Source: Lentibacillus persicus (GTDB taxonomy: Bacteria > Bacillota > Bacilli > Bacillales > Amphibacillaceae). From it: a stretch of 64,000 nt of DNA. This document shows positions 1 through 64,000 of this stretch, one piece after another. The notes beneath the pieces were generated by a model, which was not told the origin of the DNA, searched no databases, and was given only the letters and a program-made list of their open reading frames with translations. The position numbers and the translations under genes were made by a program. Each line of letters opens with the position of its first letter. Position 1 is the stretch's first letter. The stretch spans positions 62,001 to 126,000 of the forward strand of contig NZ_FOMR01000008.1 in NCBI RefSeq assembly GCF_900112705.1. The letters are read 5' to 3'.

Positions 1-311
1 CGTGCCAGGATGAAAAATCACAGATTAAGAATAAGGAAAAAGCGATGCGCGTACTCCGTGCCCGTATTTATGACAAATTCCAGCAAGAGGCGCAAGCAGA
101 AATTGACGAAAACCGAAAATCGGCCGTCGGTACAGGCGACCGCTCCGAACGTATTCGCACGTACAATTTCCCGCAGACACGGGTAACAGATCACCGCATC
201 GGCCTTACCATTCAAAAGCTCGATCAGGTAATGGAAGGCAAATTGGATGAATTTATCGATGCATTGCTTATGGAAGAGCAGGCACAGAAACTTGAAGAAA
301 TCGGTGACTAA
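1..311 (+). CDS. prfA: Peptide chain release factor 1, C-terminal part (partial)
   Basis: Release factor 1 recognises UAA and UAG stop codons and triggers peptide release on the ribosome. The reading frame is already open at base 3, so the 5' end, including the GGQ loop, lies outside the window. What remains is the last 102 or so residues, containing the RF1 C-terminal block [19 protein letters not shown] and the helical tail [11 protein letters not shown]. The stop at 309-311 is followed 3 bases later by prmC, whose product methylates the GGQ glutamine of RF1; this adjacency is conserved in Bacilli. Identification is secure from sequence and neighbour. Confidence 0.97.
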
Positions 312-314
312 ATA

Positions 315-1202
315 ATGGATATAAATCGGAAACAGCATGAAGTCCTGAGACGGGCTTCTCTTTTTTTAGAAGAAAATCAGCGCGAGCCAAAAATGGCAGA
401 ACTGCTCCTCCAGCATTACCTTGGCGTATCACGCGCAAAATTTTTCACGATGATGCGTGAAGACGTGCCGGAGGACGTTTTAAGTGACTTTCAGGATGCC
501 TTGAGTAAGCACGCGGAAACGGGCGTCCCACTTGAGCATATCACCGGCTTTGCACCATTTTATGGCCGGCATTTCCTCGTGAACGAACATACACTGATCC
601 CCCGGCCTGAAACCGAAGAACTTATCGAGATGGTTCTGCAATCGCTGCCGGCTGAAATTGAGGCGGAACCGATAACCATCGCTGACATTGGGACCGGCAG
701 CGGTATTATTGCGATTACGCTCGCGCTCGAGTTGCCGCAAGCGGTTGTTTATGCAACCGATATTTCAGCAAAAGCGCTTAAAGTTGCCGGGAAAAATGCA
801 GAACGCTTGGGTGCTGATATTACATTTCTTCAAGGCGACTACCTGGAGCCGCTGATCGAGCAGCAAATCAAACCGGATATAGTCATCGCCAATCCGCCTT
901 ATATTAGCCTGGATGAAAAGACGCTGCTGTCTGATACGGTGAAAAATTTCGATCCTGCGGAAGCGCTCTTTGCCGATGAGAATGGGCTGGGCGCATACAA
1001 GGCAATTAGCAACCGACTTCGTTCGACATTGAACCCGGACGGCGGGAGCGTCTTTTTTGAAATCGGAGACCGGCAGGGAAAGGATGTGCAGCGTCTTTTA
1101 AAATCAGCGCTGCCTGAAATCGACGTATCGGTGATTAGGGATATGAATGGGAAAGAGCGGATTGTCCACGGCACCTATGGCATGCTATCGTCTGACCAAT
1201 AA
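315..1202 (+). CDS. prmC: Peptide chain release factor N5-glutamine methyltransferase
   Basis: PrmC (HemK) uses S-adenosylmethionine to methylate the glutamine of the GGQ motif in release factors 1 and 2. The 295-residue product has the expected two parts: an N-terminal helical domain (about 1-90) and a Rossmann methyltransferase domain with the SAM-binding motif DIGTGSG (124-130) and the catalytic NPPY motif (193-196) followed by ISL. The length matches the family. It starts 3 bases after the prfA stop, so the two are almost certainly cotranscribed and translationally coupled. Nothing looks damaged. Confidence 0.96.
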   Translation: MDINRKQHEVLRRASLFLEENQREPKMAELLLQHYLGVSRAKFFTMMREDVPEDVLSDFQDALSKHAETGVPLEHITGFAPFYGRHFLVNEHTLIPRPETEELIEMVLQSLPAEIEAEPITIADIGTGSGIIAITLALELPQAVVYATDISAKALKVAGKNAERLGADITFLQGDYLEPLIEQQIKPDIVIANPPYISLDEKTLLSDTVKNFDPAEALFADENGLGAYKAISNRLRSTLNPDGGSVFFEIGDRQGKDVQRLLKSALPEIDVSVIRDMNGKERIVHGTYGMLSSDQ

Positions 1203-1271
1203 TTTTTATCGAGAAAACACCCGGGGGACAGCGATCCCGTCCCCGCGTCCCGGAAAATTAATAGATTCATA

Positions 1272-1301
1272 GTATGAAGTGAGGGGCTCCTGTCCATACT
1301 G
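1272..1301 (+). promoter_or_regulatory. Candidate sigma-F promoter of spoIIR
   Basis: GTATGA (1272-1277) and GTCCATACTG (1292-1301) are separated by 14 bases and resemble the forespore sigma-F consensus (GYATA, then GGNNANANTR). A second candidate with the same 14-base spacing precedes spoIIQ at 24151. The location, 34 bases upstream of the spoIIR start, fits the known sigma-F control of spoIIR in B. subtilis. A GC-rich hairpin-forming stretch (1221-1253) lies just upstream. Confidence 0.45.
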
Positions 1302-1334
1302 ATTGATAAATCAGGTTGGAGAGGGGTTTTTGTC

Positions 1335-1949
1335 ATGTGGAAGTATGCGGTTGCAGCTATTATTATTATTATTATTTTTGTTTTTGCGATACCGGTTAAA
1401 ACGACCAGCGAAGAAAAAGAATACAATGCCGACTCCGAAATCAAGGTGATACCGGATGAGGCAATTCGCTTGCGTATATTAGCCAACAGTGATGGTGAGG
1501 ACGACCAGGCGTTAAAACGAAAAGTCCGGGATGAGGTGAACGCCGTTATCACGCAATGGGTGGAACAAATGACCGATATTAATGAAGCCCGAAAGTTGAT
1601 CCAAACGCGCATTCCTGAAATCAGAAAAATCGCGCGCGATGTATTGAAAGCAGAAGATAAAGAGCAGGCGCTCAAGGTAGAGTACGGTGAGAATGTTACT
1701 TTTCCGGCAAAGTTATACGGGGCGTATATGTACCCGCCCGGTGAATATGAAGCGGTGCTGATTACGCTCGGTGAAGGGAAAGGTTCTAATTGGTGGTGTG
1801 TCCTGTTCCCGCCGCTCTGTTTTTTGGATTTTTCAAATGGGGCAAGTGTAGCTGAGGCAGAGGCAGAGACAGAAGATGCTGAAGAAGCATCCGATAAAGA
1901 AAACGAAGATCCCGAAGTAAAATTTTTCCTCTTTGAATGGTTCAGTTAA
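1335..1949 (+). CDS. spoIIR: Stage II sporulation protein R, forespore signal for pro-sigma-E processing
   Basis: SpoIIR is made in the forespore, exported into the intermembrane space, and activates SpoIIGA to cleave pro-sigma-E in the mother cell. The 204-residue product has an N-terminal hydrophobic segment (about 4-20) that would serve as signal or anchor. It then carries family blocks AIRLRILANSD (43-53), the GAYMYPPGEYEAVLI block and the C-terminal signature NWWCVLFPPLCF. A short acidic Glu/Ala-rich stretch follows (about 172-195). The ATG at 1335 is preceded by a GGAGAGGGG ribosome site. Position after prmC matches B. subtilis. Forespore expression is supported by the candidate sigma-F promoter upstream. 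Confidence 0.95.
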   Translation: MWKYAVAAIIIIIIFVFAIPVKTTSEEKEYNADSEIKVIPDEAIRLRILANSDGEDDQALKRKVRDEVNAVITQWVEQMTDINEARKLIQTRIPEIRKIARDVLKAEDKEQALKVEYGENVTFPAKLYGAYMYPPGEYEAVLITLGEGKGSNWWCVLFPPLCFLDFSNGASVAEAEAETEDAEEASDKENEDPEVKFFLFEWFS

Positions 1950-2071
1950 GTCATAGAGTGGCTCAATTCTGCATAATCTATTGGCAAAGGCTATTTAAAA
2001 GATTGGTGCACAAAAGACAGGCCAGCTTTTGATTCTGAACAGAAAATACTAAATTCATTGAGGTGAAAAAA

Positions 2072-2473
2072 ATGGAATTGATTGCAGCAAATTATGCCCC
2101 CCAGGAAAAGCTAAACATATTTTTAGAACATAATAAGGATGTTGAGCGGGAACAACTGCTGGAAAAGGGTTATGTAGTTGAGGTGAAAGAGACCATTGAG
2201 GGCTGTTTTGTTTTGGATGCGGTTGAGGCAGATGTTTATTGGCTGAAACAGCTTTTTATTACTAAAAATGCAGCGGCCTCACTCCCCGTCTTATTGGAAT
2301 CGATTTTAGCACTCGCAAAAGAAAAACACGCAAAGATAGTATTCGTCCACAGCCATCAGCCAATGGTGGATATCCTGCTCGAAGCTTTACAGTTTCAGCC
2401 GCAAAAGGAAAACGCCTTGGTCCAAGCGCCACCTGAAAAAGAAGGTTATTGGTGGACATACAACGTTTCCTGA
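2072..2473 (+). CDS. Small conserved protein with a GNAT-like fold (YwlB position)
   Basis: The product is about 133 residues. I cannot assign a function. The central part (LKQLFITKNAAASLPVLLE, then helices and KIVFVHSHQ) has the strand-helix pattern of GNAT acyltransferases, but I do not see a clear acetyl-CoA P-loop (Q/RxxGxG/A), so activity is doubtful. B. subtilis carries the acetyltransferase-like ywlB between spoIIR and ywlC, so this may be its counterpart. The frame is open from GTG 2063, but that GTG lies inside the GAGGTG ribosome site; ATG 2072 is the better start. The DnaA-box cluster starts five bases after the stop. Confidence 0.7.
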   Translation: MELIAANYAPQEKLNIFLEHNKDVEREQLLEKGYVVEVKETIEGCFVLDAVEADVYWLKQLFITKNAAASLPVLLESILALAKEKHAKIVFVHSHQPMVDILLEALQFQPQKENALVQAPPEKEGYWWTYNVS

Positions 2474-2477
2474 GAAG

Positions 2478-2709
2478 TTATGCACATTTATACACAGCAA
2501 ACAGTGGATAACTTGTTAAAAACGGGTTGATAACCATGTGGTAATTTAAACACCCTTGTGGAAAATGAAGTTAGGATAGACGATTGTAAATGAAATGATT
2601 ATTGTTTATCCGGTTATGGGCAAGATTAAATGGGAAAACTGCGTGCTTGTTCCATGTTGTGGATAGTCTTGTGGAGAAAATCTGCATGGCTATTTTTTTA
2701 TGTGGATAA
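2478..2709. promoter_or_regulatory. DnaA-box cluster upstream of tsaC
   Basis: Three perfect TTATNCACA boxes are visible: TTATGCACA (2478-2486), TTATACACA (2488-2496) and, on the minus strand, TTATCCACA (2701-2709). Four more sites differ by one base: 2503-2511, 2557-2565, 2658-2666 and 2670-2678, all on the minus strand. One further perfect box lies inside tsaC (3365-3373). Such density in 230 bases is far above chance. From memory, B. subtilis has a DnaA-bound cluster at the ywlC (tsaC) upstream region outside oriC, so this looks like a conserved DnaA-titration or regulatory locus rather than an origin: no dnaA or dnaN is present. An open frame at 2630-2899 crosses these boxes and is not convincing as a gene. 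Confidence 0.8.
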
Positions 2710-2805
2710 AAGAAAAAGGCAGCCTCATACATTACTGTATTTCTTTAAGAAAAAAGGAAAATCGATTAGGATAAAAGCAGAGGAATCGTTTCGTCGGCAG
2801 CCCCG

Positions 2806-2965
2806 GTATCGACAGAAGAGGTACAGAATCTGCAGAAGAGACGATAAATCAACGGAAGAACAGGGAAATCAACAGGAGAACAGGGAAATCAACAGATAAG
2901 CGATAATATCAACAGAATAGAAAAGTTATCTGCAGAAGATAGAATATATCACTAGAAGAATAATG
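2806..2965 (+). repeat. 20-bp tandem array, ATCNACAGAAGA family
   Basis: Eight consecutive units of exactly 20 bases start at 2806, 2826, 2846, 2866, 2886, 2906, 2926 and 2946. The best-conserved pair is AAATCAACGGAAGAACAGGG and AAATCAACAGGAGAACAGGG; the others keep ATC at positions 3-5 and (A/G)CAGAAGA-like bases in the middle. The array runs up to the first in-frame ATG of the tsaC frame (2963), which supports choosing the downstream start at 3017. The period equals that of the arrays at 20378, 26497 and 27997, though the sequence is unrelated. Confidence 0.8.
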
Positions 2966-3016
2966 GATCTTCAAAAATTGAGCCTTGAAGTTAAACATGA
3001 AAGAGGGACAACAGTC

Positions 3017-4039
3017 ATGCAGACAAAACGTATGTATATCGATAACGAAAACGATGCATCAGAAGCACTTGCAGCAGCATCAGTACTTTTGCGGGAGGGG
3101 GAGACGGTGGCTTTTCCGACGGAGACCGTTTATGGACTTGGCGCAGATGCAACCAAAAAGGAAGCCGTCTCAAAAATATTCAAGGCAAAAGGCCGGCCGG
3201 AAGACAATCCGCTGATTGCCCATGTCGCCACCAAAAAACAGCTGAAAAACCTGGTCACGTCACTTCCGGTAGTTGCTGAAAAGCTGATTGATGCGTTTAC
3301 ACCAGGGCCGTTGACACTTGTATTGCCGAGTAATGGGACATGTGCAGAAAATGTAACAGCAGGATTATCCACAATCGGTGTCCGGATTCCTGATCATCCA
3401 GTCGCTAGAGGCTTATTGAAAAAATGCGACCTGCCGCTTGCAGCTCCGAGTGCTAATATCTCGGGGAAACCAAGCCCGACCACCGCCGATCACGTATGGT
3501 CCGATTTAGAGGGCAGAATTGCTGGGCTTGTGGATGGTGGTGCGACAGGTGTCGGTGTCGAGTCGACGGTAATCGATTGTACGCAGGAAATACCGGTGAT
3601 CCTCAGACCGGGCGGGATTACGAAAGAACAGCTTGAAGGCGAAATCGGCCAGGTGATGATTGACCCGGCGCTGGCTGGCACAGCTTCACAGCCTAAAGCA
3701 CCCGGCATGAAATATACACACTATGCACCGGACGTTCCGATGTGGTTGGTAGATGGATCTGCCGAAGCAATTCAGTCTGTTATTGATACAGAACGGAAAG
3801 GCGGTAAACGGGTCGGTGTGATGGCGAGTACTGAAACAGCCGCTAAACTTCATGCTGACCGAACAATCCCACTTGGGTCTGATTTGCGGGAAATCGCCGC
3901 ATCGTTGTATGATGCGTTGCGCGTTTTCAAACATGAAGATGTCGATTTAATTTTATGTGAAACATTTGACCTTGAAGGCATCGGTCAGGCCGTCATGAAC
4001 CGGCTGGAAAAAGCCGCCACCGAATTTGTGGCTAATTAA
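3017..4039 (+). CDS. tsaC: L-threonylcarbamoyladenylate synthase (Sua5/YwlC type)
   Basis: The enzyme makes threonylcarbamoyl-AMP from threonine, bicarbonate and ATP, the first step of t6A37 tRNA modification. The 340-residue product has the YrdC domain (about 15-200) with the signature FPTETVYGLGADA, KxxGRPxDNPL and SANISGKPSPT, followed by the C-terminal Sua5 domain after a linker with APGMKYTHYAP. This two-domain form matches B. subtilis YwlC in length. The frame is open from ATG 2963, but that ATG lies in the 20-bp array and lacks a ribosome site; ATG 3017 has AGAGGG upstream and begins MQTKRM, like its relatives. The upstream DnaA boxes suggest possible DnaA influence on its transcription. 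Confidence 0.95.
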   Translation: MQTKRMYIDNENDASEALAAASVLLREGETVAFPTETVYGLGADATKKEAVSKIFKAKGRPEDNPLIAHVATKKQLKNLVTSLPVVAEKLIDAFTPGPLTLVLPSNGTCAENVTAGLSTIGVRIPDHPVARGLLKKCDLPLAAPSANISGKPSPTTADHVWSDLEGRIAGLVDGGATGVGVESTVIDCTQEIPVILRPGGITKEQLEGEIGQVMIDPALAGTASQPKAPGMKYTHYAPDVPMWLVDGSAEAIQSVIDTERKGGKRVGVMASTETAAKLHADRTIPLGSDLREIAASLYDALRVFKHEDVDLILCETFDLEGIGQAVMNRLEKAATEFVAN

Positions 4040-4101
4040 ATATGCTGCGCTAAATATGGTGCATTTTCAGGTCGTCGGTACAAATGAAAGAAGTGCATAA
4101 C

Positions 4102-4144
4102 TCCCCTTGGACAGGCATAGAGTGTAACAGTATGTTCAAGGGGG
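4102..4144 (+). promoter_or_regulatory. Hairpin that would sequester the mntP ribosome site
   Basis: TCCCCTTGGACA (4102-4113) pairs with TGTTCAAGGGGG (4133-4144), 12 pairs including two G-U, around a 19-base loop. The right arm contains the Shine-Dalgarno AAGGGGG, 6 bases before the mntP ATG. A closely analogous structure precedes ywmB (20513-20552). It could control translation by folding; a binding partner or ligand cannot be read from the sequence. Confidence 0.55.
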
Positions 4145-4150
4145 ATTTTT

Positions 4151-4705
4151 ATGCCGGCAGCTCATTTTGGAGATATAGTATCACTTGTATTTATGGCAAT
4201 CGCTTTGGGGATGGATGCTTTCTCGGTCAGTCTTGGCATGGGGATGCAAAAGATTCGGTTAAAGCGAATCGCGATTGTTGGTGCGGTTATTGGATTATTT
4301 CATGTCTTCATGCCATTTCTCGGTATATTGCTGGGGCATTTCATCTCAGAGCAGATCGGTGGCTATGCAACGCTTTCCGGTGGGTTGCTGCTTTTTGGCA
4401 TAGGCGCTCAGATGATATTCTCCTCCTTCAACCACGTATCCAAAAGGCTCGCACAGCCCATTGGAATTGGATTAATATTTTTCGCGCTCAGTGTCAGTCT
4501 CGATAGCTTTTCAGTTGGTCTGAGCCTTGGTTTGTCAGAAGTGAAAACGGTTATCGCTTTGTTGTTGTTTGGAACGGCAAGTATGGTCCTGACATGGACA
4601 GGCATGGTTTTAGGAAAAAAAATGCACGGCCTATTTGGTGTTTACAGTGAAATCTTAGGCGGCAGCATTCTCTGCGGGTTTGGGTTGCATATATTATTCG
4701 GCTGA
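4151..4705 (+). CDS. mntP: Putative manganese efflux pump MntP (YwlD)
   Basis: MntP-family proteins export Mn2+ across the cytoplasmic membrane. The 184-residue product is almost wholly hydrophobic, with about six predicted membrane segments. Two similar halves carry the family's paired acidic motifs: ALGMDAFSVSLGMG near residue 18 and SVSLDSFSVGLSLGL near residue 115, where the aspartates are thought to line the ion path. The length is usual. The ATG at 4151 has a strong AAGGGGG ribosome site, buried in the hairpin just described. The gene order tsaC-mntP-ywlE is conserved with B. subtilis. I saw no clear yybP-ykoY Mn riboswitch in the short leader. Confidence 0.93.
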   Translation: MPAAHFGDIVSLVFMAIALGMDAFSVSLGMGMQKIRLKRIAIVGAVIGLFHVFMPFLGILLGHFISEQIGGYATLSGGLLLFGIGAQMIFSSFNHVSKRLAQPIGIGLIFFALSVSLDSFSVGLSLGLSEVKTVIALLLFGTASMVLTWTGMVLGKKMHGLFGVYSEILGGSILCGFGLHILFG

Positions 4706-4729
4706 CCCGACTGTAAGGGAAGCATATCG

Positions 4730-4860
4730 GCTCAAGTTGTTACAAAATCAGCTCAAGCGTCCCGTATGTCCGCTCAAGTCGCCCCCTTTTCGCTGAAGTT
4801 CACAATCTTCGCCGTTAAATTTGTCCTCCTCGTCTTTTCATCACTGCCGTTCAAATGATG
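4730..4860 (+). repeat. Degenerate 20-21 bp array, GCTCAAG family
   Basis: GCTCAAG(T/C) or a close variant recurs at 4730, 4751, 4772 and 4792 with spacings of 21, 21 and 20 bases. It fades at 4811 (GCCGTTAAA), and GCCGTTCAAATG appears at 4846. The bases between the cores are not conserved. The period and intergenic setting match the other arrays in the window, which makes this a third sequence family with the same architecture. Confidence 0.6.
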
Positions 4861-4893
4861 TTGGGACATAACTTATAACTTCAATATTAAAAT

Positions 4894-5065
4894 ACGAACG
4901 ATAAAAGAATGGTTAGCGGAGGAAATATGCGTAGACTCCAGCGGGAGAAGAGGCATAGGTGAGACAGCGAAGTGCCTTGGCACGAGTGGCTCACCAGCCG
5001 CCCGCGGAAAGCGAAGTATATTTCCGGAGCGGTGTATCCCGCTCCCCATCCTAATAATCGTTCGT
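4894..5065. repeat. Palindromic MITE-like intergenic element
   Basis: Perfect 9-bp terminal inverted repeats, ACGAACGAT (4894-4902) and ATCGTTCGT (5057-5065), enclose a 172-base element. Inside are GGAAATA (4921) and TATTTCC (5019) arms, GGTGAG and GGCTCACC blocks, and a GGAAAGCGAAGTATA end. A copy in the same orientation lies at about 31934-32055 and an inverted one at about 31707-31876. I recall similar GGAAATAC...GGAAAGCGAAGTGTATTTCC elements in many Bacillaceae spacers. No transposase is present. Confidence 0.75.
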
Positions 5066-5189
5066 CTTTTCATTTACTTTTAAACCTTTTATCCCGGCCT
5101 CGTTTTTTGCGGAATTTTTTCTGACAACGTTACCATTCTATGATATAGTTTGAATAGGATTGATTTTTCCCATATCGGAGGTCCACTCT

Positions 5190-5801
5190 ATGAAGATCTT
5201 GTTTGTATGTACAGGAAATACGTGCCGGAGTCCTATGGCCGAAGCATTGTTGAAAGATAAAGTCCCCGGGGCTGAAGTGCAATCGGCGGGTATTTTTGCT
5301 GTGCCCAACCAACGCCCCAATGATCATGCCGCAGCCGCTTTAAAAGAAATTGGGATTCCACTGGAAACGAAAACGCAGCCGATAAACGGCAAATTGCTGC
5401 AATGGGCAGACGTCGTACTCACGATGACAACCCAGCATAAACAATCACTGATCATCGAACACCCTGATTTTCAGGATAAATATTACACATTAATCGAATA
5501 CGTATCCAATCAGGATAAGAAGATATGGGATGAATTGAAGCGGCTATATGCTGATTATGAGGAAAAAAGATCCCGGTTCATTTATAAGAATCAGTATAAA
5601 ATGGATGCATCTGAGCTGGACCGTCAATTAAGAAATTATTTACACGAAGATTGGGAAAAAATTCATAAACTTGAATCCAGTCTGATCAATTTTGATATTT
5701 CCGATCCATTTGGCGGGGAATTAGGCACCTATCAGCAAACAAGAAATGAGCTTAAGAAACATATTGAAGCACTTGCGAAAAAAATGGAAAGCACACCGTA
5801 A
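5190..5801 (+). CDS. ywlE: Protein arginine phosphatase YwlE, with an internal insertion
   Basis: YwlE removes phosphate from arginine residues phosphorylated by McsB and so counters the ClpCP degradation tag. The low-molecular-weight phosphatase P-loop CTGNTCRSP (8-16) is intact, including the threonine that favours arginine phosphate over tyrosine phosphate. The general-acid motif DPFGG near the C-terminus is also present. The product is 203 residues, against about 150 in B. subtilis: a charged, helical insertion of roughly 50 residues (KKIWDELKRLYADYEEKRSR onward) separates LIEYVSNQD from ISDPFGG. An earlier TTG at 5160 is open, but ATG 5190 has the CGGAGGT ribosome site. The neighbour rpiB is missing here. 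Confidence 0.9.
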   Translation: MKILFVCTGNTCRSPMAEALLKDKVPGAEVQSAGIFAVPNQRPNDHAAAALKEIGIPLETKTQPINGKLLQWADVVLTMTTQHKQSLIIEHPDFQDKYYTLIEYVSNQDKKIWDELKRLYADYEEKRSRFIYKNQYKMDASELDRQLRNYLHEDWEKIHKLESSLINFDISDPFGGELGTYQQTRNELKKHIEALAKKMESTP

Positions 5802-5886
5802 CCTCACACAACAAGAGGGATGAGTATGACAGCGTGAACAGCTGTTGTGTCGTCAAACCCGCCACGCCAGCGAGAGGTGAGTAATC

Positions 5887-6462
5887 ATGAATCTTAAAAC
5901 ACAAGTCACCCGCGATATCAAGACTATTACCAAGGAGTGGCAAGCGAGCGGCTGCCTGAAACCGGGCGATGTAATTGTTATAGGCTGCTCGACCAGCGAG
6001 GTGGTCGGAGAAAAAATTGGCACAGCAGGGAGTGAAGCGGTTGCTTCTGCGCTTTTTGAAGAATTGACAGCGATTCAGACTGCAACAGGCGTGCAGATCG
6101 CTTTTCAGTGCTGTGAACACTTGAATCGCTCCCTCGTTGTTGAAAAAGAAACGATGCAAAAACAGAACCTGACAGAAGTTTCGGCAGTCCCTGTGCCACG
6201 TGCCGGCGGGTCGATGGCATCGTTTGCCTATAAAAATATGAAAAACCCTGTTCTGGTAGAATCAATCGAGGCAGATGGCGGACTGGATATTGGCGAAACG
6301 ATGATTGGCATGCATTTGAAACCCGTCGCCGTACCGCTCAGGTTCAGCCAGCGATCCATTGGCGGGGCACGGGCCACTGCCGCCCGCACACGTCCCAAAT
6401 TAATCGGCGGGGAACGTGCCGTGTACGATCAGGAAACAGCAGAAAACATGACAGGCGAGTAA
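5887..6462 (+). CDS. ywlG: Conserved protein YwlG (DUF436/TIGR01440 family)
   Basis: The 191-residue product matches the YwlG family throughout: [19 protein letters not shown] near the N-terminus, then [25 protein letters not shown] and the C-terminal [27 protein letters not shown]. The family's biochemical role is unknown to me; its conserved Cys-Cys-Glu-His stretch and partnership with glyA hint at an enzyme. The ATG at 5887 follows a GAGAGGTGAG ribosome site. It sits between ywlE and glyA, as in B. subtilis except that rpiB has been lost from the interval. The length is usual and no damage is visible. Confidence 0.92.
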
Positions 6463-6529
6463 CTTGGCTGTGGCGGTTCCACCGGACTGCGATTATTTTA
6501 TCACCCAAATCCACAAGGAGGACTTACAT

Positions 6530-7765
6530 ATGCAAAATCTAAAGCAGACTGATCACGAACTGTATGAAGCAATACAGGCTGAAAAATCACGCCAGCAGGA
6601 TAAAATTGAATTAATTGCGTCAGAAAATTTTGTCTCAGAAGCCGTTATGGAAGCGATGGGTTCGGTCATGACAAACAAGTATGCTGAAGGTTATCCCGGC
6701 AAGCGTTACTATGGGGGCTGTGAGCATGTCGATGTTGCGGAAAACCTTGCTCGTGACCGGGCAAAAGAACTGTTCGGAGCTGAGCATGCGAACGTCCAGC
6801 CGCATTCAGGCGCGCAGGCTAACATGGCGGTTTACTTTTCTGTCTTGGATCCGGGTGACACGATTCTTGGCATGAATTTAAACCATGGCGGTCATTTAAC
6901 CCATGGCAGCCCGGTCAATTTCAGTGGCAAATTGTACAATGTTGCAGATTACGGTGTCGATAAAGAAACCGAGAAACTGGATTATGACGCCGTTCGCGAA
7001 CGGGCAAAAGAAGTGCAGCCAAAACTGATTATCGCTGGTGCAAGTGCGTATTCCAGTGGAATTGACTTTGCCAAATTCCGCGAAATTGCCGATGAAGTCG
7101 GTGCGTATTTGCTTGTGGATATGGCGCATATTGCAGGGCTGATTGCTGCAGGGCTTCACCAAAACCCGGTGCCGTATGCCGATTTTGTAACAACGACCAC
7201 ACATAAAACCTTGCGCGGGCCGCGCGGGGGAATGATTTTGTGCAAAGAAGAACACGCCAAACTCGTCGATAAGAACGTCTTCCCGAGGATGCAGGGCGGA
7301 CCGCTCATGCATGTTATTGCCGCCAAAGCAGTGTCATTCAAGGAAGCATTGACGGATGAGTTTAAGGCATATGCGAAACAAATTATTGATAACGCCAAAG
7401 CACTGAGCGAGGCCTTGACCGATGAAGGTCTGCGCATCGTATCGGGCGGAACTGAAAACCATCTGCTGCTGCTCGACGTAACGCCGCTCAATTTAACCGG
7501 TAAAGTCGCGGAGAAAGTATTGGATGATATAGGAATCACCGCCAATAAAAATACGATTCCATTTGATACAGAAAGCCCGTTTGTTACAAGCGGAATGCGC
7601 ATCGGCACAGCAGCCGTAACGACCCGCGGGTTTAAAGAAGCAGAAATGAAAGAAATTGCTTCGATTATCGCAACGGTTTTGAAGAACCATGAAGATGAAA
7701 ATGTGCTCCGCGAAGCTGAACAGCGTGTTGAAGAATTGACCGGCAAATTTCCATTATATGCATAA
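6530..7765 (+). CDS. glyA: Serine hydroxymethyltransferase
   Basis: GlyA interconverts serine and glycine with tetrahydrofolate and supplies one-carbon units. The 411-residue product is full length. Seen motifs are [32 protein letters not shown] (cofactor and folate contacts), and the PLP-binding [14 protein letters not shown] with the Schiff-base lysine at 226. The frame is open further upstream (TTG 6464), but ATG 6530 has a strong AAGGAGG ribosome site and the family N-terminus. It lies 67 bases after ywlG and is followed by a terminator at 7772. Confidence 0.97.
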
Positions 7766-7771
7766 CGTTGA

Positions 7772-7800
7772 GGATGTTCCTTATGGGAGCATCCTTTTCT
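7772..7800 (+). terminator. Rho-independent terminator after glyA
   Basis: GGATGTTCC (7772-7780) pairs with GGAGCATCC (7786-7794), allowing one G-U, around a short loop and followed by TTTTCT. It starts 6 bases after the glyA stop. Confidence 0.8.
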
Positions 7801-7840
7801 GATAAGGGGGAGCGCGGCACGACCGGCTAGAGTGCCTGAT

Positions 7841-8020
7841 TGCGTGATGTTCGGTGGATATCGCGTGGCCTCACTGAATTTCGCGTGATCCCCGCCCAAT
7901 TTCGGTTGGTCTCCCCCGGATGTCGCGTGGTCCCCGCCCGATTTCGGTTGGTCTCCTCCGGATAGCGCGTGGTCCCCCCTGATTTCGGTTGGTTCACCCC
8001 CATATTTCGCGTAAAAACCC
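7841..8020 (+). repeat. 20-21 bp alternating array, TCGCGTGG/TCGGTTGG family, locus 1
   Basis: Units start at 7841, 7861, 7881, 7902, 7923, 7944, 7965, 7985 and 8007, spaced 20-22 bases. From 7881 they mostly alternate between TCGCGTGGTCCCCGCCCGAT-like and TCGGTTGGTCTCCTCCGGAT-like versions, giving a dimer of about 42 bases. The GC content is clearly higher than in the flanks. The same two unit types occur at 39223-39470 and 40565-40780. A long minus-strand open frame crosses the array but reads repeated low-complexity peptide and is not credible. Confidence 0.88.
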
Positions 8021-8129
8021 CCCAAACTGTGCTGCTGTCTTAATAACTTTACCATGTACACTTGAAAGCACGTCTATTTTTAAGTACAATTTTAAAGATG
8101 CCACTAATAATCAAGGAGTGATCGGTGAA

Positions 8130-8759
8130 ATGGGAAAAGTACACGTACTGGATCATCCGTTAATTCAGCACAAATTAACGTACATACGCGATAAACATAC
8201 TGGAACAAAGGAATTCCGCGAACTTGTCGATGAAGTTGCCATGCTAATGGCGTTTGAGATTACACGTAATCTGCCGGTCCAGGAACAGACGACTGAAACG
8301 CCGGTAATGGAAGCAACAACGCACGTATTGGCAGGTAAAAAAATCGGATTAATACCAATCCTCCGCGCAGGCCTCGGTATGGTTGACGGCATGCTGAAAT
8401 TAATTCCTGCGGCCCGTGTCGGTCACGTTGGGCTGTACCGTGATCCGGAAACATTAAAACCGCACGAATATTACATAAAACTGCCTTCTGATATTGAAGA
8501 ACGCGAATTAATCGTGATAGACCCGATGCTTGCCACCGGCGGTTCCGCCAACGATGCGATCCACTCGTTGAAAAAGCGTGGTGCAAAGCAAATCCGCCTG
8601 ATGTGTCTGGTCGCTGCACCGGAGGGCGTAGAAGTCATACAAAATGAACACCCCGATGTCGATATCTTTCTCGCTGCACTCGATGAAAAGCTGAACGACC
8701 ATGGTTATATCGAGCCGGGTCTCGGCGATGCCGGTGACCGCTTATACGGCACCAAATAA
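8130..8759 (+). CDS. upp: Uracil phosphoribosyltransferase
   Basis: Upp salvages uracil to UMP using PRPP. The 209-residue product is the exact length of the B. subtilis protein and starts [20 protein letters not shown]. The PRPP-binding loop is seen as [13 protein letters not shown], and the C-terminal [13 protein letters not shown] uracil-binding signature is intact. The frame is open from 7989 inside the repeat array, but ATG 8130 with the AAGGAGTG ribosome site is the evident start. It is followed by mnaA after 14 bases, so the two probably share a transcript. Confidence 0.97.
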
Positions 8760-8773
8760 AGGAGGTGCTGCAA

Positions 8774-9889
8774 ATGAAAAAACGTATTAAAGTTATGACG
8801 ATATTTGGAACGCGTCCGGAAGCGATTAAAATGGCCCCGCTCGTCCTGGAACTGAAAAAACGTCCTGACGTGTTTGAACCAATCGTCACGGTAACGGCAC
8901 AACACCGGGAAATGCTCGATCAGGTGCTCGATATTTTTGGTATTACGCCTGACTTCGACCTGAACATCATGAAAAAGCAGCAATCGCTCGCTCAGATCAC
9001 AAAACGCGTTCTCGAAGGGCTCGATGAAGTCATGAAGCAAACCGAGCCTGATATGGTTCTTGTCCATGGCGACACAACAACAACGTTTGCAGCATCACTT
9101 GCCGCCTATTACAATCAGGTCGCGCTCGGTCATGTCGAAGCTGGCTTGCGTACGTGGGATAAATATTCACCATACCCGGAAGAAATGAATCGCCAGCTGA
9201 CAGGTGTCATGGCTGATCTGCATTTCGCACCGACGGACAAATCCAGGCAAAACCTGCTCGAAGAAAATAAGTCGGCTGAACGCATTGTGGTGACGGGAAA
9301 CACAGCGATTGATGCATTGAAAACCACGGTCGACGACGGTTACACCAGTGCTGTCTTAGATGAGACGGAAGACAGGCGTTTGGTGCTGGTTACGGCACAC
9401 CGGCGAGAGAACCTGGGCAGCAACATGGAACAGATGTTCAGAGCGATTAAGCGGTTGGTGGATGCACACAACGATATTCACGTGGTTTACCCGGTCCACC
9501 TGAATCCGGTTGTACAACGGACGGCAAACGAAATTTTGGGAGAGGATGACCGGATTAACTTAATTGAACCGCTTGGAGTGGTTGATTTTCATAACTTTGC
9601 AGCCCGGTCGCATTTAATCATGACAGACTCTGGCGGCGTGCAGGAAGAAGCACCGTCGCTCGGCGTTCCGGTGCTCGTATTGCGCAACACGACTGAACGC
9701 CCGGAAGGCATCGATGCAGGCACGCTTAAATTGGCAGGTACCGATGAAGAAACTATTTTTAACCTTGCTGATGACCTATTACGTGATGCCGCTGCTCATG
9801 AGAAAATGGCTAAGGCCTCAAACCCTTATGGTGATGGCGAAGCATCAGGCAAAATTGCCGATGCCATTCAGGAATATTTTAATAAGTAG
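8774..9889 (+). CDS. mnaA: UDP-N-acetylglucosamine 2-epimerase (non-hydrolysing)
   Basis: The enzyme converts UDP-GlcNAc to UDP-ManNAc, the donor for the ManNAc part of the teichoic acid linkage unit. The 371-residue product carries the family N-terminus TIFGTRPEAIKMAPL, the VHGDTTTTFA block, VEAGLRT, and the C-terminal DSGGVQEEAPSLGVPVLVLR with the TERPE(G)I motif. ATG 8774 has GGAGGTG directly upstream; TTG 8765 is a worse candidate. It is coupled to upp and closed by a strong terminator at 9898. A functional link to the tagO, tagB, tagD and tagF genes at 44-64 kb is likely. Confidence 0.95.
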   Translation: MKKRIKVMTIFGTRPEAIKMAPLVLELKKRPDVFEPIVTVTAQHREMLDQVLDIFGITPDFDLNIMKKQQSLAQITKRVLEGLDEVMKQTEPDMVLVHGDTTTTFAASLAAYYNQVALGHVEAGLRTWDKYSPYPEEMNRQLTGVMADLHFAPTDKSRQNLLEENKSAERIVVTGNTAIDALKTTVDDGYTSAVLDETEDRRLVLVTAHRRENLGSNMEQMFRAIKRLVDAHNDIHVVYPVHLNPVVQRTANEILGEDDRINLIEPLGVVDFHNFAARSHLIMTDSGGVQEEAPSLGVPVLVLRNTTERPEGIDAGTLKLAGTDEETIFNLADDLLRDAAAHEKMAKASNPYGDGEASGKIADAIQEYFNK

Positions 9890-9897
9890 TCTAACCG

Positions 9898-9925
9898 AAG
9901 ATCCGGCCCGCCGCCGGATCTTTTC
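9898..9925 (+). terminator. Rho-independent terminator after mnaA
   Basis: GATCCGGC (9900-9907) pairs perfectly with GCCGGATC (9913-9920), extended by flanking A-T pairs, with a 5-base loop and a TTTT tail. Confidence 0.9.
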
Positions 9926-10050
9926 CTATTATGGCTGGTTTCTAAAAGAGTGCTCGTTTTTTATGAACAGCAAAACAGCTTTGTATGTATGCTTTCGACT
10001 TATTTTTCAAATGCTACGGACAATCACATGTGAAAAAGGGAGCATAGGTC

Positions 10051-12231
10051 ATGAGGCGCATACTACTGGTACTGTCTGCTGCAGTTATTTTTTTATTTAC
10101 GGCCGGATCCGCAACGGCTGAAAAGGACTTAAATGAAAAAACTTCCATTATTATTGAAGTTGACGGATCTCCGAAAGAACATAAAACATACCTGGAAACG
10201 TATCACCCATATATCGATGTGATTGCTGTATATGACACACTATTCAACGGGCTTGCCTTAAAAGGTGAACCGGAGCGATTCAAAAGGCTGGAATCGCTTG
10301 ATTTCATAAAATCTGTGCACCCTGCTGTCTCCTATAAAATCGAACAGGAGCAGGTTCCTCCATTGAATCAAACGGAAAACAGTGTCATGCCATCTGACTT
10401 GAATAAGACATCTTACACGGGTGAAGGTGTTCAGGTGGCGGTCATTGATACCGGCATTGACTATAATCACCCCGACTTGAAAGACAACTATGCAGGCGGC
10501 TATGATTTGGTCGATTTGGATGAAGATCCGATGGAAACGACTGTTGAAGAAGGCATTCCAACGATGCACGGCACACATGTAGCGGGCATAATTGCGGCAA
10601 ATGGCCAATTGAAGGGCGTTGCTCCGGATGCGGCTATTTACGCGTACCGTGCGCTCGGCCCCGGGGGGATGGGAACATCGGTTCAGGTTATTGCTGCGCT
10701 TGAGGAGGCAATTGATGATGGTGCAGATATTATCAATCTGTCTCTGGGGAATGCCGTTAATGGACCGGATTTTCCGACAAGTGCGGCAGTTAATCGCGCG
10801 GTGGATCTCGGTGTTCCTGTTGTCATTGCAAATGGCAATGCCGGACCGGAAAATTGGACTATCGGATCCCCGGCCACAGCAACGAATGCGCTTTCTGTCG
10901 GAGCGTCATCCAATCCGCGTACCGTTCCCTTTTTATTTGAATCACTCTCAGATAAAAAAATCCCGCTTGTTGAAATGCGCGGCTCGAAACCATGGCAGCT
11001 CGATAAAAGTTATGACGTAGCATCATTAGACGGGCAAAACGTCAAAGGTAAAATAGCCTTGATACAACGCGGCAAAACGCCCTTTACCGAATTAGCCAGA
11101 CAGGCACAGAAAGCCGGTGCGACAGCTGCGCTCATTTATAATCACGAAAAAGGAAATTTTCAAGGAACAATTACAGACGGGGAAGTACCCGTCCGAATCC
11201 CAGTGGCATCCATTTCAAAAAAGGACGGCGAGTGGCTTTCAAAAAAAGCTAAAAATAATTACCTTTACATGGAGACAAAATTTGCGACAACCAAGCTTGG
11301 AATAGCCGATTTCAGTTCACGGGGACCGGTTACTGTGAACTGGGATCTGAAACCGGACGTCAGTGCCCCGGGGACGCGTATTTTGAGTACTGTGCCGGAA
11401 GCCTACGGTGAATTGCAGGGAACAAGTATGGCGGCACCTCAAGTATCAGGTGCGATGGCACTGTTAATGGAAGCTCATCCAGACTGGACGGTTGAAGAAT
11501 TGACAGGCGCTTTAAAGACGACCGCCGAAAGAGTGAACGACGCAGGCTCCCCTATTGCTCCAAACATTCAAGGCACCGGCACTATCCGGCCGGAAGAAGC
11601 GATCAACACAAAAACCGTTATTGAAGATCCATTGCTTTCATTTGGTAAAATCACAGACCATCAGGAAACGAAAACAGCAGAGATTGTGATTGAAAATAAA
11701 TCCGAGGAAGCGAAGGCGTATACGTTTTCCGTTCCAAAAAAACAAAAAGGTCTTACATGGAAGTTGCCTTTAAGTTTTACATTAGAGGGCGGTCAAACCA
11801 AAAAACTTGCGATCGAACTGACGGTTAATCAGAAACAGATTGATGAAGGCATTCAGCAGGGATGGCTTACATTAAATGAAGGTGACAAACCATATCACCT
11901 TCCATACCTTTTTGTTAACCGGACGGCGGCGTATCCGAAAGCGATGGGCTTTGATTTTTCACTCGAAGCTTTCTCAAACGATACGTACAGCTATCAGCTT
12001 TATTTGCCGGATCCCGCCGAAAGCATCGAGGTTGCATTGTATCACCCGCAAACGCTTATGTATGAACAGACCTTGATTGAATCAGAGAATGTGCAAGTCG
12101 GTCTTAATGAAGGTAAGATTAAAGCTTCTAAGATTGACAGCCCGGGCGAGCATGTGGCGGTAATCAGTGTCAGATTGACGGACGGATCCATCGAGAGCTA
12201 TCAGACGAGGGTTTATATAGATGAAACTTAA
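10051..12231 (+). CDS. Secreted subtilisin-like serine protease (S8, Vpr-like)
   Basis: This is a secreted subtilase. The 726-residue product has a signal peptide (about 1-23, cleavage after ATA) and an inhibitor-like propeptide (about 30-100). The S8 catalytic domain shows Asp133 in VIDTGID, His173 in HGTHVAG and Ser459 in GTSMAAP. A PA domain is inserted between the His and Ser parts (about 310-400, with GKIALIQRGKTPF and AGATAALIYNHE). A C-terminal Fn3-like domain (about 530-726) follows. This layout matches minor extracellular protease Vpr. The ATG at 10051 has AAAAGGGAG upstream. It sits alone between mnaA and the atp operon with its own terminator. I do not give a symbol because orthology to vpr is not certain. 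Confidence 0.93.
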   Translation: MRRILLVLSAAVIFLFTAGSATAEKDLNEKTSIIIEVDGSPKEHKTYLETYHPYIDVIAVYDTLFNGLALKGEPERFKRLESLDFIKSVHPAVSYKIEQEQVPPLNQTENSVMPSDLNKTSYTGEGVQVAVIDTGIDYNHPDLKDNYAGGYDLVDLDEDPMETTVEEGIPTMHGTHVAGIIAANGQLKGVAPDAAIYAYRALGPGGMGTSVQVIAALEEAIDDGADIINLSLGNAVNGPDFPTSAAVNRAVDLGVPVVIANGNAGPENWTIGSPATATNALSVGASSNPRTVPFLFESLSDKKIPLVEMRGSKPWQLDKSYDVASLDGQNVKGKIALIQRGKTPFTELARQAQKAGATAALIYNHEKGNFQGTITDGEVPVRIPVASISKKDGEWLSKKAKNNYLYMETKFATTKLGIADFSSRGPVTVNWDLKPDVSAPGTRILSTVPEAYGELQGTSMAAPQVSGAMALLMEAHPDWTVEELTGALKTTAERVNDAGSPIAPNIQGTGTIRPEEAINTKTVIEDPLLSFGKITDHQETKTAEIVIENKSEEAKAYTFSVPKKQKGLTWKLPLSFTLEGGQTKKLAIELTVNQKQIDEGIQQGWLTLNEGDKPYHLPYLFVNRTAAYPKAMGFDFSLEAFSNDTYSYQLYLPDPAESIEVALYHPQTLMYEQTLIESENVQVGLNEGKIKASKIDSPGEHVAVISVRLTDGSIESYQTRVYIDET

Positions 12232-12241
12232 ATTTTGGGGA

Positions 12242-12287
12242 GACGGGCTTGGCTGGGTATAATTTTCTAAAAAGCCCGTCAAATTTT
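12242..12287 (+). terminator. Terminator after the subtilase gene
   Basis: GACGGGCTT (12242-12250) pairs with AAGCCCGTC (12272-12280), 9 perfect pairs with a 21-base loop, followed by AAATTTT. Confidence 0.65.
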
Positions 12288-12377
12288 GTCACATAATGTT
12301 CATAACAATAAGTTTTTATTATCCTATATAATGAATAGTCAGGGCCAGCTAAATTTTGCCGAAACAGGGGGAAGATT

Positions 12378-12431
12378 ATGACGGAAAACACCAAAAAAGA
12401 TGGCAGTGTGATTTACCGGGATACTGATTGA
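12378..12431 (+). CDS. 17-codon open frame upstream of the atp promoter
   Basis: An ATG at 12378 with a strong AGGGGGA ribosome site opens a 17-residue frame, MTENTKKDGSVIYRDTD, and its stop overlaps the -35 box of the atp promoter. Many Firmicutes have atpZ just upstream of atpI, and this could be the translated stub of a lost atpZ, or simply chance. A TATAAT at 12327-12332 could serve as its -10 box. I cannot show that the peptide is made. Confidence 0.3.
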   Translation: MTENTKKDGSVIYRDTD

Positions 12432-12456
12432 CAATAGGGTATGGCTAATGTAAACT
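12428..12456 (+). promoter_or_regulatory. Probable sigma-A promoter of the atp operon
   Basis: TTGACA (12428-12433) and TAAACT (12451-12456) are separated by exactly 17 bases. The -35 box is perfect and the -10 matches four of six. The implied leader to atpI is about 180 bases and can fold, including the stem at 12568-12593. Confidence 0.6.
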
Positions 12457-12567
12457 AGCTTAGTGTGGAATGGTAAGGGTTACAACTATGCTTGGAAAAA
12501 TAGCGCTAACATCCTTACATAATATTATGATGTCAGTTCCTTATGAGCAGTGATTTACCTCACGATA

Positions 12568-12593
12568 TCACAAAAAATTTTGCCTTTTTGTGA
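12568..12593 (+). other. Leader hairpin of the atp operon
   Basis: TCACAAAAA (12568-12576) and TTTTTGTGA (12585-12593) form a perfect 9-pair stem with an 8-base loop, inside the untranslated leader between the atp promoter and atpI. There is no T-run after it, so it is not an evident terminator. A weaker GTAAGG/CCTTAC pairing occurs at 12472/12511. Confidence 0.45.
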
Positions 12594-12644
12594 GTGTTGA
12601 GGAAGAATCTATTACGCCCGGATATGTGGGAGAAGAGTCTAATC

Positions 12645-13016
12645 ATGTCGCATTATGAAAGTATCATTACCAGAGAACGGAAGTGGATGTTCTACCTTCT
12701 CGCAATATTCGTTCTTGGCGCGGGTTTCACGCCATTTACTCGAATATTTCTCGGACTTCTTTTAGGCGGTTCTGCAAGCTTGTATAATTTGTGGCTGCTT
12801 CAGCGCAAAATAGACGCTTTTGCAGAGGCGGCACAAAAGGAACAAACCGGGGCGGGGCTCGGGACGTTGTCCAGAGTAGCGGCAGCAGCATTAACTGTCA
12901 TTATTGCACTTCGTTTTGAAGAATATTTCGACATGATTTTTGTTATCATCGGGTTGATGACCTCCTACCTGGTTATGATGATAGATTTTTTTATGTTTCA
13001 TTTTCGAAACAGTTAA
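12645..13016 (+). CDS. atpI: ATP synthase protein I
   Basis: AtpI is a small membrane protein thought to help assemble the c-ring of the F0 sector. The product is about 123 residues with four hydrophobic segments and a short charged loop (LLQRKIDAFAEAAQKEQ). The sequence itself is poorly conserved, so the call rests on hydropathy, size and position as first gene of the atp operon. The frame is open from TTG 12594, but ATG 12645 (MSHYESIITRERK) behind GGGAGAAGAG is the likeliest start. ATG 12624 remains possible. Confidence 0.85.
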   Translation: MSHYESIITRERKWMFYLLAIFVLGAGFTPFTRIFLGLLLGGSASLYNLWLLQRKIDAFAEAAQKEQTGAGLGTLSRVAAAALTVIIALRFEEYFDMIFVIIGLMTSYLVMMIDFFMFHFRNS

Positions 13017-13121
13017 ACACTTCCCGGGCTTTTTAATAAGTGACACTGCCGCATCTTTTGCAAGGTGGAGAAAGACGCCGGTTTTTGGAAAGCTAAGAAG
13101 TATTTCTTGGAAGAGGGGTGA

Positions 13122-13850
<729 letters not shown>

Positions 13851-13900
13851 GTTTCACTAAAAATTGTTAGGTAATCCGTTTCGGCTGTTCCAAATGCTGA

Positions 13901-14161
<261 letters not shown>

Positions 14162-14182
14162 TAAAATGGTCAAACGAATAAT

Positions 14183-14211
14183 GGCGAAGACTGTACTTGC
14201 TAAGCTTCGCC
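14183..14211 (+). other. Intercistronic hairpin between atpE and atpF
   Basis: GGCGAAG (14183-14189) pairs with CTTCGCC (14205-14211) around a 15-base loop, followed by a T-rich stretch. It lies 22 bases after the atpE stop in an otherwise 139-base gap. It may protect or attenuate the message so that subunit c is made in excess; this is inference. Confidence 0.5.
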
Positions 14212-14300
14212 GTTGTTTGTTGCCATGAAGGTTTGAAATGACGAAGGTTTAAAATTCCAGTTTAATAGCTCTATAACGTACAGTGAAAGGAGTGAATTTC

Positions 14301-14828
14301 GTGCAGTCATTCACCGGATTTACGCATGTATACGCAGTACTCGGCGGCCTCCACGTCGGCGATATGCTGATGCAGCTTTTCTTCTTTATCGTTCTGATCG
14401 CTTTAGTCCGTAAATTTGCATGGGGACCGTTAATGAACGTCATGCAACAACGTGAAGAATATGTAGCAGGGGAAATTGAAGCTGCTGAACAAAGCCGTGC
14501 GGAAGCTGAAAAAGCGCGTGAAGAAGCAGCTGAGCAGCTCAAACAAACAAAGCAGGAAGCATCCCAGATTATTGAAGATGCACGGAACGCCGGGACGAAA
14601 CAGGAACAGGATATTATTGAATCGGCGCGCCAGGAAGCCGATCGCATCAAGGTATCGGCCCGGGAAGAAATCGAAAACGAAAAAGAAAAAGCGATTCAGA
14701 CATTGCAGGACCAGGTTTCTTCATTATCCGTACTGATTGCCAGCAAAGTTATTGAAAAAGAAATCAGTGAGCAGGATCAAGAAGAACTGATCAACGAATA
14801 CATTAAAGAGGTAGGAGAAGAGCGATGA
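14301..14828 (+). CDS. atpF: ATP synthase F0 subunit b
   Basis: Subunit b is the peripheral stalk that holds F1 against the membrane. The 175-residue product has one N-terminal membrane helix (MLMQLFFFIVLIALVRKFAW) and then a long Ala/Glu/Lys/Gln-rich coiled coil, as expected. GTG 14301 is chosen as start because AAGGAG stands 7 bases before it; an in-frame GTG at 14283 lies upstream of that ribosome site. The stop overlaps the atpH start by 4 bases (ATGA). Confidence 0.96.
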   Translation: MQSFTGFTHVYAVLGGLHVGDMLMQLFFFIVLIALVRKFAWGPLMNVMQQREEYVAGEIEAAEQSRAEAEKAREEAAEQLKQTKQEASQIIEDARNAGTKQEQDIIESARQEADRIKVSAREEIENEKEKAIQTLQDQVSSLSVLIASKVIEKEISEQDQEELINEYIKEVGEER

Positions 14829-15364
14829 GCGAAGTAGTAGCCAGCCGCTATGCAGAAGCTCTTTTTCAAATCGGCAATGAAAAAGGAACGCTGGAGCAAT
14901 TGGTTGAAGAATCTAATGTCCTGAAATCGATATTTACCAATAACGACCAGCTTGCTGTATTCCTGGAACACCCGCGTGTTAATAATGAGAAAAAGAAGCA
15001 ATTTCTTGACGATGCGTTTCAACGTTTCTCAGAAGATATACGGAATACGTTGAAGTTACTCGCATCACGTCATCGTATCGGCCTTGTGCCGGCCATTATT
15101 GACCATTTTACCCAAATGGTAAATGATGTGAAAGGAATCGCAGAAGCTACAGTATATTCTGTTCGCGAATTGTCACAAAATGAAAAAGAACAGCTGGAAC
15201 AGTCGTTTGCAAAGCGCTTTAATAAACAGGCAGTTAAGCTTGATAATGTCGTTGATCCTTCAATTATCGGCGGTATCAAACTGCAGATTGGCAATCGGAT
15301 TTATGATGGCACAATAAGCGGCAAACTCAAACGAATCGAACGGAATATGACAACGGCAAACTAA
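14825..15364 (+). CDS. atpH: ATP synthase F1 subunit delta
   Basis: Delta connects the b-stalk to the top of F1. The 179-residue product begins SEVVASRYAEALFQIGNE, a typical N-terminal helix bundle, and ends with the conserved VDPSIIGGIKLQIGNRIYDGTISGKL segment. The start ATG overlaps the atpF stop (ATGA), implying translational coupling. Length is normal. Confidence 0.96.
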   Translation: MSEVVASRYAEALFQIGNEKGTLEQLVEESNVLKSIFTNNDQLAVFLEHPRVNNEKKKQFLDDAFQRFSEDIRNTLKLLASRHRIGLVPAIIDHFTQMVNDVKGIAEATVYSVRELSQNEKEQLEQSFAKRFNKQAVKLDNVVDPSIIGGIKLQIGNRIYDGTISGKLKRIERNMTTAN

Positions 15365-15379
15365 TGAAGATAGGGGTGA

Positions 15380-16897
<1,518 letters not shown>

Positions 16898-16954
16898 TTA
16901 ATAGTAAAAGACAGAGTTTGGATGAAGAGCCGGAACTGAGCTTTCGGCTTCTGA

Positions 16955-17860
<906 letters not shown>

Positions 17861-17878
17861 CTCTTTACAGGAGTTTGA

Positions 17879-19303
<1,425 letters not shown>

Positions 19304-19330
19304 AAATGATGACGCGTAATACTGGACAAT

Positions 19331-19802
<472 letters not shown>

Positions 19803-19828
19803 CCATAAATCGAGGTATTTTGCCCTGG

Positions 19829-19851
19829 TGGAACAAAAGGTTAACTTGTTC
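19829..19851 (+). other. Short inverted repeat after atpC
   Basis: GGAACAA and TTGTTCC form a 7-pair stem in the gap after atpC, upstream of the main terminator. Apart from this stem and the terminator, the 315-base spacer 19803-20117 shows nothing I can name. Confidence 0.35.
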
Positions 19852-19904
19852 CGTGGCAGCGTTGCTGGAACTTGCGCATTACAGGTGTAGTCGAATTGGA
19901 TATT

Positions 19905-19948
19905 AACGGGCACTTATCATCCTTTGTGATGATCATTGCCCGTTTTTT
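19905..19948 (+). terminator. Terminator of the atp operon
   Basis: AACGGGCA (19905-19912) and TGCCCGTT (19937-19944) pair, with an inner ATCATC/GATGAT stem, and are followed by a run of T. It is 100 bases after atpC. Confidence 0.9.
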
Positions 19949-20117
19949 GCATGGGTGAACATTGTGCGGATTTGGTCACATAATTGTCGATATTCCCCGG
20001 GCAATAAAATCGGTGTCGATTATTCCAGGCCCGCCTGTCTCATATCAAATTTGACAAATGATGCCCAGCATGGCAAAGTAACAATTGAATTTTGATTTTA
20101 AATAAAGGTGTGGAAGT

Positions 20118-20351
20118 ATGTTGTCATCCATCGGCTTAACCGCCATTATCAGTATGATATCGCATTTAATATTTATCTATATTACGTGGCGGGTCATTAC
20201 AACGATCAACATTGATCCTCTTATCAGAAAGGGACGGGAAACGGAAGCGCGGATTCTGATAATATTTATCACCATCTTAATCGGCACAGGCGTCAGCCGC
20301 TTTTTCCTTGATTTTATTCAGTGGTCACAGGATCTCATATATCTTTTTTAA
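20118..20351 (+). CDS. ywzB: Small integral membrane protein, DUF1146/YwzB family
   Basis: The 77-residue product has two membrane segments (about 5-27 and 46-65) separated by a basic loop (INIDPLIRKGRETEARIL). This pattern and the RVITTINIDPLIRKGRETEARILIIF core match YwzB, which follows atpC in B. subtilis. The function is unknown. ATG 20118 follows AAAGGTGTGG. A four-unit repeat array follows the stop. Confidence 0.85.
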   Translation: MLSSIGLTAIISMISHLIFIYITWRVITTINIDPLIRKGRETEARILIIFITILIGTGVSRFFLDFIQWSQDLIYLF

Positions 20352-20377
20352 ACCAAGGCTGGCAAGAATGAACGAAC

Positions 20378-20457
20378 ATGGGCGGGCGTGCGTGAATATG
20401 TTCCGGAAATCGCGATTATGTTTCGGACCGCACAAACATGTGCCGGATTGCGCTTAC
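20378..20457 (+). repeat. 20-bp array, ATGTTCCGG family, locus 1 (short)
   Basis: Four units of exactly 20 bases start at 20378, 20398, 20418 and 20438, each with ATG in first place: ATGGGCGGGCGTGCGTGAAT, ATGTTCCGGAAATCGCGATT, ATGTTTCGGACCGCACAAAC and ATGTGCCGGATTGCGCTTAC. Both unit types (GGGCGGG and TTCCGGA) seen in the two arrays around the first NERD gene are present here. This copy is more diverged. Confidence 0.8.
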
Positions 20458-20512
20458 ACTCGCGCCGAATTCGAATATAAAAACGAAAAATGAAAGCTGT
20501 CGTATGGAACAG

Positions 20513-20552
20513 CCCCCTTTTGTTAATACTATGAATATAGTTGTCAAGGGGG
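20513..20552 (+). promoter_or_regulatory. Hairpin that would sequester the ywmB ribosome site
   Basis: CCCCCTT (20513-20519) pairs with AAGGGGG (20546-20552), and ACTAT (20528-20532) with ATAGT (20537-20541) at the apex. The AAGGGGGA ribosome site of ywmB is in the right arm, 8 bases before the ATG. The arrangement is like that before mntP. Confidence 0.5.
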
Positions 20553-20560
20553 ATTTTTTT

Positions 20561-21277
20561 ATGAGAATAATAGGCTTTATATTAAGTGTTTTTTTATTAA
20601 TGACCATACATACTGCAGCGGATGCACAACAATCAGATGAATTGACTGACCTTGCGTCGATTGTTAATGACAGTAGCCTGGCCGTTGACGGGTGGCAGGT
20701 GACAATAAAAGAAACGATGAATAAAAATAAAATCGACGGTATTCTGGAAAAACTGCAAGCAAAAAATAGTTATAAGGTCTCTAGTGCTGAGGACGAAAAC
20801 ACAGTAAAATATTTCTTTGAGCGCGTACAAAAAGACACCAGCCTATCCGAAAGCTTTAATGTTGTCATTTCAAAGAACCCTCGACATAAATCGGAGTTTA
20901 TCGCAGTTTTGGAGGGGGAAGATTGGAATAAAGGAAAGGCTGCTGCCTATCTTGACCGAATTAATACAATACAAACGACATATTTCACAAAAAAGTCGAC
21001 AAAGTTTGCTTGTTTAATGACAGACATTGATGCTAAAATAGAAGGTGCTTATTTTTTTGACAAACTGCAACAACGATTAAATCTGTCGATAACGAAAACG
21101 CAGACAGATAACAATGAAAATTCTACGGTTAAAAAAATTGTGTACGGGTATACACCACTATGGAACCAAGCAATTTCGACAGAAGAACCTATGAACTTGC
21201 AAATAGTGGTCCAGGACCATGCACACGGAAGCGCGCGTTTGACGATAGGCACACCTATCCTTATTAATGAATACTAA
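20561..21277 (+). CDS. ywmB: YwmB family secreted protein
   Basis: The 238-residue product starts with a signal peptide (about 1-22, cleavage near ADA|QQ). The rest has no catalytic motif I can name; size, position between ywzB and murA, and the GWQVTIKET and KIVYGYTPLW segments match the YwmB family (TATA-box-binding-like fold). Its role is unknown. ATG 20561 is preferred over upstream in-frame codons because it is immediately behind AAGGGGGA and the signal peptide begins there. The next gene, murA, is 33 bases downstream. Confidence 0.8.
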   Translation: MRIIGFILSVFLLMTIHTAADAQQSDELTDLASIVNDSSLAVDGWQVTIKETMNKNKIDGILEKLQAKNSYKVSSAEDENTVKYFFERVQKDTSLSESFNVVISKNPRHKSEFIAVLEGEDWNKGKAAAYLDRINTIQTTYFTKKSTKFACLMTDIDAKIEGAYFFDKLQQRLNLSITKTQTDNNENSTVKKIVYGYTPLWNQAISTEEPMNLQIVVQDHAHGSARLTIGTPILINEY

Positions 21278-21310
21278 TATAGTGAAATTGGATTATAAGG
21301 GGAATAGAAT

Positions 21311-22645
21311 ATGGATAAAATCATCGTGAAAGGCGGGAATCGGCTTGAAGGCTCCGTACGAGCAGAAGGCGCAAAAAATGCTGTGCTGCCGGTCATAACT
21401 GCAAGTATGCTGGCAAGCGAAAAGAAAAGCGTTATTACCGATGTTCCCGTGCTGGCTGATGTGTATACAATCAATGAAGTATTGCGAAATATGAATGCAG
21501 ATGTCCATTTTGCTGATAATACAGTCAGCGTTGATGCAACAAATCAATTAACGACAGAGGCTCCATTTGAATATGTTCGAAAAATGCGTGCGTCAGTGTT
21601 GGTGCTTGGCCCGTTATTGGCACGTTACGGACACGCCAAAGTTGCTATGCCCGGTGGCTGTGCCATCGGATCCAGACCAATCGATTTGCACCTGAAAGGC
21701 TTTGAAGCTATGGGAGCGCATGTACACGTGGGCAACGGATATGTTGAGGTGAATGCTCCCGGTCGCTTGCATGGTGCGAAAGTTTATTTGGATATGCCTA
21801 GTGTTGGGGCAACAGAAAATATTATGATGGCTGCGTCATTAGCTGAAGGCAAAACGATTATTGAGAATGCTGCTAAAGAGCCCGAAATCGTTGACTTGGC
21901 AAACTTCCTGAACAAAATGGGAGCAAAAGTTGTTGGAGCCGGAACCGAAACGATTCGGATTGAAGGCGTGGAAAAAATGTACGGCACTGAACACAGCATT
22001 ATTCCTGACCGTGTTGAAGCGGGCACCTTTATAATTGCAGGTGCTATAACCGGTGGCAATATTCTCGTTGAAAATGCAGAAAGTGAACATCTGCGCTCAG
22101 TGATTTCTAAACTTGAGGAAATGGGCGTGACGATCCTGGAAGAAGGCGATGGCCTCCGTGTCATTGGTCCGGATAAACTGCTCGCAACGGATATTAAGAC
22201 ATTGCCGCATCCCGGCTTTCCGACTGATATGCAGTCGCAAATGATGGCGCTCATGCTGAATGCTTATGGCACCAGCGTCATTACTGAAACAGTGTTTGAA
22301 AATCGGTTTATGCATGTAGAAGAATTCCGGCGTATGAATGCGAAAATGAAAATCGAAGGACGCAGTGTCATTATAGAGGGTCCTGCCGACCTTCAGGGTG
22401 CAGAAGTAGCTGCAACTGACCTGCGCGCTGCCGCTGCACTGATTTTGGCGGGATTGACAGCTGACGGTTATACCCGCGTAACTGAATTAAAACACCTTGA
22501 CCGCGGCTACGTCAACTTTGCAGAGAAATTGGCGGGTCTGGGCGCCGATATTGAGCGCGTGAACGAAGACGGCGATCAAGTTAACCCATTTGCCGACGTT
22601 GTTAATATGAACGACAGCGCCATAGCTGAATTGTCACAATCGTAA
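21311..22645 (+). CDS. murA: UDP-N-acetylglucosamine 1-carboxyvinyltransferase
   Basis: MurA adds enolpyruvate to UDP-GlcNAc, the first committed step of peptidoglycan synthesis, and is the fosfomycin target. The 444-residue product has the N-terminal [25 protein letters not shown], the active-site Cys117 in [18 protein letters not shown] (so fosfomycin-sensitive type), and the C-terminal [13 protein letters not shown] segment. Size is usual. It is the murAA-type copy by position. ATG 21311 follows AAGGGG. A terminator lies at 22663. Confidence 0.97.
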
Positions 22646-22662
22646 TAACATGTTTAAATAAG

Positions 22663-22697
22663 CAGACAGAAGTGCACAACGCTCCTGTCTGTTTTTT
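22663..22697 (+). terminator. Terminator after murA
   Basis: CAGACAG (22663-22669) pairs with CTGTCTG (22685-22691), followed by TTTTTT. Confidence 0.85.
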
Positions 22698-22853
22698 GTT
22701 GTCTAAAACTTTTACAATTCATTTCTTAAAAGTGAAAAATCCGTGTTCTATTGTTTTCATGAACTGTATAAATTTAATAATAGGGATACTAGAGGCTGTA
22801 CTATTTAACCAGAATCACAGGACACCAACTATTTAAAAGCAAGGAGGCAGTTC

Positions 22854-23975
22854 ATGAAAAAAAGTAATATTATTTCCCAGCTTCGAAAAAAGAACAAAAA
22901 ACGCAAAAACCAATCAATTCAGCTGCTGCAAAAAAACAGGAAGCCGTTTAACATTAACGGCAGCAAATCAGTTTGGAAATCGCCAGCCTTTCTGTTGCCG
23001 GCAATTCTTATGACCGTTATTTTAATCATACCAACATTAATTGTCGTACCATTTATGTCCGATTCTGAGGAACAGGAAACAACCGCTGAAAATAGTACCG
23101 AGGATATAGAAATTTCCATGGGAAGCTCGCCATTTTCCGTTGAAGTCATGCGTGCAAGCTCGGAGCAAGTTGAAAGTGTTCCATTGGAAACGTATGTCGC
23201 ACGGGTGGTTGCCTCTGAAACGCCTTCCGAATTTGAAATGGAGGCATTAAAAGCCCAGGCACTGGCAGCGAGAACATTTATCGTGAATCGTCTGCTCCAT
23301 CAAAGTGATAACGATGAGGCAGATGTGACAGATACAACAAGTGATCAAGTCTATCATAATGAGCAAGAATTAAAGAAAACGATGGGGAGCACATATGATG
23401 AAGACATGGCTAAAATTCGTAAAGCCGTTGCAGCAACAGAAGGCGAGATTTTAACGTACAAGAATAATCCGATTACAGCGGCCTATTTTTCCACCAGCAA
23501 TGGCTATACCGAAAACTCAGAGGATTACTGGGAAAATAAGGTCCCTTATCTGCGGAGTGTCGAAAGCCCGTGGGATACAAATACACCCAAGTTCATGGAT
23601 CAGAAGATTTTCACGATAAGTGAAGTTGAGGAACTGCTCGAAACAGATTTACCTGCCAGTGAAGCTATTTCGATGGATGTGAGCAGGACCGAGGGGAATC
23701 GGGTTGGTGAATTGAAGATAGGCGACAAAGCATTCTCAGGGAGGAAGATTCGTGAGACGCTGGGATTGAAATCGAGTGACTTTTCCATTGAAAAGAAGCG
23801 TGATCATCTCATTTTCACGACCAAAGGCTACGGCCATGGGATTGGCATGAGCCAATTCGGCGCGAATGGCATGGCCGAAGAAGGCAAAACATATAAGGAA
23901 ATTGTAAAGCATTACTACCAGGATGTTGAAATCAGCACGGTTACTAAGACCGCGCCAACATTAGTAGCCAAATAA
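22854..23975 (+). CDS. spoIID: Stage II sporulation protein D, peptidoglycan lytic transglycosylase
   Basis: SpoIID is the mother-cell lytic transglycosylase that drives engulfment together with SpoIIM and SpoIIP. The 373-residue product has a basic cytoplasmic start, one membrane segment (about 44-68) and an extracellular SpoIID domain. That domain has VPLETYVARVVASETPSEFEMEALKAQALAARTF, with the catalytic glutamate in the ASE segment, a STSNGYTENSEDYW block and the C-terminal TKGYGHGIGMSQFGANGMA. ATG 22854 follows AAGGAGG. A sigma-E promoter is expected, but I could not identify one firmly. It has its own terminator. Confidence 0.96.
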   Translation: MKKSNIISQLRKKNKKRKNQSIQLLQKNRKPFNINGSKSVWKSPAFLLPAILMTVILIIPTLIVVPFMSDSEEQETTAENSTEDIEISMGSSPFSVEVMRASSEQVESVPLETYVARVVASETPSEFEMEALKAQALAARTFIVNRLLHQSDNDEADVTDTTSDQVYHNEQELKKTMGSTYDEDMAKIRKAVAATEGEILTYKNNPITAAYFSTSNGYTENSEDYWENKVPYLRSVESPWDTNTPKFMDQKIFTISEVEELLETDLPASEAISMDVSRTEGNRVGELKIGDKAFSGRKIRETLGLKSSDFSIEKKRDHLIFTTKGYGHGIGMSQFGANGMAEEGKTYKEIVKHYYQDVEISTVTKTAPTLVAK

Positions 23976-24013
23976 CACGGTATGCTGGCATCTAACTATA
24001 TAAGTGAAACAGA

Positions 24014-24048
24014 CCCGGGGTGGATACGAAATCCCGGGCATTTTTTGT
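24014..24048 (+). terminator. Terminator after spoIID
   Basis: CCCGGGGT (24014-24021) pairs with ATCCCGGG (24031-24038), one G-U included, followed shortly by TTTTTT. Confidence 0.8.
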
Positions 24049-24150
24049 TGCTGCAAAAGGTCCAAATACGCCGGAAAGCGTGATCAAACACTTAACTTTC
24101 CCGGAAATTCAGAAAAAATGCATAAAACCTGGAAAATTTTATAATAAAAT

Positions 24151-24180
24151 GTATAGTTTTTGTTTTTTCTGCTCAGAATG
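24151..24180 (+). promoter_or_regulatory. Candidate sigma-F promoter of spoIIQ
   Basis: GTATAG (24151-24156), 14 bases, then GCTCAGAATG (24171-24180) match the sigma-F pattern with one deviation in the -10. Spacing is identical to the candidate before spoIIR. It lies 20 bases before the spoIIQ ATG. spoIIQ is a known sigma-F gene in B. subtilis. Confidence 0.5.
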
Positions 24181-24199
24181 GTTGGTGAGGTGATGAGAT

Positions 24200-25138
24200 A
24201 TGAATGAGGAAAACAACGGCACTCCAAAAAATAAGTGGAGCCGCATATTCCGCAAGAAGTGGTTTTTTCCAGCAGTTTACTTGACGATTGCTGCGCTTCT
24301 CTTGTCATTGGTGGTATGGTACCAGAACCTCGGCAGCCAGATTGATGAAAGCCAGGAAGAGGAATACACAGAAGACTATGCCCCAATCGAACATGAAGAA
24401 GATGCTCAGCCAGTCATGGAACAGCAGGAAGTCGTTCAAAGGCCTGTCGAAAACATGGATCAAGCAGAAATCGTAACTAAATACTATGATTACGACGCAG
24501 ACCAGGAAGATCAGGAGAATGCCATTGTCGTCTTTAACGACCGTTACTACCAAAGTACTGGCATCGACATTGCTTCTGCTGATGGCGAAACATTTGATGT
24601 GTTGGCATCATTGAGTGGAACAGTTACGGAAGTGAAGGAAGATCCGCTGCTGGGCAATGTCGTGACACTGACACATGAGAACGATGTGACAACCCATTAT
24701 GCCAGTTTAGGAGATGTGGGAGTTTCTGCTGATGATGAGGTAGCACAGGGTGATGTCATTGGCGCCGCAGGGAAAAATCTTTTTGGAAAAGATAACGGAA
24801 CCCATCTGCATTTTGAAATCAGGAAAGATGGTGAAGATGTGAATCCGGAAAACTTTTTCAACCAGCCATTAAGTGAACTGGATTCCGCTGGGACTGAAAG
24901 TGATGAAACCGAAAGTGTGAATGAGGCATCTGACGGAAGTGAACACGAAAACACAGAATCTGAAGCATCTGAAGAAGGCAGTGACGAGGAAGCCACAGAA
25001 GAAGACGATGCTGCTGAGGATTCAGAATCCAACCAGGAAGAAGACGGGACTTCTGAAGACTCAGAAACAGATGATGAGGAAGACAGCACAACGGAAGCTG
25101 ACGAATCATCAAATGATCAATCGAATGAAGAGCAGTAA
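24200..25138 (+). CDS. spoIIQ: Stage II sporulation protein Q
   Basis: SpoIIQ is the forespore protein that binds SpoIIIAH across the intermembrane space to form the engulfment ratchet and feeding channel. The 312-residue product has a basic cytoplasmic N-terminus, one membrane segment (about 22-42) and a LytM/M23-like domain (about 105-215). The first zinc ligand is replaced by Ser119 (STGID instead of HxGID), while HLHFEIRKDG is kept; this degenerate, non-catalytic form is characteristic of SpoIIQ. From about 220 to the end it is an acidic Glu/Ser/Asp-rich tail, a feature also present in B. subtilis. ATG 24200; a GAGGTGATGAG ribosome site precedes it. Confidence 0.95.
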   Translation: MNEENNGTPKNKWSRIFRKKWFFPAVYLTIAALLLSLVVWYQNLGSQIDESQEEEYTEDYAPIEHEEDAQPVMEQQEVVQRPVENMDQAEIVTKYYDYDADQEDQENAIVVFNDRYYQSTGIDIASADGETFDVLASLSGTVTEVKEDPLLGNVVTLTHENDVTTHYASLGDVGVSADDEVAQGDVIGAAGKNLFGKDNGTHLHFEIRKDGEDVNPENFFNQPLSELDSAGTESDETESVNEASDGSEHENTESEASEEGSDEEATEEDDAAEDSESNQEEDGTSEDSETDDEEDSTTEADESSNDQSNEEQ

Positions 25139-25184
25139 ACGATTCCCCCTTTCTATATTATAAATGCGCAGAATTAAGCGCAAA

Positions 25185-25216
25185 AACCCTAGTGATGCAG
25201 CTAGGGTTATTTTTTT
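25185..25216 (+). terminator. Terminator after spoIIQ
   Basis: AACCCTAG (25185-25192) pairs perfectly with CTAGGGTT (25201-25208), loop of 8, followed by a run of T. Confidence 0.9.
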
Positions 25217-25440
25217 GTGTTAAAAATGTGGCTATTAAATTGGAAAATGTGTCTGAAAAGGTTATGCATTTGTTCATGTATGTGATACGATGTAGTCAAG
25301 AAATTATATTTACAGAATCTTTTGCCTATTAAAGATACTACCCATCAGTGTGGCATAAAAAAACTGCATTACGCTGTTGTCTCCCAGATAGGTTGTAATA
25401 GGGCCGGCTGACAATTATATTGCGGAGAGGGGTCATTTAT

Positions 25441-25575
25441 ATGAGAAAACTTATAATTCTGACGGGTATTACTGGAACACTGTTCGCAGGTATCCTGATA
25501 TTTGATTCAGTGAATGCAAAAGACGTTCAGGCACCGCTTATTCAGGCTGAAACACAAGCAGAAGATGAGGATTGA
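25441..25575 (+). CDS. 44-residue peptide with a signal-like N-terminus
   Basis: An ATG behind GGAGAGGGG opens a 44-codon frame that begins MRKLIILTGITGTLFAG, a basic start followed by a hydrophobic stretch. It continues to DSVNA|KD, a plausible signal peptidase site, and leaves a short acidic mature part ending AETQAEDED. I do not recognise it. It stands alone between the spoIIQ terminator and spoIIID. An overlapping +1 frame (ATG 25565, MRIDTLKLERIERERLREILAG) is highly charged and helical, so a frameshift or a second small frame is possible. Confidence 0.5.
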   Translation: MRKLIILTGITGTLFAGILIFDSVNAKDVQAPLIQAETQAEDED

Positions 25576-25975
25576 TACTTTAAAGCTTGAGCGCATTGAG
25601 CGTGAACGTTTAAGAGAAATATTAGCCGGGCCCTATTTTCCTTCCTGCCTCCCTTCTCGAAAATACTTCTCGTCCTTTTCTTCAAAGAAGCAGGTTTTAT
25701 TCATAATCCACCAGCGACAGTAATAAACTGTTATAAACCCAACATTCAGAAAAGTCTGAGGTGAGAGCTTGTGTAGCTTTTCCTCCAGTCATCCAAGTCC
25801 TTGTTCCATACATACAATTTTAATTGTGAAAGGCGTCTCGCTTTATTTAGTCATTGATATAAATACACCCAGAGCTGCACAGAGATGCATGTCAGAAGAT
25901 AAGTGAACAGCAACAATTGTCTCACCTTGTCTCAAACCACACCTCGGAAATATCCAACTTAGGGAGGCGAATGGT
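25576..25975. other. Spacer before spoIIID with no confident gene
   Basis: Apart from the overlapping short frame to 25723 mentioned for the preceding peptide, I see no gene, repeat or strong terminator here. A promoter for spoIIID is expected in the last 200 bases but I could not assign one. Confidence 0.4.
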
Positions 25976-26260
25976 GTGCACGATTACATCAAGGAAAGGA
26001 CAATCAAGATAGGAAAATATGTCGTGGAGACGAGGCAAACTGTCAGATTGATCGCGAAAGAATTCGGTGTTTCGAAAAGTACTGTACACAAAGACCTGAC
26101 AGAACGATTGCCTGAAATAAACCCCGAACTCTATAACCAGGTTAAAGACGTACTTAATTATCACAAATCAATCCGCCATCTCCGCGGAGGCGAAGCAACA
26201 CGAAATAAATACAGAGAAGATAAAAAAACAGAAGATCCCACCTTTAAGCCAGTAGGATAG
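25976..26260 (+). CDS. spoIIID: Sporulation transcription factor SpoIIID
   Basis: SpoIIID is the small mother-cell DNA-binding protein that adjusts sigma-E and sigma-K regulons. The 94-residue product MHDYIKERTIKIGKYVVETR... is close to the B. subtilis protein throughout, with the helix-turn-helix (TVRLIAKEFGVSKSTVHKDLTERLP) and the basic DNA-contacting C-terminus HKSIRHLRGGEATRNKY. The start is GTG 25976, as in its relatives, behind AGGGAGGCG. Only the last 15 or so residues differ from what I recall. Confidence 0.96.
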   Translation: MHDYIKERTIKIGKYVVETRQTVRLIAKEFGVSKSTVHKDLTERLPEINPELYNQVKDVLNYHKSIRHLRGGEATRNKYREDKKTEDPTFKPVG

Positions 26261-26433
26261 AAAAAGCCAATTCCATGACTGACGAACATTAAAGGAGGTG
26301 GTGCACTCGTATTGATCGACGCTTATCACGGGAGGTGTCTGTACAAGAATCGAGTCCATTACAGTGTGTAGTATCATCGGATAAAAGTGGAACACAGCTC
26401 AAACCAACCTCATTTTAAAGGGAGGTATACATC

Positions 26434-26463
26434 GAAAACCCGGCCGCATGTGCCGGGTTTTCT
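26434..26463. terminator. Bidirectional terminator-like hairpin after spoIIID
   Basis: AAAACCCGGC (26435-26444) pairs perfectly with GCCGGGTTTT (26452-26461) around a 7-base loop. The A and T runs permit function on either strand. It precedes the repeat array by 34 bases. Between spoIIID and this hairpin I see no gene. Confidence 0.8.
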
Positions 26464-26496
26464 GCGTGTCTGCAAGTTGGATTTGAACGGCGAGAT

Positions 26497-26697
26497 ATGG
26501 GCGGGAACGGGCGAAAATGCTCCGGAGCGGCGGGATATGTTCCTGAATGAGCAGATATGTTCCGGAGCGGTGAAATATGGGCGGGAGCGCGCGAATATGT
26601 TCCGGAGCGCGCGAATATGTTCCGGAGCGAGCAGATATGTTCCGGAACGAGCAAAAATGTTCCGGGATGGTAGGAATATGTTCCGGAGCGATAAAAT
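26497..26697 (+). repeat. 20-bp array, ATGTTCCGG family, locus 2 (left of NERD1)
   Basis: Ten units start at 26497, 26517, 26537, 26557, 26577, 26597, 26617, 26637, 26657 and 26678, i.e. an exact 20-base step except one of 21. Consensus ATGTTCCGGAGCGNGCNNAT; two units have ATGGGCGGGA instead. Each standard unit contains the palindrome TCCGGA. There are no spacers of CRISPR type. Several long open frames cross it in both directions with a 20-residue repeat, and I treat these as spurious. Confidence 0.92.
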
Positions 26698-26839
26698 ATC
26701 ACTTCCAATAGCGCAAATAAACCCTGTGGCGCACGCACAAGCGGGTTGGCCCCCATGATTCCCGGCAGCAAACGGCAAACCGGGGATTGTTGCATAACTG
26801 CTAAACACACGCCGTGATAATGTAAGAACATCGGGATGG

Positions 26840-27883
26840 TTAAATTAACTTTTGTTTCGCAAAGGCATTGTTGAATGTAATTGGTATAGCTGAGTTTTGC
26901 GGGAAATTTTTTACTGAAGGTGAATAATAAATTGTACCTTTATTATTACCAGAAGTATTAAGTGCCATAGACCGCAGAAGGGTATAGGCAGTTTTTCTTG
27001 AATTGATCTGCAATAACTCACGGCACTGTTTATTTGTGATCGTTGGGTTATGCAGGAGGAAATAATCAAGAATCACACGTTCGTGGGCATTTTTACTGAC
27101 AGCAGAGCATTTTGCGCACTTCCAATTTTTATACACGCGTGTCATCGGATAGTGGCCACAGTTTCTGCAAGGTATGCCTCTAATCAAATGCTGTGCGCTT
27201 ATACCATGTTGCGCTAATATATCTGTTCGGAGTGGTATGTCCTCATCGAGCAGTGTCTGACATATTTTTTTCAATTGGGTGAAGGAAAGGATATCCCGTG
27301 TATAACAGCGGTGGCGTCTGTCGAGGTTCTCATGCAAGCTTTCATTGTGGATAATTTTCTGATATACGTCGGGTTCGTCCCGCACATTTTTAATTATTGT
27401 CGTGGGGTAAGCGATAACCACAAGGGTTTCGATCGGCATATTAAAAATCCCATGCCGTGCCAGCCAGCCCCGCAAATGGTCTTTTTGGGCTTCAGCCTGC
27501 AGAATCGGATCTTTGAAGGATCTCACTTCACCATCAACTGTTTGGGTCATTTGTTGTTGTTCTGAATCGTATGCAAATGTTCCTTTTTGGTTTTTAATCT
27601 CGAGAATGTAAAGGGCTTTTGTAGTGAGGATAAGGGTATCGATCTGAAAAGGAAAGGGGGGATTTTTCAATCGAATGCCCTGAATAATGAAGAAATCTTT
27701 ATCCGGATAGGTGGAAAGTTTGTAGTCAACATTCTTCTCGCCATCATAGCCAGCCTTTACCCTCTTGTATTCTGATACAATGGCTTCATGTAAACGGTAC
27801 TTTTCTAAAATGCGCCTGAACAGAGCTTCGTACGCCAAAAGCTCATGCGATTTTTCGCGGTACTTGATTGTGGTCGAAAACAA
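26840..27883 (-). CDS. NERD-domain protein with C-terminal zinc ribbon (NERD1)
   Basis: The 347-residue product belongs to the nuclease-related domain group. Residues 43-160 show the NERD pattern: GEKN (48-51), QID with Asp82, and ILEIKN with Glu95 and Lys97, which is the D...ExK arrangement of the PD-(D/E)XK nuclease fold. A linker leads to a zinc ribbon with Cys238, Cys241, Cys255 and Cys258, then a short helical region (ITNKQCRELLQINSRKTAYTLLRSM) that could be a winged helix. The architecture is shared with the gene at 39574. It is the only minus-strand gene in the first 33 kb and lies between two arrays of the ATGTTCCGG family. Activity and target are unknown. A palindrome ATTTCCCGGGAAAT lies upstream of it (about 27930-27943). 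Confidence 0.88.
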   Translation of the reverse strand: MFSTTIKYREKSHELLAYEALFRRILEKYRLHEAIVSEYKRVKAGYDGEKNVDYKLSTYPDKDFFIIQGIRLKNPPFPFQIDTLILTTKALYILEIKNQKGTFAYDSEQQQMTQTVDGEVRSFKDPILQAEAQKDHLRGWLARHGIFNMPIETLVVIAYPTTIIKNVRDEPDVYQKIIHNESLHENLDRRHRCYTRDILSFTQLKKICQTLLDEDIPLRTDILAQHGISAQHLIRGIPCRNCGHYPMTRVYKNWKCAKCSAVSKNAHERVILDYFLLHNPTITNKQCRELLQINSRKTAYTLLRSMALNTSGNNKGTIYYSPSVKNFPQNSAIPITFNNAFAKQKLI

Positions 27884-27996
27884 AAGTAAACACTCCTTTT
27901 AATGTTGTTCATTAAAATAATAATTCGACATTTCCCGGGAAATTCCTGCAAAAAATGTTAACTGTTTTATAAAATTATTTGATAGAGTCCTAAAAA

Positions 27997-28217
27997 ATGT
28001 GCCTGAGCGGGAGGGGCATGTTCCGGGATGAGCAAAAATGTTCCGGAGTGACGAAATATGTTCCGGAACGGCGCAATATGGGCGGGAACGGGCGAATATG
28101 TTCCGGAACGGCGCAATATGGGCCGGAGCGAGCAGATATGTTCCGGAGCGGCCAAATATGTTCCGGAGCGAGCAGATATGTTCCGGCCCAGCGAAACATG
28201 TGCCGGCCCCGGAGCCA
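27997..28217 (+). repeat. 20-bp array, ATGTTCCGG family, locus 3 (right of NERD1)
   Basis: Units start at 27997, 28018, 28038, 28058, 28078, 28098, 28118, 28138, 28158, 28178 and 28198. All steps are 20 except the first (21). The unit ATGTTCCGGAGCGAGCAGAT occurs here and also in the array at 26497. Two units are of the ATGGGCGGG or ATGGGCCGG type. The direction is the same as in locus 2, so the NERD gene lies between direct, not inverted, arrays. The array ends about 150 bases before mbl. Confidence 0.92.
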
Positions 28218-28366
28218 CGGAGGCGTTTACTTCAGTCACCCTTCAGGCCGTGAATTTTTCCTGTTCTTTTTTTGAAATTGGCAGTTATATGTTGAATTTT
28301 GTGGTAAAATATAATATTAGTAGCAGTATGTTTACATACGGATTGAGGACAGGGAGGATCAGATGA

Positions 28367-29368
28367 ATGTTTTCAAGGGACATCGGGATTGACCTTGGGA
28401 CAGCCAATGTGTTGATTCACGTGAAAGGAAAAGGAATTGTTTTAAATGAACCGTCCGTTGTGGCGATGGACCGTAATACCGGCCGTGTGCTTGAGGTTGG
28501 CGAGGAAGCGCGCCGCATGGTAGGACGGACTCCAGGCAATATTGAAGCGATCCGCCCTTTGAAAGATGGTGTGATTGCTGACTTTGATGTGACTGAAGCG
28601 ATGCTGCGGCATTTTATCGATAAAATTAATGTGAAAGGTTTCTTAACAAAACCGAAAATGCTGATTTGCTGCCCGACCAATATTACAAAAGTTGAGCAAA
28701 AAGCCATTAAAGAGGCAGCGGAAAAGTCCGGCGGTAAAAAAGTTTACCTGGAAGAGGAGCCGAAAGTGGCAGCGATTGGCGCCGGTATGGAGATTTACCA
28801 GCCGAGCGGGAATATGATCGTCGATATCGGCGGTGGGACAACGGATGTTGCTGTTTTGTCGATGGGGAATATTGTAACGGCTGAGACCGTTAAAATGGCC
28901 GGTGACAAGTTTGACGTTGAGATTCTTCAGTACATTAAAAAAGAGTACAAAATGCTGATTGGTGAACGGACGGCTGAAGAAATTAAAATCAGTGTTGCGA
29001 CCGTCCGGGAAGGTTCGCGGCATGAAGAGCTGGATATTCGCGGCCGTGACATGGTCAGCGGCTTACCTCGCACGATTACCGTTGGGTCCGAGGAGATCGA
29101 AAAAGCACTTCGGGAGCCGGTTGCAGTAATTGTGCAGGCTGCTAAGCAAGTGCTTGAGAAGACGCCGCCTGAGTTATCAGCTGATATCATTGACCGTGGT
29201 GTGATCCTGACCGGAGGTGGTGCGTTGATTCATGGTATTGATGAACTGCTCGCAGATGAATTAAAAGTGCCTGTCCTGATCGCAGAGGATCCGATGGACA
29301 GTGTCGCTAAAGGTACCGGCATTATGCTGGAAAACATCGATAAAGTAGAACGGAAAAAAATCGTCTGA
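28367..29368 (+). CDS. mbl: Cell-shape-determining protein Mbl (MreB family)
   Basis: Mbl is an actin-like ATPase that forms moving filaments under the membrane and guides lateral wall synthesis. The 333-residue product has the phosphate-1 motif IGIDLGTANVLIHV, phosphate-2 IVDIGGGTTDVAVLS and adenosine motif GVILTGGGALIHG. Position between spoIIID and flhO and the sequence MFSRDIGIDLGTAN identify mbl rather than mreB. ATG 28367 follows GGGAGGATCAG. Length is usual. Confidence 0.96.
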   Translation: MFSRDIGIDLGTANVLIHVKGKGIVLNEPSVVAMDRNTGRVLEVGEEARRMVGRTPGNIEAIRPLKDGVIADFDVTEAMLRHFIDKINVKGFLTKPKMLICCPTNITKVEQKAIKEAAEKSGGKKVYLEEEPKVAAIGAGMEIYQPSGNMIVDIGGGTTDVAVLSMGNIVTAETVKMAGDKFDVEILQYIKKEYKMLIGERTAEEIKISVATVREGSRHEELDIRGRDMVSGLPRTITVGSEEIEKALREPVAVIVQAAKQVLEKTPPELSADIIDRGVILTGGGALIHGIDELLADELKVPVLIAEDPMDSVAKGTGIMLENIDKVERKKIV

Positions 29369-29434
29369 TTCAAATTTGGCACGGGCCTTGCAGTCTACAT
29401 GGACCATTTGCCTGATGTGAGGAGGCTGACATAA

Positions 29435-30238
29435 ATGTTGAGAGGGTTTTACACAGCTGCCAGCGGAATGATCGCCCAGCAGCGGCAACAGGAGGCGCTG
29501 TCGAATAATATATCAAACGCCCAGACGCCGGGGTATAAGGCAGATCAGCCTGCTTTGCGCGCTTTTCCTGAAATGCTGATGTATCAGATGGGCAATCAGC
29601 ATGTGCCGACATCCCGCGGCGTGAATTTGCCCGACAACCAACCGGTCGGGCCGATGAACACAGGGGTGTATGTGCACGAAAATCTTCCCGATTACAGCCA
29701 GGGAGATGTGCGTGAGACAGGTGTTTCGACTGATTTGGCGCTGATAAACGGCAATCTTCCGGATGCAGCGGGAAATCTCTTCTTCACTGTCCAAAATGAA
29801 GACGGGGAGGAACGTTACACCCGAAACGGTAATTTCACTGTCGATGGCGCTGGGTTTCTTGTGAATACGGAAGGTTATTATGTTCTGGATGACACAGGCG
29901 CGCCGGTGCAAACAGGTGGTATGGAATTTAACGTGACCGAAGATGGCGTGCTGCAGACAGCTGATGAAAATATCCCGCTGGGCGTTGCTTACGCTGCAAA
30001 CAGCAACCAACTGGCTAAAGAAGGGGACGGGTTGTTCACAGGAGAAGCCGGAGCAGTGCCGGCTGAAGCAACGTTTTCAGTCCAGCAGGGTGCGCTGGAA
30101 GGGTCCAATGTGGATTCGGCACAGTCAATGACTCAGATGATGGAATCGTACCGTATGTTTGAAACGAATCAGCGTGTACTGAAAGCTTACGATGAAAGCA
30201 TGGGCAAAGCAGTCAGTGAAATTGCCCGCTTAGGCTAG
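29435..30238 (+). CDS. flhO: Flagellar rod/hook-basal body protein FlhO
   Basis: FlhO is a distal-rod/hook-type protein of the Gram-positive flagellum. The 267-residue product has the N-terminal rod motif LRGFYTAASGMIAQQRQQEALSNNISNAQTPGYK and the C-terminal FlgBC-type helix MTQMMESYRMFETNQRVLKAYDESMGKAVSEIA. The middle contains the FlgE/F/G-type TRNGNFTVDGAGFLVNTEGYYVLD segment. ATG 29435 has GTGAGGAGG upstream. It is 66 bases after mbl and followed by its paralogue flhP after 10 bases, as in B. subtilis. Confidence 0.94.
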   Translation: MLRGFYTAASGMIAQQRQQEALSNNISNAQTPGYKADQPALRAFPEMLMYQMGNQHVPTSRGVNLPDNQPVGPMNTGVYVHENLPDYSQGDVRETGVSTDLALINGNLPDAAGNLFFTVQNEDGEERYTRNGNFTVDGAGFLVNTEGYYVLDDTGAPVQTGGMEFNVTEDGVLQTADENIPLGVAYAANSNQLAKEGDGLFTGEAGAVPAEATFSVQQGALEGSNVDSAQSMTQMMESYRMFETNQRVLKAYDESMGKAVSEIARLG

Positions 30239-30248
30239 GAGGGGTCGT

Positions 30249-31079
30249 ATGTCACGTTCTATGATACAGGCAGCCGTTACCATGAATCAGCTGCAAAGCA
30301 AAATGGATCTGATCAGCAACAACATGGCGAACAGCCAGACAACAGGCTATAAAACACGGCAGGCTGATTTTGCATCATTATTATTTCAGCAAATTGATAA
30401 TATGACAGACCCTGCAAATGCCGATGGCCGCTTAACCCCAGACGGTGTAAGGGTCGGTTCAGGTGCAAAACTTGGCTCAGTCAACATTGACCTTACGCCA
30501 GGGTCACTCCAGGAAACTGAACGCGCATTGGATGCTGCTCTGCTGGAAAAAAATCATCTTTTTCAAATCCAGGTGACCGAAAATGACGTTACCGAAACGC
30601 GCTACACACGTGATGGCTCATTTTATTTATCACCGCTGAACGGTGGGGAAGACGTCATGCTTGCAACGAAAGATGGTCACCCGGTCTTGGGTGAAAATGG
30701 CCCGATTATTATTGAAGAAGGTTTTGATGCCATCACGATTGACCCTGATGGACAAATTTCCGTCCAGCGTGGTAATGTAAATGAAAATGCCGGGAATTTG
30801 GCAGTTACCGAAGCTGTCCGCCCGCAATTGCTTGAAGCAAGCGGCGATAATACGTTCCGTTTGCCTGACTTAGACGAATTAGCGTTTGATTTCGCGGAAA
30901 TTATGCAGCCGGCCGGCCAGAACTCAGAAATTTTGAGAAGCGGTGCGCTGGAGCAATCCAATGTAGATATCGGCAGCCAAATGACTGATTTACTCAATGC
31001 TCAGCGTTCATATCAATTTAATGCACGGACAATTTCGATGGGCGATCAAATGATGGGACTCGTCAATCAGTTGCGCTAA
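30249..31079 (+). CDS. flhP: Flagellar rod/hook-basal body protein FlhP
   Basis: The 276-residue paralogue of FlhO begins SRSMIQAAVTMNQLQSKMDLISNNMANSQTTGYK and ends DLLNAQRSYQFNARTISMGDQMMGLVNQLR, the same rod-protein terminal helices. The middle has the TRYTRDGSFYLSP strand. ATG 30249 follows AGGAGGGG. It probably forms the rod with FlhO. Length is normal and the frame is unbroken. Confidence 0.94.
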   Translation: MSRSMIQAAVTMNQLQSKMDLISNNMANSQTTGYKTRQADFASLLFQQIDNMTDPANADGRLTPDGVRVGSGAKLGSVNIDLTPGSLQETERALDAALLEKNHLFQIQVTENDVTETRYTRDGSFYLSPLNGGEDVMLATKDGHPVLGENGPIIIEEGFDAITIDPDGQISVQRGNVNENAGNLAVTEAVRPQLLEASGDNTFRLPDLDELAFDFAEIMQPAGQNSEILRSGALEQSNVDIGSQMTDLLNAQRSYQFNARTISMGDQMMGLVNQLR

Positions 31080-31156
31080 ATCGTTTTTCAATCGTATGCT
31101 TATGAAACCAACAGCCAAGAGCAACAGCAACAAATGGAAGTAAGGAGAAACAAGCC

Positions 31157-31492
31157 ATGCCTACAGATGAAAAGGAAAAAACAACATCCCGGGAGAACAG
31201 TCAACAAACAGAAACTAAAGACGCGAGGCCGCAGCAGGAAGAAACACCAGACAAGGCAACCCGTCAGGAGCAAAAGAAACAACAAAAAAGAGAAAAACGG
31301 GAAAATAAAAAACCGCGAAGACGCATTTTCCCCATTTGGCTCAGGATTATTGTTGTTTTACTTCTTTCAGCAATTGCTTTGGCCTCCGGGTTAATCGTTG
31401 GCTATGGTGTCATCGGCGACGGTAACCCAATGGAAGCCCTCGAGTGGGAAACATGGCAGCATATTATTGATATTGTGGTGAAAGAGCGATAG
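31157..31492 (+). CDS. EpuA-like small membrane protein (DUF annotated as RNA polymerase beta-like)
   Basis: The 111-residue product has a long, highly charged Lys/Glu/Gln/Arg-rich N-terminus (1-55), the basic KKPRRRIFPIWLR boundary, a single membrane helix (about 61-85) and a short extracellular tail with GYGVIGDGNPMEAL. This matches the small family often annotated as DNA-directed RNA polymerase subunit beta (EpuA, PF11772), which is common in Firmicutes between flhP and fabZ. The name is misleading and the function is unknown. ATG 31157 follows AAGGAG. The length is slightly above usual because of the charged leader. Confidence 0.8.
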   Translation: MPTDEKEKTTSRENSQQTETKDARPQQEETPDKATRQEQKKQQKREKRENKKPRRRIFPIWLRIIVVLLLSAIALASGLIVGYGVIGDGNPMEALEWETWQHIIDIVVKER

Positions 31493-31577
31493 GCTCTAGC
31501 TTAAAACGCAGCATCTTAATAAAGGAAAGAACCATCCACATCAAAAGCCCGAACAAGTTCAATATAAACATCCGTTG

Positions 31578-31604
31578 TCCGGTAATGATGCCGGGCATTT
31601 TTGT
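31578..31604 (+). terminator. Possible terminator after the EpuA-like gene
   Basis: CCGG (near 31579) and CCGG (near 31590) with a GCATTTTTG tail form a short hairpin; a longer GCCCG/CGGGC pairing from 31545 is also possible. The evidence is modest. Confidence 0.4.
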
Positions 31605-31656
31605 TTAGATGACCAAGCTGTTTTCGTATGGATTATTGTTAGCTGCTTCGTAATAG

Positions 31657-32097
31657 ATGTAAACTGCGAACTAGTGAAAATTCTTCCTTCTTAATTTCGG
31701 TAAGCATTGACACCGCTCCGGCAATATACTTCGCTTTCCATGGGCACGGCCTCGGGCCAACACGATGTTGGTCACAAAGGCGTTGCCACAGGACGTGGCG
31801 GCCTTAGCCTTTGAACCTTTCTTGCGGGTGTCTTCGGACACGTGCTGTTCCCATTGGAGTCTACGCATATTGCCTGCGCTTAAAAATGCTCACTGAATAT
31901 TCGTTGGGAGTATTGAATAAACAACCTCAGCGAAGGAAATACACGGAGACTTCTCCGGGAGCAAAGGCATAGGTGAGACTTCGTTAGTGCGCCAGCACGA
32001 GAAGGCTCACCAGCCGCCCGCGAAAAGCGGAGTGTATTTCCGAAGCGGCGGAACACGCACCAATTCAAAATTAAAGTTAGTTCGCAGTTTATAATAA
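31657..32097. repeat. Composite palindromic element with two opposed copies
   Basis: The ends are inverted: TAAACTGCGAACTA (from 31660) and TTAGTTCGCAGTTTA (to about 32091). Inside, two copies of the palindromic element described at 4894 lie in opposite orientations: one reads on the minus strand (about 31707-31876, with GCGTAGACTCC and GGAAAGCGAAGTATA) and one on the plus strand (about 31934-32055). The whole block lies between the EpuA-like gene and fabZ. No transposase is seen, so it is a passively mobilised or MITE-like structure. Minus-strand open frames crossing it are not credible genes. Confidence 0.7.
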
Positions 32098-32127
32098 CTG
32101 CTAACTGCGAAGGTTGTTTTAAATATT

Positions 32128-32155
32128 CTGACTAACCCTCCCTATCTGTTATAAT
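32128..32155 (+). promoter_or_regulatory. Sigma-A promoter of fabZ
   Basis: CTGACT (32128-32133), 16 bases, then TATAAT (32150-32155), with an extended TG one base before the -10 (TGTTATAAT). It lies 36 bases upstream of the fabZ start, immediately after the repeat block. Confidence 0.7.
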
Positions 32156-32191
32156 GAAACCAGCTTACATACGCTAAAGGAGAGAGATACA

Positions 32192-32611
32192 TTGGATATC
32201 GAACAAATAAAGGAAACCATCCCGCACCGCTACCCGTTTCTGCTCGTGGATAAAGTATTGGAAATGGAAGAAGGCAAACGGGTTGTCGCATTAAAAAACG
32301 TTTCAGCAAACGAGCCATTTTTCCAGGGGCATTTTCCGGACCACCCCGTTATGCCCGGTGTTCTCATTATTGAAGCCCTGGCACAGACCGGTGCGATGGG
32401 CGTGCTTGGCATCGAAGAAAACAAAGGTAAAATTGGCTTCCTCGCCGGTGTTGATAAATTCCGATTTAAGCGGCAGGTGAAGCCGGGAGATCAACTGTGG
32501 CTGGAAGTTGAAATTACCCGGGTGAAAGGACCGGTCGGCAAAGGTAAAGGTGTCGCAACAATCGACGGTGAAGTAGTATGTGAAGGCGAAATCACATTTG
32601 CAGTCAGATAG
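32192..32611 (+). CDS. fabZ: 3-hydroxyacyl-[acyl-carrier-protein] dehydratase FabZ
   Basis: FabZ dehydrates beta-hydroxyacyl-ACP in fatty acid elongation. The 139-residue product has [13 protein letters not shown] at the N-terminus and the catalytic segment [22 protein letters not shown] with His47 and Glu61. The start is TTG 32192 behind AAAGGAG. Length is usual. Gene order flhP, EpuA-like, fabZ resembles B. subtilis (ywpB), although here the composite repeat has been inserted before it. Confidence 0.96.
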
Positions 32612-32806
32612 TCTCCCTTGCCATTCTTAACAAATACGGACAGCAGGACCCTGCCGGATTTTTACAAATCAGGCACGCGTTTTGCTGTCCGTTACCCTTT
32701 CTTCAATCAGCGGGCATTTCCCCTCCAGGAATTTTTTAAAAAAATAAGTATCTCATTTCATAAAATGGATAACCTAAGGGCGAAAAACAACAAAGGAGGG
32801 AACAAA

Positions 32807-33115
32807 ATGCAACGTAAATGGCCTTTTAAGATTGGCGCATCCATTTTAGCATTGTCACTGGTTGCAGCATGCGGTACGGATGACCAGGAAGATCCGGCTG
32901 GTGAAGATGAAGCGCCGCTAAATCAGGAAGAAGATAATCCGGATATGAATGGTGAAAACCAGGACGACCCGCAGCTTGAGAATGACGGCAATGGCACAAA
33001 CGAAGATGGAACGGATTCAGGACAAGGTGATACGAACACAAACGAAGACGAAAATAATGGTGTCAATGAAGATGAGAATGATATGATGGATGATGACGAA
33101 AATAATAATGGCTAA
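32807..33115 (+). CDS. Asp/Asn/Glu-rich lipoprotein of unknown function
   Basis: The 102-residue product has a lipoprotein signal peptide with lipobox LVAAC (cysteine about residue 22) and a mature part made almost only of Asp, Asn, Glu, Gly and Thr, with no ordered domain. It would be tethered to the outer face of the membrane. ATG 32807 behind AAAGGAGGG is the start; an upstream in-frame ATG at 32618 would place 63 unlikely residues before the signal peptide. I do not recognise the protein. A terminator follows at 33127. Confidence 0.75.
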   Translation: MQRKWPFKIGASILALSLVAACGTDDQEDPAGEDEAPLNQEEDNPDMNGENQDDPQLENDGNGTNEDGTDSGQGDTNTNEDENNGVNEDENDMMDDDENNNG

Positions 33116-33126
33116 GTTCATACCTT

Positions 33127-33156
33127 AAAATCCCCTCCACTAACAGGGGATTTTTC
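33127..33156 (+). terminator. Terminator after the lipoprotein gene
   Basis: AAAATCCCCT (33127-33136) and AGGGGATTTT (33145-33154) form a perfect 10-pair stem with an 8-base loop and T tail. Confidence 0.9.
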
Positions 33157-33184
33157 AAATATTGACACATAAATGAACTGAACA

Positions 33185-33221
33185 AAAAAGCCTCTGCCGA
33201 TTTTCAAGGCAGGGGCTTCTT
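33185..33221 (-). terminator. Terminator of the yjfB-like gene (minus strand)
   Basis: AAAAAGCCTCTGCC and GGCAGGGGCTTCTT pair with a short loop. On the minus strand the stem is followed by TTTTTTG, just beyond the stop of the gene at 33225. Confidence 0.8.
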
Positions 33222-33224
33222 CTG

Positions 33225-33416
33225 TCAGGCTTTTACATCAATTGCGTTTCCGATTGATGGATGCGGTGGTGTGCCCCCTTGCGATTGGTTCAGCATCTTG
33301 ACTAATTGCGAGCCTTGTTGTTCTGCCACTTCTTTGACATTCTTCATAACTGACAAACTCGCCTCGGAACGCACTTGCTGCTGTGACATAGCAACCGACA
33401 TCGCTGCAACATCCAT
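33225..33416 (-). CDS. YjfB family protein, putative motility protein
   Basis: The 63-residue product MDVAAMSVAMSQQQVRSEASLSVMKNVKE... matches the YjfB family (PF14070), small proteins annotated as putative motility proteins, with the MSQQQVRSEASLSVMK core and the AIDVKA C-terminus. The ATG at 33416 (minus strand) follows a GGGGGG-containing ribosome site. No membrane segment or catalytic motif is present. It is transcribed opposite to its neighbours and has its own terminator. Confidence 0.85.
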   Translation of the reverse strand: MDVAAMSVAMSQQQVRSEASLSVMKNVKEVAEQQGSQLVKMLNQSQGGTPPHPSIGNAIDVKA

Positions 33417-33602
33417 TTTAACCCCCCCAAAAAAATGAGTGCTTCTTCATACTACTTTCTTTATCGGCAAAAAATTGGCATAGTTTAAAATAAAAATAAT
33501 AAAAAATATGGATTATTTTTTGAAAAAATAGTAAAATAGACTCAGAAAAAATCTAAAAATTGACAAAAAACCACAAAATAAGGCGATGTAGGAGGAAGTT
33601 AC

Positions 33603-34103
33603 ATGAAAGAAAATTCAACGGGTGTTTATATTATCAGCAGAAAAACGAAAGCTATTATGAAAAAAGATTCGACGTATTTCCGTTCGAGGATATTAGAATC
33701 AGGAAAAGAGATTGAATCTGTTTACAGCCCCGAACAAATCATCGATCACTCATGTCTTTTATATGGATCCACATTAGATGGTCGGCGAAAATCAGCCCAA
33801 AAAATATTAAAATTACACAGTAAAGTCCCACTCTCCGTGGTTCCTGACAAAGGCGTCTATATGCTGCCGACAAACGCTTCCAGAAGCAAAGAAAATGTAT
33901 GGCTGTCATATTATCATATTAAAGAATTTGAACAACATGATAACCGGACTTATGTGACATTTCAAGATGGCAGCGGGATGTATGTCAGCACATCTGAAAC
34001 CTCCTTAAATAAGCAATCAGAACGGACAGGCGCACTTATAGCTAAGCTGAACCGCTCGTTTATCTTCGGCAGCAGCCCTTTTTTCCCGGACAATCTTAAC
34101 TGA
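33603..34103 (+). CDS. comK: ComK family competence transcription factor
   Basis: ComK is the master activator of DNA-uptake genes. The 166-residue product matches ComK in its central part: IIDHSCLLYGSTLDGRRKSAQ, then KVPLSVVPDKGVYMLPTNA and YYHIKEFEQ. It is about 25 residues shorter than the B. subtilis protein, losing the C-terminal tail, like several ComK homologues in other genera. ATG 33603 has TAGGAGG upstream. The leader (33480-33590) is very A/T-rich with A- and T-tracts, compatible with ComK boxes (AAAA-N5-TTTT) and autoregulation, although I could not fix exact sites. Confidence 0.88.
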   Translation: MKENSTGVYIISRKTKAIMKKDSTYFRSRILESGKEIESVYSPEQIIDHSCLLYGSTLDGRRKSAQKILKLHSKVPLSVVPDKGVYMLPTNASRSKENVWLSYYHIKEFEQHDNRTYVTFQDGSGMYVSTSETSLNKQSERTGALIAKLNRSFIFGSSPFFPDNLN

Positions 34104-34134
34104 AGATTATTACATTACATAAAAATAATTTTAC

Positions 34135-34200
34135 TTGCTTTTCACGGTTGGCACCTGTAAAATGTAAAAATGACTGACTGGTTAGTATCGTGTATAACCA
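34135..34200 (+). promoter_or_regulatory. Promoter and probable operator of the tetR-efflux operon
   Basis: TTGCTT (34135-34140), 17 bases, then TAAAAT (34158-34163) is a reasonable sigma-A promoter. Just downstream, TGGTTA (34179-34184) and TAACCA (34195-34200) form an inverted repeat, flanked by ACTGACT on both sides, which is a good candidate operator for the TetR-type product of the next gene. Confidence 0.55.
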
Positions 34201-34230
34201 ACTGACTCATTGAAGAAACCAGGTGTTTAA

Positions 34231-35097
34231 ATGAATGCAAAAAAAATAGAATTAATCGAAGCAGGGATGAAATTATTTGCTGAAAAAGGTTATCACAGCA
34301 CCTCTGTCGAAGCGATTGCCTTGAGTGCAGGCGTTTCTAAAGGTGCTTTCTATTTACATTTTCAGTCTAAAAACGATTTTGCAAAAACTGCTTTTGATTA
34401 TTACCATGAAGCAATCTCAAAGCGGGTTGAAGCCGTTCAGCAAGAAGGCCTGCCACCGAAGGAAAGTTTTGCCAAACAGATTGAGACCATGACCGCTTAT
34501 ATTTACGAGCACAAAAATTTTATTAAAATGCATTTAAACCAAAATATTTCATTTGATGAAGATACTGATAAACTCATACAAAAAATGAACGCACAAAATT
34601 TTCGGTGGCTCTATCAAAATGTCAGTAGCATATACGGCAATAAAGCCGAACCATATTACCCGGATATCATCATCCAGCTCGAAGGTTTGATGAACGGGTA
34701 TTTTAAATGGATCATAATTGATGAAATTATGATTGATGGGAACCAATTGGGCGCCTATATCGTACGAAGGTTGGATGATGTTGTCAGCGGACTCATCAAA
34801 CGAAGCGAAACACCGCTTGTCACATCGGATCAGATTCCTGCTGCTGTCCATACGAATAGGACACCGGTACAGGACATATTAAATACCATGACAGATAAAA
34901 TTGATGAATTGGGTGTGCCTGAAGACAAGGAAGCCGAGCTGCATGCATTAATAGAAGTCATGTCCGGTGAAATAGCAAAGGATGATCCAAAAAAGGCAGT
35001 CATGCAGGGTCTTCTCGTCCATTTTCAGCGCAGGCCGGAATTTGAAGAGGAATGCCGGGAACTCGCACGTCTTCTGCAGATGGAACTGCTTGAATAG
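34231..35097 (+). CDS. TetR/AcrR family regulator
   Basis: The 288-residue product has a TetR DNA-binding domain at the N-terminus (about 1-50): KIELIEAGMKLFAEKGYHSTSVEAIALSAGVSKGAFYLHF with the classic helix-turn-helix. The remainder is a helical ligand-binding domain resembling the YerO group. It is the first gene of a probable operon with a lipoprotein adaptor and an RND pump, like yerO-swrC in B. subtilis, so it likely represses that pump and itself through the inverted repeat at 34179. ATG 34231 has a CAGGTG ribosome site. The ligand is unknown. Confidence 0.9.
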   Translation: MNAKKIELIEAGMKLFAEKGYHSTSVEAIALSAGVSKGAFYLHFQSKNDFAKTAFDYYHEAISKRVEAVQQEGLPPKESFAKQIETMTAYIYEHKNFIKMHLNQNISFDEDTDKLIQKMNAQNFRWLYQNVSSIYGNKAEPYYPDIIIQLEGLMNGYFKWIIIDEIMIDGNQLGAYIVRRLDDVVSGLIKRSETPLVTSDQIPAAVHTNRTPVQDILNTMTDKIDELGVPEDKEAELHALIEVMSGEIAKDDPKKAVMQGLLVHFQRRPEFEEECRELARLLQMELLE

Positions 35098-35168
35098 ACT
35101 GCAGCGTATTTGTGAATGCATCGCTTTCCGGGCAGAAAATTAATACATAAAAAAGAGGAGTTACAGCC

Positions 35169-36035
35169 ATGCGAAAAATTTTGATAATGACAGCGGCAAT
35201 TTTATTGATAAGTTTGCTCGCTGCATGCAATCAGGAAGAAGAAAATGATGACGAACAAGAAGAACAGGAAACAGCGGTCGAAACGGGGGAAGTGACACAA
35301 GACAATCTTGTCATCGAAAAATCGGTCTATGGCCGCACACAACCTGACAGTTCAACACCTGTTATGGCACCAGGACCCGGGGAAGTGACCGAATTGGAAG
35401 TCGAAAATGGCGATACGGTTGAAGAAGATGATCATTTAGCAACTGTCCGCACTGCGGCAGGCAGCCAGCGGGTTACAGCTTCTGCTTCAGGTGAGATTGC
35501 CAGTTTAAACGTGGAGGAAAACGCCATGGCAAGTGAGTCTGATCCGATGATGGTCATTGCCGATTTTTCGTCTATGACGATTAATCTGACGGTTTCATCG
35601 GATGCGCTGAATTTATTTACAACGGGCGATACCCATACCGCTGTTATAGATGATGAGGAATATGAGGCGGAAATCACGTCTGTAGGCTCTATGCCTGATG
35701 ACACAGGGCTTTATCCGGTGGAAGCAACAGTCGAAAATACGGATGATGCCATTGTTTCCGGGATGGTTGCCGTAGTGAATGTACCGGAGAATCGTGTGGA
35801 AGATACACTGCTTGTTCCAACTGAAGCCGTCGTCACAGAAAGCGGCGAGTCAATTGTTTATGTGGTGGAGGATAACCAAGCTGTTCAGAAATCAATAAAC
35901 GTTCAGGCGTCACAATCAGCCCAAACGGCTGTTACAGGTGATATCGAGGAAGGTGACCAGGTTGTCGTGAATGGTCTATTGACGTTATCAGACGGTATGA
36001 ACGTCACCGTGGCCGAAGAGGAGGATAACTCTTGA
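35169..36035 (+). CDS. RND efflux adaptor (MFP) lipoprotein
   Basis: The 288-residue product begins with a lipoprotein signal peptide (MRKILIMTAAILLISLLAAC, lipobox LAAC). Then come an acidic spacer and the biotinyl-lipoyl/barrel-sandwich hybrid of membrane fusion proteins (PVMAPGPGEVTELEVENGDTVEEDDHLATV ... ASASGEIASLNVEENAM), a beta-barrel, and a C-terminal membrane-proximal domain (VLVPTEAVV-like LLVPTEAVVTESGESIVYVV). It is anchored outside the membrane and probably works with the RND pump whose start codon it overlaps by 4 bases (TTGA). ATG 35169 follows AAGAGGAG. Confidence 0.9.
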   Translation: MRKILIMTAAILLISLLAACNQEEENDDEQEEQETAVETGEVTQDNLVIEKSVYGRTQPDSSTPVMAPGPGEVTELEVENGDTVEEDDHLATVRTAAGSQRVTASASGEIASLNVEENAMASESDPMMVIADFSSMTINLTVSSDALNLFTTGDTHTAVIDDEEYEAEITSVGSMPDDTGLYPVEATVENTDDAIVSGMVAVVNVPENRVEDTLLVPTEAVVTESGESIVYVVEDNQAVQKSINVQASQSAQTAVTGDIEEGDQVVVNGLLTLSDGMNVTVAEEEDNS

Positions 36036-39000
36036 AACTCATAAAAACATCTGTGAAACGGCCTGTTGGCGTCATAATGATTGTGCTGGCCATTCTTGCG
36101 CTCGGCACGATTTCACTGCGTAATCTGAATGTCGACTTATTTCCTGAGATTGACTTGCCGATTGCGGTGGTAGCAACTTCTTATCAAGACGCCGCACCGG
36201 AGGAAGTCGAGAATTTAATCAGCCGGCCGATTGAATCGTCCGTCAGCTCGGTTGAAGGAATTCAAACGGTTCAATCCCAATCACAGGCAGGGTCATCGCT
36301 TGTCATGATGATGTTTGATACCGGGACAAATCTTGACCAGGCACTGCTTAACGTCCGTGAAAGCATTGACCAGGTAAAAGGGATGCTCCCGGAAGATGCC
36401 GGGGATCCAAGTGTGTTGCGGTTCAATCCAAACCAGATGCCAATCATGTGGGTTGGACTGACCGGTGATGAGGCAAGTAAGCTGACACAAGTTGCCGATA
36501 ATCAGGTCGTTCCGTTTTTTGAACGTCAAGGCGGTGTAGCGTCGGTAACGGTGGAAGGTGCTGAAAATCGGGAAATCCAGCTTATTCTTGATCAGGCAAA
36601 GTTGCAGCAATACGGCGTTAATGCGCAGACGATTACGCAGGCGTTGAATTCTTCAAGTCAGTCTTCATCGGCAGGTGTCGTGGAAAAGGGCGCTCAGGAC
36701 TTGCAGCTCAGAGTGACCGGTGGATTTGACTCGGTTGAAGCGATCGAAAACACCCTTGTCCAGACACAGACAGGGGAAACGGTACATATTGATGAGCTGG
36801 CAAACGTTAAGGACACGTTTACAGACTCATCAGGTGAAACGCTGGTTAACGGTGACCAGGCGGTTGTTTTATCGATTATGAAGCAGACGGATGCCAATAC
36901 AGTCGAAGTGGCGAACAATATAAATGACAGTATGGAAGAGATCGAAGGTGAATTGCCGTCAGGCTTGAGCACGGATGTTGTTGTCGACACTTCCGAGTAT
37001 ATTAACATGTCGATTAAATCCGTTGCTCAGAATATCCTGATCGGCGGCGTTATCTCCTTTCTGATTTTGCTGTTGTTCCTGAAAAGTCTGCGGGCGACAA
37101 TCGTCATTGGCTTGTCGATTCCAATCGCAATTATTTCAACATTTACATTGATGTATTTTACCGGGGAAACGTTGAACGTCCTGACATTGGGTGGTCTTGC
37201 GCTAGGTTTGGGTATGATGGTCGACAGTTCAATTGTTATACTTGAACATATTTATTCATACCGGCAGCGTGGCTATTCCTTGACGCAATCCGCCATTAAA
37301 GGGGCATCCGAGTTGGCTCCGGCGGTAATTGCTTCGACGACAACGACATTGGTTGTCTTCTTGCCGATGGTGTTCGTTGACGGTATCGCATCAGACATGT
37401 TCACGCCACTTGCGTTGACGGTATCATTTGCATTAATCGCATCGCTTGTCGCAGCAGTGACCCTAGTGCCAATGCTTTCATCCAAATTATTGGCAAAAGC
37501 GACCCGGGACAGCGGGAAGCGGTATTGGTTCAATCGTCTCTTGGACCGTGTCAACAATGTTTATCAGGCTGTTCTCAAATGGGCTTTGGGTCACCGGAAG
37601 TCAACGGTGTTCGGCACGCTTTTAATTATCGCAGGAAGTCTTGCACTTATCCCGATGATTGGCGCATCGTTCATGCCGTCATCTGATCAGGGACAACTGC
37701 AGGTGAATGTGGAAACACAGCCGGGAAGCTCACTCGAACATACGCAAAGCGTTGCGGAAAATGTAAACGAAAAAATGTCGTCGTATGAAGACGTCATTGA
37801 AACGAATTACATGAACGTCGGCGGCGGTGGCGGTGGTGCCCCTGGTATGGGTGGCTCCAGCAACCAGGCGACCTATATGATGCAGCTGGTTCCGGCATCT
37901 GATCGCTCACAGACAACAGATGATGTCGTGCAGTCGATGAGCGATGAGCTGGCCTCGGTTCCGGGAGCTGAGATCTCCGTTACAGCTACAGACAGTGGTG
38001 CCGGTATGGGGGACCCGGTTCAAATTAGTCTGAGCGGTCCGGAGCATGAAGTGCTGCGTGAGCTTTCCCAGGAAGTTGTGGATACGATCAGCGAGGTAGA
38101 CGGCGTGCATAACGCTTCCACGTCAGCTGATGACAGTGCACCGCAAATGCATATTGAGGTGGACTCAGAAAAAGCGGCAATGTATGGACTCACAGACCAG
38201 CAAATTACAAGTCAGATTCAGCTGCAGTTCACCGGACAGACTGCCGCCCAGTACCGTGAAGACGGTGACGAGATGGATATTACGTTAATGTATCCCGAAG
38301 AACAGCGCAGCACGATCAATGACTTGGAAAATGTAACAATTCAGTCGGAGAGCGGTGCGGCGGTTCCGCTGACAACACTTGCCACGCTCGACCAAGTCGA
38401 AGGACCTGTTACCTTGCAGCGTGAAAACCAGCAACCGCAGCTTAATGTTACATCTGAAATCATCGGACGTGATTTAGGCAGTATAACAAGTGACATAAGA
38501 GAGAAGTTGAACAATATGGCGATGCCTGAAGAATATAATTATGAAATCGGCGGTCAGGCAGAAGATATGGCCAGCTCATTCAGAGATCTCTCAATAGCGC
38601 TTGTGTTTTCAATCTTTTTGGTCTACGCCGTGATGGCAGTCCAATTTGAAAACTTCCTGTTCCCGCTGATTATTATGTTTTCATTGCCTGCTACAGTTGT
38701 GGGTGTTTTGCTCGGATTGTTGGTGACGGGCTTGCCGCTCAGTATCCCGGCGTTTATTGGTATTATTATGCTGGTCGGGATTGTCGTTAACAACTCAATC
38801 GTGCTGGTTGACTATATTAATATTCTGCGGCGTGAAGAATACGGAAAAGGCCGTTACGAAGCAATTCTCGAGGCAGGCGCCAGTCGTCTCCGCCCGATAT
38901 TGATGACGACATTGACAACGATTCTCGCCATGGTGCCATTGGGTCTGGCTCTTGGTGAAGGTGCTGAAATGCAGCAGCCGCTGGCAGTCACCATCATCTT

Positions 39001-39106
39001 TGGTCTGACAGTCTCGAGTATCTTTACACTGGTCTTAATCCCAGTCGTCTATACACTGTTTGACGATTTAACAGCCAAAATTACACGCCGCGGCAAAAAA
39101 GCATAA
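36032..39106 (+). CDS. RND family efflux transporter (SwrC/AcrB-like)
   Basis: The 1024-residue product has the RND layout: one N-terminal membrane helix, a large extracellular porter loop (about 35-320), six membrane helices, a second loop (about 535-830) and six more. The proton-relay helix shows LGMMVDSSIVILEHIYSYRQRG, and helix 10 reads GIVVNNSIVLVDYIN, with Asn where AcrB has Lys, as I recall for Gram-positive SwrC-like pumps. A Gly-rich stretch (GGGGGGAPGMGGSS, near residue 600) is unusual. The start is TTG 36032 with GAGGAGG upstream. Substrates might include surfactants, bile salts or drugs, by analogy with SwrC. A strong terminator follows. Confidence 0.92.
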   Translation: MKLIKTSVKRPVGVIMIVLAILALGTISLRNLNVDLFPEIDLPIAVVATSYQDAAPEEVENLISRPIESSVSSVEGIQTVQSQSQAGSSLVMMMFDTGTNLDQALLNVRESIDQVKGMLPEDAGDPSVLRFNPNQMPIMWVGLTGDEASKLTQVADNQVVPFFERQGGVASVTVEGAENREIQLILDQAKLQQYGVNAQTITQALNSSSQSSSAGVVEKGAQDLQLRVTGGFDSVEAIENTLVQTQTGETVHIDELANVKDTFTDSSGETLVNGDQAVVLSIMKQTDANTVEVANNINDSMEEIEGELPSGLSTDVVVDTSEYINMSIKSVAQNILIGGVISFLILLLFLKSLRATIVIGLSIPIAIISTFTLMYFTGETLNVLTLGGLALGLGMMVDSSIVILEHIYSYRQRGYSLTQSAIKGASELAPAVIASTTTTLVVFLPMVFVDGIASDMFTPLALTVSFALIASLVAAVTLVPMLSSKLLAKATRDSGKRYWFNRLLDRVNNVYQAVLKWALGHRKSTVFGTLLIIAGSLALIPMIGASFMPSSDQGQLQVNVETQPGSSLEHTQSVAENVNEKMSSYEDVIETNYMNVGGGGGGAPGMGGSSNQATYMMQLVPASDRSQTTDDVVQSMSDELASVPGAEISVTATDSGAGMGDPVQISLSGPEHEVLRELSQEVVDTISEVDGVHNASTSADDSAPQMHIEVDSEKAAMYGLTDQQITSQIQLQFTGQTAAQYREDGDEMDITLMYPEEQRSTINDLENVTIQSESGAAVPLTTLATLDQVEGPVTLQRENQQPQLNVTSEIIGRDLGSITSDIREKLNNMAMPEEYNYEIGGQAEDMASSFRDLSIALVFSIFLVYAVMAVQFENFLFPLIIMFSLPATVVGVLLGLLVTGLPLSIPAFIGIIMLVGIVVNNSIVLVDYINILRREEYGKGRYEAILEAGASRLRPILMTTLTTILAMVPLGLALGEGAEMQQPLAVTIIFGLTVSSIFTLVLIPVVYTLFDDLTAKITRRGKKA

Positions 39107-39124
39107 ATCGTGCGGTCGAAAGGT

Positions 39125-39153
39125 AAGCTCCCTGCAGCGGCAGGGAGCTTTTT
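39125..39153 (+). terminator. Terminator of the efflux operon
   Basis: AAGCTCCCTGC (39125-39135) and GCAGGGAGCTT (39140-39150) form a perfect 11-pair stem with a 4-base loop and T-run. Confidence 0.92.
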
Positions 39154-39222
39154 GGCGTTCGGGGGTTGTTGATAGAGGCTAAGCACGCGAGCGTGGTGTG
39201 GCACACCCGGCGGAAGTGCACG

Positions 39223-39470
39223 TTCGCGTAGTATGGGGGCGAGGTCGCGTGATGAGCGTGGGGATCGCGTGGTCCTGGGAGGATATCGGTTGATCTCTAG
39301 TGAATATCGTGTGGTCCTGGGCAGATATCGGTTGGTCTCCTAGAGATTTAGCGTGGTCTTGGGCGGAGATCGGTTGGCCTTTCCAAAAAATCGCGTGATC
39401 TCGGTTGATATCGATTGATCTCCCGTGAAGATCGCGTGATCACGGGCTGAAATCGGTTGGCCTCCCCCTC
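39223..39470 (+). repeat. 20-21 bp alternating array, TCGCGTGG/TCGGTTGG family, locus 2 (left of NERD2)
   Basis: Units start at 39223, 39245, 39265, 39286, 39307, 39328, 39349, 39370, 39391, 39411, 39432 and 39453. The CGCGTGG type (TCGCGTGGTCCTGGGAGGAT) and CGGTTGG type (TCGGTTGATCTCTAGTGAAT) mostly alternate. The left part, TTCGCGTAGTATGGGGGCGA then TCGCGTGATGAGCGTGG, is nearly repeated at the start of the array at 40565. The array stops about 100 bases before the NERD2 start. Confidence 0.9.
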
Positions 39471-39497
39471 TATAATATCGTAATCCTTAAAAAAGAT

Positions 39498-39519
39498 ATT
39501 TTCGGCAATAGCCGAAAAT
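39498..39519. promoter_or_regulatory. Perfect inverted repeat upstream of NERD2
   Basis: ATTTTCGGC (39498-39506) and GCCGAAAAT (39511-39519) form a 9-pair stem with a 4-base loop. It sits between the array and the gene, just upstream of a TATAGT (extended -10-like TGCTATAGT, about 39528-39536). It could be an operator or a terminator that shields the gene. Confidence 0.45.
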
Positions 39520-39573
39520 TGTCCCTTATGCTATAGTTAGATTATTATTAAAAATTAAATAAAGGAGTTTTCC

Positions 39574-40524
39574 ATGAAAATTAAACCACTTTTCAAACCT
39601 CTGCCGCTCCAGAAACACGACGCCACTATACCGCGTCTCACTCCTAATTTCCCCAAACTCGCTGAGATGAAAGAAGAAGCCCGTCGACTGGGAAGGGGCT
39701 ACTCGGGTGAGATCAAAGTTGCCTATCACATAGATGTACTAGCCAGTGAGCATACCATCCTCAACGATGTTTATCTCCACAATAATGGTAAAAACTTTCA
39801 AATCGACTTCATTGTCATTGCCACCCGCGCTATTTTCATCATTGAATCGAAAAATTATTTGGGCACCATTATATTTGATTCTGTACTTCGTCAGCTGATT
39901 CGCGATGATGGGCAAGTTGAATCAGGGTTCGAATATCCCATAACGCAGGTTGAAAATCAGCAGTTACACCTCCAAAGTTGGCTTCGGCGCCATAACCTCT
40001 TCAATGTACCGGTTTTCTACTTGGTAGCTATTGCCGAACCGGCGACTATTATTAAAGTTGAGGGTGATCGCGGGTCTATCGCAGAAGTTGTTGCCCACGC
40101 TGCCCGTATCCCAAAAATGATCATCAAAAAAGACAAAGAACTAGCCGAGGAAGGCTTCCCCAGATTACAAGACTACCAAATTGGAAAAAAACTGCTGCAT
40201 GCAAGTGGTGAATTTGATATGGATATTATGACGAAATACGGCATCACGCCGCGCGACTTGCTTCCGGGTGTCTTTTGCACAAATTGTGGTGCGCGCGGGA
40301 TGGAACGGCTTCATGGCGGATGGCAGTGCCACCAATGCCGGTTTAAAAGTAACCGTGCACATTTAAAAGCCCTTGCCGATTTCGTCTTGTTGAATGGTTC
40401 CATCTCGAATAGAGAATGTATCTGGTTTTTGGGACTCCCTTCACCCAGCACAGCCACAAGAATTTTAAAAAACAGTGGTCTCGTTTATTTGCAAAAAAAT
40501 AAGCATTGGGTTAAAGAAACATAA
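39574..40524 (+). CDS. NERD-domain protein with C-terminal zinc ribbon (NERD2)
   Basis: The 316-residue product has the same architecture as the protein at 26840. It has a NERD domain (about 40-160) with GE (45-46), QID with Asp78, and IESKN with Glu91 and Lys93. A KYGITPRDLLPGVFCTNCG linker follows, then a zinc ribbon with Cys235, Cys238, Cys252 and Cys255 and a helical end (RAHLKALADFVLLNGSISNRECIWFLG). The D...ExK signature of restriction-like nucleases is intact. ATG 39574 has AAAGGAG upstream. It is bracketed by two arrays of the TCGCGTGG/TCGGTTGG family, paralleling NERD1 and its own array family. Function is unknown; defence, repeat maintenance or self-spread are all inference. Confidence 0.88.
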   Translation: MKIKPLFKPLPLQKHDATIPRLTPNFPKLAEMKEEARRLGRGYSGEIKVAYHIDVLASEHTILNDVYLHNNGKNFQIDFIVIATRAIFIIESKNYLGTIIFDSVLRQLIRDDGQVESGFEYPITQVENQQLHLQSWLRRHNLFNVPVFYLVAIAEPATIIKVEGDRGSIAEVVAHAARIPKMIIKKDKELAEEGFPRLQDYQIGKKLLHASGEFDMDIMTKYGITPRDLLPGVFCTNCGARGMERLHGGWQCHQCRFKSNRAHLKALADFVLLNGSISNRECIWFLGLPSPSTATRILKNSGLVYLQKNKHWVKET

Positions 40525-40564
40525 GAAGACAAGGAGGAGCAGGGGGGCCGGTTGAAGTTCCCGT

Positions 40565-40780
40565 TCGCATAATAGTGGGACGAGTTCGCGTGATGAGCGT
40601 GGATATCGGTGGTTCTCCCATGAATATGGCGTGGTCCCGGGTTAGTTCCGGTTGCTCTTCCTGTTATATCGCGTGGTCCTAGGCCGATATCGGTTGGTCC
40701 CCTTGGAGTATCGCGTGATCTCAGGCCGATTTCGGTTAGTCTCCCACAAAATCGCGTGATTCCACCACCTGTCGGCAACC
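40565..40780 (+). repeat. 20-21 bp alternating array, TCGCGTGG/TCGGTTGG family, locus 3 (right of NERD2)
   Basis: Units start at 40565, 40586, 40606, 40627, 40648, 40669, 40690, 40711, 40732 and 40752, mostly 21 bases apart, with the two unit types alternating (for example ATCGCGTGGTCCTAGGCCGA then TATCGGTTGGTCCCCTTGGA). It begins about 40 bases after the NERD2 stop. Direction is the same as in locus 2. Confidence 0.9.
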
Positions 40781-40889
40781 CCTGAAACCCCCAGCAACCT
40801 CGCCAAAAAGAAAATCGTCCTTTCAAAATAGTATTGCCATAAACATATATGCTATGATAAAAGAAGCAATGTTGAATGGAGGTCAATCT

Positions 40890-41180
40890 ATGTCGCTTTC
40901 CAGAATTATGAAATGGATTACTGGCGGAAGTGAGGCATTTCTGGGTATTCCGCTCATCGGCGGTTCCTTTATCTTGAGCACGAGCTGGGGAGCTTTGCTC
41001 GTCATGTTTATCCTGCACACCATCACGTTATTTATAGCGCGCAATGAAAAAGGGAACATTTCAGGCAGTATCCTTGGTATGGTCACATCGTTCATCGGGG
41101 TGATTCCGGTTGTCGGTATGATTATGCACATCATTACCGCGATTGTCTTATTGCTCGACGCTGCGACCAACAAACAGTAA
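40890..41180 (+). CDS. Small membrane protein of unknown function
   Basis: The 96-residue product has two or three hydrophobic segments (about 12-30, 31-48 and 60-90) and begins MSLSRIMKWITGGSEAFLGIPLIGGSF. I recall similar unnamed proteins in other Bacillaceae but no function. The frame is open from 40854, but ATG 40890 is preceded by GGAGGT. It stands alone between the array and the convergent thrE-like genes, and its stop is 7 bases from the end of the next gene on the other strand, so no separate terminator fits between. Confidence 0.7.
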   Translation: MSLSRIMKWITGGSEAFLGIPLIGGSFILSTSWGALLVMFILHTITLFIARNEKGNISGSILGMVTSFIGVIPVVGMIMHIITAIVLLLDAATNKQ

Positions 41181-41187
41181 CCCGGCC

Positions 41188-41631
41188 TTAAGACGCCACA
41201 TCTTTCCGGCTTAATTTTTTCATCAGCTGGTTTGCCACCTCTGAAAACATTAAGCCAAGCGCAATCGCTCCTGCGAGCAACATCACTTTTGCGGACAGTT
41301 GCACAGCTGTGTAATAATCATTTTCCACAAAATGCCGCATTGCATTGTAGGCAACGCCTCCCGGGACGAGCGGTATAATGCCGGAGACGCTGATGACGAT
41401 GACCGGCATTTTAAATAGTTTGGCGCAAAATTGGCTTAGAACCCCGGCTAAAATAGCACCGAATATGGTTGCCGGGACAACATCCATGCCGGTTTCTGCC
41501 AGTGTATAATATAAAACCCAGCCGGCCATGCCGACAATGCCGCATTGAATGAGCGCTCTTCTGGGTGCGTTGAAAATAATGCCGAACCCGGCGGCAGCAA
41601 TGAAACTTGTAACAAGCTGAGCAGTCAGCAT
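41188..41631 (-). CDS. Threonine/serine exporter family, small subunit (YjjB-like)
   Basis: The 147-residue product has about four membrane helices and matches the C-terminal half of ThrE: PRRALIQCGIVGMAGWVLYY, FGAILAGVLSQFCAKLFKMPVIVISVSGIIPLVPGG. In many Firmicutes ThrE is split in two genes, and this is the small partner of the gene at 41677. The ATG at 41631 has AAGGAGATC upstream on the minus strand. The 45-base gap to its partner contains the palindrome GGGGTCTGACCCC also seen at 49635. Confidence 0.88.
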   Translation of the reverse strand: MLTAQLVTSFIAAAGFGIIFNAPRRALIQCGIVGMAGWVLYYTLAETGMDVVPATIFGAILAGVLSQFCAKLFKMPVIVISVSGIIPLVPGGVAYNAMRHFVENDYYTAVQLSAKVMLLAGAIALGLMFSEVANQLMKKLSRKDVAS

Positions 41632-41676
41632 ATCATGATCTCCTTTCGTTAAGGGGGGTCTGACCCCGCGTAAGCG

Positions 41677-42414
41677 TTAAAGGGAAATAACGACCGCTAC
41701 GCCAGCCCCGATGGCAAAGGCTGTTAAAACGGACTCGGCACCTTTGGAGACGCCTGCAACGAGATGTCCGGCAAGCAAGTCACGCACCGCATTGGTGATG
41801 TGCAGCCCTGGCACGAGCGGCATCACCGCTCCGATAATAACCATGTCCAAATGAATGCCAAAACCGTATTCGATAAAAAGGATGGCAAATAAACCGATAA
41901 AAAATGAAGCTACAAAATGGGCGATAAAGCTAATCTCAATCAGTTTCGATGTGAGGATCATAATCGCATACCCGGCAGCACCGGACACAAGCGCCGGAAG
42001 AAAATCGGGCCATATACCTCCGAACATAAAGGAAAAGCTTCCGCTCACAAGCCCCGCTGCGATAATCTGAAGCCAGTAGGGGAACGTCATTTTAGACGCT
42101 TCAATGGCACGCAAGCTTTCAAACGCTTCTTGAATTGTCACATTGCCGGCGGTAATATTGCGTGAAACACGGTTGACTTCATCAATCTTCTGCAAATCTG
42201 TCGCTCTGTTTTGAATACGGATAAAATGGGTAGTGGCAGCAAAATCAGCCGAGAAATTAATCCCTGTCGGTGTGGCATAGCTTTGCACATTTTCCAAACC
42301 GTAAGATGAAGCAATCCGTTCCATCGTATCCTCGACGCGATACGTTTCCGCACCACTCTCAAGCATAATCTTCCCGGCTAGCATCGAGATACTGGCAATC
42401 GACTCCCGATTCAT
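41677..42414 (-). CDS. Threonine/serine exporter family, large subunit (YjjP-like)
   Basis: The 245-residue product has the N-terminal cytoplasmic domain of ThrE (AGKIMLESGAETYRVEDTMERIASSYG, then TPTGINFSADF) and about five membrane helices, with VIIGAVMPLVPGLHITNAVRDLLAGHLVAG. It would form one exporter with the product of 41188. Start ATG 42414 (MNRESIAS) has AAAGGTGG upstream; an ATG at 42438 is in frame but precedes that ribosome site. The pair is transcribed divergently from the ABC exporter. Confidence 0.9.
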   Translation of the reverse strand: MNRESIASISMLAGKIMLESGAETYRVEDTMERIASSYGLENVQSYATPTGINFSADFAATTHFIRIQNRATDLQKIDEVNRVSRNITAGNVTIQEAFESLRAIEASKMTFPYWLQIIAAGLVSGSFSFMFGGIWPDFLPALVSGAAGYAIMILTSKLIEISFIAHFVASFFIGLFAILFIEYGFGIHLDMVIIGAVMPLVPGLHITNAVRDLLAGHLVAGVSKGAESVLTAFAIGAGVAVVISL

Positions 42415-42657
42415 TGGCTGCACCACCTTTCTTTCCATATTATAAGGTTTCGCCGGACGTTTGGAAAGGAAAATAGGCGCAGAGCCGATAAAAGTATCCG
42501 AACTGCCATACGGCCTTCCGCGGTCACACCCTCATTAATAAAGGGACTACCTGATAAACGTTATGCGTTGAACCGGCTTTTAAAAATATTACCTTTACAA
42601 AATAAAAGCGTTCTTTACTATTACGAATAAACACGCGCACAAATGGAGGGGTTCGTT

Positions 42658-43398
42658 ATGGCTAATCTTGTCAATCTGGACAATATTCACCACAGTTACC
42701 ATAAGAAAACTGTTTTAAACGAAATCAGTCTTGCTATTCCGGAAGGTCGGCTGTTTGGCCTGCTCGGACCATCAGGTTCAGGCAAAACAACGCTCGTTAA
42801 AATCATTATCGGCCTGCTGACACCCGACAGCGGAACAGTCCGGATTGACGGGGAGCTGATGCCGTCATTTCAATTGATGCAAAAAATTGGTTACATGGCC
42901 CAATCTGACGCACTGTACAATGAACTAACCGCAAGAGAAAACATTCAATTTTTTGCTTCATTGTATCAAATTCCCAAAAAGCGGCAGAAAGAACGCATTT
43001 CAGAAGCAGCGGAATTGGTCAGCTTGTCTGATGAGCTCGACAAGACGCTTGAAACCTTTTCCGGCGGCATGAAACGACGCCTGTCATTAGCGATTGCGTT
43101 GCTTCATCAGCCGAAACTTTTGATTCTGGACGAACCGACGGTTGGGATTGACCCTGTTCTGCGGGCTTCAATCTGGGACGCGTTCCGGAAAATGCAGCAA
43201 GCGGGCACGACGATTATCATGACGACGCACGTGATGGATGAAGCGGAAAAATGTGATAATCTGGCGCTTTTGCGGGACGGTTCTTTTATCGCTGAGGGAA
43301 GCCCTGCGGATTTAAAAGCAAAAAGCGGAACGGCGACACTTGAAGCGGCATTTTTGCATTTTGGAGGTACTGAAAATGCGCATACAGGCAATCATTAA
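42658..43398 (+). CDS. ABC transporter ATP-binding protein
   Basis: The 246-residue ATPase has Walker A GPSGSGKTT (about 38-46), Q-loop, signature FSGGMKRRLSLAIAL, Walker B LLILDEPTVGIDP and the switch His in MTTHVMDEAEKC. It is of the drug/antibiotic exporter class (DrrA/YhcG-like). The start ATG 42658 has GGAGGGG upstream; an in-frame ATG at 42643 is less good. Its end overlaps the permease start by 23 bases, so the two are one transporter. Substrate unknown. Confidence 0.93.
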   Translation: MANLVNLDNIHHSYHKKTVLNEISLAIPEGRLFGLLGPSGSGKTTLVKIIIGLLTPDSGTVRIDGELMPSFQLMQKIGYMAQSDALYNELTARENIQFFASLYQIPKKRQKERISEAAELVSLSDELDKTLETFSGGMKRRLSLAIALLHQPKLLILDEPTVGIDPVLRASIWDAFRKMQQAGTTIIMTTHVMDEAEKCDNLALLRDGSFIAEGSPADLKAKSGTATLEAAFLHFGGTENAHTGNH

Positions 43399-44392
43399 GC
43401 GGATCATCCGGCAATTTTTGCGGGATAAACGAAGCATCGCCCTTATGATGGCTGCGCCGCTCCTTGTCATGACATTGTTATGGCTTGTCCTCGATATGGA
43501 GGATCATGTTCCGACCATCGCCGTCACGGATGCACCTGAGCCAATGGAGGCAGCACTGGAAGCACAGGAAGCAACAATTTTAAAGACAGATGCCGGGCGT
43601 GGCAAGGAAGCACTCGAGAATCAGGATGCCGATGCCCACCTGTTATTCGACAGCGGCCAGCCTGAGTTGAGAATGGAAGGCAGCAACCCGACGGCCACAT
43701 CCGCTGTCCAAAATGTTATGAGCCGTGCCGTTAAGCAGCTCAACCCAAATGCACCGGCCTTCGAGCTTTCATTTCTCCATGGTTCATCTGATCTAAACTT
43801 GTTTGATAATACCGGTTCAGTGCTGATCGGCTTTTTTGTCTTTTTTTTCGTTTTTATTATCGGCGGTGTCTCTTTCTTGCGTGAGCGGACACAAGGTACG
43901 TTGGCGCGCATGATGGCAACCCCATTGCGGCGCTGGGAAATAGTTGCCGGCTATCTGCTTGGATTTGGCCTATTCATTATCATTCAATCGATTATTATCG
44001 CGGCATTTTCCATTTATGTTCTGGACATTTATATGGCAGGTTCGTTTCTGTCGCTGCTCGTCATAACACTTCTGCTTGCCGTTACCGCGCTTAGCCTGGG
44101 AACCTTGCTGTCGGCGTACGCTAAAAATGAATTCCAGATGATTCAGTTCATCCCGGTTGTCATTGTCCCGCAAGTTTTCTTTTCTGGTGTTTTTCCGATT
44201 GAATCGGTCGAATGGATTAACGCAATCGGAAAAATCATGCCGCTCACGTATGGGGCTGATGCCTTGAAAGCAATCATGATACGGGGGGATAACTTGGATG
44301 CGGTCACTATGGAAATTGCCGTATTAATCGGTTTTTCGGCTGCATTTATTATACTGAACGTGATGGCGCTCAAGCGGCATCGGACATTGTGA
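43376..44392 (+). CDS. ABC-2 type permease
   Basis: The 338-residue product has an N-terminal membrane helix, a long extracellular loop (about 45-155) and five further helices, with the ABC-2 motif FLRERTQGTLARMMATPLRRWEIVAGYLLGF and the EFQMIQFIPVVIVPQVFFSGVFPIE segment. It partners the ATPase upstream. ATG 43376 with TTGGAGGTACTG is chosen over upstream ATG 43340, which lies inside the ATPase gene without a ribosome site. Confidence 0.92.
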   Translation: MRIQAIIKRIIRQFLRDKRSIALMMAAPLLVMTLLWLVLDMEDHVPTIAVTDAPEPMEAALEAQEATILKTDAGRGKEALENQDADAHLLFDSGQPELRMEGSNPTATSAVQNVMSRAVKQLNPNAPAFELSFLHGSSDLNLFDNTGSVLIGFFVFFFVFIIGGVSFLRERTQGTLARMMATPLRRWEIVAGYLLGFGLFIIIQSIIIAAFSIYVLDIYMAGSFLSLLVITLLLAVTALSLGTLLSAYAKNEFQMIQFIPVVIVPQVFFSGVFPIESVEWINAIGKIMPLTYGADALKAIMIRGDNLDAVTMEIAVLIGFSAAFIILNVMALKRHRTL

Positions 44393-44471
44393 AGATATTT
44401 TTGAAACCGGCCCAAAACCGGTATGACCGAACAGGTGATTGACGTGAGTACAGGTGGTCCGGAGCATAAAT

Positions 44472-44501
44472 TTGCCCTGCACTCCCAAACTCCGCTATAA
44501 T
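44472..44501 (+). promoter_or_regulatory. Sigma-A promoter of tagO
   Basis: TTGCCC (44472-44477), 18 bases, then TATAAT (44496-44501). It is 51 bases before the tagO ATG. Confidence 0.65.
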
Positions 44502-44552
44502 TTAGGCGATAATGCTATCATTCGACAATTCAAAAATCCAAGGAGAACCATC

Positions 44553-45629
44553 ATGTTTAATTATACCGAGCTGGCAATTGCTTTTTCCATTGCGCTGTTA
44601 TCAACTTTCTTGTTGACGTTTCCAGTCAAAAAGCTGGCTGTAAAAATAAAAGCGGTTGACCTGCCGAATTATCGCAAAATCCATAAAAATGTCACACCAA
44701 GACTGGGCGGTCTCGCGATATTTTCCGGCGTTTTTTTAGGCGGACTTTATTTGCAGCCGCACCACTCGCACTTACCGGAAATTATTATGGGCGCGATTGT
44801 GATTGTTATAACCGGTGCATTGGACGATCGCTTTGGCATCAAGCCTGTCGTCAAACTGACCGGTCAGCTGATCGCAGCATCATTTCTTATTTCGTCCGGA
44901 TTGATCATCGAACGGATTACGCTGCCTTTAATCGGAGTGGTTGATCTAGGGTTTATGAGTGTGCTCATTACGGTGTTATGGATTGTGGGTATCACAAATG
45001 CGATAAATTTGATTGATGGATTGGATGGACTGGCGACCGGTGTTACAACGATTGCGCTTTCGAGTATGTTTATTATGGCGATCGTTGATTATCGTGTGCT
45101 GGCAGCCTATTTGTGTGTCGTTTTAATTGGTGCCAATTTAGGCTTTTTATATCATAACTTTTACCCGGCTAAAATTTATATGGGTGATACAGGCTCGAAT
45201 TTTCTCGGTTACATGATTGCGGTGGTCTCCATCGTCGGATTGTTTAAAAATATTGCTCTGTTCAGCTTCATCATTCCGGTGATTGTTCTCGCGATTCCCA
45301 TTTTTGACACACTTTATACGGTGGTGCGGCGTGCGTACAATAAAGAACCAATCATGATGCCGGATAATAAGCATATTCATTATCAGCTGATCAGGGCAGG
45401 ATTCAGCCATCGGAAAACCGTCCTGATTATTTATGCCTTTAGTGCACTGTTTGGCGGCATGGCGATACTGTTTTCCTATGCCAATTTAACAACTGCGCTT
45501 ATCGTGACATTTTTCGTTCTCGTCCTTCTGCATATATTCGCTGAATTTGGCGGGTTGATTTTGGGCGGAAAAAAACCTGTCATTGATAAGTTGGGAAAAG
45601 CCTTTCGAAAAAGGGACAGCGACATGTAA
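44553..45629 (+). CDS. tagO: Undecaprenyl-phosphate GlcNAc-1-phosphate transferase TagO
   Basis: TagO starts wall teichoic acid synthesis by moving GlcNAc-1-P from UDP-GlcNAc to undecaprenyl phosphate on the inner membrane face. The 358-residue product has about eleven membrane helices and the family motifs: LPNYRKIHKNVTPRLGG, ALDDRFGI (the Asp-Asp catalytic pair), NLIDGLDGLATG, and PAKIYMGDTGSNFLGY. The HIHYQLIRAGFSHRKTV cytoplasmic loop is typical. ATG 44553 has AAGGAG upstream. It is followed by gtaB, and mnaA at 8774 would make the second sugar of the linkage unit. Confidence 0.94.
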   Translation: MFNYTELAIAFSIALLSTFLLTFPVKKLAVKIKAVDLPNYRKIHKNVTPRLGGLAIFSGVFLGGLYLQPHHSHLPEIIMGAIVIVITGALDDRFGIKPVVKLTGQLIAASFLISSGLIIERITLPLIGVVDLGFMSVLITVLWIVGITNAINLIDGLDGLATGVTTIALSSMFIMAIVDYRVLAAYLCVVLIGANLGFLYHNFYPAKIYMGDTGSNFLGYMIAVVSIVGLFKNIALFSFIIPVIVLAIPIFDTLYTVVRRAYNKEPIMMPDNKHIHYQLIRAGFSHRKTVLIIYAFSALFGGMAILFSYANLTTALIVTFFVLVLLHIFAEFGGLILGGKKPVIDKLGKAFRKRDSDM

Positions 45630-45797
45630 TAGATTAACTTTAAGGAAAATTTTAATGCGCTAATTTCCGACAAAATATTTCCCGGGTAATATTAAAAATA
45701 AATCGTGTCGAATTAAGATCGTCAATTCGTTTTGTTAGTTGCTCAATGCACGATTACACAAATTGAGCTACAATAAAACTTGAATGGAGGTAGTCAC

Positions 45798-46685
45798 ATG
45801 CAGCAAATCAAAAAAGCGATTATACCGGCAGCAGGGCTCGGCACACGGTTTCTGCCGGCAACAAAGGCAATGCCGAAAGAAATGCTGCCGATCGTTGACA
45901 AGCCAACGATTGAGTATATTGTCGAAGAAGCGATCAAGTCAGGCATTGAAGATATTATTATCGTCACCGGCAAGGGCAAGCGGTCGATTGAAGATCATTT
46001 CGATCACTCGCTTGAATTGGAAGATAACCTGATGAAAAAGGAAAAATTTGACCTGCTTGAACGGATTAGAAAATCAGCCAATGTTGATATCCATTATATC
46101 CGGCAAAAAGAACCAAAAGGACTTGGGCACGCCGTCTGGTGCGCGCGTAAATTCATTGGCAATGAGCCATTCGCCGTTCTGTTGGGTGATGATATTATTC
46201 AAAGTGATGAGCCGGGTTTAAGTCAAATGATCAGTGAGTATGAAAAAGCCCAGAGCTCGATTATCGGTGTTCATAAAGTGCCAGAGGATGAAACCCATCG
46301 TTACGGGATTATTGAACCGCAGGGAAAATTCGGAAATCTCCATCAGGTGAGGAATTTTGTTGAAAAACCGCCACATGGTGAAGCGCCATCCGACATGGCC
46401 ATCATTGGCCGGTATATTCTAACGCCTGAAATATTTGATTTCCTTGATCAGCAAAAAATCGGCGCCGGCGGGGAAATCCAATTGACCGATGCGATTCATG
46501 AATTGAACAAAACTCAAGAGGTATTCGCACTAGAAATTGACGGCAGACGCTATGATGTCGGGGAGCAGCTCGGCTTTATCCAGACCACGATTGAAATTGC
46601 GCTGTCGCGGGAAGACCTGCGTGAGCCGCTGATGAATTATTTGAAGGAACTGCAACAAAAATTACATAATGAAAAAGGGATCTAA
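45798..46685 (+). CDS. gtaB: UTP-glucose-1-phosphate uridylyltransferase
   Basis: GtaB makes UDP-glucose, the donor for glycolipids and teichoic acid glucosylation and the substrate of Ugd at 53316. The 295-residue product has [37 protein letters not shown], the [14 protein letters not shown]-like [14 protein letters not shown], and [12 protein letters not shown]. Length is standard. ATG 45798 has GGAGG upstream. A palindrome AATATTTCCCGGGTAATATT lies at about 45674-45693 in the spacer before it. Confidence 0.96.
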
Positions 46686-46691
46686 CTGACG

Positions 46692-46720
46692 AAAGCCACA
46701 TTACAGACAGTGGCTTTTTT
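46692..46720 (+). terminator. Terminator after gtaB
   Basis: AAAGCCAC (46692-46699) pairs with GTGGCTTT (46710-46717), followed by a T-run. Confidence 0.9.
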
Positions 46721-46820
46721 GTTATTGGAATGTAAACTGTATCACACCCTGTACCAGAGACGCGCTTTCGAATGATTTTTAGTAAGTTGTGAATGATCGT
46801 AACAGGGAGTGTACAGTGCA

Positions 46821-47936
46821 ATGGAACGCAATTATAGTATTGATTTCGTAAAATTTTTTGCTATTTTTGCTGTCGTCTGTATTCATACAGGGACTCTAAA
46901 GGATGTGCAGGGCACCGTCGTTGATGGTGCAACAATTGATTTTATTATCGACACAGCTGCGCGTTTTGCTGTTCCATTTTTCTTTGCAGCATCCGGATTT
47001 TTGTTTTATCAGAAGTTGCTTACGCTCCATGGGGTTAAGGCACAGTGGCGTTATGCCAATAAGTATATTATAAAATTGATTAAGCTATGGGCGGCTTGGT
47101 TTGCATTTTATTTTTGTTTTGATCTTGTCATAAACTTTATCGAAACGGAAAAAAGCCGGACAGCACTTTTGGCTATGTACCATGATTATATCGAAAGTTT
47201 TTTGTCGTTGGAAACCTTTTACTATGGAGCGGGGCATAGTCAGTACCATTTGTGGTTTTTGCTTGCATTAATATGGTCCGTCATAGCGCTTTTCATTTTC
47301 TCAAAAGCCAGACTTGTTCGCGTGCTTGTTGTAATCGGCTTGGGCCTAAATATATATGGTCTCACCGGTCAATCGTATTCATTTGTGTTGGATCTGCCAT
47401 TCAGTACAAGGGATGCTTTGTTTTTTGGGGGGTTTTACACGGGTCTAGGCGGGTTGTTTGCCCGTTACAGTGATCGTTTAAAACATGCAGCAAATGATAT
47501 TCCGGATCTTCATTACGTTGTATTGTTTGTGATGCTTACTCTGATGCAATTACTTGAAGGATACGTAACCATTAAACTATTCGGTGGCAACACTGGTGAA
47601 TACTATTTGACGACAATTCCATTAATCAGCATATTGTTTATGTTCATCATGAAGCATAATTCAATCGGAAAAGGCACCCGGTTGTCACAGATTGGGTCCC
47701 GCGCAGTAGGTATTTATGTATCACATGTATTTATTATGGAAACAATTGAAGTCGTGATTACCCGAATAGATATAGTGAGTGTGCAAGATACACTCATTTG
47801 GAATATTATGTTTACACCGCTTGTGTTTGTTGCATCATATTTATTTTATGGAAGACTTCAGCATATTAAAAAATATGGGGCGGCAGCTATTCAAAGCAGA
47901 GGTGCACCATTTGTTTATCCAAAAAATAATTTTTAA
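46821..47936 (+). CDS. Acyltransferase family 3 membrane protein
   Basis: The 371-residue product has about ten membrane helices and the Acyl_transf_3 signature: RNYSIDFVKFFAIFAVVCIHTG, with the conserved His in the first helix, the FFFAASGFLFY second block and HLWFLLALIW. It lacks a C-terminal SGNH domain. Such proteins O-acetylate or otherwise acylate surface sugars; given gtaB, ugd and the tag genes nearby, a wall polymer or exopolysaccharide is the likely acceptor. ATG 46821 has AGGGAG upstream. The target is not determinable. Confidence 0.88.
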   Translation: MERNYSIDFVKFFAIFAVVCIHTGTLKDVQGTVVDGATIDFIIDTAARFAVPFFFAASGFLFYQKLLTLHGVKAQWRYANKYIIKLIKLWAAWFAFYFCFDLVINFIETEKSRTALLAMYHDYIESFLSLETFYYGAGHSQYHLWFLLALIWSVIALFIFSKARLVRVLVVIGLGLNIYGLTGQSYSFVLDLPFSTRDALFFGGFYTGLGGLFARYSDRLKHAANDIPDLHYVVLFVMLTLMQLLEGYVTIKLFGGNTGEYYLTTIPLISILFMFIMKHNSIGKGTRLSQIGSRAVGIYVSHVFIMETIEVVITRIDIVSVQDTLIWNIMFTPLVFVASYLFYGRLQHIKKYGAAAIQSRGAPFVYPKNNF

Positions 47937-47942
47937 GATGTT

Positions 47943-47973
47943 GGTATTCGGCGACGGTCGAATACCTTTTTTT
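47943..47973 (+). terminator. Terminator after the acyltransferase gene
   Basis: GGTATTCG (47943-47950) pairs with CGAATACC (47959-47966), followed by TTTTTTT. Confidence 0.9.
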
Positions 47974-48161
47974 ATATGATCTCGACTGAAATACATGCAA
48001 AAAGGGCTGAGATTTGAATTGACGATCAAATAAAGACTATTTATTTCCTATTCATATTGGATAATACCGGTTTTCCCACCCAAATGAACTTTGCGTCAGA
48101 ATTCGAATTTTGATACAAAAGAAGGGTATCTTAATAAAGAGGACACTAAAGGAGACGAAGT

Positions 48162-49622
48162 ATGGAACGACGTAAAACATTGAAACGTTCATTAAAGCCG
48201 CATTGGGTCTGGGCGATTGCACTGGGCTCATCGATTGGCTGGGGAGCATTTGTGCAGCCGACGAGCTGGATGTCAACGGCAGGTCCGCTCGGCGTTATTC
48301 TGGGCTTCGGCATCGGCGCGCTGTTGATGATGCTGATTGCCGTGAGCTATGGTTTCCTGATTAAAAGTTTTCCTGTATCAGGCGGGGAATTCGCTTATTC
48401 GTACATAAGTCTTGGACGTACACACGCATTTATCAGCGGCTGGTTCCTGACGCTCGGTTACTTATGTATCGTGGCGTTGAACGCATCCGCATTTGCATTA
48501 ATGGTTAAATTTGTATTCCCTTCCATTCTCGAAAACATGTATATGTATTCGATTGCAGGATGGGATGTTTATTTTACTGAAGTAATTATTGCGTCTGTCC
48601 TGCTTGGCGCTTTTGGCTATTTTAATGTAAGAGGATCGAGTTTTTCCGGACGTATGCAGTTTATATTCTGCTCGATTATGATAATTGGCGTCGTGGCGAT
48701 TACATTCATGGTGGGGGCACAGCCAGGGACAGGACTTACTACTATCGATCCGCTATTCCCGGCGGATACGACCGCATTTGCTGCTGTCATTTCAATTGTG
48801 GCGATTGCGCCGTGGGCATTTGTCGGGTTTGATAATGTCCCGCAAGCCGCAGAAGAATTTCACTTTTCCTCGAGAAAAGCTTTCACACTGATCATATTGG
48901 CGATTTTCTTTGCCGCGCTTTTATATAGCATGATGATTATTGCCACATCCATGACGGGGCCATGGCAGGTAGCTGTTGCTCAGGAAGAGACATGGGGCAC
49001 CGCAGAAGCAATTCAGGGCACACTCGGCAATATGGGTGTTGTGATACTGGTAACGGCGCTGACAATGGGGATTTTCACCGGCCTCAACGGATTCACGATT
49101 TCATCAAGCCGTCTTTTGTTCGCCATGTCGCGGGCCAAAATTATTCCGGCAGCATTTTCCAAATTGCATCCGAAATACGAAACACCATATGTCGGGATTA
49201 TCTTTACAGTTCTTGTGACGATGCTCGCACCTTGGTTCGGGCGCCAGGCGCTGACATGGGTTGTTGATATGTCATCGGTCGGTGTGACGATTGCTTATTT
49301 TTATACGTGTTACACCGCGTTTACGTTATTTAAGCGGTCCAAAGATAAATCATTCAATCCAAAAAAACACGTTGTGGCACCGGGCAAAAAGATCCTTGCC
49401 GCGCTGGGAATGCTCGCGAGTGTCACGTTCCTGGGCCTGCTTTTAATTCCGGGATCACCCGCAGCTCTAGGCATGGAGTCGTTCATCGCACTTGTCATCT
49501 GGATTATTCTCGGTGTCATATTCTATTCAATGAACCGGAAAGAATTAAAAGACATACCAAAAGAAGAACTCAACTACCTGATACTCGGCAACAAAAAAAT
49601 CGAAGCCAAAAACCGGAATTAG
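48162..49622 (+). CDS. APC superfamily amino acid permease
   Basis: The 486-residue product has about twelve membrane helices. The first helix has the APC glycine-rich break ALGSSIGWGAFVQPTSWM and helix 6 has IAPWAFVGFDNVPQAAEEF. It belongs to the APC (amino acid-polyamine-organocation) group; the substrate cannot be told. ATG 48162 follows AAAGGAG. It is convergent with the sulfotransferase gene, and the large inverted repeat at 49623 lies between them. Confidence 0.9.
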   Translation: MERRKTLKRSLKPHWVWAIALGSSIGWGAFVQPTSWMSTAGPLGVILGFGIGALLMMLIAVSYGFLIKSFPVSGGEFAYSYISLGRTHAFISGWFLTLGYLCIVALNASAFALMVKFVFPSILENMYMYSIAGWDVYFTEVIIASVLLGAFGYFNVRGSSFSGRMQFIFCSIMIIGVVAITFMVGAQPGTGLTTIDPLFPADTTAFAAVISIVAIAPWAFVGFDNVPQAAEEFHFSSRKAFTLIILAIFFAALLYSMMIIATSMTGPWQVAVAQEETWGTAEAIQGTLGNMGVVILVTALTMGIFTGLNGFTISSSRLLFAMSRAKIIPAAFSKLHPKYETPYVGIIFTVLVTMLAPWFGRQALTWVVDMSSVGVTIAYFYTCYTAFTLFKRSKDKSFNPKKHVVAPGKKILAALGMLASVTFLGLLLIPGSPAALGMESFIALVIWIILGVIFYSMNRKELKDIPKEELNYLILGNKKIEAKNRN

Positions 49623-49681
49623 GAATGGGACAAGGGGGTCTGACCCCATTTGTAGGGGTCAGACCCCCATTTGTCCCATTC
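49623..49681. terminator. Very long inverted repeat between convergent genes
   Basis: The left arm (49623-49647: GAATGGGACAA then GGGGGTCTGACCCC) pairs with the right arm (49655-49681) over 25 pairs with a 2-base bulge and a 7-base loop. It begins right after the APC permease stop and ends 3 bases before the stop of the convergent gene. It lacks a T-run but could halt transcription from both sides. Its GGGGTCTGACCCC core also occurs at 41655-41667. Confidence 0.6.
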
Positions 49682-49683
49682 AA

Positions 49684-51360
49684 CTATTGGTCACTCAACG
49701 TGAACTGGTCTTCCCATGTGTTGGTGTAGAGGGCGTTTCGTTTTGCTCTGTAAACCCATGCGCCTGTTGGGAAGTCTGTCAGCTCTGCTTCAAATACAAT
49801 TTCGGGGTTGTCATGGCGTGTGACTTCGACGATATTGCTTTGATTGCCATCATCAACGTGGCCGAAATTGATCAGGATGTTTCCGGTGTTTTCCTGATAA
49901 CGGGAGCCGCCGACAATAGCTGTAAAGTAATCTTCGCCGAGTTCTTCACCGAAACTCCAAATCATCTCGGCTTCTTTCGTTTTTTCATTAATACGGTAAT
50001 GGCTGGCAGCGCTGTATTCTTTCGACAGTTCCTCATTACCGCGTGTGACCACAATGTTATTGTCATAGATTAGCAGATCAAGTGTATCAGGGTTGTCATC
50101 GAAGTCCGGCAAAATTCGGGCATCATGCTGACCGGCAGGGTATTTGAAATTATCCCCGACACCTTTCAAACGATCATCTTCCATTTCGTCAAACCAGCCT
50201 TCAGGGTGTGCCAGAACCCACTTAACTTCTTCCGTCTCATAATCAATTTTCATCACAGTGTCACTATTGCGGCCGGAAATGGTAATGCTGTTGTCGCTTT
50301 CATCATAGGTCACTGAATTTTGGTGGAACCAGTCAACGAGACCATCTTTCGGTTCCGTGCTGTCATGCTCTTCGTATGCTTCAGCCGGAAAAATGTCTTT
50401 CAGGTCGATTTCTTTAACAACTTCACCCGTTTCGCGGTCCATTTCAACCATAATATCTTCCATATAGTCGCCTTCACCGTCATTAACCGTCAGGATCAAA
50501 TTGCCTGAGGGCAGTTCTTCAGCGTCATGGTGGATCAGCGTCGACTCCAGCTCCTCACTTTCAGCTTGAGCGGCAGCCTCACTGATTTTGAAGGCGTTAT
50601 ACAGCTTGCCGATATAGTCTGTTTCAAATAAACGGTTATACGCACTGCCGCTGTTATCGTCTTTGCCTAAATATAAGAGATTTCCATTGTTCAGCTCCTG
50701 CAGCACATGGCTGTTATACCCGGAGCCGTACCACCGGACATCCCCGTTCACATCAAAACCGTAGACGAATTTCGTACTCGGAATCGCAAACGTCAATTCA
50801 CTGTCGCCAATAGACATTTTTTCAGTTTGAGCCGTTTTAATACGAATCGTTGGTATATAGTCAGGCAATGGTTCTGTATTAACCGTAACGGTATTTTCCA
50901 TCTTATAACCGTTCTCTGTTTCTGCTGTTATCGACACGGTGTTTTCCTCATCAGGATAGAGCCCGACAACCGGCAGTTCATGGTGTGTTTTGTAAGAATC
51001 GGCAGTCTTTGTAATATCGGCTTTTTCCGTTTTGCCTTTAACCGTAAACGAAACTTTCGCCGGCTCTTCTGTGTCAAAAATAACAAGCGCTGACAACGGG
51101 CTTCGGTCATATGGATCATGGCTGACATAAGGATCGTCAAACGTGCTGCCTTTACTTTCTTCTAAAATGGAAGCTTCCAATTCATCCTGTTCGTCCAGAA
51201 GGTTTTGAGCCTTTTCGGGCGGATATTTATATTCATCAGGACTTGCTTCCTCATTTGTGTTTTGCTCGTCAGTTGCAGGATTGTCAGTTGTGTTCATCAG
51301 AAAAACCACAACGGCCAACCCAATAACGCCTATGACTCCCCCGATAATAAATCGCTTCAT
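49684..51360 (-). CDS. Aryl-sulfate sulfotransferase (ASST family), membrane-anchored
   Basis: ASST enzymes move sulfate from one phenolic ester to another without PAPS, on the outer side of the membrane. The 558-residue product has an N-terminal membrane anchor (about 4-21), an acidic spacer, an N-terminal beta domain and a beta-propeller. Histidine blocks that fit the active site are IHHDAEELPSGN, DWFHQNSVTYD and YPAGQHDARIL. The YNSHVLQELNNGNLLYL strand is typical of the family. ATG 51360 lies behind GAGGAG on the minus strand. It is read in the same direction as the C39-like gene upstream of it. The physiological substrate is unknown. Confidence 0.88.
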   Translation of the reverse strand: MKRFIIGGVIGVIGLAVVVFLMNTTDNPATDEQNTNEEASPDEYKYPPEKAQNLLDEQDELEASILEESKGSTFDDPYVSHDPYDRSPLSALVIFDTEEPAKVSFTVKGKTEKADITKTADSYKTHHELPVVGLYPDEENTVSITAETENGYKMENTVTVNTEPLPDYIPTIRIKTAQTEKMSIGDSELTFAIPSTKFVYGFDVNGDVRWYGSGYNSHVLQELNNGNLLYLGKDDNSGSAYNRLFETDYIGKLYNAFKISEAAAQAESEELESTLIHHDAEELPSGNLILTVNDGEGDYMEDIMVEMDRETGEVVKEIDLKDIFPAEAYEEHDSTEPKDGLVDWFHQNSVTYDESDNSITISGRNSDTVMKIDYETEEVKWVLAHPEGWFDEMEDDRLKGVGDNFKYPAGQHDARILPDFDDNPDTLDLLIYDNNIVVTRGNEELSKEYSAASHYRINEKTKEAEMIWSFGEELGEDYFTAIVGGSRYQENTGNILINFGHVDDGNQSNIVEVTRHDNPEIVFEAELTDFPTGAWVYRAKRNALYTNTWEDQFTLSDQ

Positions 51361-51405
51361 ATTATTCGACTCCTCAAAATTTTTTGTTGGGTCAAAGGGA
51401 CACGA

Positions 51406-52125
51406 TCACTGTCCACCAAGGGCCTTGGCTTTCAAATTTTTATTCAATTCGAGTGTCACTGCCCTGCACCCCATCGCACGCCAATTTCGCTCAAACAACT
51501 CCCGGTTATAACGTTCTGCCTGACCTGTATGCGGATCATGTGCAACGACAGCATCATCCTCAATTCCAACCAGCACCACAGCATGTTCATTCTCATACCA
51601 GTCGATCACATCGCCTTCGTTATCCGACCAAGACAACCCATAATAGGAAGCCCGTTGCTCAAGTGTTGTCCATACAAGGACCGGCATTCCCGAGCGAACC
51701 GTATCCAGAATCGTGTGAAACGGCCTGCCGGTCAGATTTACGCCTGTCTCCGGGCTGAATGTCTCCAGCGTATCAAGAATCGGTTTTTCAAACACACCGT
51801 AACTGCCGTCCTCCGAATCAGTATACGGATCACCGACAAACGCTTTATTCGGGTGGGCGCCCCGCCAGCCCTTGTCTGTTTTATGCACTTTTGGCCCCTT
51901 TGAGAGCGCATCGGCCACCCCAAATTTGCTCACAGGCCGCTCAAGCCCCCAGCTAAGCAGCATAGCAAGCGACGTCGCCTCGCATCCTGTAGGAAGTTCG
52001 GGGTACTGGTTGTAGAGGGGGACGCTGTCAACTCGTATGTTTCGCTTTGGCGCGTTTGCTCTCTTGCTTCCTGCAACGAAAATAAGCGTGAATAAACTGA
52101 AAGAGATTAGTAGTTTTTTTATCAA
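51406..52125 (-). CDS. Secreted C39-like cysteine peptidase domain protein
   Basis: The product is about 239 residues: a signal peptide (about 1-25, MIKKLLISFSLFTLIFVAG...ANA) and a C39_2 papain-like domain. Catalytic Cys48 is in ELPTGCEATSLAMLL, followed later by the His in ENEHAVVLVGI and the Asp in VAHDPHTG. Such proteins often act on the wall or secreted peptides. The frame is open from ATG 52176, but TTG 52125 has AAGGAAGTG at good distance and starts the signal peptide exactly; ATG 52155 is the other choice. It is 45 bases upstream of the sulfotransferase gene, probably one operon. Confidence 0.85.
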   Translation of the reverse strand: MIKKLLISFSLFTLIFVAGSKRANAPKRNIRVDSVPLYNQYPELPTGCEATSLAMLLSWGLERPVSKFGVADALSKGPKVHKTDKGWRGAHPNKAFVGDPYTDSEDGSYGVFEKPILDTLETFSPETGVNLTGRPFHTILDTVRSGMPVLVWTTLEQRASYYGLSWSDNEGDVIDWYENEHAVVLVGIEDDAVVAHDPHTGQAERYNRELFERNWRAMGCRAVTLELNKNLKAKALGGQ

Positions 52126-52279
52126 ATATTTCACTTCCTTCAAAGACGTGAACATTATCCAGAATAAATATAACATAAAACGAACGTAATTTTATGGCAT
52201 TCCAACAAAATTCCCTTGCATTTTACATTTTATGAAAAATTATATATGATGAAGACAATCTTGTATTCGGAGGTGTCAT

Positions 52280-53032
52280 ATGGGCGGGCCAACTATAAGG
52301 AAAATCATAATAGTAGGCAATATTTTTGGTATCATAGCCATTATATTAATTATTTCATTACATAAATCAAGCCCGGCTGTGGTGAGCGAAGCGCCGGGGG
52401 AAGCAGAAGTAACTAGCGTTGAGACAGAAACAGCACGCCTCCAGCCTGTCATCAATGCCGAGCGCAATCATAAAGAATACATATTGCCATTTGAAAAAGA
52501 AGCAGAAGCAACAACAGTAGAAAATGAGGAAGAAAATCGAGAAGACGAAGCAGCGGAAAATCATCGAGCAAATACACTGAGCGATGAAGAAAAGGCCCCT
52601 CAATCAGAAAGCAGTGCCGATTATGAAACTGAAGCCAATTCTGTAAATTCCTCTGCGGACTATTCAAACGGAAGTTCTTCATCCAGTACATCGCATAGCC
52701 AAGCTGATAGGACTGCCAGTTCGTCATCATCGGATAACACGCGAACGGACAATGACGAAACAAATAAATCAACAACGGATCCGGCAAAATCAACCGATAA
52801 ATCTGCGGAAGACAACGAACCAAACGATTCAGAGGAGGAGCAATCGTCATCCGGGAAAGATAACAACACACCGGAAGATCCAAAAGACAATGCTCAACCT
52901 CCTGAAGATCCAAAAGGCGAGGATAGCGAAACTAACGGTGAAGATGGGGCGAATTCAGGCAAACCAGCAGATGAGAAAACATCCAGCAAACGTTCAGATG
53001 ATAAAGCTGCAAATCCAGATTCAGCCTCATGA
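52280..53032 (+). CDS. Membrane-anchored Ser/Glu/Asp-rich disordered protein
   Basis: The 250-residue product has one membrane segment near the N-terminus (about 8-26) and then a polar, low-complexity extracellular region: Glu-rich (45-115), Ser-rich (115-160) and Asp/Glu/Lys/Pro-rich (160-250). No catalytic domain is visible. ATG 52280 follows GGAGGTG. The acidic composition resembles the SpoIIQ tail and the lipoprotein at 32807. Its role is unknown; a wall-spanning spacer or ion-binding surface protein is possible. Confidence 0.7.
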   Translation: MGGPTIRKIIIVGNIFGIIAIILIISLHKSSPAVVSEAPGEAEVTSVETETARLQPVINAERNHKEYILPFEKEAEATTVENEEENREDEAAENHRANTLSDEEKAPQSESSADYETEANSVNSSADYSNGSSSSSTSHSQADRTASSSSSDNTRTDNDETNKSTTDPAKSTDKSAEDNEPNDSEEEQSSSGKDNNTPEDPKDNAQPPEDPKGEDSETNGEDGANSGKPADEKTSSKRSDDKAANPDSAS

Positions 53033-53092
53033 TGACTTTGCATTAAGCGAATGCCCCCTTGCTCATCCCGTCCAATAAGAAGCCTATTCTAT

Positions 53093-53142
53093 AAAACTGT
53101 GTAAGCCAACGTCTTAAGTCGGCTGCTGCACAGTTTTATTTT
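53093..53142 (+). terminator. Terminator before ugd
   Basis: AAAACTGTG (53093-53101) pairs with CACAGTTTT (53129-53137), with inner AGCC/GGCT pairing and a T-rich tail. Confidence 0.8.
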
Positions 53143-53315
53143 TTGTGATAAGCGGGTGATACCAGAGCAGCACCGCGTCTCTTTTCGTTCCGCAGGTCTT
53201 CATCTACCCCTTACATTTTATAAATACACGAAAACTAAAGGCTATTACTAAATCAACCTCCCGCATCATAAACATTAACGAGAGTAAAACAATTTTTTGT
53301 TAGGTGGGGTGAAAT

Positions 53316-54629
53316 GTGAATATAGCAGTGATCGGCACCGGCTATGTCGGGCTGGTAACAGGTTTGTGTTTAGCACAGGTGGGCCATTATGTCACGTGCA
53401 TTGATATTGATACTAATAAAATTGACCAGCTGCAAAAAGGGCACTCTCCTATTTATGAAGAAGGTTTGGATAAGCTGCTAAGGGAAAATCGGCAACAAAA
53501 ACGAATCGAATTTACAACAGATTATGACATGGGTCTGGCTGATAAACAGATGATACTTCTGGCTGTCGGCACGCCTCAGAAAAACGACGGCTCAGCTGAT
53601 TTAGGTGCTCTTTTTTCAGCATGCAGAGCAATTGCAGAACATTTATCCACAGATGTAATTGTTGTGACGAAGAGTACAGTGCCAATTGGAACAAATGAGC
53701 GTATCCAGGACTATATTAAACAACATGCTGTAAATAATAATGCTGTGAGTGTTGTTTCTGTTCCTGAATTTTTGCGGCAGGGGTCAGCTGTTCAAGACAC
53801 GTTTCATGGTGACCGTATTGTAATCGGAGGTGAAAATACCGAGGCGGTGGAAACAGTTGCGGAAGTCTACCAGCCATTTAATATCCCTATCATTAAAACT
53901 GATTTGCGCAGTGCCGAAATGATAAAGTACGCGTCAAATGCTTTTTTGGCAGCAAAAATCAGTTTCATTAATGAAGTTGCCAATCTTTGTGAGCGTGCGG
54001 GCGCCAATATTGATGATGTGTCACGAGGAGTTGGCATGGATAAACGGATTGGCAATCATTTTTTAAAAGCGGGCACGGGATATGGCGGATCATGTTTCCC
54101 TAAGGACCTGAGCGCCATCATTGCATATGGGCGAAAAGTGGAACAGCCACTGTCGATTCTGGAGTGTGTGCAGCGTGTCAATGAAAAACAAATGGACATA
54201 TTAGCTGGAAAAGTAAGTAAAAGGTTTCGAGGACTTAAGGGAATAACAATTGCTGTATTGGGTCTGTCATTTAAACCGAACACGGATGACATGCGCAATG
54301 CTCCCTCCATTCCGTTAATACAAAAACTTATTGAGAATGGCGCAAACATAAACGCGTTTGATCCCGCTGCAACAGAAACGGCCAAAACGCTATTGTCTGA
54401 TAAGGTTTTCTATTACGAAACGATCGATGGGGCATTAAAAGGCGCTGATTGTTCGATTATTATAACTGATTGGAAGGAAATAATAGATTATCCAATTAAA
54501 TTATTTAAAAAGCATTTGGCTCGGCCGATTATTTTTGACGGCCGCAACTGCTTTTCCTTAAAAATAATGAAAGAAAATGGAATGGAATACTACTCAATTG
54601 GCCGTCCGGCAATATTTCCGATCAGCTAG
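53316..54629 (+). CDS. ugd: UDP-glucose 6-dehydrogenase
   Basis: The enzyme oxidises UDP-glucose to UDP-glucuronate, a precursor of teichuronic acid or acidic exopolysaccharide (tuaD/ugd type). The 437-residue product has the NAD-binding GTGYVGLVTGLCLAQ, STVPIGT, EFLRQGSAVQD, and the catalytic GYGGSCFPKDL with Cys260, followed by GLSFKPNTDDMRNAPS. The start is GTG 53316 behind TAGGTGGGG. It is the first of a run of polymer genes; its UDP-glucose comes from gtaB at 45798. Confidence 0.95.
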   Translation: MNIAVIGTGYVGLVTGLCLAQVGHYVTCIDIDTNKIDQLQKGHSPIYEEGLDKLLRENRQQKRIEFTTDYDMGLADKQMILLAVGTPQKNDGSADLGALFSACRAIAEHLSTDVIVVTKSTVPIGTNERIQDYIKQHAVNNNAVSVVSVPEFLRQGSAVQDTFHGDRIVIGGENTEAVETVAEVYQPFNIPIIKTDLRSAEMIKYASNAFLAAKISFINEVANLCERAGANIDDVSRGVGMDKRIGNHFLKAGTGYGGSCFPKDLSAIIAYGRKVEQPLSILECVQRVNEKQMDILAGKVSKRFRGLKGITIAVLGLSFKPNTDDMRNAPSIPLIQKLIENGANINAFDPAATETAKTLLSDKVFYYETIDGALKGADCSIIITDWKEIIDYPIKLFKKHLARPIIFDGRNCFSLKIMKENGMEYYSIGRPAIFPIS

Positions 54630-54656
54630 AGGTGCCTTTCACAAGGCATCTTTTTT
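54629..54656 (+). terminator. Terminator after ugd
   Basis: GGTGCCTT (54631-54638) pairs with AAGGCATC (54643-54650), one G-U, followed by TTTTTT. Confidence 0.85.
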
Positions 54657-54665
54657 CTTGTTTTA

Positions 54666-54696
54666 TTTTTCCTGGTAATGTCAAATACTAGGAAAA
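54666..54696. other. Inverted repeat upstream of the polymerase gene
   Basis: TTTTTCCTGGTA (54666-54677) pairs with TACTAGGAAAAA (54686-54697 region), 12 pairs with one G-U and an 8-base loop. It lies between the ugd terminator and the next gene, so it might be an operator or a second terminator. Confidence 0.45.
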
Positions 54697-54724
54697 AGAT
54701 GAAAAATGGGAAAGGGGCGGCTTC

Positions 54725-56041
54725 ATGGCCTTGAGTCAAACAAATCGTATGTTTATGAATTACGTGGAAAAAGCCTTTATTTTTTTTATTCTCGCGCAGC
54801 CGGCTCTGGATATACTGGCTTACGTGAATGTCCCGGTTTCGACGATTTTACGGGGATTGGCAATCGGCGTGGCTGCTGGCTATTTATTGTGTTTGCCTGA
54901 TGGAAAATGGAAGAAGTTATCGATCACCTACCTGATCGTACTTGGAGCCTTTATGATTTGCCATATCTTGAATAATCACATGGTTAAAGCGCCTTTCAGT
55001 ATATCGATTGAACTGACGTATGTGTTAAAAACCGTTTATTTTATTGTCATGCTGATTGTTTATGTGTTTGTTATAAAGTCATTTTCAAAACAGAAAAATT
55101 GGCAAAAAGTGCTGCAGGTAATCGTTTTTATTAATTTGCTGGTTATATCGTTTGTGATGTTGGCAGCAAATATGACGAACAGCGGCCATCGAAGTTACGG
55201 TGCGCTTGCTAAAGAAGGCCATTCCGGCTGGTTTTTTTCCGCTAATGAGCTGAGTGTCATTTTGGGGATGGGATTCAGCATTATGCTATTGTACATACTT
55301 AAGGTTAAATCCACGCGATCTAAAATACTGTTATTGCCCGTTTCCATTCTCGTGATTTGGGCGATGCTGACTGTGGGCACGAAGGTGAGTTTTGGTTCAG
55401 TCATCATCGTTTTGGGAATAGCCCTGACATTTTACAGCATAAAAACAATTTATAATCTGAAAAATTGGCTCAATATCATTATTCTATTGGTATTACTGAC
55501 AGCATCGCTGCTCATGACCCCGGCGACGCCAATTGGAAATAATCTTGGTTTGACATTCGGCACAAACGTTGTGAAACAAGAAACAGATGTCAGTCAAAGT
55601 GAAAAGGGAACAGCAAGGCGAAACATATTAAGCGGTCGAAGTGATTTTTTATATGACATGACCGCGCAATACAGTAAAGCTCCCCTTTCGCAAAAACTGC
55701 TTGGTATGGGCTTTGGCGGGAATTACACGATTCACCCGAAATTAATCGAGATGGACTTCCTGGATTGGTATTTTAATTTCGGTTTGATTGGTTTTGTTCT
55801 TTTGTTCTTACCATTGCTTTGCATCGGTTTTAGGATTTTGTCTTCGCTATTCAAATACCGTTTTAGCGACATAACCGCTCCTATAATATTCACAGGAGCG
55901 GCCGTTTGTTTAGGTATGGGCAGTGCCTTTGTCGCCGGACACGTTCTGTCATCACCTGCTGTAAGCATTTATTTGGCGGTTCTTATCGGTTATTTGCATA
56001 CATTGGCCGGCCGAGAAGGTTCTTGGCAAAGTAACGTATAA
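54725..56041 (+). CDS. O-antigen ligase/polymerase-like membrane protein (TuaE-like)
   Basis: The 438-residue product has about ten to twelve membrane helices with one larger extracellular loop (about 270-345, GLTFGTNVVKQETDVSQSEKGTARRNILSGRSDF). This is the Wzy_C/O-antigen ligase layout, which in B. subtilis includes TuaE, the teichuronic acid polymerase. The sequence GWFFSANELSVILGMGFS and LGMGFGGNYTIHPKLIEMDFLDWYFNFGLIG fits the family. ATG 54725 follows GAAAGGGG. Adjacent ugd supports a uronate polymer. Confidence 0.83.
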   Translation: MALSQTNRMFMNYVEKAFIFFILAQPALDILAYVNVPVSTILRGLAIGVAAGYLLCLPDGKWKKLSITYLIVLGAFMICHILNNHMVKAPFSISIELTYVLKTVYFIVMLIVYVFVIKSFSKQKNWQKVLQVIVFINLLVISFVMLAANMTNSGHRSYGALAKEGHSGWFFSANELSVILGMGFSIMLLYILKVKSTRSKILLLPVSILVIWAMLTVGTKVSFGSVIIVLGIALTFYSIKTIYNLKNWLNIIILLVLLTASLLMTPATPIGNNLGLTFGTNVVKQETDVSQSEKGTARRNILSGRSDFLYDMTAQYSKAPLSQKLLGMGFGGNYTIHPKLIEMDFLDWYFNFGLIGFVLLFLPLLCIGFRILSSLFKYRFSDITAPIIFTGAAVCLGMGSAFVAGHVLSSPAVSIYLAVLIGYLHTLAGREGSWQSNV

Positions 56042-56054
56042 AGGAGCGGGGAGG

Positions 56055-57131
56055 ATGGAGAAGATATTAGTAATCAGTACGATGTATCCCAGCGATAAGC
56101 ATCCCAGTTTTGGCATTTTTGTAAAAAACCAGGTTGAAGCTCTCCGCGAACGTGGATATTCAGTCGAAGTTGCAGCTGTCAAAAATCCGGGAGCAACGTT
56201 GCTTGCGCTGTTTTTGAAATACACTTTGTTGGTTGCGCAAGTCGTTTTCCTGTTGTTGCTAAAGGGCAAGAGCTATGACATTGTCCATGCCCATTATGTG
56301 TATCCAAGCGGAAAACTGGCACTCTTGTTCAAAAAAATGTTTCGCAGCCGTGTCATTATAACTGCTCATGGTGGTGATCTCGACAAGATGCCCGCTAAAG
56401 GAAATTTTTTTTTCAGACAGACCAAACAAGTTCTTTCAGGTGCTGATGCGATTATTGCTGTCGGTGAAAAACTTAAAGATGACATGATTAACCGATTTAA
56501 TACAGATAAGACTAAAATCACGGTGCTAAATATGGGGGTTGATCGCGACGTTTTCAAGCCGGTCAACGATGCCAGAAAACGCATCGGTCTTAATCCTTCT
56601 GCCTTAGTTGTTTTGTATGCAGGAAACTTAATTCGGGCAAAAGGGATCGCTGAACTGATTAGCGCCTGTCATCATCTGAAAAAAAAGCATCCTGACCTGG
56701 AACTTCATTTGGTTGGTCCGGAAAAGGAACCGTCGTTTTCACAGCAAATTAAAACAGATATCTCTCAATCGGAATACATTCACTGCCATCCGCCTCAAAA
56801 TCAGCAGACTTTGGCAGAATGGCTGTCTGCCGCCGACGTTTTTGTCCTTCCGTCGCATATGGAGGGGTTCGGACTGGTTGCATTGGAAGCGATGGCGTGC
56901 CATACACCTGTTGTTGGAAGTGACGTCGGTGGCTTAAGTTATTTGCTGCGAGACGGCGCCGGGGTGCTCGTCGAACCGGGGAGCATACAATCCCTGATGC
57001 AGGGAATTGAAAGCGTACTGACCAATCAAACGCTGCAGAACGAGCTGATCAGTAATGGCGAGCGAAAAGCTCAAAGCTACCATGAAGCGAAAATGGTTGG
57101 AGAGTTGATCGACCTATACCATCAGAAATAG
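56055..57131 (+). CDS. Family 4 glycosyltransferase
   Basis: The 358-residue product has the two Rossmann-like halves of GT-B enzymes. The N-terminal part has TMYPSDKHPSFGIFVKNQVEALRERGYSVEV and HAHYVYPSGKLA. The C-terminal part has YAGNLIRAKGIAELI and the EX7E-like PSHMEGFGLVALEAMACHTPVVGSDVGGL. It resembles TuaC. ATG 56055 follows GGAGCGGGG. It lies 13 bases after the polymerase gene. The sugar is not predictable. Confidence 0.92.
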   Translation: MEKILVISTMYPSDKHPSFGIFVKNQVEALRERGYSVEVAAVKNPGATLLALFLKYTLLVAQVVFLLLLKGKSYDIVHAHYVYPSGKLALLFKKMFRSRVIITAHGGDLDKMPAKGNFFFRQTKQVLSGADAIIAVGEKLKDDMINRFNTDKTKITVLNMGVDRDVFKPVNDARKRIGLNPSALVVLYAGNLIRAKGIAELISACHHLKKKHPDLELHLVGPEKEPSFSQQIKTDISQSEYIHCHPPQNQQTLAEWLSAADVFVLPSHMEGFGLVALEAMACHTPVVGSDVGGLSYLLRDGAGVLVEPGSIQSLMQGIESVLTNQTLQNELISNGERKAQSYHEAKMVGELIDLYHQK

Positions 57132-57141
57132 GAGTGCTGAG

Positions 57142-57615
57142 ATGATGCAGCAAAAAAAACTGCTTCTTATATCATCAGTCGGTGGGCATTTAGCTCAGCT
57201 ATTGGAGCTGGAACCCTTGTTTAAACATTATCCATATCATATTGTTACCGAAAAATGTGCTGTCACATTGGATCTTAAAGAAAAACATCCTGTTTCCATG
57301 CTTGTTTACGGCGCTCGAAACTATTTGTTCCGCTACATATTTAAGTTTTCCTATAACATGATTAAAACGTTTTGTATTTTTGTACGGCTTCGACCCGATA
57401 TTGTTATCACAACCGGCGCTCATACAGCAGTCCCGATGTGTTATATTGCGAAATTTTTCCGCAAAAAGATCATATTCATTGAAAGTTTCGCTAAAACGGA
57501 CAGTCCGACGTTATCGGGCAGATTGGTTTATCCGATTGCAGATTTATTTATCGTGCAGTGGGAATCGATGAAACGCGTTTATCCAAATGCCATATACGGG
57601 GGGCCGATCTATTGA
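57142..57615 (+). CDS. Alg14/PssD-like glycosyltransferase membrane subunit
   Basis: The 157-residue product matches the Alg14 group (EpsE/Cps14F/PssD): LLISSVGGHLAQLLELEPLF with the glycine-rich N-terminus, a membrane-associated helix (about 65-82), DIVITTGAHTAVPMCYIAKF and IFIESFAKTDSPTLSGRLVYPIADLFIVQW. These proteins anchor the catalytic partner, the next gene, on the membrane. ATG 57142 or 57145; GGAGTG lies upstream. The stop overlaps the next start (TTGA). Confidence 0.9.
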   Translation: MMQQKKLLLISSVGGHLAQLLELEPLFKHYPYHIVTEKCAVTLDLKEKHPVSMLVYGARNYLFRYIFKFSYNMIKTFCIFVRLRPDIVITTGAHTAVPMCYIAKFFRKKIIFIESFAKTDSPTLSGRLVYPIADLFIVQWESMKRVYPNAIYGGPIY

Positions 57616-58091
57616 TACTCGTTGTGTTAGGAACCCATGAACTGCCGTTTACCCGGTTATTGAATGAAGTTGAGCGTTTAAAGCAATCGAACATTATTAC
57701 CGACGATGTTGTCGTGCAGCATGGGCATACACCTTACGAAAGCCAACATCTGATTCTCAAACAATTTGTCAGTTTTGACGAAATGGAGCTGTTGTATGAA
57801 CAGGCACGGTTAATTATTACGCACGCCGGTACAGGGTCAATTATCAAAGGCCTGAAAAAAGAAAAATGCGTGATCGCCTGTCCCAGACGCGCCGAATACG
57901 GTGAACACAATGATGATCATCAGCTGCAGATTGCCTCAGCACTCAATAGACAGGGACACCTATTAAGCCTTGATGAAACGACCAGTCTTGAAACACTTCT
58001 CAGACAAGCTGATGCGTTTCAGCCGAGTCCGTTTCAATCCGGCCAGGGACAAATTCATCAATTAATCGAGAACTTTATCGATGAGGTGTAG
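57612..58091 (+). CDS. Alg13/PssE-like glycosyltransferase catalytic subunit
   Basis: The 159-residue product is the Alg13-type partner: MILVVLGTHELPFTRLLNEVERL, then VQHGHTPY, FVSFDEMELLYEQARLIITHAGTGSI and CPRRAEYGEHNDDHQLQIA. Together with the upstream gene it reconstitutes one GT1-type enzyme that adds a sugar to a lipid-linked precursor. TTG 57612 overlaps the previous stop and has GGGGGG upstream; an ATG at 57558 is inside the previous gene. Its 3' end overlaps the convergent tagB-like gene by 17 bases. Confidence 0.9.
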   Translation: MILVVLGTHELPFTRLLNEVERLKQSNIITDDVVVQHGHTPYESQHLILKQFVSFDEMELLYEQARLIITHAGTGSIIKGLKKEKCVIACPRRAEYGEHNDDHQLQIASALNRQGHLLSLDETTSLETLLRQADAFQPSPFQSGQGQIHQLIENFIDEV

Positions 58092-59253
58092 ATGTGTCGT
58101 TCGGATGGTATAACGTTTGGATTAGTTTTTCGCTTGAGCGTCCCGTTGAAGTGTAATTCCATTCATGATTAAAAGTCCCGATCTCTTCAATGTTAAAACG
58201 CCCCGCTTTCAACACGTCGATGAGTGATTCAGTGTCTTTCACCACAGGTCCGGGAACAAGTTCCTCATAATTGGTCCAAAAGCCTTTCGATTCACTGTAT
58301 TCCTCCAAGTCATATGCGAAGAACACCATTGGTTTACAGCAAAGGGCAAACTCAAACGGCACCGATGAATAATCCGAAATTAAAATATCTGTCATGAAGA
58401 GCATGTGGTTAATGTTTTCCAAACCGGATATATCATAGACAAAATCGTGATAGGCATACGCCGTCTGCACACGCATTTTCGGGTGAAGACTTAAAAATAA
58501 AACATAATCACGGTGCAGTTCAGTATACATTTTAGCGATATCAAGCCTGAGATCTGAATCATCCAACGCGCCATCCCGGTATGTCGGGGCATAGAGTATT
58601 ATCTTTCTGTGGCCTATACCAGGAAACTGCCCGGTCAACGCTGATTTTTTTCTGAACTGATCTTCTGTATCGAAAAAGAAATCCGTTCGTGGTACACCTG
58701 TCTTTAAAATGTGTTCCCCCGATAAACCGAAAGCTTCCTCAAAAATAGACGCCATTTTTTCAGAGCCCGTCACAACATAATCAAATCGGTTATAAACCTT
58801 TTTAAAGCGCCTTAACGCAAGTGGATGGCGATGCTTGATTGTTTTGTCTTTTAATCCGAACGTTTTAATGGCGCCTGCTGCATGCCATAATTGAATGCAA
58901 GACACGTTTGTCCTGAAATGAGTTACGGCAAGAAAGCCGTAATAATTGTCAACAAAGACATTTTTGCATGTGGCTAAATGGTAAATCGCGCGCAGCCAGT
59001 GCAACACGTGCGGGAATTTAAACCGAATGACACGGCGGCGCGGGCTGTCATCAAACGCCATGCAGCACTTGTGTGTTTTTAAAATAATCACGCGCTGATC
59101 CGTCATGTTTTCCAAAGCCCTCACGGTGTATAACACATTATGACCGAATGAAGCGACAAACGTTGTTTTATTCGTTTTAGGGAACCATTTAAAAAAAGCA
59201 AAGACCATTCGAAAGGCCAACAAATAAACAGCAATCACCATTTCTCTAATCAT
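58075..59253 (-). CDS. tagB: CDP-glycerol glycerophosphotransferase (TagB-like), copy 1
   Basis: TagB-like enzymes add the first glycerol phosphate to the linkage unit of wall teichoic acid. The 392-residue product has a hydrophobic N-terminal segment (about 1-22) and the family motifs VDNYYGFL, CIQLWHAAGAIKTFG, GVPRTDFFF, YAPTYRDG, LHPKM and the C-terminal DILISDYSSVPFEFALCCKPMVFFAYD. Its start codon overlaps the tagD stop region by 8 bases. It is about equally long as copy 2 at 62506 and clearly similar, indicating duplication. I assign the class confidently, the exact tagB role less so. Confidence 0.88.
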   Translation of the reverse strand: MIREMVIAVYLLAFRMVFAFFKWFPKTNKTTFVASFGHNVLYTVRALENMTDQRVIILKTHKCCMAFDDSPRRRVIRFKFPHVLHWLRAIYHLATCKNVFVDNYYGFLAVTHFRTNVSCIQLWHAAGAIKTFGLKDKTIKHRHPLALRRFKKVYNRFDYVVTGSEKMASIFEEAFGLSGEHILKTGVPRTDFFFDTEDQFRKKSALTGQFPGIGHRKIILYAPTYRDGALDDSDLRLDIAKMYTELHRDYVLFLSLHPKMRVQTAYAYHDFVYDISGLENINHMLFMTDILISDYSSVPFEFALCCKPMVFFAYDLEEYSESKGFWTNYEELVPGPVVKDTESLIDVLKAGRFNIEEIGTFNHEWNYTSTGRSSEKLIQTLYHPNDTSTPHR

Positions 59254-59644
59254 GGCTCGGCTTGTTCAAGTCCGTTTTAATTTTAGTTGTCGAAATTCCA
59301 ATCGTTCGCGGCAAATAAATGACCTCACAATACGCTTTCAGATCATCAAACTTGCCTTCCCAGTCATCTCCCATAACGAGCACATCAATTTGATGCTTTT
59401 TAATGTCATCCTGTTTCTGTTCCCAAACATGTTCAGGGATGACTTCATCAACGTAACGGACCGCTTCAAGAATCGTTTTGCGCTGTTCAAACGAATAATA
59501 TGCCTGCTTCCCTTTTAAGGCATTAAACGAATCCGACGAAATCGCAACGACTAAATAATCACCGAATGCTTTAGCACGCCGCAGTAAGTTAATATGCCCG
59601 GTATGAAGGATGTCGAACGTACCATATGTGATAACTTTTCGCAC
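59246..59644 (-). CDS. tagD: Glycerol-3-phosphate cytidylyltransferase TagD, copy 1
   Basis: TagD makes CDP-glycerol from CTP and glycerol 3-phosphate. The 132-residue product has TYGTFDILHTGHINLLRRA with the HxGH nucleotidyltransferase signature, VAISSDSFNALKGK, and RTIGISTTKIK with the ISTT motif. Length is usual. The start is GTG 59644 with GGAGG upstream on the minus strand; a TATAAT occurs on the minus strand at 59680-59685. It overlaps tagB copy 1 by 8 bases. A second, diverged copy occupies the right edge of the window (63686). Confidence 0.94.
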   Translation of the reverse strand: MRKVITYGTFDILHTGHINLLRRAKAFGDYLVVAISSDSFNALKGKQAYYSFEQRKTILEAVRYVDEVIPEHVWEQKQDDIKKHQIDVLVMGDDWEGKFDDLKAYCEVIYLPRTIGISTTKIKTDLNKPSHD

Positions 59645-59803
59645 CTGTCTGACCTCCGAATCGAAAAAAGTTCGTATTAATTATAGTATGCATTGCTTGC
59701 GATAAGTTAATCGATTGAATTGTTGTTTTTAAAAATCCTTTGCAGCCGAAGCGAAATAAATCATGTCTCTTTTTCGCATAAATCTGTTATCTTCTCCGTA
59801 TTC

Positions 59804-59940
59804 GATGTAAACTGCGAACCAGTGAAAATTCTTCAGTAAGTGCTATGCCACCGCTGCGGAAAGCGAATGCCTGGAACGGAAATCAACAAGCACTTTGTCG
59901 CATTTTATGGAAATTGCGAAGGTTAACAAATAAACTAGTT
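59804..59940. repeat. Decayed copy of the composite repeat ends
   Basis: The 30 bases at 59804-59833 (GATGTAAACTGCGAAC then CAGTGAAAATTCTT) match 31656-31685 with one difference. Downstream are ACCGCTGCGGAAAGCGAATG and ATTGCGAAGGTTAAC, echoing the inner and right parts of that element. The rest of the spacer between tagD and the tagF-like gene (59645-60067) shows no gene. Confidence 0.6.
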
Positions 59941-60067
59941 TACAAAAAGAGCCTAAATCATTAACAATATGTAAATATAACGATTTAAGCGTGACGATAC
60001 AATACGCTATTTGATATAGTTAACTTAATTATAGTGGGAGGAACGTTGTAGAAGAGGAGGGCATTGC

Positions 60068-62464
60068 GTGGTTAATCCTGAAGCACCTGTCATACATGTT
60101 GTTCAATCTGTAGAAATGAGCAAAAATGGTTTATTAACCGTGCAGGGGACAATCAAATCAGATGAACTTATTGATAATACCATTCAATTAATGGTCAAAA
60201 AAAGAAAGTCCCATACCTATTTCTTGTTTCCGATAACATGGCTAAGTAAAGACTGTTGGGAGGCAACGATTAATTTCAATGATTTCGATTTTTCAAATGG
60301 TACATGGGATTATTACTTGCTCTATCAAAACGAACATAAATATCGATTAAAAATTGACGATAAATGTATTTTTGACTGGGATAGAAAAGCGTTATTTAAT
60401 AGTGAGAATATGTCACATGAGCTCGTGTGCTACATAACGGAAAAAGATTCGCTTTCCTCAACCATTTATATGCCGATCATCGGTTTTAATCTCCTGAGAA
60501 GCAGTGTTAGTGCAGCCGAAACAATCCAATTAATTGGCAGGACTGCTGATAGTGATTTACTTGGTTCTGCGTCTGACACCAAACTCCTTATTCAGCAGCG
60601 AGGCGGTCATAAGACGTATGAAGCCCCATTGCAGCTTAACCCGGAAGACACCACTGTTTTGACTTTCAATTATCGTGACATCCTGCCGGAAAAGCTGGAA
60701 CCGATGAGATGGGATATTTATTTAAAAGCTGAATTGTCCGGTACATATTACTTATTCCGTGTGCATTTGGAAAACGAGCCGAACCTGGAAAAACAAACAT
60801 GTGTTGAATTATATGGAGATGAGGTCTATCAGACTTATCTTTATTCAACCATTAATGGAAATCTTTCGATAAACCTTGTGACATTAACGATGAAACGAAA
60901 CGTCGTGTCGTATAGCATTGAGAATCACCACATTCATTTTAAAGGGTATGCATATTTTGATTTAATGACGTTTGACGATCCCAATAAATTGAAGCGGTAT
61001 ATAAAAGTCAAGAAGAGGCAAACAAATGAGGAGCTTTTGTTTCCGATTGACAATGAAATGCTTAACGAATTGGAGATTGAACCCGACTATCGATCTGCCG
61101 GGTTTGACGCAAGAATTCCTCTGAATCAAATATTTTCAATGCAGGAGAATCCAACAGGGATTTATGACTTTTCGATTTGTCTCATTTATCATAATCAAAC
61201 ATATGAACAAAGGCTCGTATGCAAAGAGTATGAATACATCGTAGATGAGCCGCTGGCGACAGATTCGCTCAAGCACCGCTTAAGTGGTATAAGAGCTTTT
61301 CTGCTTTTTACACCTGCAGGATATTTAAAACTGGAAACGTACACTTATTCCCTTGGCAAATTGAAGTATATGTCATACCGGAAAACACATCCCTTGAAGG
61401 ACGCCAAAGATATATGGCTGATCGGCGAAAGACCTGATACAGCACAAGACACAGGTTATCATTTTTTTAAATACTGCCGGGAAAACCATCCTGAAATTAA
61501 AGCTTATTATGTAATAAGCGCTGACTCGCCGGACAAAAAAAACTTAAAGGGGCTTGGGAATGTTGTGACCTTTGGCTCATGGAAACATTTTAGGCTGGCA
61601 GCAGCAGCGGACATATTTATCGGCTCTCACGACCTGGAGTATATATTGCCTACAAAAGCAGTGGACTGGCCCAATTACCAAAAAAGTGAACGTGTGTTTC
61701 TGCAGCATGGCGTACTTGGAAGGAAGAAAGTTGACTATTACAAACACTATTACCGCTACCCGTTCTCGTTGTTTTGTGTCAGTTCAAAACCGGAATTTAA
61801 TCTCGTTACGAAAAAAATGGGATACGAGACGAATGAAGTGACAATCACCGGACTATCACGCTTTGACCGGTTAATGGAACAGCGGAATGAACAAAGGTCG
61901 ATTTTGTTGATTCCGACCTGGCGGGACTGGATTAAAGACGAGACATTTACTGACTCAGAATACTTCCAAAAATACAAAGCGCTTCTGCATGACAGCAGGC
62001 TCAATGGTTTATTGGAAAAACATCAAGTGAAACTGGACTTTTATGTTCATTACCGCATGCAGCCATATATCCGTTATTTTGAGGATACGCCTTCGGATTA
62101 TATTAATATTATCAAATTTGGTGAAGAGGATGTTCAGGACCTTTTAATCAGAAGTAAACTGCTGATAACGGATTATTCTTCGGTGTCGTTTGATTTTAAT
62201 TACATGGCAAAACCTGTTCTCTTTTATCATTTTGATTTTAGCCGGTTTTTTAAGCACGGTTTGCTGCGGCCTGCCGATAAGACCTTCCTGGGGGAAATAT
62301 GTACTGATAAAAAAACGCTGGTTGATTCAATTGAACAAGCCATTGAAAACGGGTTTAATGAGAGCGAGGCACTCAAACGGAAGAAAAGATCAATTTTTAA
62401 ACATATTGATAATAAGAATAATGAACGTATCTTGACGTCGATCAGGAACAACGGAAAATACTAA
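60068..62464 (+). CDS. TagF-like CDP-glycerol glycerophosphotransferase with long N-terminal extension
   Basis: The 798-residue product has a C-terminal glycerophosphotransferase domain (about 440-790) with the TagF/TagB motifs WLIGERPDTAQDTGYHFFKY, FGSWKHFRLAAAADIFIGSHD, FLQHGVLGRKKVDYY, GLSRFDRL, LIPTWRDW and LLITDYSSVSFDFNYMAKPVLFYHFD. The first 420 residues consist of beta-strand-rich segments of about 130 residues each (for example IQLMVKKRKSHTYFLFPI and IKVKKRQTNEELLFPI), likely repeated accessory domains as in large TagF/SpsB-type proteins. GTG 60068 behind AGAGGAGGG is the start. It is probably the poly(glycerol phosphate) polymerase. Confidence 0.86.
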   Translation: MVNPEAPVIHVVQSVEMSKNGLLTVQGTIKSDELIDNTIQLMVKKRKSHTYFLFPITWLSKDCWEATINFNDFDFSNGTWDYYLLYQNEHKYRLKIDDKCIFDWDRKALFNSENMSHELVCYITEKDSLSSTIYMPIIGFNLLRSSVSAAETIQLIGRTADSDLLGSASDTKLLIQQRGGHKTYEAPLQLNPEDTTVLTFNYRDILPEKLEPMRWDIYLKAELSGTYYLFRVHLENEPNLEKQTCVELYGDEVYQTYLYSTINGNLSINLVTLTMKRNVVSYSIENHHIHFKGYAYFDLMTFDDPNKLKRYIKVKKRQTNEELLFPIDNEMLNELEIEPDYRSAGFDARIPLNQIFSMQENPTGIYDFSICLIYHNQTYEQRLVCKEYEYIVDEPLATDSLKHRLSGIRAFLLFTPAGYLKLETYTYSLGKLKYMSYRKTHPLKDAKDIWLIGERPDTAQDTGYHFFKYCRENHPEIKAYYVISADSPDKKNLKGLGNVVTFGSWKHFRLAAAADIFIGSHDLEYILPTKAVDWPNYQKSERVFLQHGVLGRKKVDYYKHYYRYPFSLFCVSSKPEFNLVTKKMGYETNEVTITGLSRFDRLMEQRNEQRSILLIPTWRDWIKDETFTDSEYFQKYKALLHDSRLNGLLEKHQVKLDFYVHYRMQPYIRYFEDTPSDYINIIKFGEEDVQDLLIRSKLLITDYSSVSFDFNYMAKPVLFYHFDFSRFFKHGLLRPADKTFLGEICTDKKTLVDSIEQAIENGFNESEALKRKKRSIFKHIDNKNNERILTSIRNNGKY

Positions 62465-62472
62465 AACATATG

Positions 62473-62511
62473 AAAAAAGCTGGCCCGGGCGTTTACACGT
62501 CCGGGTCAGCT
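62473..62511 (-). terminator. Terminator between convergent tagF-like and tagB genes
   Basis: AGCTGGCCCGGGC (62478-62490) pairs with GTCCGGGTCAGCT (62499-62511), 13 pairs with two G-U. On the minus strand it is followed by TTTTTT, so it mainly ends the gene at 62506, whose stop codon overlaps the stem. Confidence 0.85.
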
Positions 62512-63693
62512 GTTAACAAACTCTTTGTTAAATTCTGTTTGTTCGTCTTCGGTATAAATCGCTTTGATTAATCGCTCGCTTGATTTTCCTTGTGAATATT
62601 TATTCCATTCATGCGCAAATCTGCGAACGCGACTCATATCAAATGATTCGGTTTCAATGATAGAGACCAGATCTCGGGTGGTTTCAGCAACGGGACCGGG
62701 AACAAGGTCTTCATAACTGGTCCAAAACCCTTTATCCATCGTATATCGGTCCAGGTCATAAGCGAAGAAAACCATTGGTTTATTCAATAAAGCGAATTCA
62801 AAAGGGATCGATGAGTAATCGGTTATTAACAAATCCGTGACAGTTAATAAATGATTTAAATAAGGATAGCTAGAAACATTAATAACAAAACCAGGATACT
62901 TATTCTGAAAATCGGCATTCACAGCGGGATGAAGCCGCAGGAATAGGACATATTTATCTTTCAATTTCTGATACATTTTATCCATTTCCAATGCCAGGTC
63001 AGCTGAATTCAGTTGATTATCACGATAGGTTGGCGCGTACAATATGACTTTCTTCTCGTTAATCACCGGATAGTTCTCTGCCAGTGTTTGTTCAGCTTTT
63101 TTTCTGGCTGTTTCATCAAAGAAAAAGTCCGTTCGGGGAACGCCCGTTCGCAGCATCCTGTCCTCGGGCAAATTAAAACTGTCACGAAAGATAGATGCCA
63201 TCTGGTCCGAACCGACCACAACATGATCAAACTGCTGATATACCTCGTTAAACCGCTCGTGTGCCCGTTTGGAGCGCCCGACGATTGCAGGATCTTTTGA
63301 GCCAAACTGTTTAATTGCTCCTGCAGCATGCCACAACTGGATGCATGCGACATTCGATTTGAACGGAGCTGCTGCCAGAAAGCCAAAGTAATTGTCTATA
63401 AAAACTTTTTCGCTGGTTGCCAAATGATAGACTGAACGTATCCAATCAGTAAGACTGCTAGTTTCAAAGTTTAATGTTAAATGTTCAGAACCAAAGTCGG
63501 TTTTGCATTGGGAGGTTTTAAGAATAACAACCTGATCGTTTGTCTGTTTTTCGAGCTCGTGTACAGTGTACAAAATATTTTCCCCAAATGAAGCAACAAA
63601 TGTTGTTTTCTTCTTTTGGGGAAATTGTTTAAAGATGATAAAGATCGCACGAAAAACAGAAAGATACAGTGTAATGACCAGTTCTCTAACCAT
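62506..63693 (-). CDS. CDP-glycerol glycerophosphotransferase (TagB-like), copy 2
   Basis: The 395-residue product parallels copy 1 along its length: VFIDNYFGFLAAAPFKSNVACIQLWHAAGAIKQFG, GVPRTDFFFDE, YAPTYRDNQLNSADLALEMDKMYQKL, LRLHPAVN and DLLITDYSSIPFEFALLNKPMVFFAYDLDRY. It also overlaps its tagD partner by 8 bases. The two tagD-tagB cassettes therefore arose by duplication and now flank the opposite-strand tagF-like gene. Which one is the true primase (TagB) cannot be told from sequence. Confidence 0.87.
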   Translation of the reverse strand: MVRELVITLYLSVFRAIFIIFKQFPQKKKTTFVASFGENILYTVHELEKQTNDQVVILKTSQCKTDFGSEHLTLNFETSSLTDWIRSVYHLATSEKVFIDNYFGFLAAAPFKSNVACIQLWHAAGAIKQFGSKDPAIVGRSKRAHERFNEVYQQFDHVVVGSDQMASIFRDSFNLPEDRMLRTGVPRTDFFFDETARKKAEQTLAENYPVINEKKVILYAPTYRDNQLNSADLALEMDKMYQKLKDKYVLFLRLHPAVNADFQNKYPGFVINVSSYPYLNHLLTVTDLLITDYSSIPFEFALLNKPMVFFAYDLDRYTMDKGFWTSYEDLVPGPVAETTRDLVSIIETESFDMSRVRRFAHEWNKYSQGKSSERLIKAIYTEDEQTEFNKEFVNS

Positions 63694-64000
63694 TATTCGC
63701 CTTGCCGTTCAGATCTTCTTTAATTTGAGTGGTTGAAATGCCTACTGTACGCGGCAAATAAACGACTTCACAATAGTCTTTAAGGAAGTCAAATTTGCCT
63801 TTCCAGTCATCTCCCATCACAAATACATCGACCTCATGCTTTTCAACGTCTTGAACTTTTTGTTCCCAGTTATGCTCCGGAATCACTTCGTCCACATATT
63901 GAATGGCTTCCAGAATTGCTTTTCGCTGTTCAAAAGAATAATAGGCTTCTTTATGTTTAATCGCGTTGAATTCGTCAGATGAAATTGCTACGATCAGATA
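63686..64000 (-). CDS. tagD: Glycerol-3-phosphate cytidylyltransferase TagD, copy 2 (partial)
   Basis: The frame runs off the right edge, so the N-terminus with HxGH is not visible. The 104 residues present, YLIVAISSDEFNAIKHKEAYY... to ...RTVGISTTQIKEDLNGKANNG, align with copy 1 at 59246 and include the ISTT signature. The short open frame that begins at 63895 is only the C-terminal half. Overlap with the next gene by 8 bases is conserved with copy 1. Confidence 0.92.
   Translation of the reverse strand, partial: YLIVAISSDEFNAIKHKEAYYSFEQRKAILEAIQYVDEVIPEHNWEQKVQDVEKHEVDVFVMGDDWKGKFDFLKDYCEVVYLPRTVGISTTQIKEDLNGKANNG

Follow-up and report, generated by a model that had tools for sequence, protein, structure and literature searches.

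Direct copies of dispersed, phased repeat arrays flank NERD-domain genes in Lentibacillus and other Bacillales

Introduction

Why should a gene for a NERD-domain protein stand between two arrays of the same short repeat, both running in the same direction? The gene NERD2 raises this question in the 64,000-nt stretch of the Lentibacillus persicus genome analysed here (the window). In Staphylococcus, the NERD domain occurs in SmdA, a membrane-bound protein that has this domain in common with NERD2; several of the residues best conserved in NERD domains are missing from it. Its authors knew of no earlier functional study of the domain in any bacterial protein, and the available part of their account holds no mention of arrays beside NERD genes (PMC9040797). 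PglW of BREX differs again, being a NERD-domain kinase of ∼1,400 residues (model length). In the open-access literature, we found no title or abstract opening linking NERD genes with repeats.

Results

NERD2 (39574..40524, plus strand) was delineated from its open reading frame and a match to Pfam NERD PF08378. The array to its left (39207..39467, plus strand) consists of a leader followed by ∼12 units, each of 20-21 bp and in phase, whose cores read TCGCGTGG / TCGGTTGG. The array to its right (40548..40764, plus strand) runs the same way and keeps the order of units. A tandem period of 21/42 was detected at 39264-39460 and 40649-40737, and core sites with at most one mismatch extend over 39245-39462 and 40586-40761, all on the plus strand. 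The two flanks align over ∼200 bp on the same strand with a score of 73, starting at a common leader (CCGG..GAAGT..CGTTCGC.TA.TA). Against the right flanks of the other 76 loci studied, the left flank reaches no more than 28, and against its own right flank inverted it reaches 14. An earlier note, made from this sequence alone, had described NERD2 as lying between same-direction arrays of one 21-bp family, and the left-right score bears this out. The same note had envisaged one array split by the gene; instead, each flank is a complete copy, and leader and unit order agree between the two.

A terminator-like hairpin with a T-run, read from the sequence, lies 3' of the upstream gene and before the left array (39126..39153, plus strand), with a comparable hairpin at the equivalent position in seven other species (G001, G003, G004, G007, G008, G009 and G011). 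The upstream gene, judged by eye, encodes an RND-type efflux pump. The left array is separated from NERD2 by the palindrome TTTTCGGC-AATA-GCCGAAAA (39499..39518, no strand assigned), and similar palindromes were seen near arrays in G001, G003 and G010. We considered the palindrome as a constant part of the element and rejected the idea, as it occurs once in 400 kb of G010.

Across the window, the motif TCGSKTGRTC was found 45 times with at most one mismatch, compared to 23.1 expected (none of 100 shuffles reached 45; maximum 41). Its 12 exact matches all fall in three arrays, the two flanking NERD2 and a solo array without a NERD gene (7855..8015, plus strand; ∼7861-8010 in the motif search). 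This solo array lies between glyA and upp, gene names assigned by eye, directly after the glyA terminator, and its unit order fits the two copies beside NERD2 more closely than did any of 300 unit shuffles. Another solo element of ∼150 bp (2811..2965, minus strand) belongs to the family that flanks the NERD gene L119 on contig C12 and shows the unit order common to both flanking copies of L119.

The second NERD gene of the window, NERD1 (26840..27883, minus strand; 347 aa), has the same domain layout as NERD2 and, as had been claimed, 20-bp arrays of its own. On its 3' side (26485..26699, minus strand) the units carry the core CTCCGGAACAT in gene direction; the 5' array spans 28018..28209 (minus strand). 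Across 10 species, this site shows co-divergence of the two flanking cores, left and right, with a mean score of 108 within a species' own locus versus 21 across species (0 of 20000 permutations).

NERD2 encodes 316 aa and belongs to the NERD family (E 4.3e-19, 69.5 bits, cut-off 22.1), NERD being the sole domain above the Pfam cut-off. The protein comprises a PD-(D/E)XK NERD domain (∼41-153), a linker, a C4 zinc ribbon (C235, C238, C252, C255) and a C-terminal winged helix (∼262-313); AlphaFold2 pLDDT is 90.6 for the whole protein and 92.0 for the C-terminal part. Residues E46, D78, E/D91, K93 and Q125, the catalytic set E, D, E/DxK, Q, are kept in all 52 proteins of clades A-C, and the zinc cysteines are present in 50-52 of them. 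NERD2 is PD-(D/E)XK nuclease-like, and nuclease activity is predicted. The genes are under purifying selection, with dN/dS of 0.08-0.17 in the 8 measurable clade A-C pairs. A fold search of the PDB with the whole model gave nothing at E<=0.001 (best Can2, VC1899 and Bax1; also Card1 and R2), and neither did the C-terminal part, for which BrxR came first and CapW winged helices and the Zbeta domain followed. The sequence relatives with solved structure were ribosomal zinc ribbons alone, at E>0.5.

To what extent does the pairing of gene and array hold beyond these two loci? The source genome, of the Lentibacillus group, contains seven NERD matches, with tandem repeats near all seven and on both sides of five; a sixth locus, L002 (= L117), is flanked left and right by a direct repeat. 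The proposal of two paralogues, each with its own family, thus stands as regards the families and falls short as regards the number. We extended the sample to 77 NERD matches in 12 genomes of the genus and defined a test set of 52 clade A-C loci (proteins with all three of NERD domain, zinc ribbon and winged helix, in frames of 240 aa or more), counting as arrays those tandem repeats of period 17-70 within 900 bp of the gene. By this measure (TRF), arrays accompany 49 of the 52 loci, on both sides of 27 and on one side alone of 22, and the left-right score is at least 28 in 34. The three loci without a tandem array have direct repeats with left-right scores of 45, 107 and 109. Among 236 control ORFs of G010, by comparison, arrays were found on one side of 19 and on both sides of none, with a score of at least 28 in one; random genes are therefore not flanked equally often, a possibility raised in the earlier note. 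NERD genes of other types have an array on one side in one of seven cases. Over all 77 loci, direct left-right similarity exceeds inverted by more than 10 in 37 and the opposite holds in none. Outside the genus, 20 of 20 loci in other genera have arrays, 13 on both sides.

The core sequence tracks the protein clade (Mantel r 0.58, p 0.001, 999 permutations), which upholds the predicted correspondence of paralogue and family across genomes. Since the correlation appears in every protein segment (NERD 0.53, linker 0.61, zinc ribbon 0.58, winged helix 0.51), it does not single out the domain that reads the core. Of seven sites examined for co-divergence of left and right cores, two show none that is significant (p 0.33, 0.22), and for another two it is marginal (0.05, 0.042). 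The pairing is not strict within each genome: some genomes hold arrays without a cognate NERD match. G002 has 305 TCGCGCG-type pair matches, yet no clade-A NERD is among its 5 NERD matches, and ATCGCTGTAGAT elements persist in G001, G006 and G010 with no NERD of matching core among the NERD matches there. Outside the set of genomes whose NERD2 orthologue carries it, the GAG subtype is still frequent.

The arrays share an architecture: directly repeated, phased units spaced 20 or 21 bp apart, equal to two helical turns, each with a degenerate conserved core of ∼10 bp and variable spacers. Conservation is 708/904 in cores versus 645/1166 in spacers and 1347/2696 in flanks, figures that are inflated because loci were chosen by core matches. 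In the C1 family, 11 of 40 fetched elements are exactly 137 bp long, align without gaps and contain seven units, with one 20-bp step and one inverted core. Shared unit order in two families beat 300 unit shuffles in all comparisons of solo with flanking copies (four) and of left with right copies (three). The 14 gene-less NERD2-family copies that we read lie between genes. DNA queries bearing arrays of this family from G000 returned further arrays almost solely in G000, plus one 42-bp match in G006. Solo arrays of G000 carry TCGCGTGG/TCGGTTGG and arrays of G001 carry TCGCGCGG, a contrast that is partly circular because the former sites were found with G000 arrays and the latter with the TCGCGCG pattern. 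The unselected glyA-upp site of G001 holds TCGCGTG twice and TCGCGCA; in G003 and G009, the same site holds other array families. A fixed array polarity relative to upstream genes was considered and dropped, the same direction being seen at 18 of 22 tandem genes for C1 (orthologous loci counted separately) and in 9 of 19 cases for the NERD2 family.

The history of the sites speaks to how genes and arrays came together. NERD genes occupy syntenic sites common to several species. One orthologous site has element, NERD gene and element in G000 and a single shorter element in G001 and G006; such an arrangement of array-gene-array versus one array argues against the splitting of an array by the gene. 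Sites with an array and without the gene, to which the earlier note had looked as a sign of insertion, therefore exist, but recent insertion finds no backing: the sites are syntenic in several species, and the pattern at L122 reads as gene loss. We found neither a target-site duplication nor a dated insertion. Carriage as phage cargo was rejected for clade B: viral contigs yielded 62 candidate stretches, and in a search for clade B relatives none of them was found to encode one.

Discussion

On balance, we favour an explanation in which the NERD2 subfamily forms a system of a cognate nuclease-like protein and dispersed arrays. Each protein with NERD domain, zinc ribbon and winged helix would recognise its own array of 20- or 21-bp units in trans, and such binding is, judging from the sequence comparisons, very probable. 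Zinc ribbon and winged helix may bind the cores cooperatively along one face of the DNA, and the nuclease domain may nick or cut at or near bound arrays, so that these are copied and homogenised. The NERD gene would be lost, and a solo copy left, when the flanking direct copies recombine. We are more tentative about the nuclease as the cause of array spread, which we consider possible but somewhat short of an even chance.

A rather unlikely alternative is that the arrays are immobile, serving as multi-site platforms at gene ends for an architectural or transcription-blocking NERD protein, and are old ordinary duplicates with cores kept by selection for binding. The phasing of two turns suits a protein array, elements occupy orthologous intergenic sites in several species, and several arrays stand after terminators; C1 elements lie between tandem ORFs in 22 of 39 cases, convergent in 14 and divergent in 3 (orthologous sites counted separately). 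Taken alone, however, such platforms leave unexplained the identical internal unit order at unrelated sites, the differing families at the glyA-upp site in G003 and G009 and the conserved catalytic site, and the NERD2 family shows no fixed polarity toward the upstream gene.

It is improbable that the proteins distinguish self from non-self, with the nuclease held or inactive at chromosomal arrays and attacking array-less DNA such as phages or incoming plasmids. NERD domains are known in the defence kinases PglW (BREX) and MADS6, and an arms race could account for specificities that diverge. Weak partial matches to these kinases were obtained with both NERD1 and NERD2: PglW is matched by NERD2 at E 0.023 and by NERD1 at E 1.1e-4, and the MADS6 scores are 27.9 and 24.1 bits, against a cut-off of 460. 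NERD2 also matches PDC-M16A in part, at E 0.0056. Against this stand the lack of a whole-length defence model match (PADLOC, NCBIfam) and vertical inheritance at conserved sites, and an unsystematic look at the loci read brought no partner genes to notice.

We give little credence to a selfish gene of the homing type, whose nuclease would cut gene-less array alleles and be copied in by repair. Such a gene would fit the nuclease fold and the finding of array-gene-array or one array at the same site in different species, but many gene-less arrays share a genome with a resident NERD of the same family. Moreover, same-site presence in distant species reads as ancestral presence and loss, the genes are under purifying selection, and duplication of whole arrays would not be expected.

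That the arrays act as RNA, whether CRISPR-like or as small RNA arrays, is very improbable: a first glance does show repeats separated by variable spacers, yet stretches of 148 bases from three NERD2-family arrays fold no better than shuffles on either strand (z –0.4 to +0.5), no array in the window matches Rfam, the spacing equals two turns of DNA, and orientation to neighbouring genes varies. Coincidence, with NERD genes lying by chance in repeat-rich intergenic regions, is already contradicted by the data and has next to no chance of being right: arrays are not rare (in 400 kb of G010, NERD-type cores were recognised by eye in 11 of the 22 tandem repeats; a core scan gave 18 versus 7 with reversed cores), but none of the controls has them on both sides, the core tracks the protein, and left and right cores match one another.

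The favoured pairing of NERD protein and array resembles the REP/REPIN and RAYT (TnpA_REP) systems, or 'REPtrons', in logic, although enzyme and repeat are unrelated. RAYT has been described as a single-copy, seemingly non-moving nuclease-type gene beside its own repeat, with many extragenic repeat copies, several distinct pairs per genome and gene-repeat co-evolution (PMC3116915, PMC8266576). NERD genes likewise have a cognate repeat beside them and dispersed extragenic copies. The RAYT enzyme, however, is an HUH/Y1 transposase, whereas NERD2 combines PD-(D/E)XK, zinc ribbon and winged helix, and REPs are short palindromes, whereas NERD arrays are phased 20/21-bp multi-unit elements, direct on both sides.

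LTR elements have direct terminal copies around their genes and leave a solo LTR, a single copy, at gene-less sites. NERD loci resemble them in architecture only, with direct copies around the gene and one copy at gene-less orthologous sites; they are vertically inherited, no target duplication was seen, and inspection by eye of the ORFs near NERD2 revealed no reverse transcriptase or integrase. The iterons of plasmid Rep proteins are phased direct repeats of ∼20 bp with conserved cores, one protein being expected per unit. Unlike these, NERD arrays are chromosomal and dispersed, have a nuclease-fold partner and form several families per genome. They also differ from CRISPR arrays, as their cores of ∼10 bp are degenerate and spacers and unit order are common to copies; no cas genes were recognised by eye among the ORFs near NERD2.

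Our results suggest that NERD genes and dispersed repeats form a hitherto undescribed partnership. They may even represent a new class of dispersed element, though we advance this cautiously: phased arrays copied by a co-evolving winged-helix PD-(D/E)XK nuclease, with several pairs per genome and widespread in Bacillales. NERD, a widespread bacterial domain, gains a concrete genomic partner and therefore a testable function, and dozens of natural protein/DNA-core pairs from a common ancestor should be useful for studying how specificity evolves. The system would explain a substantial share of the tandem repeats that lie between genes in one sampled genome, G010. If the nuclease does move the arrays, then nuclease-dispersed repeats arose more than once.

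The NERD2 gene and NERD hits of the source genome

The product of NERD2 (39574-40524, plus strand) is 316 aa long. It contains a NERD domain (E 4.3e-19), followed in the AlphaFold2 model (pLDDT 90.6 for the entire protein, 92.0 for the C-terminal part) by a C4 zinc ribbon and, at the C terminus, a winged helix. Upstream lie an efflux-pump gene and its terminator-like hairpin, downstream a small membrane-protein gene (both genes named by eye). Arrays flank NERD2 on both sides, on the same strand; their units measure ~21 bp and have TCGCGTGG or TCGGTTGG as core. The exact core pattern of this family occurs 12 times in the window, always within three arrays: the two flanking NERD2 and one gene-less array in the glyA-upp intergenic region. 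Some arrays of the source genome (e.g. L327 and L123) show strict alternation of TCGCGTGG and TCGGTTGG, so that the repeating unit is a 42-bp dimer, which could mean two modes of binding or two partners.

Other repeats and an RNA were seen as well. The palindrome TTTTCGGC-GCCGAAAA lies at 39499-39518, near NERD2, and near clade-A arrays in several species; it also occurs at position 463 of locus L129 in G010. Three exact GGGTCWGACCC palindromes (41656, 49636 and 49656; chance expectation 0.02) possibly form a separate palindromic repeat family, and a Bacillaceae-1 RNA (RF01690; 77 bits) is found on the minus strand at 31757-31823.

The earlier note had described two NERD paralogues with their own array families. 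The pairing was seen, but the number was too low, as the genome holds seven NERD hits. Tandem Repeats Finder (TRF) placed repeats beside all seven, with differing cores (for example CTCCGGAACAT at NERD1, CTTCTGTTGAT at L004, AACCGTGCGAG at L006 and ATCGCTGTAGAT at L007), and on both sides of five. At L002 the array is weak and one-sided, yet the flanks align as a direct repeat of ~100 bp. At L005, which has a broken reading frame, one side shows a clear array and the opposite side roughly a single unit.

Association of NERD genes with arrays

The source organism is inferred to be a member of a genus-level group made up of Lentibacillus and some Virgibacillus. All 12 genomes of this group contain NERD genes (77 hits), and each locus was retrieved with ~3 kb on either side. 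On a tree of the 68 hits whose open frames reach 240 aa, the array-carrying genes fall into clades A, B and C (52 genes). TRF found a tandem repeat of period 17-70 no more than 900 bp away in 49/52, and on both sides in 27; the left-right local alignment score was at least 28 in 34. The three genes missed by TRF (L055, L062 and L094) have left-right scores of 109, 45 and 107, reflecting direct repeats with degenerate units. Equal flanking of random genes, which the earlier note had named as refuting, was not seen: the 236 control ORFs (150 aa or longer, from 400 kb sampled at intervals in a single genome, G010, against 12 genomes for the NERD loci) included 19 with a one-sided array, none with arrays on both sides and one with a score of at least 28. 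Among NERD genes of other kinds, which serve as internal controls, 1/7 had an array on one side and 0/7 on both. Eight of the ten clade-D hits (L074, L088, L091, L093, L098, L100, L106 and L107) have repeats with a 52-bp period 3' of the gene, never on both sides; this is a second kind of NERD-repeat pairing.

Catalytic residues are kept in 52/52 clade A-C proteins and the zinc cysteines in 50-52 of them. dN/dS was 0.08-0.17 across eight clade A-C pairs, 0.16 for one clade-D pair, and 0.15 and 0.24 for two pairs of other NERD types. Between NERD2 and its G001 orthologue, synonymous sites are saturated.

Beyond the genus, a clade-B profile matched 122/146 family genomes and 42/46 genera, the weaker matches possibly being other NERD types. 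At 20 loci from other genera, taken as the best-scoring relatives rather than at random, arrays were present in all, on both sides in 13, with a score of at least 28 in 15. A clade-A search of named genomes gave 21 loci, 8 of them within the genus; the other 13 come from Sporosarcina (7), Neobacillus (2), Rossellomorea, Salisediminibacterium, Virgibacillus and L. halodurans (1 each). With a period filter of 15-70, arrays were found in 11 of these 13, and a score of at least 28 in 6; L197 and L201 showed no array.

Left and right copies

Within its genome, the left flank finds its best match in its own right flank at 43/77 loci (12 expected). Direct left-right similarity exceeds inverted similarity by more than 10 at 37/77 loci, and the opposite at none. 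Unit order is kept over ~75-210 bp in the 11 loci displayed as alignments. For NERD2 and the NERD loci L119 and L122, the true left-right order beat 300/300 unit shuffles (three comparisons), and the solo copies of the NERD2 and L119 families in the window, compared with each of the two flanking copies, likewise outscored every shuffle (four comparisons), with the caveat that cutting at a fixed 20 or 21 bp may by itself depress shuffled scores. The solo L119-type copy, at 2811-2965, has the unit order of the copies flanking L119 on contig C12. Because this order is common to left, right and solo copies, these arrays look as if a defined element had been copied. In the C1 family (ATCGCTGTAGAT core), 11/40 fetched elements, from G000 (the source genome) and G010, share an exact 137-bp span in gap-free alignment, with seven units at steps of 21, 20, 21, 21, 21 and 21 and an inverted core after unit 2; the remaining 29 have fewer recognised units or a different span. 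Both L122-flanking copies are likewise 137 bp long.

Co-divergence of core and protein

Core distance tracks protein distance (Mantel 0.576, entire protein, 999 permutations, p 0.001). The pairing of paralogue and family that the earlier note expected across genomes holds in part; arrays without a cognate NERD in G002, G001, G006 and G010 depart from it. At the NERD1 site, with an orthologue in 10/12 species, cores vary among species yet left matches right within each (own mean 108 vs 21 cross-species; own best in 7/10 rows; 0/20000 permutations). Left-right co-divergence was also seen at the NERD2 (p 0.0083) and L122 (0.017) sites, was marginal at the L117 (0.042) and L119 (0.05) sites, and was not significant at two clade-C sites (p 0.33 and 0.22).

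Evidence for co-divergence in trans is weaker than this left-right evidence at the gene site. DNA queries carrying NERD2-family arrays of G000 matched arrays in G000 and scarcely in other genomes. Every unit but one of 14 G000 solo arrays is nearest TCGCGTGG or TCGGTTGG, and units of five G001 arrays are mostly nearest TCGCGCGG, at sites picked with queries matching those same cores. In pair counts that sum both strands with up to 2 mismatches, so that a single array may be counted twice, the GGT subtype is most frequent in G001 (29 vs 0-16 elsewhere). GAG is most frequent in G006 (694) and G005 (237), whose NERD2 orthologues both carry GAG, and low in G001 (18); the counts in G007 (206), G011 (147), G002 (130), G008 (125), G010 (106) and G003 (83) could stem from other clade-A families.

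Dispersed copies and gene loss

Scanning 400 kb of G010 with 57 cores gave 18 arrays (3 depending on the short L117 core) vs 7 with backwards-read cores, of which 5 overlap real arrays and 4 depend on the L117 core. By eye, 11/22 TRF arrays in this sample have NERD-type cores. The 14 G000 solo arrays of the NERD2 family have 5 to 10 units, and 2 overlap an ORF. C1 elements lie between ORFs at 39/40 fetched sites (22 tandem, 14 convergent, 3 divergent).

Directly past the glyA terminator at the glyA-upp site (L166-L177, 12 genomes), inspection by eye showed clade-A type arrays for seven species; G003 has a clade-C core there, G009 a different core, and no array was visible in G004, G007 or G011. 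Among the matches listed, TCGCTCGAG-type arrays are densely packed at ~1.08-1.31 Mb of contig C1 in G002, predominantly on one strand (111 forward and 19 reverse matches genome-wide); none of the NERD hits of this genome is clade A. Three ATCGCTGTAGAT elements of G010 (L227, L229 and L231) resemble one another past either end of the array, which would fit recent copying with longer flanks; they are a suitable spot for finding the ends of the copied unit.

Sites with an array and no gene, sought at the earlier note's suggestion, were found at two loci. The NERD2 site holds the gene in G000, G001, G005, G006 and G010; at least two array units without a gene in G003, G007, G008, G009, G011 and G002 (G003 keeping only the left neighbour, G002 only the right); and a single relic unit in G004. 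The L122 site is element-NERD-element in G000 and, between corresponding flanks, a single element of three recognised units in G001 and G006. Since NERD genes also occupy this site in G002, G004, G011 and G007 (in G007 as a short, 190-codon frame), gene loss in G001 and G006 is the simpler reading. Neither of the two NERD hits of G004 is an intact clade-A gene, and this genome gives 12 TCGCGCG-type pair matches (control 4) vs 54-790 elsewhere; G002 has 305, yet no clade-A NERD among five hits. ATCGCTGTAGAT elements remain in G001, G006 and G010, where none of the NERD hits has that core, and have more mismatches than in G000; pairs with 0-1 mismatch number 18/49 in G000 (16/39 minus NERD-flanking copies) vs 6/38 in G010. 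Judged from these sequences, arrays seem to persist longer than their genes.

A probable role for NERD

Two-turn phasing, conserved cores, the zinc ribbon and winged helix, and co-divergence suggest that the NERD protein would bind arrays cooperatively in trans; because its nuclease site is conserved, it would process DNA at or near them. Given direct copies on both sides, recombination between them would be predicted to cause gene loss; solo copies where a gene once stood are consistent with this. Searches of the open-access literature found no paper tying NERD genes to repeats; the subscription literature might contain one. REP/RAYT pairs, in the available text of PMC3116915 and PMC8266576, follow the same logic. 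The NERD-array system was tested for the two features that define them: it has no HUH transposase and its repeats are not palindromic. It is classed as analogous to REP/RAYT, not as a member. That elements have been copied is shown by the internal order shared among copies at unrelated sites; by analogy with RAYT, NERD itself may perform the copying.
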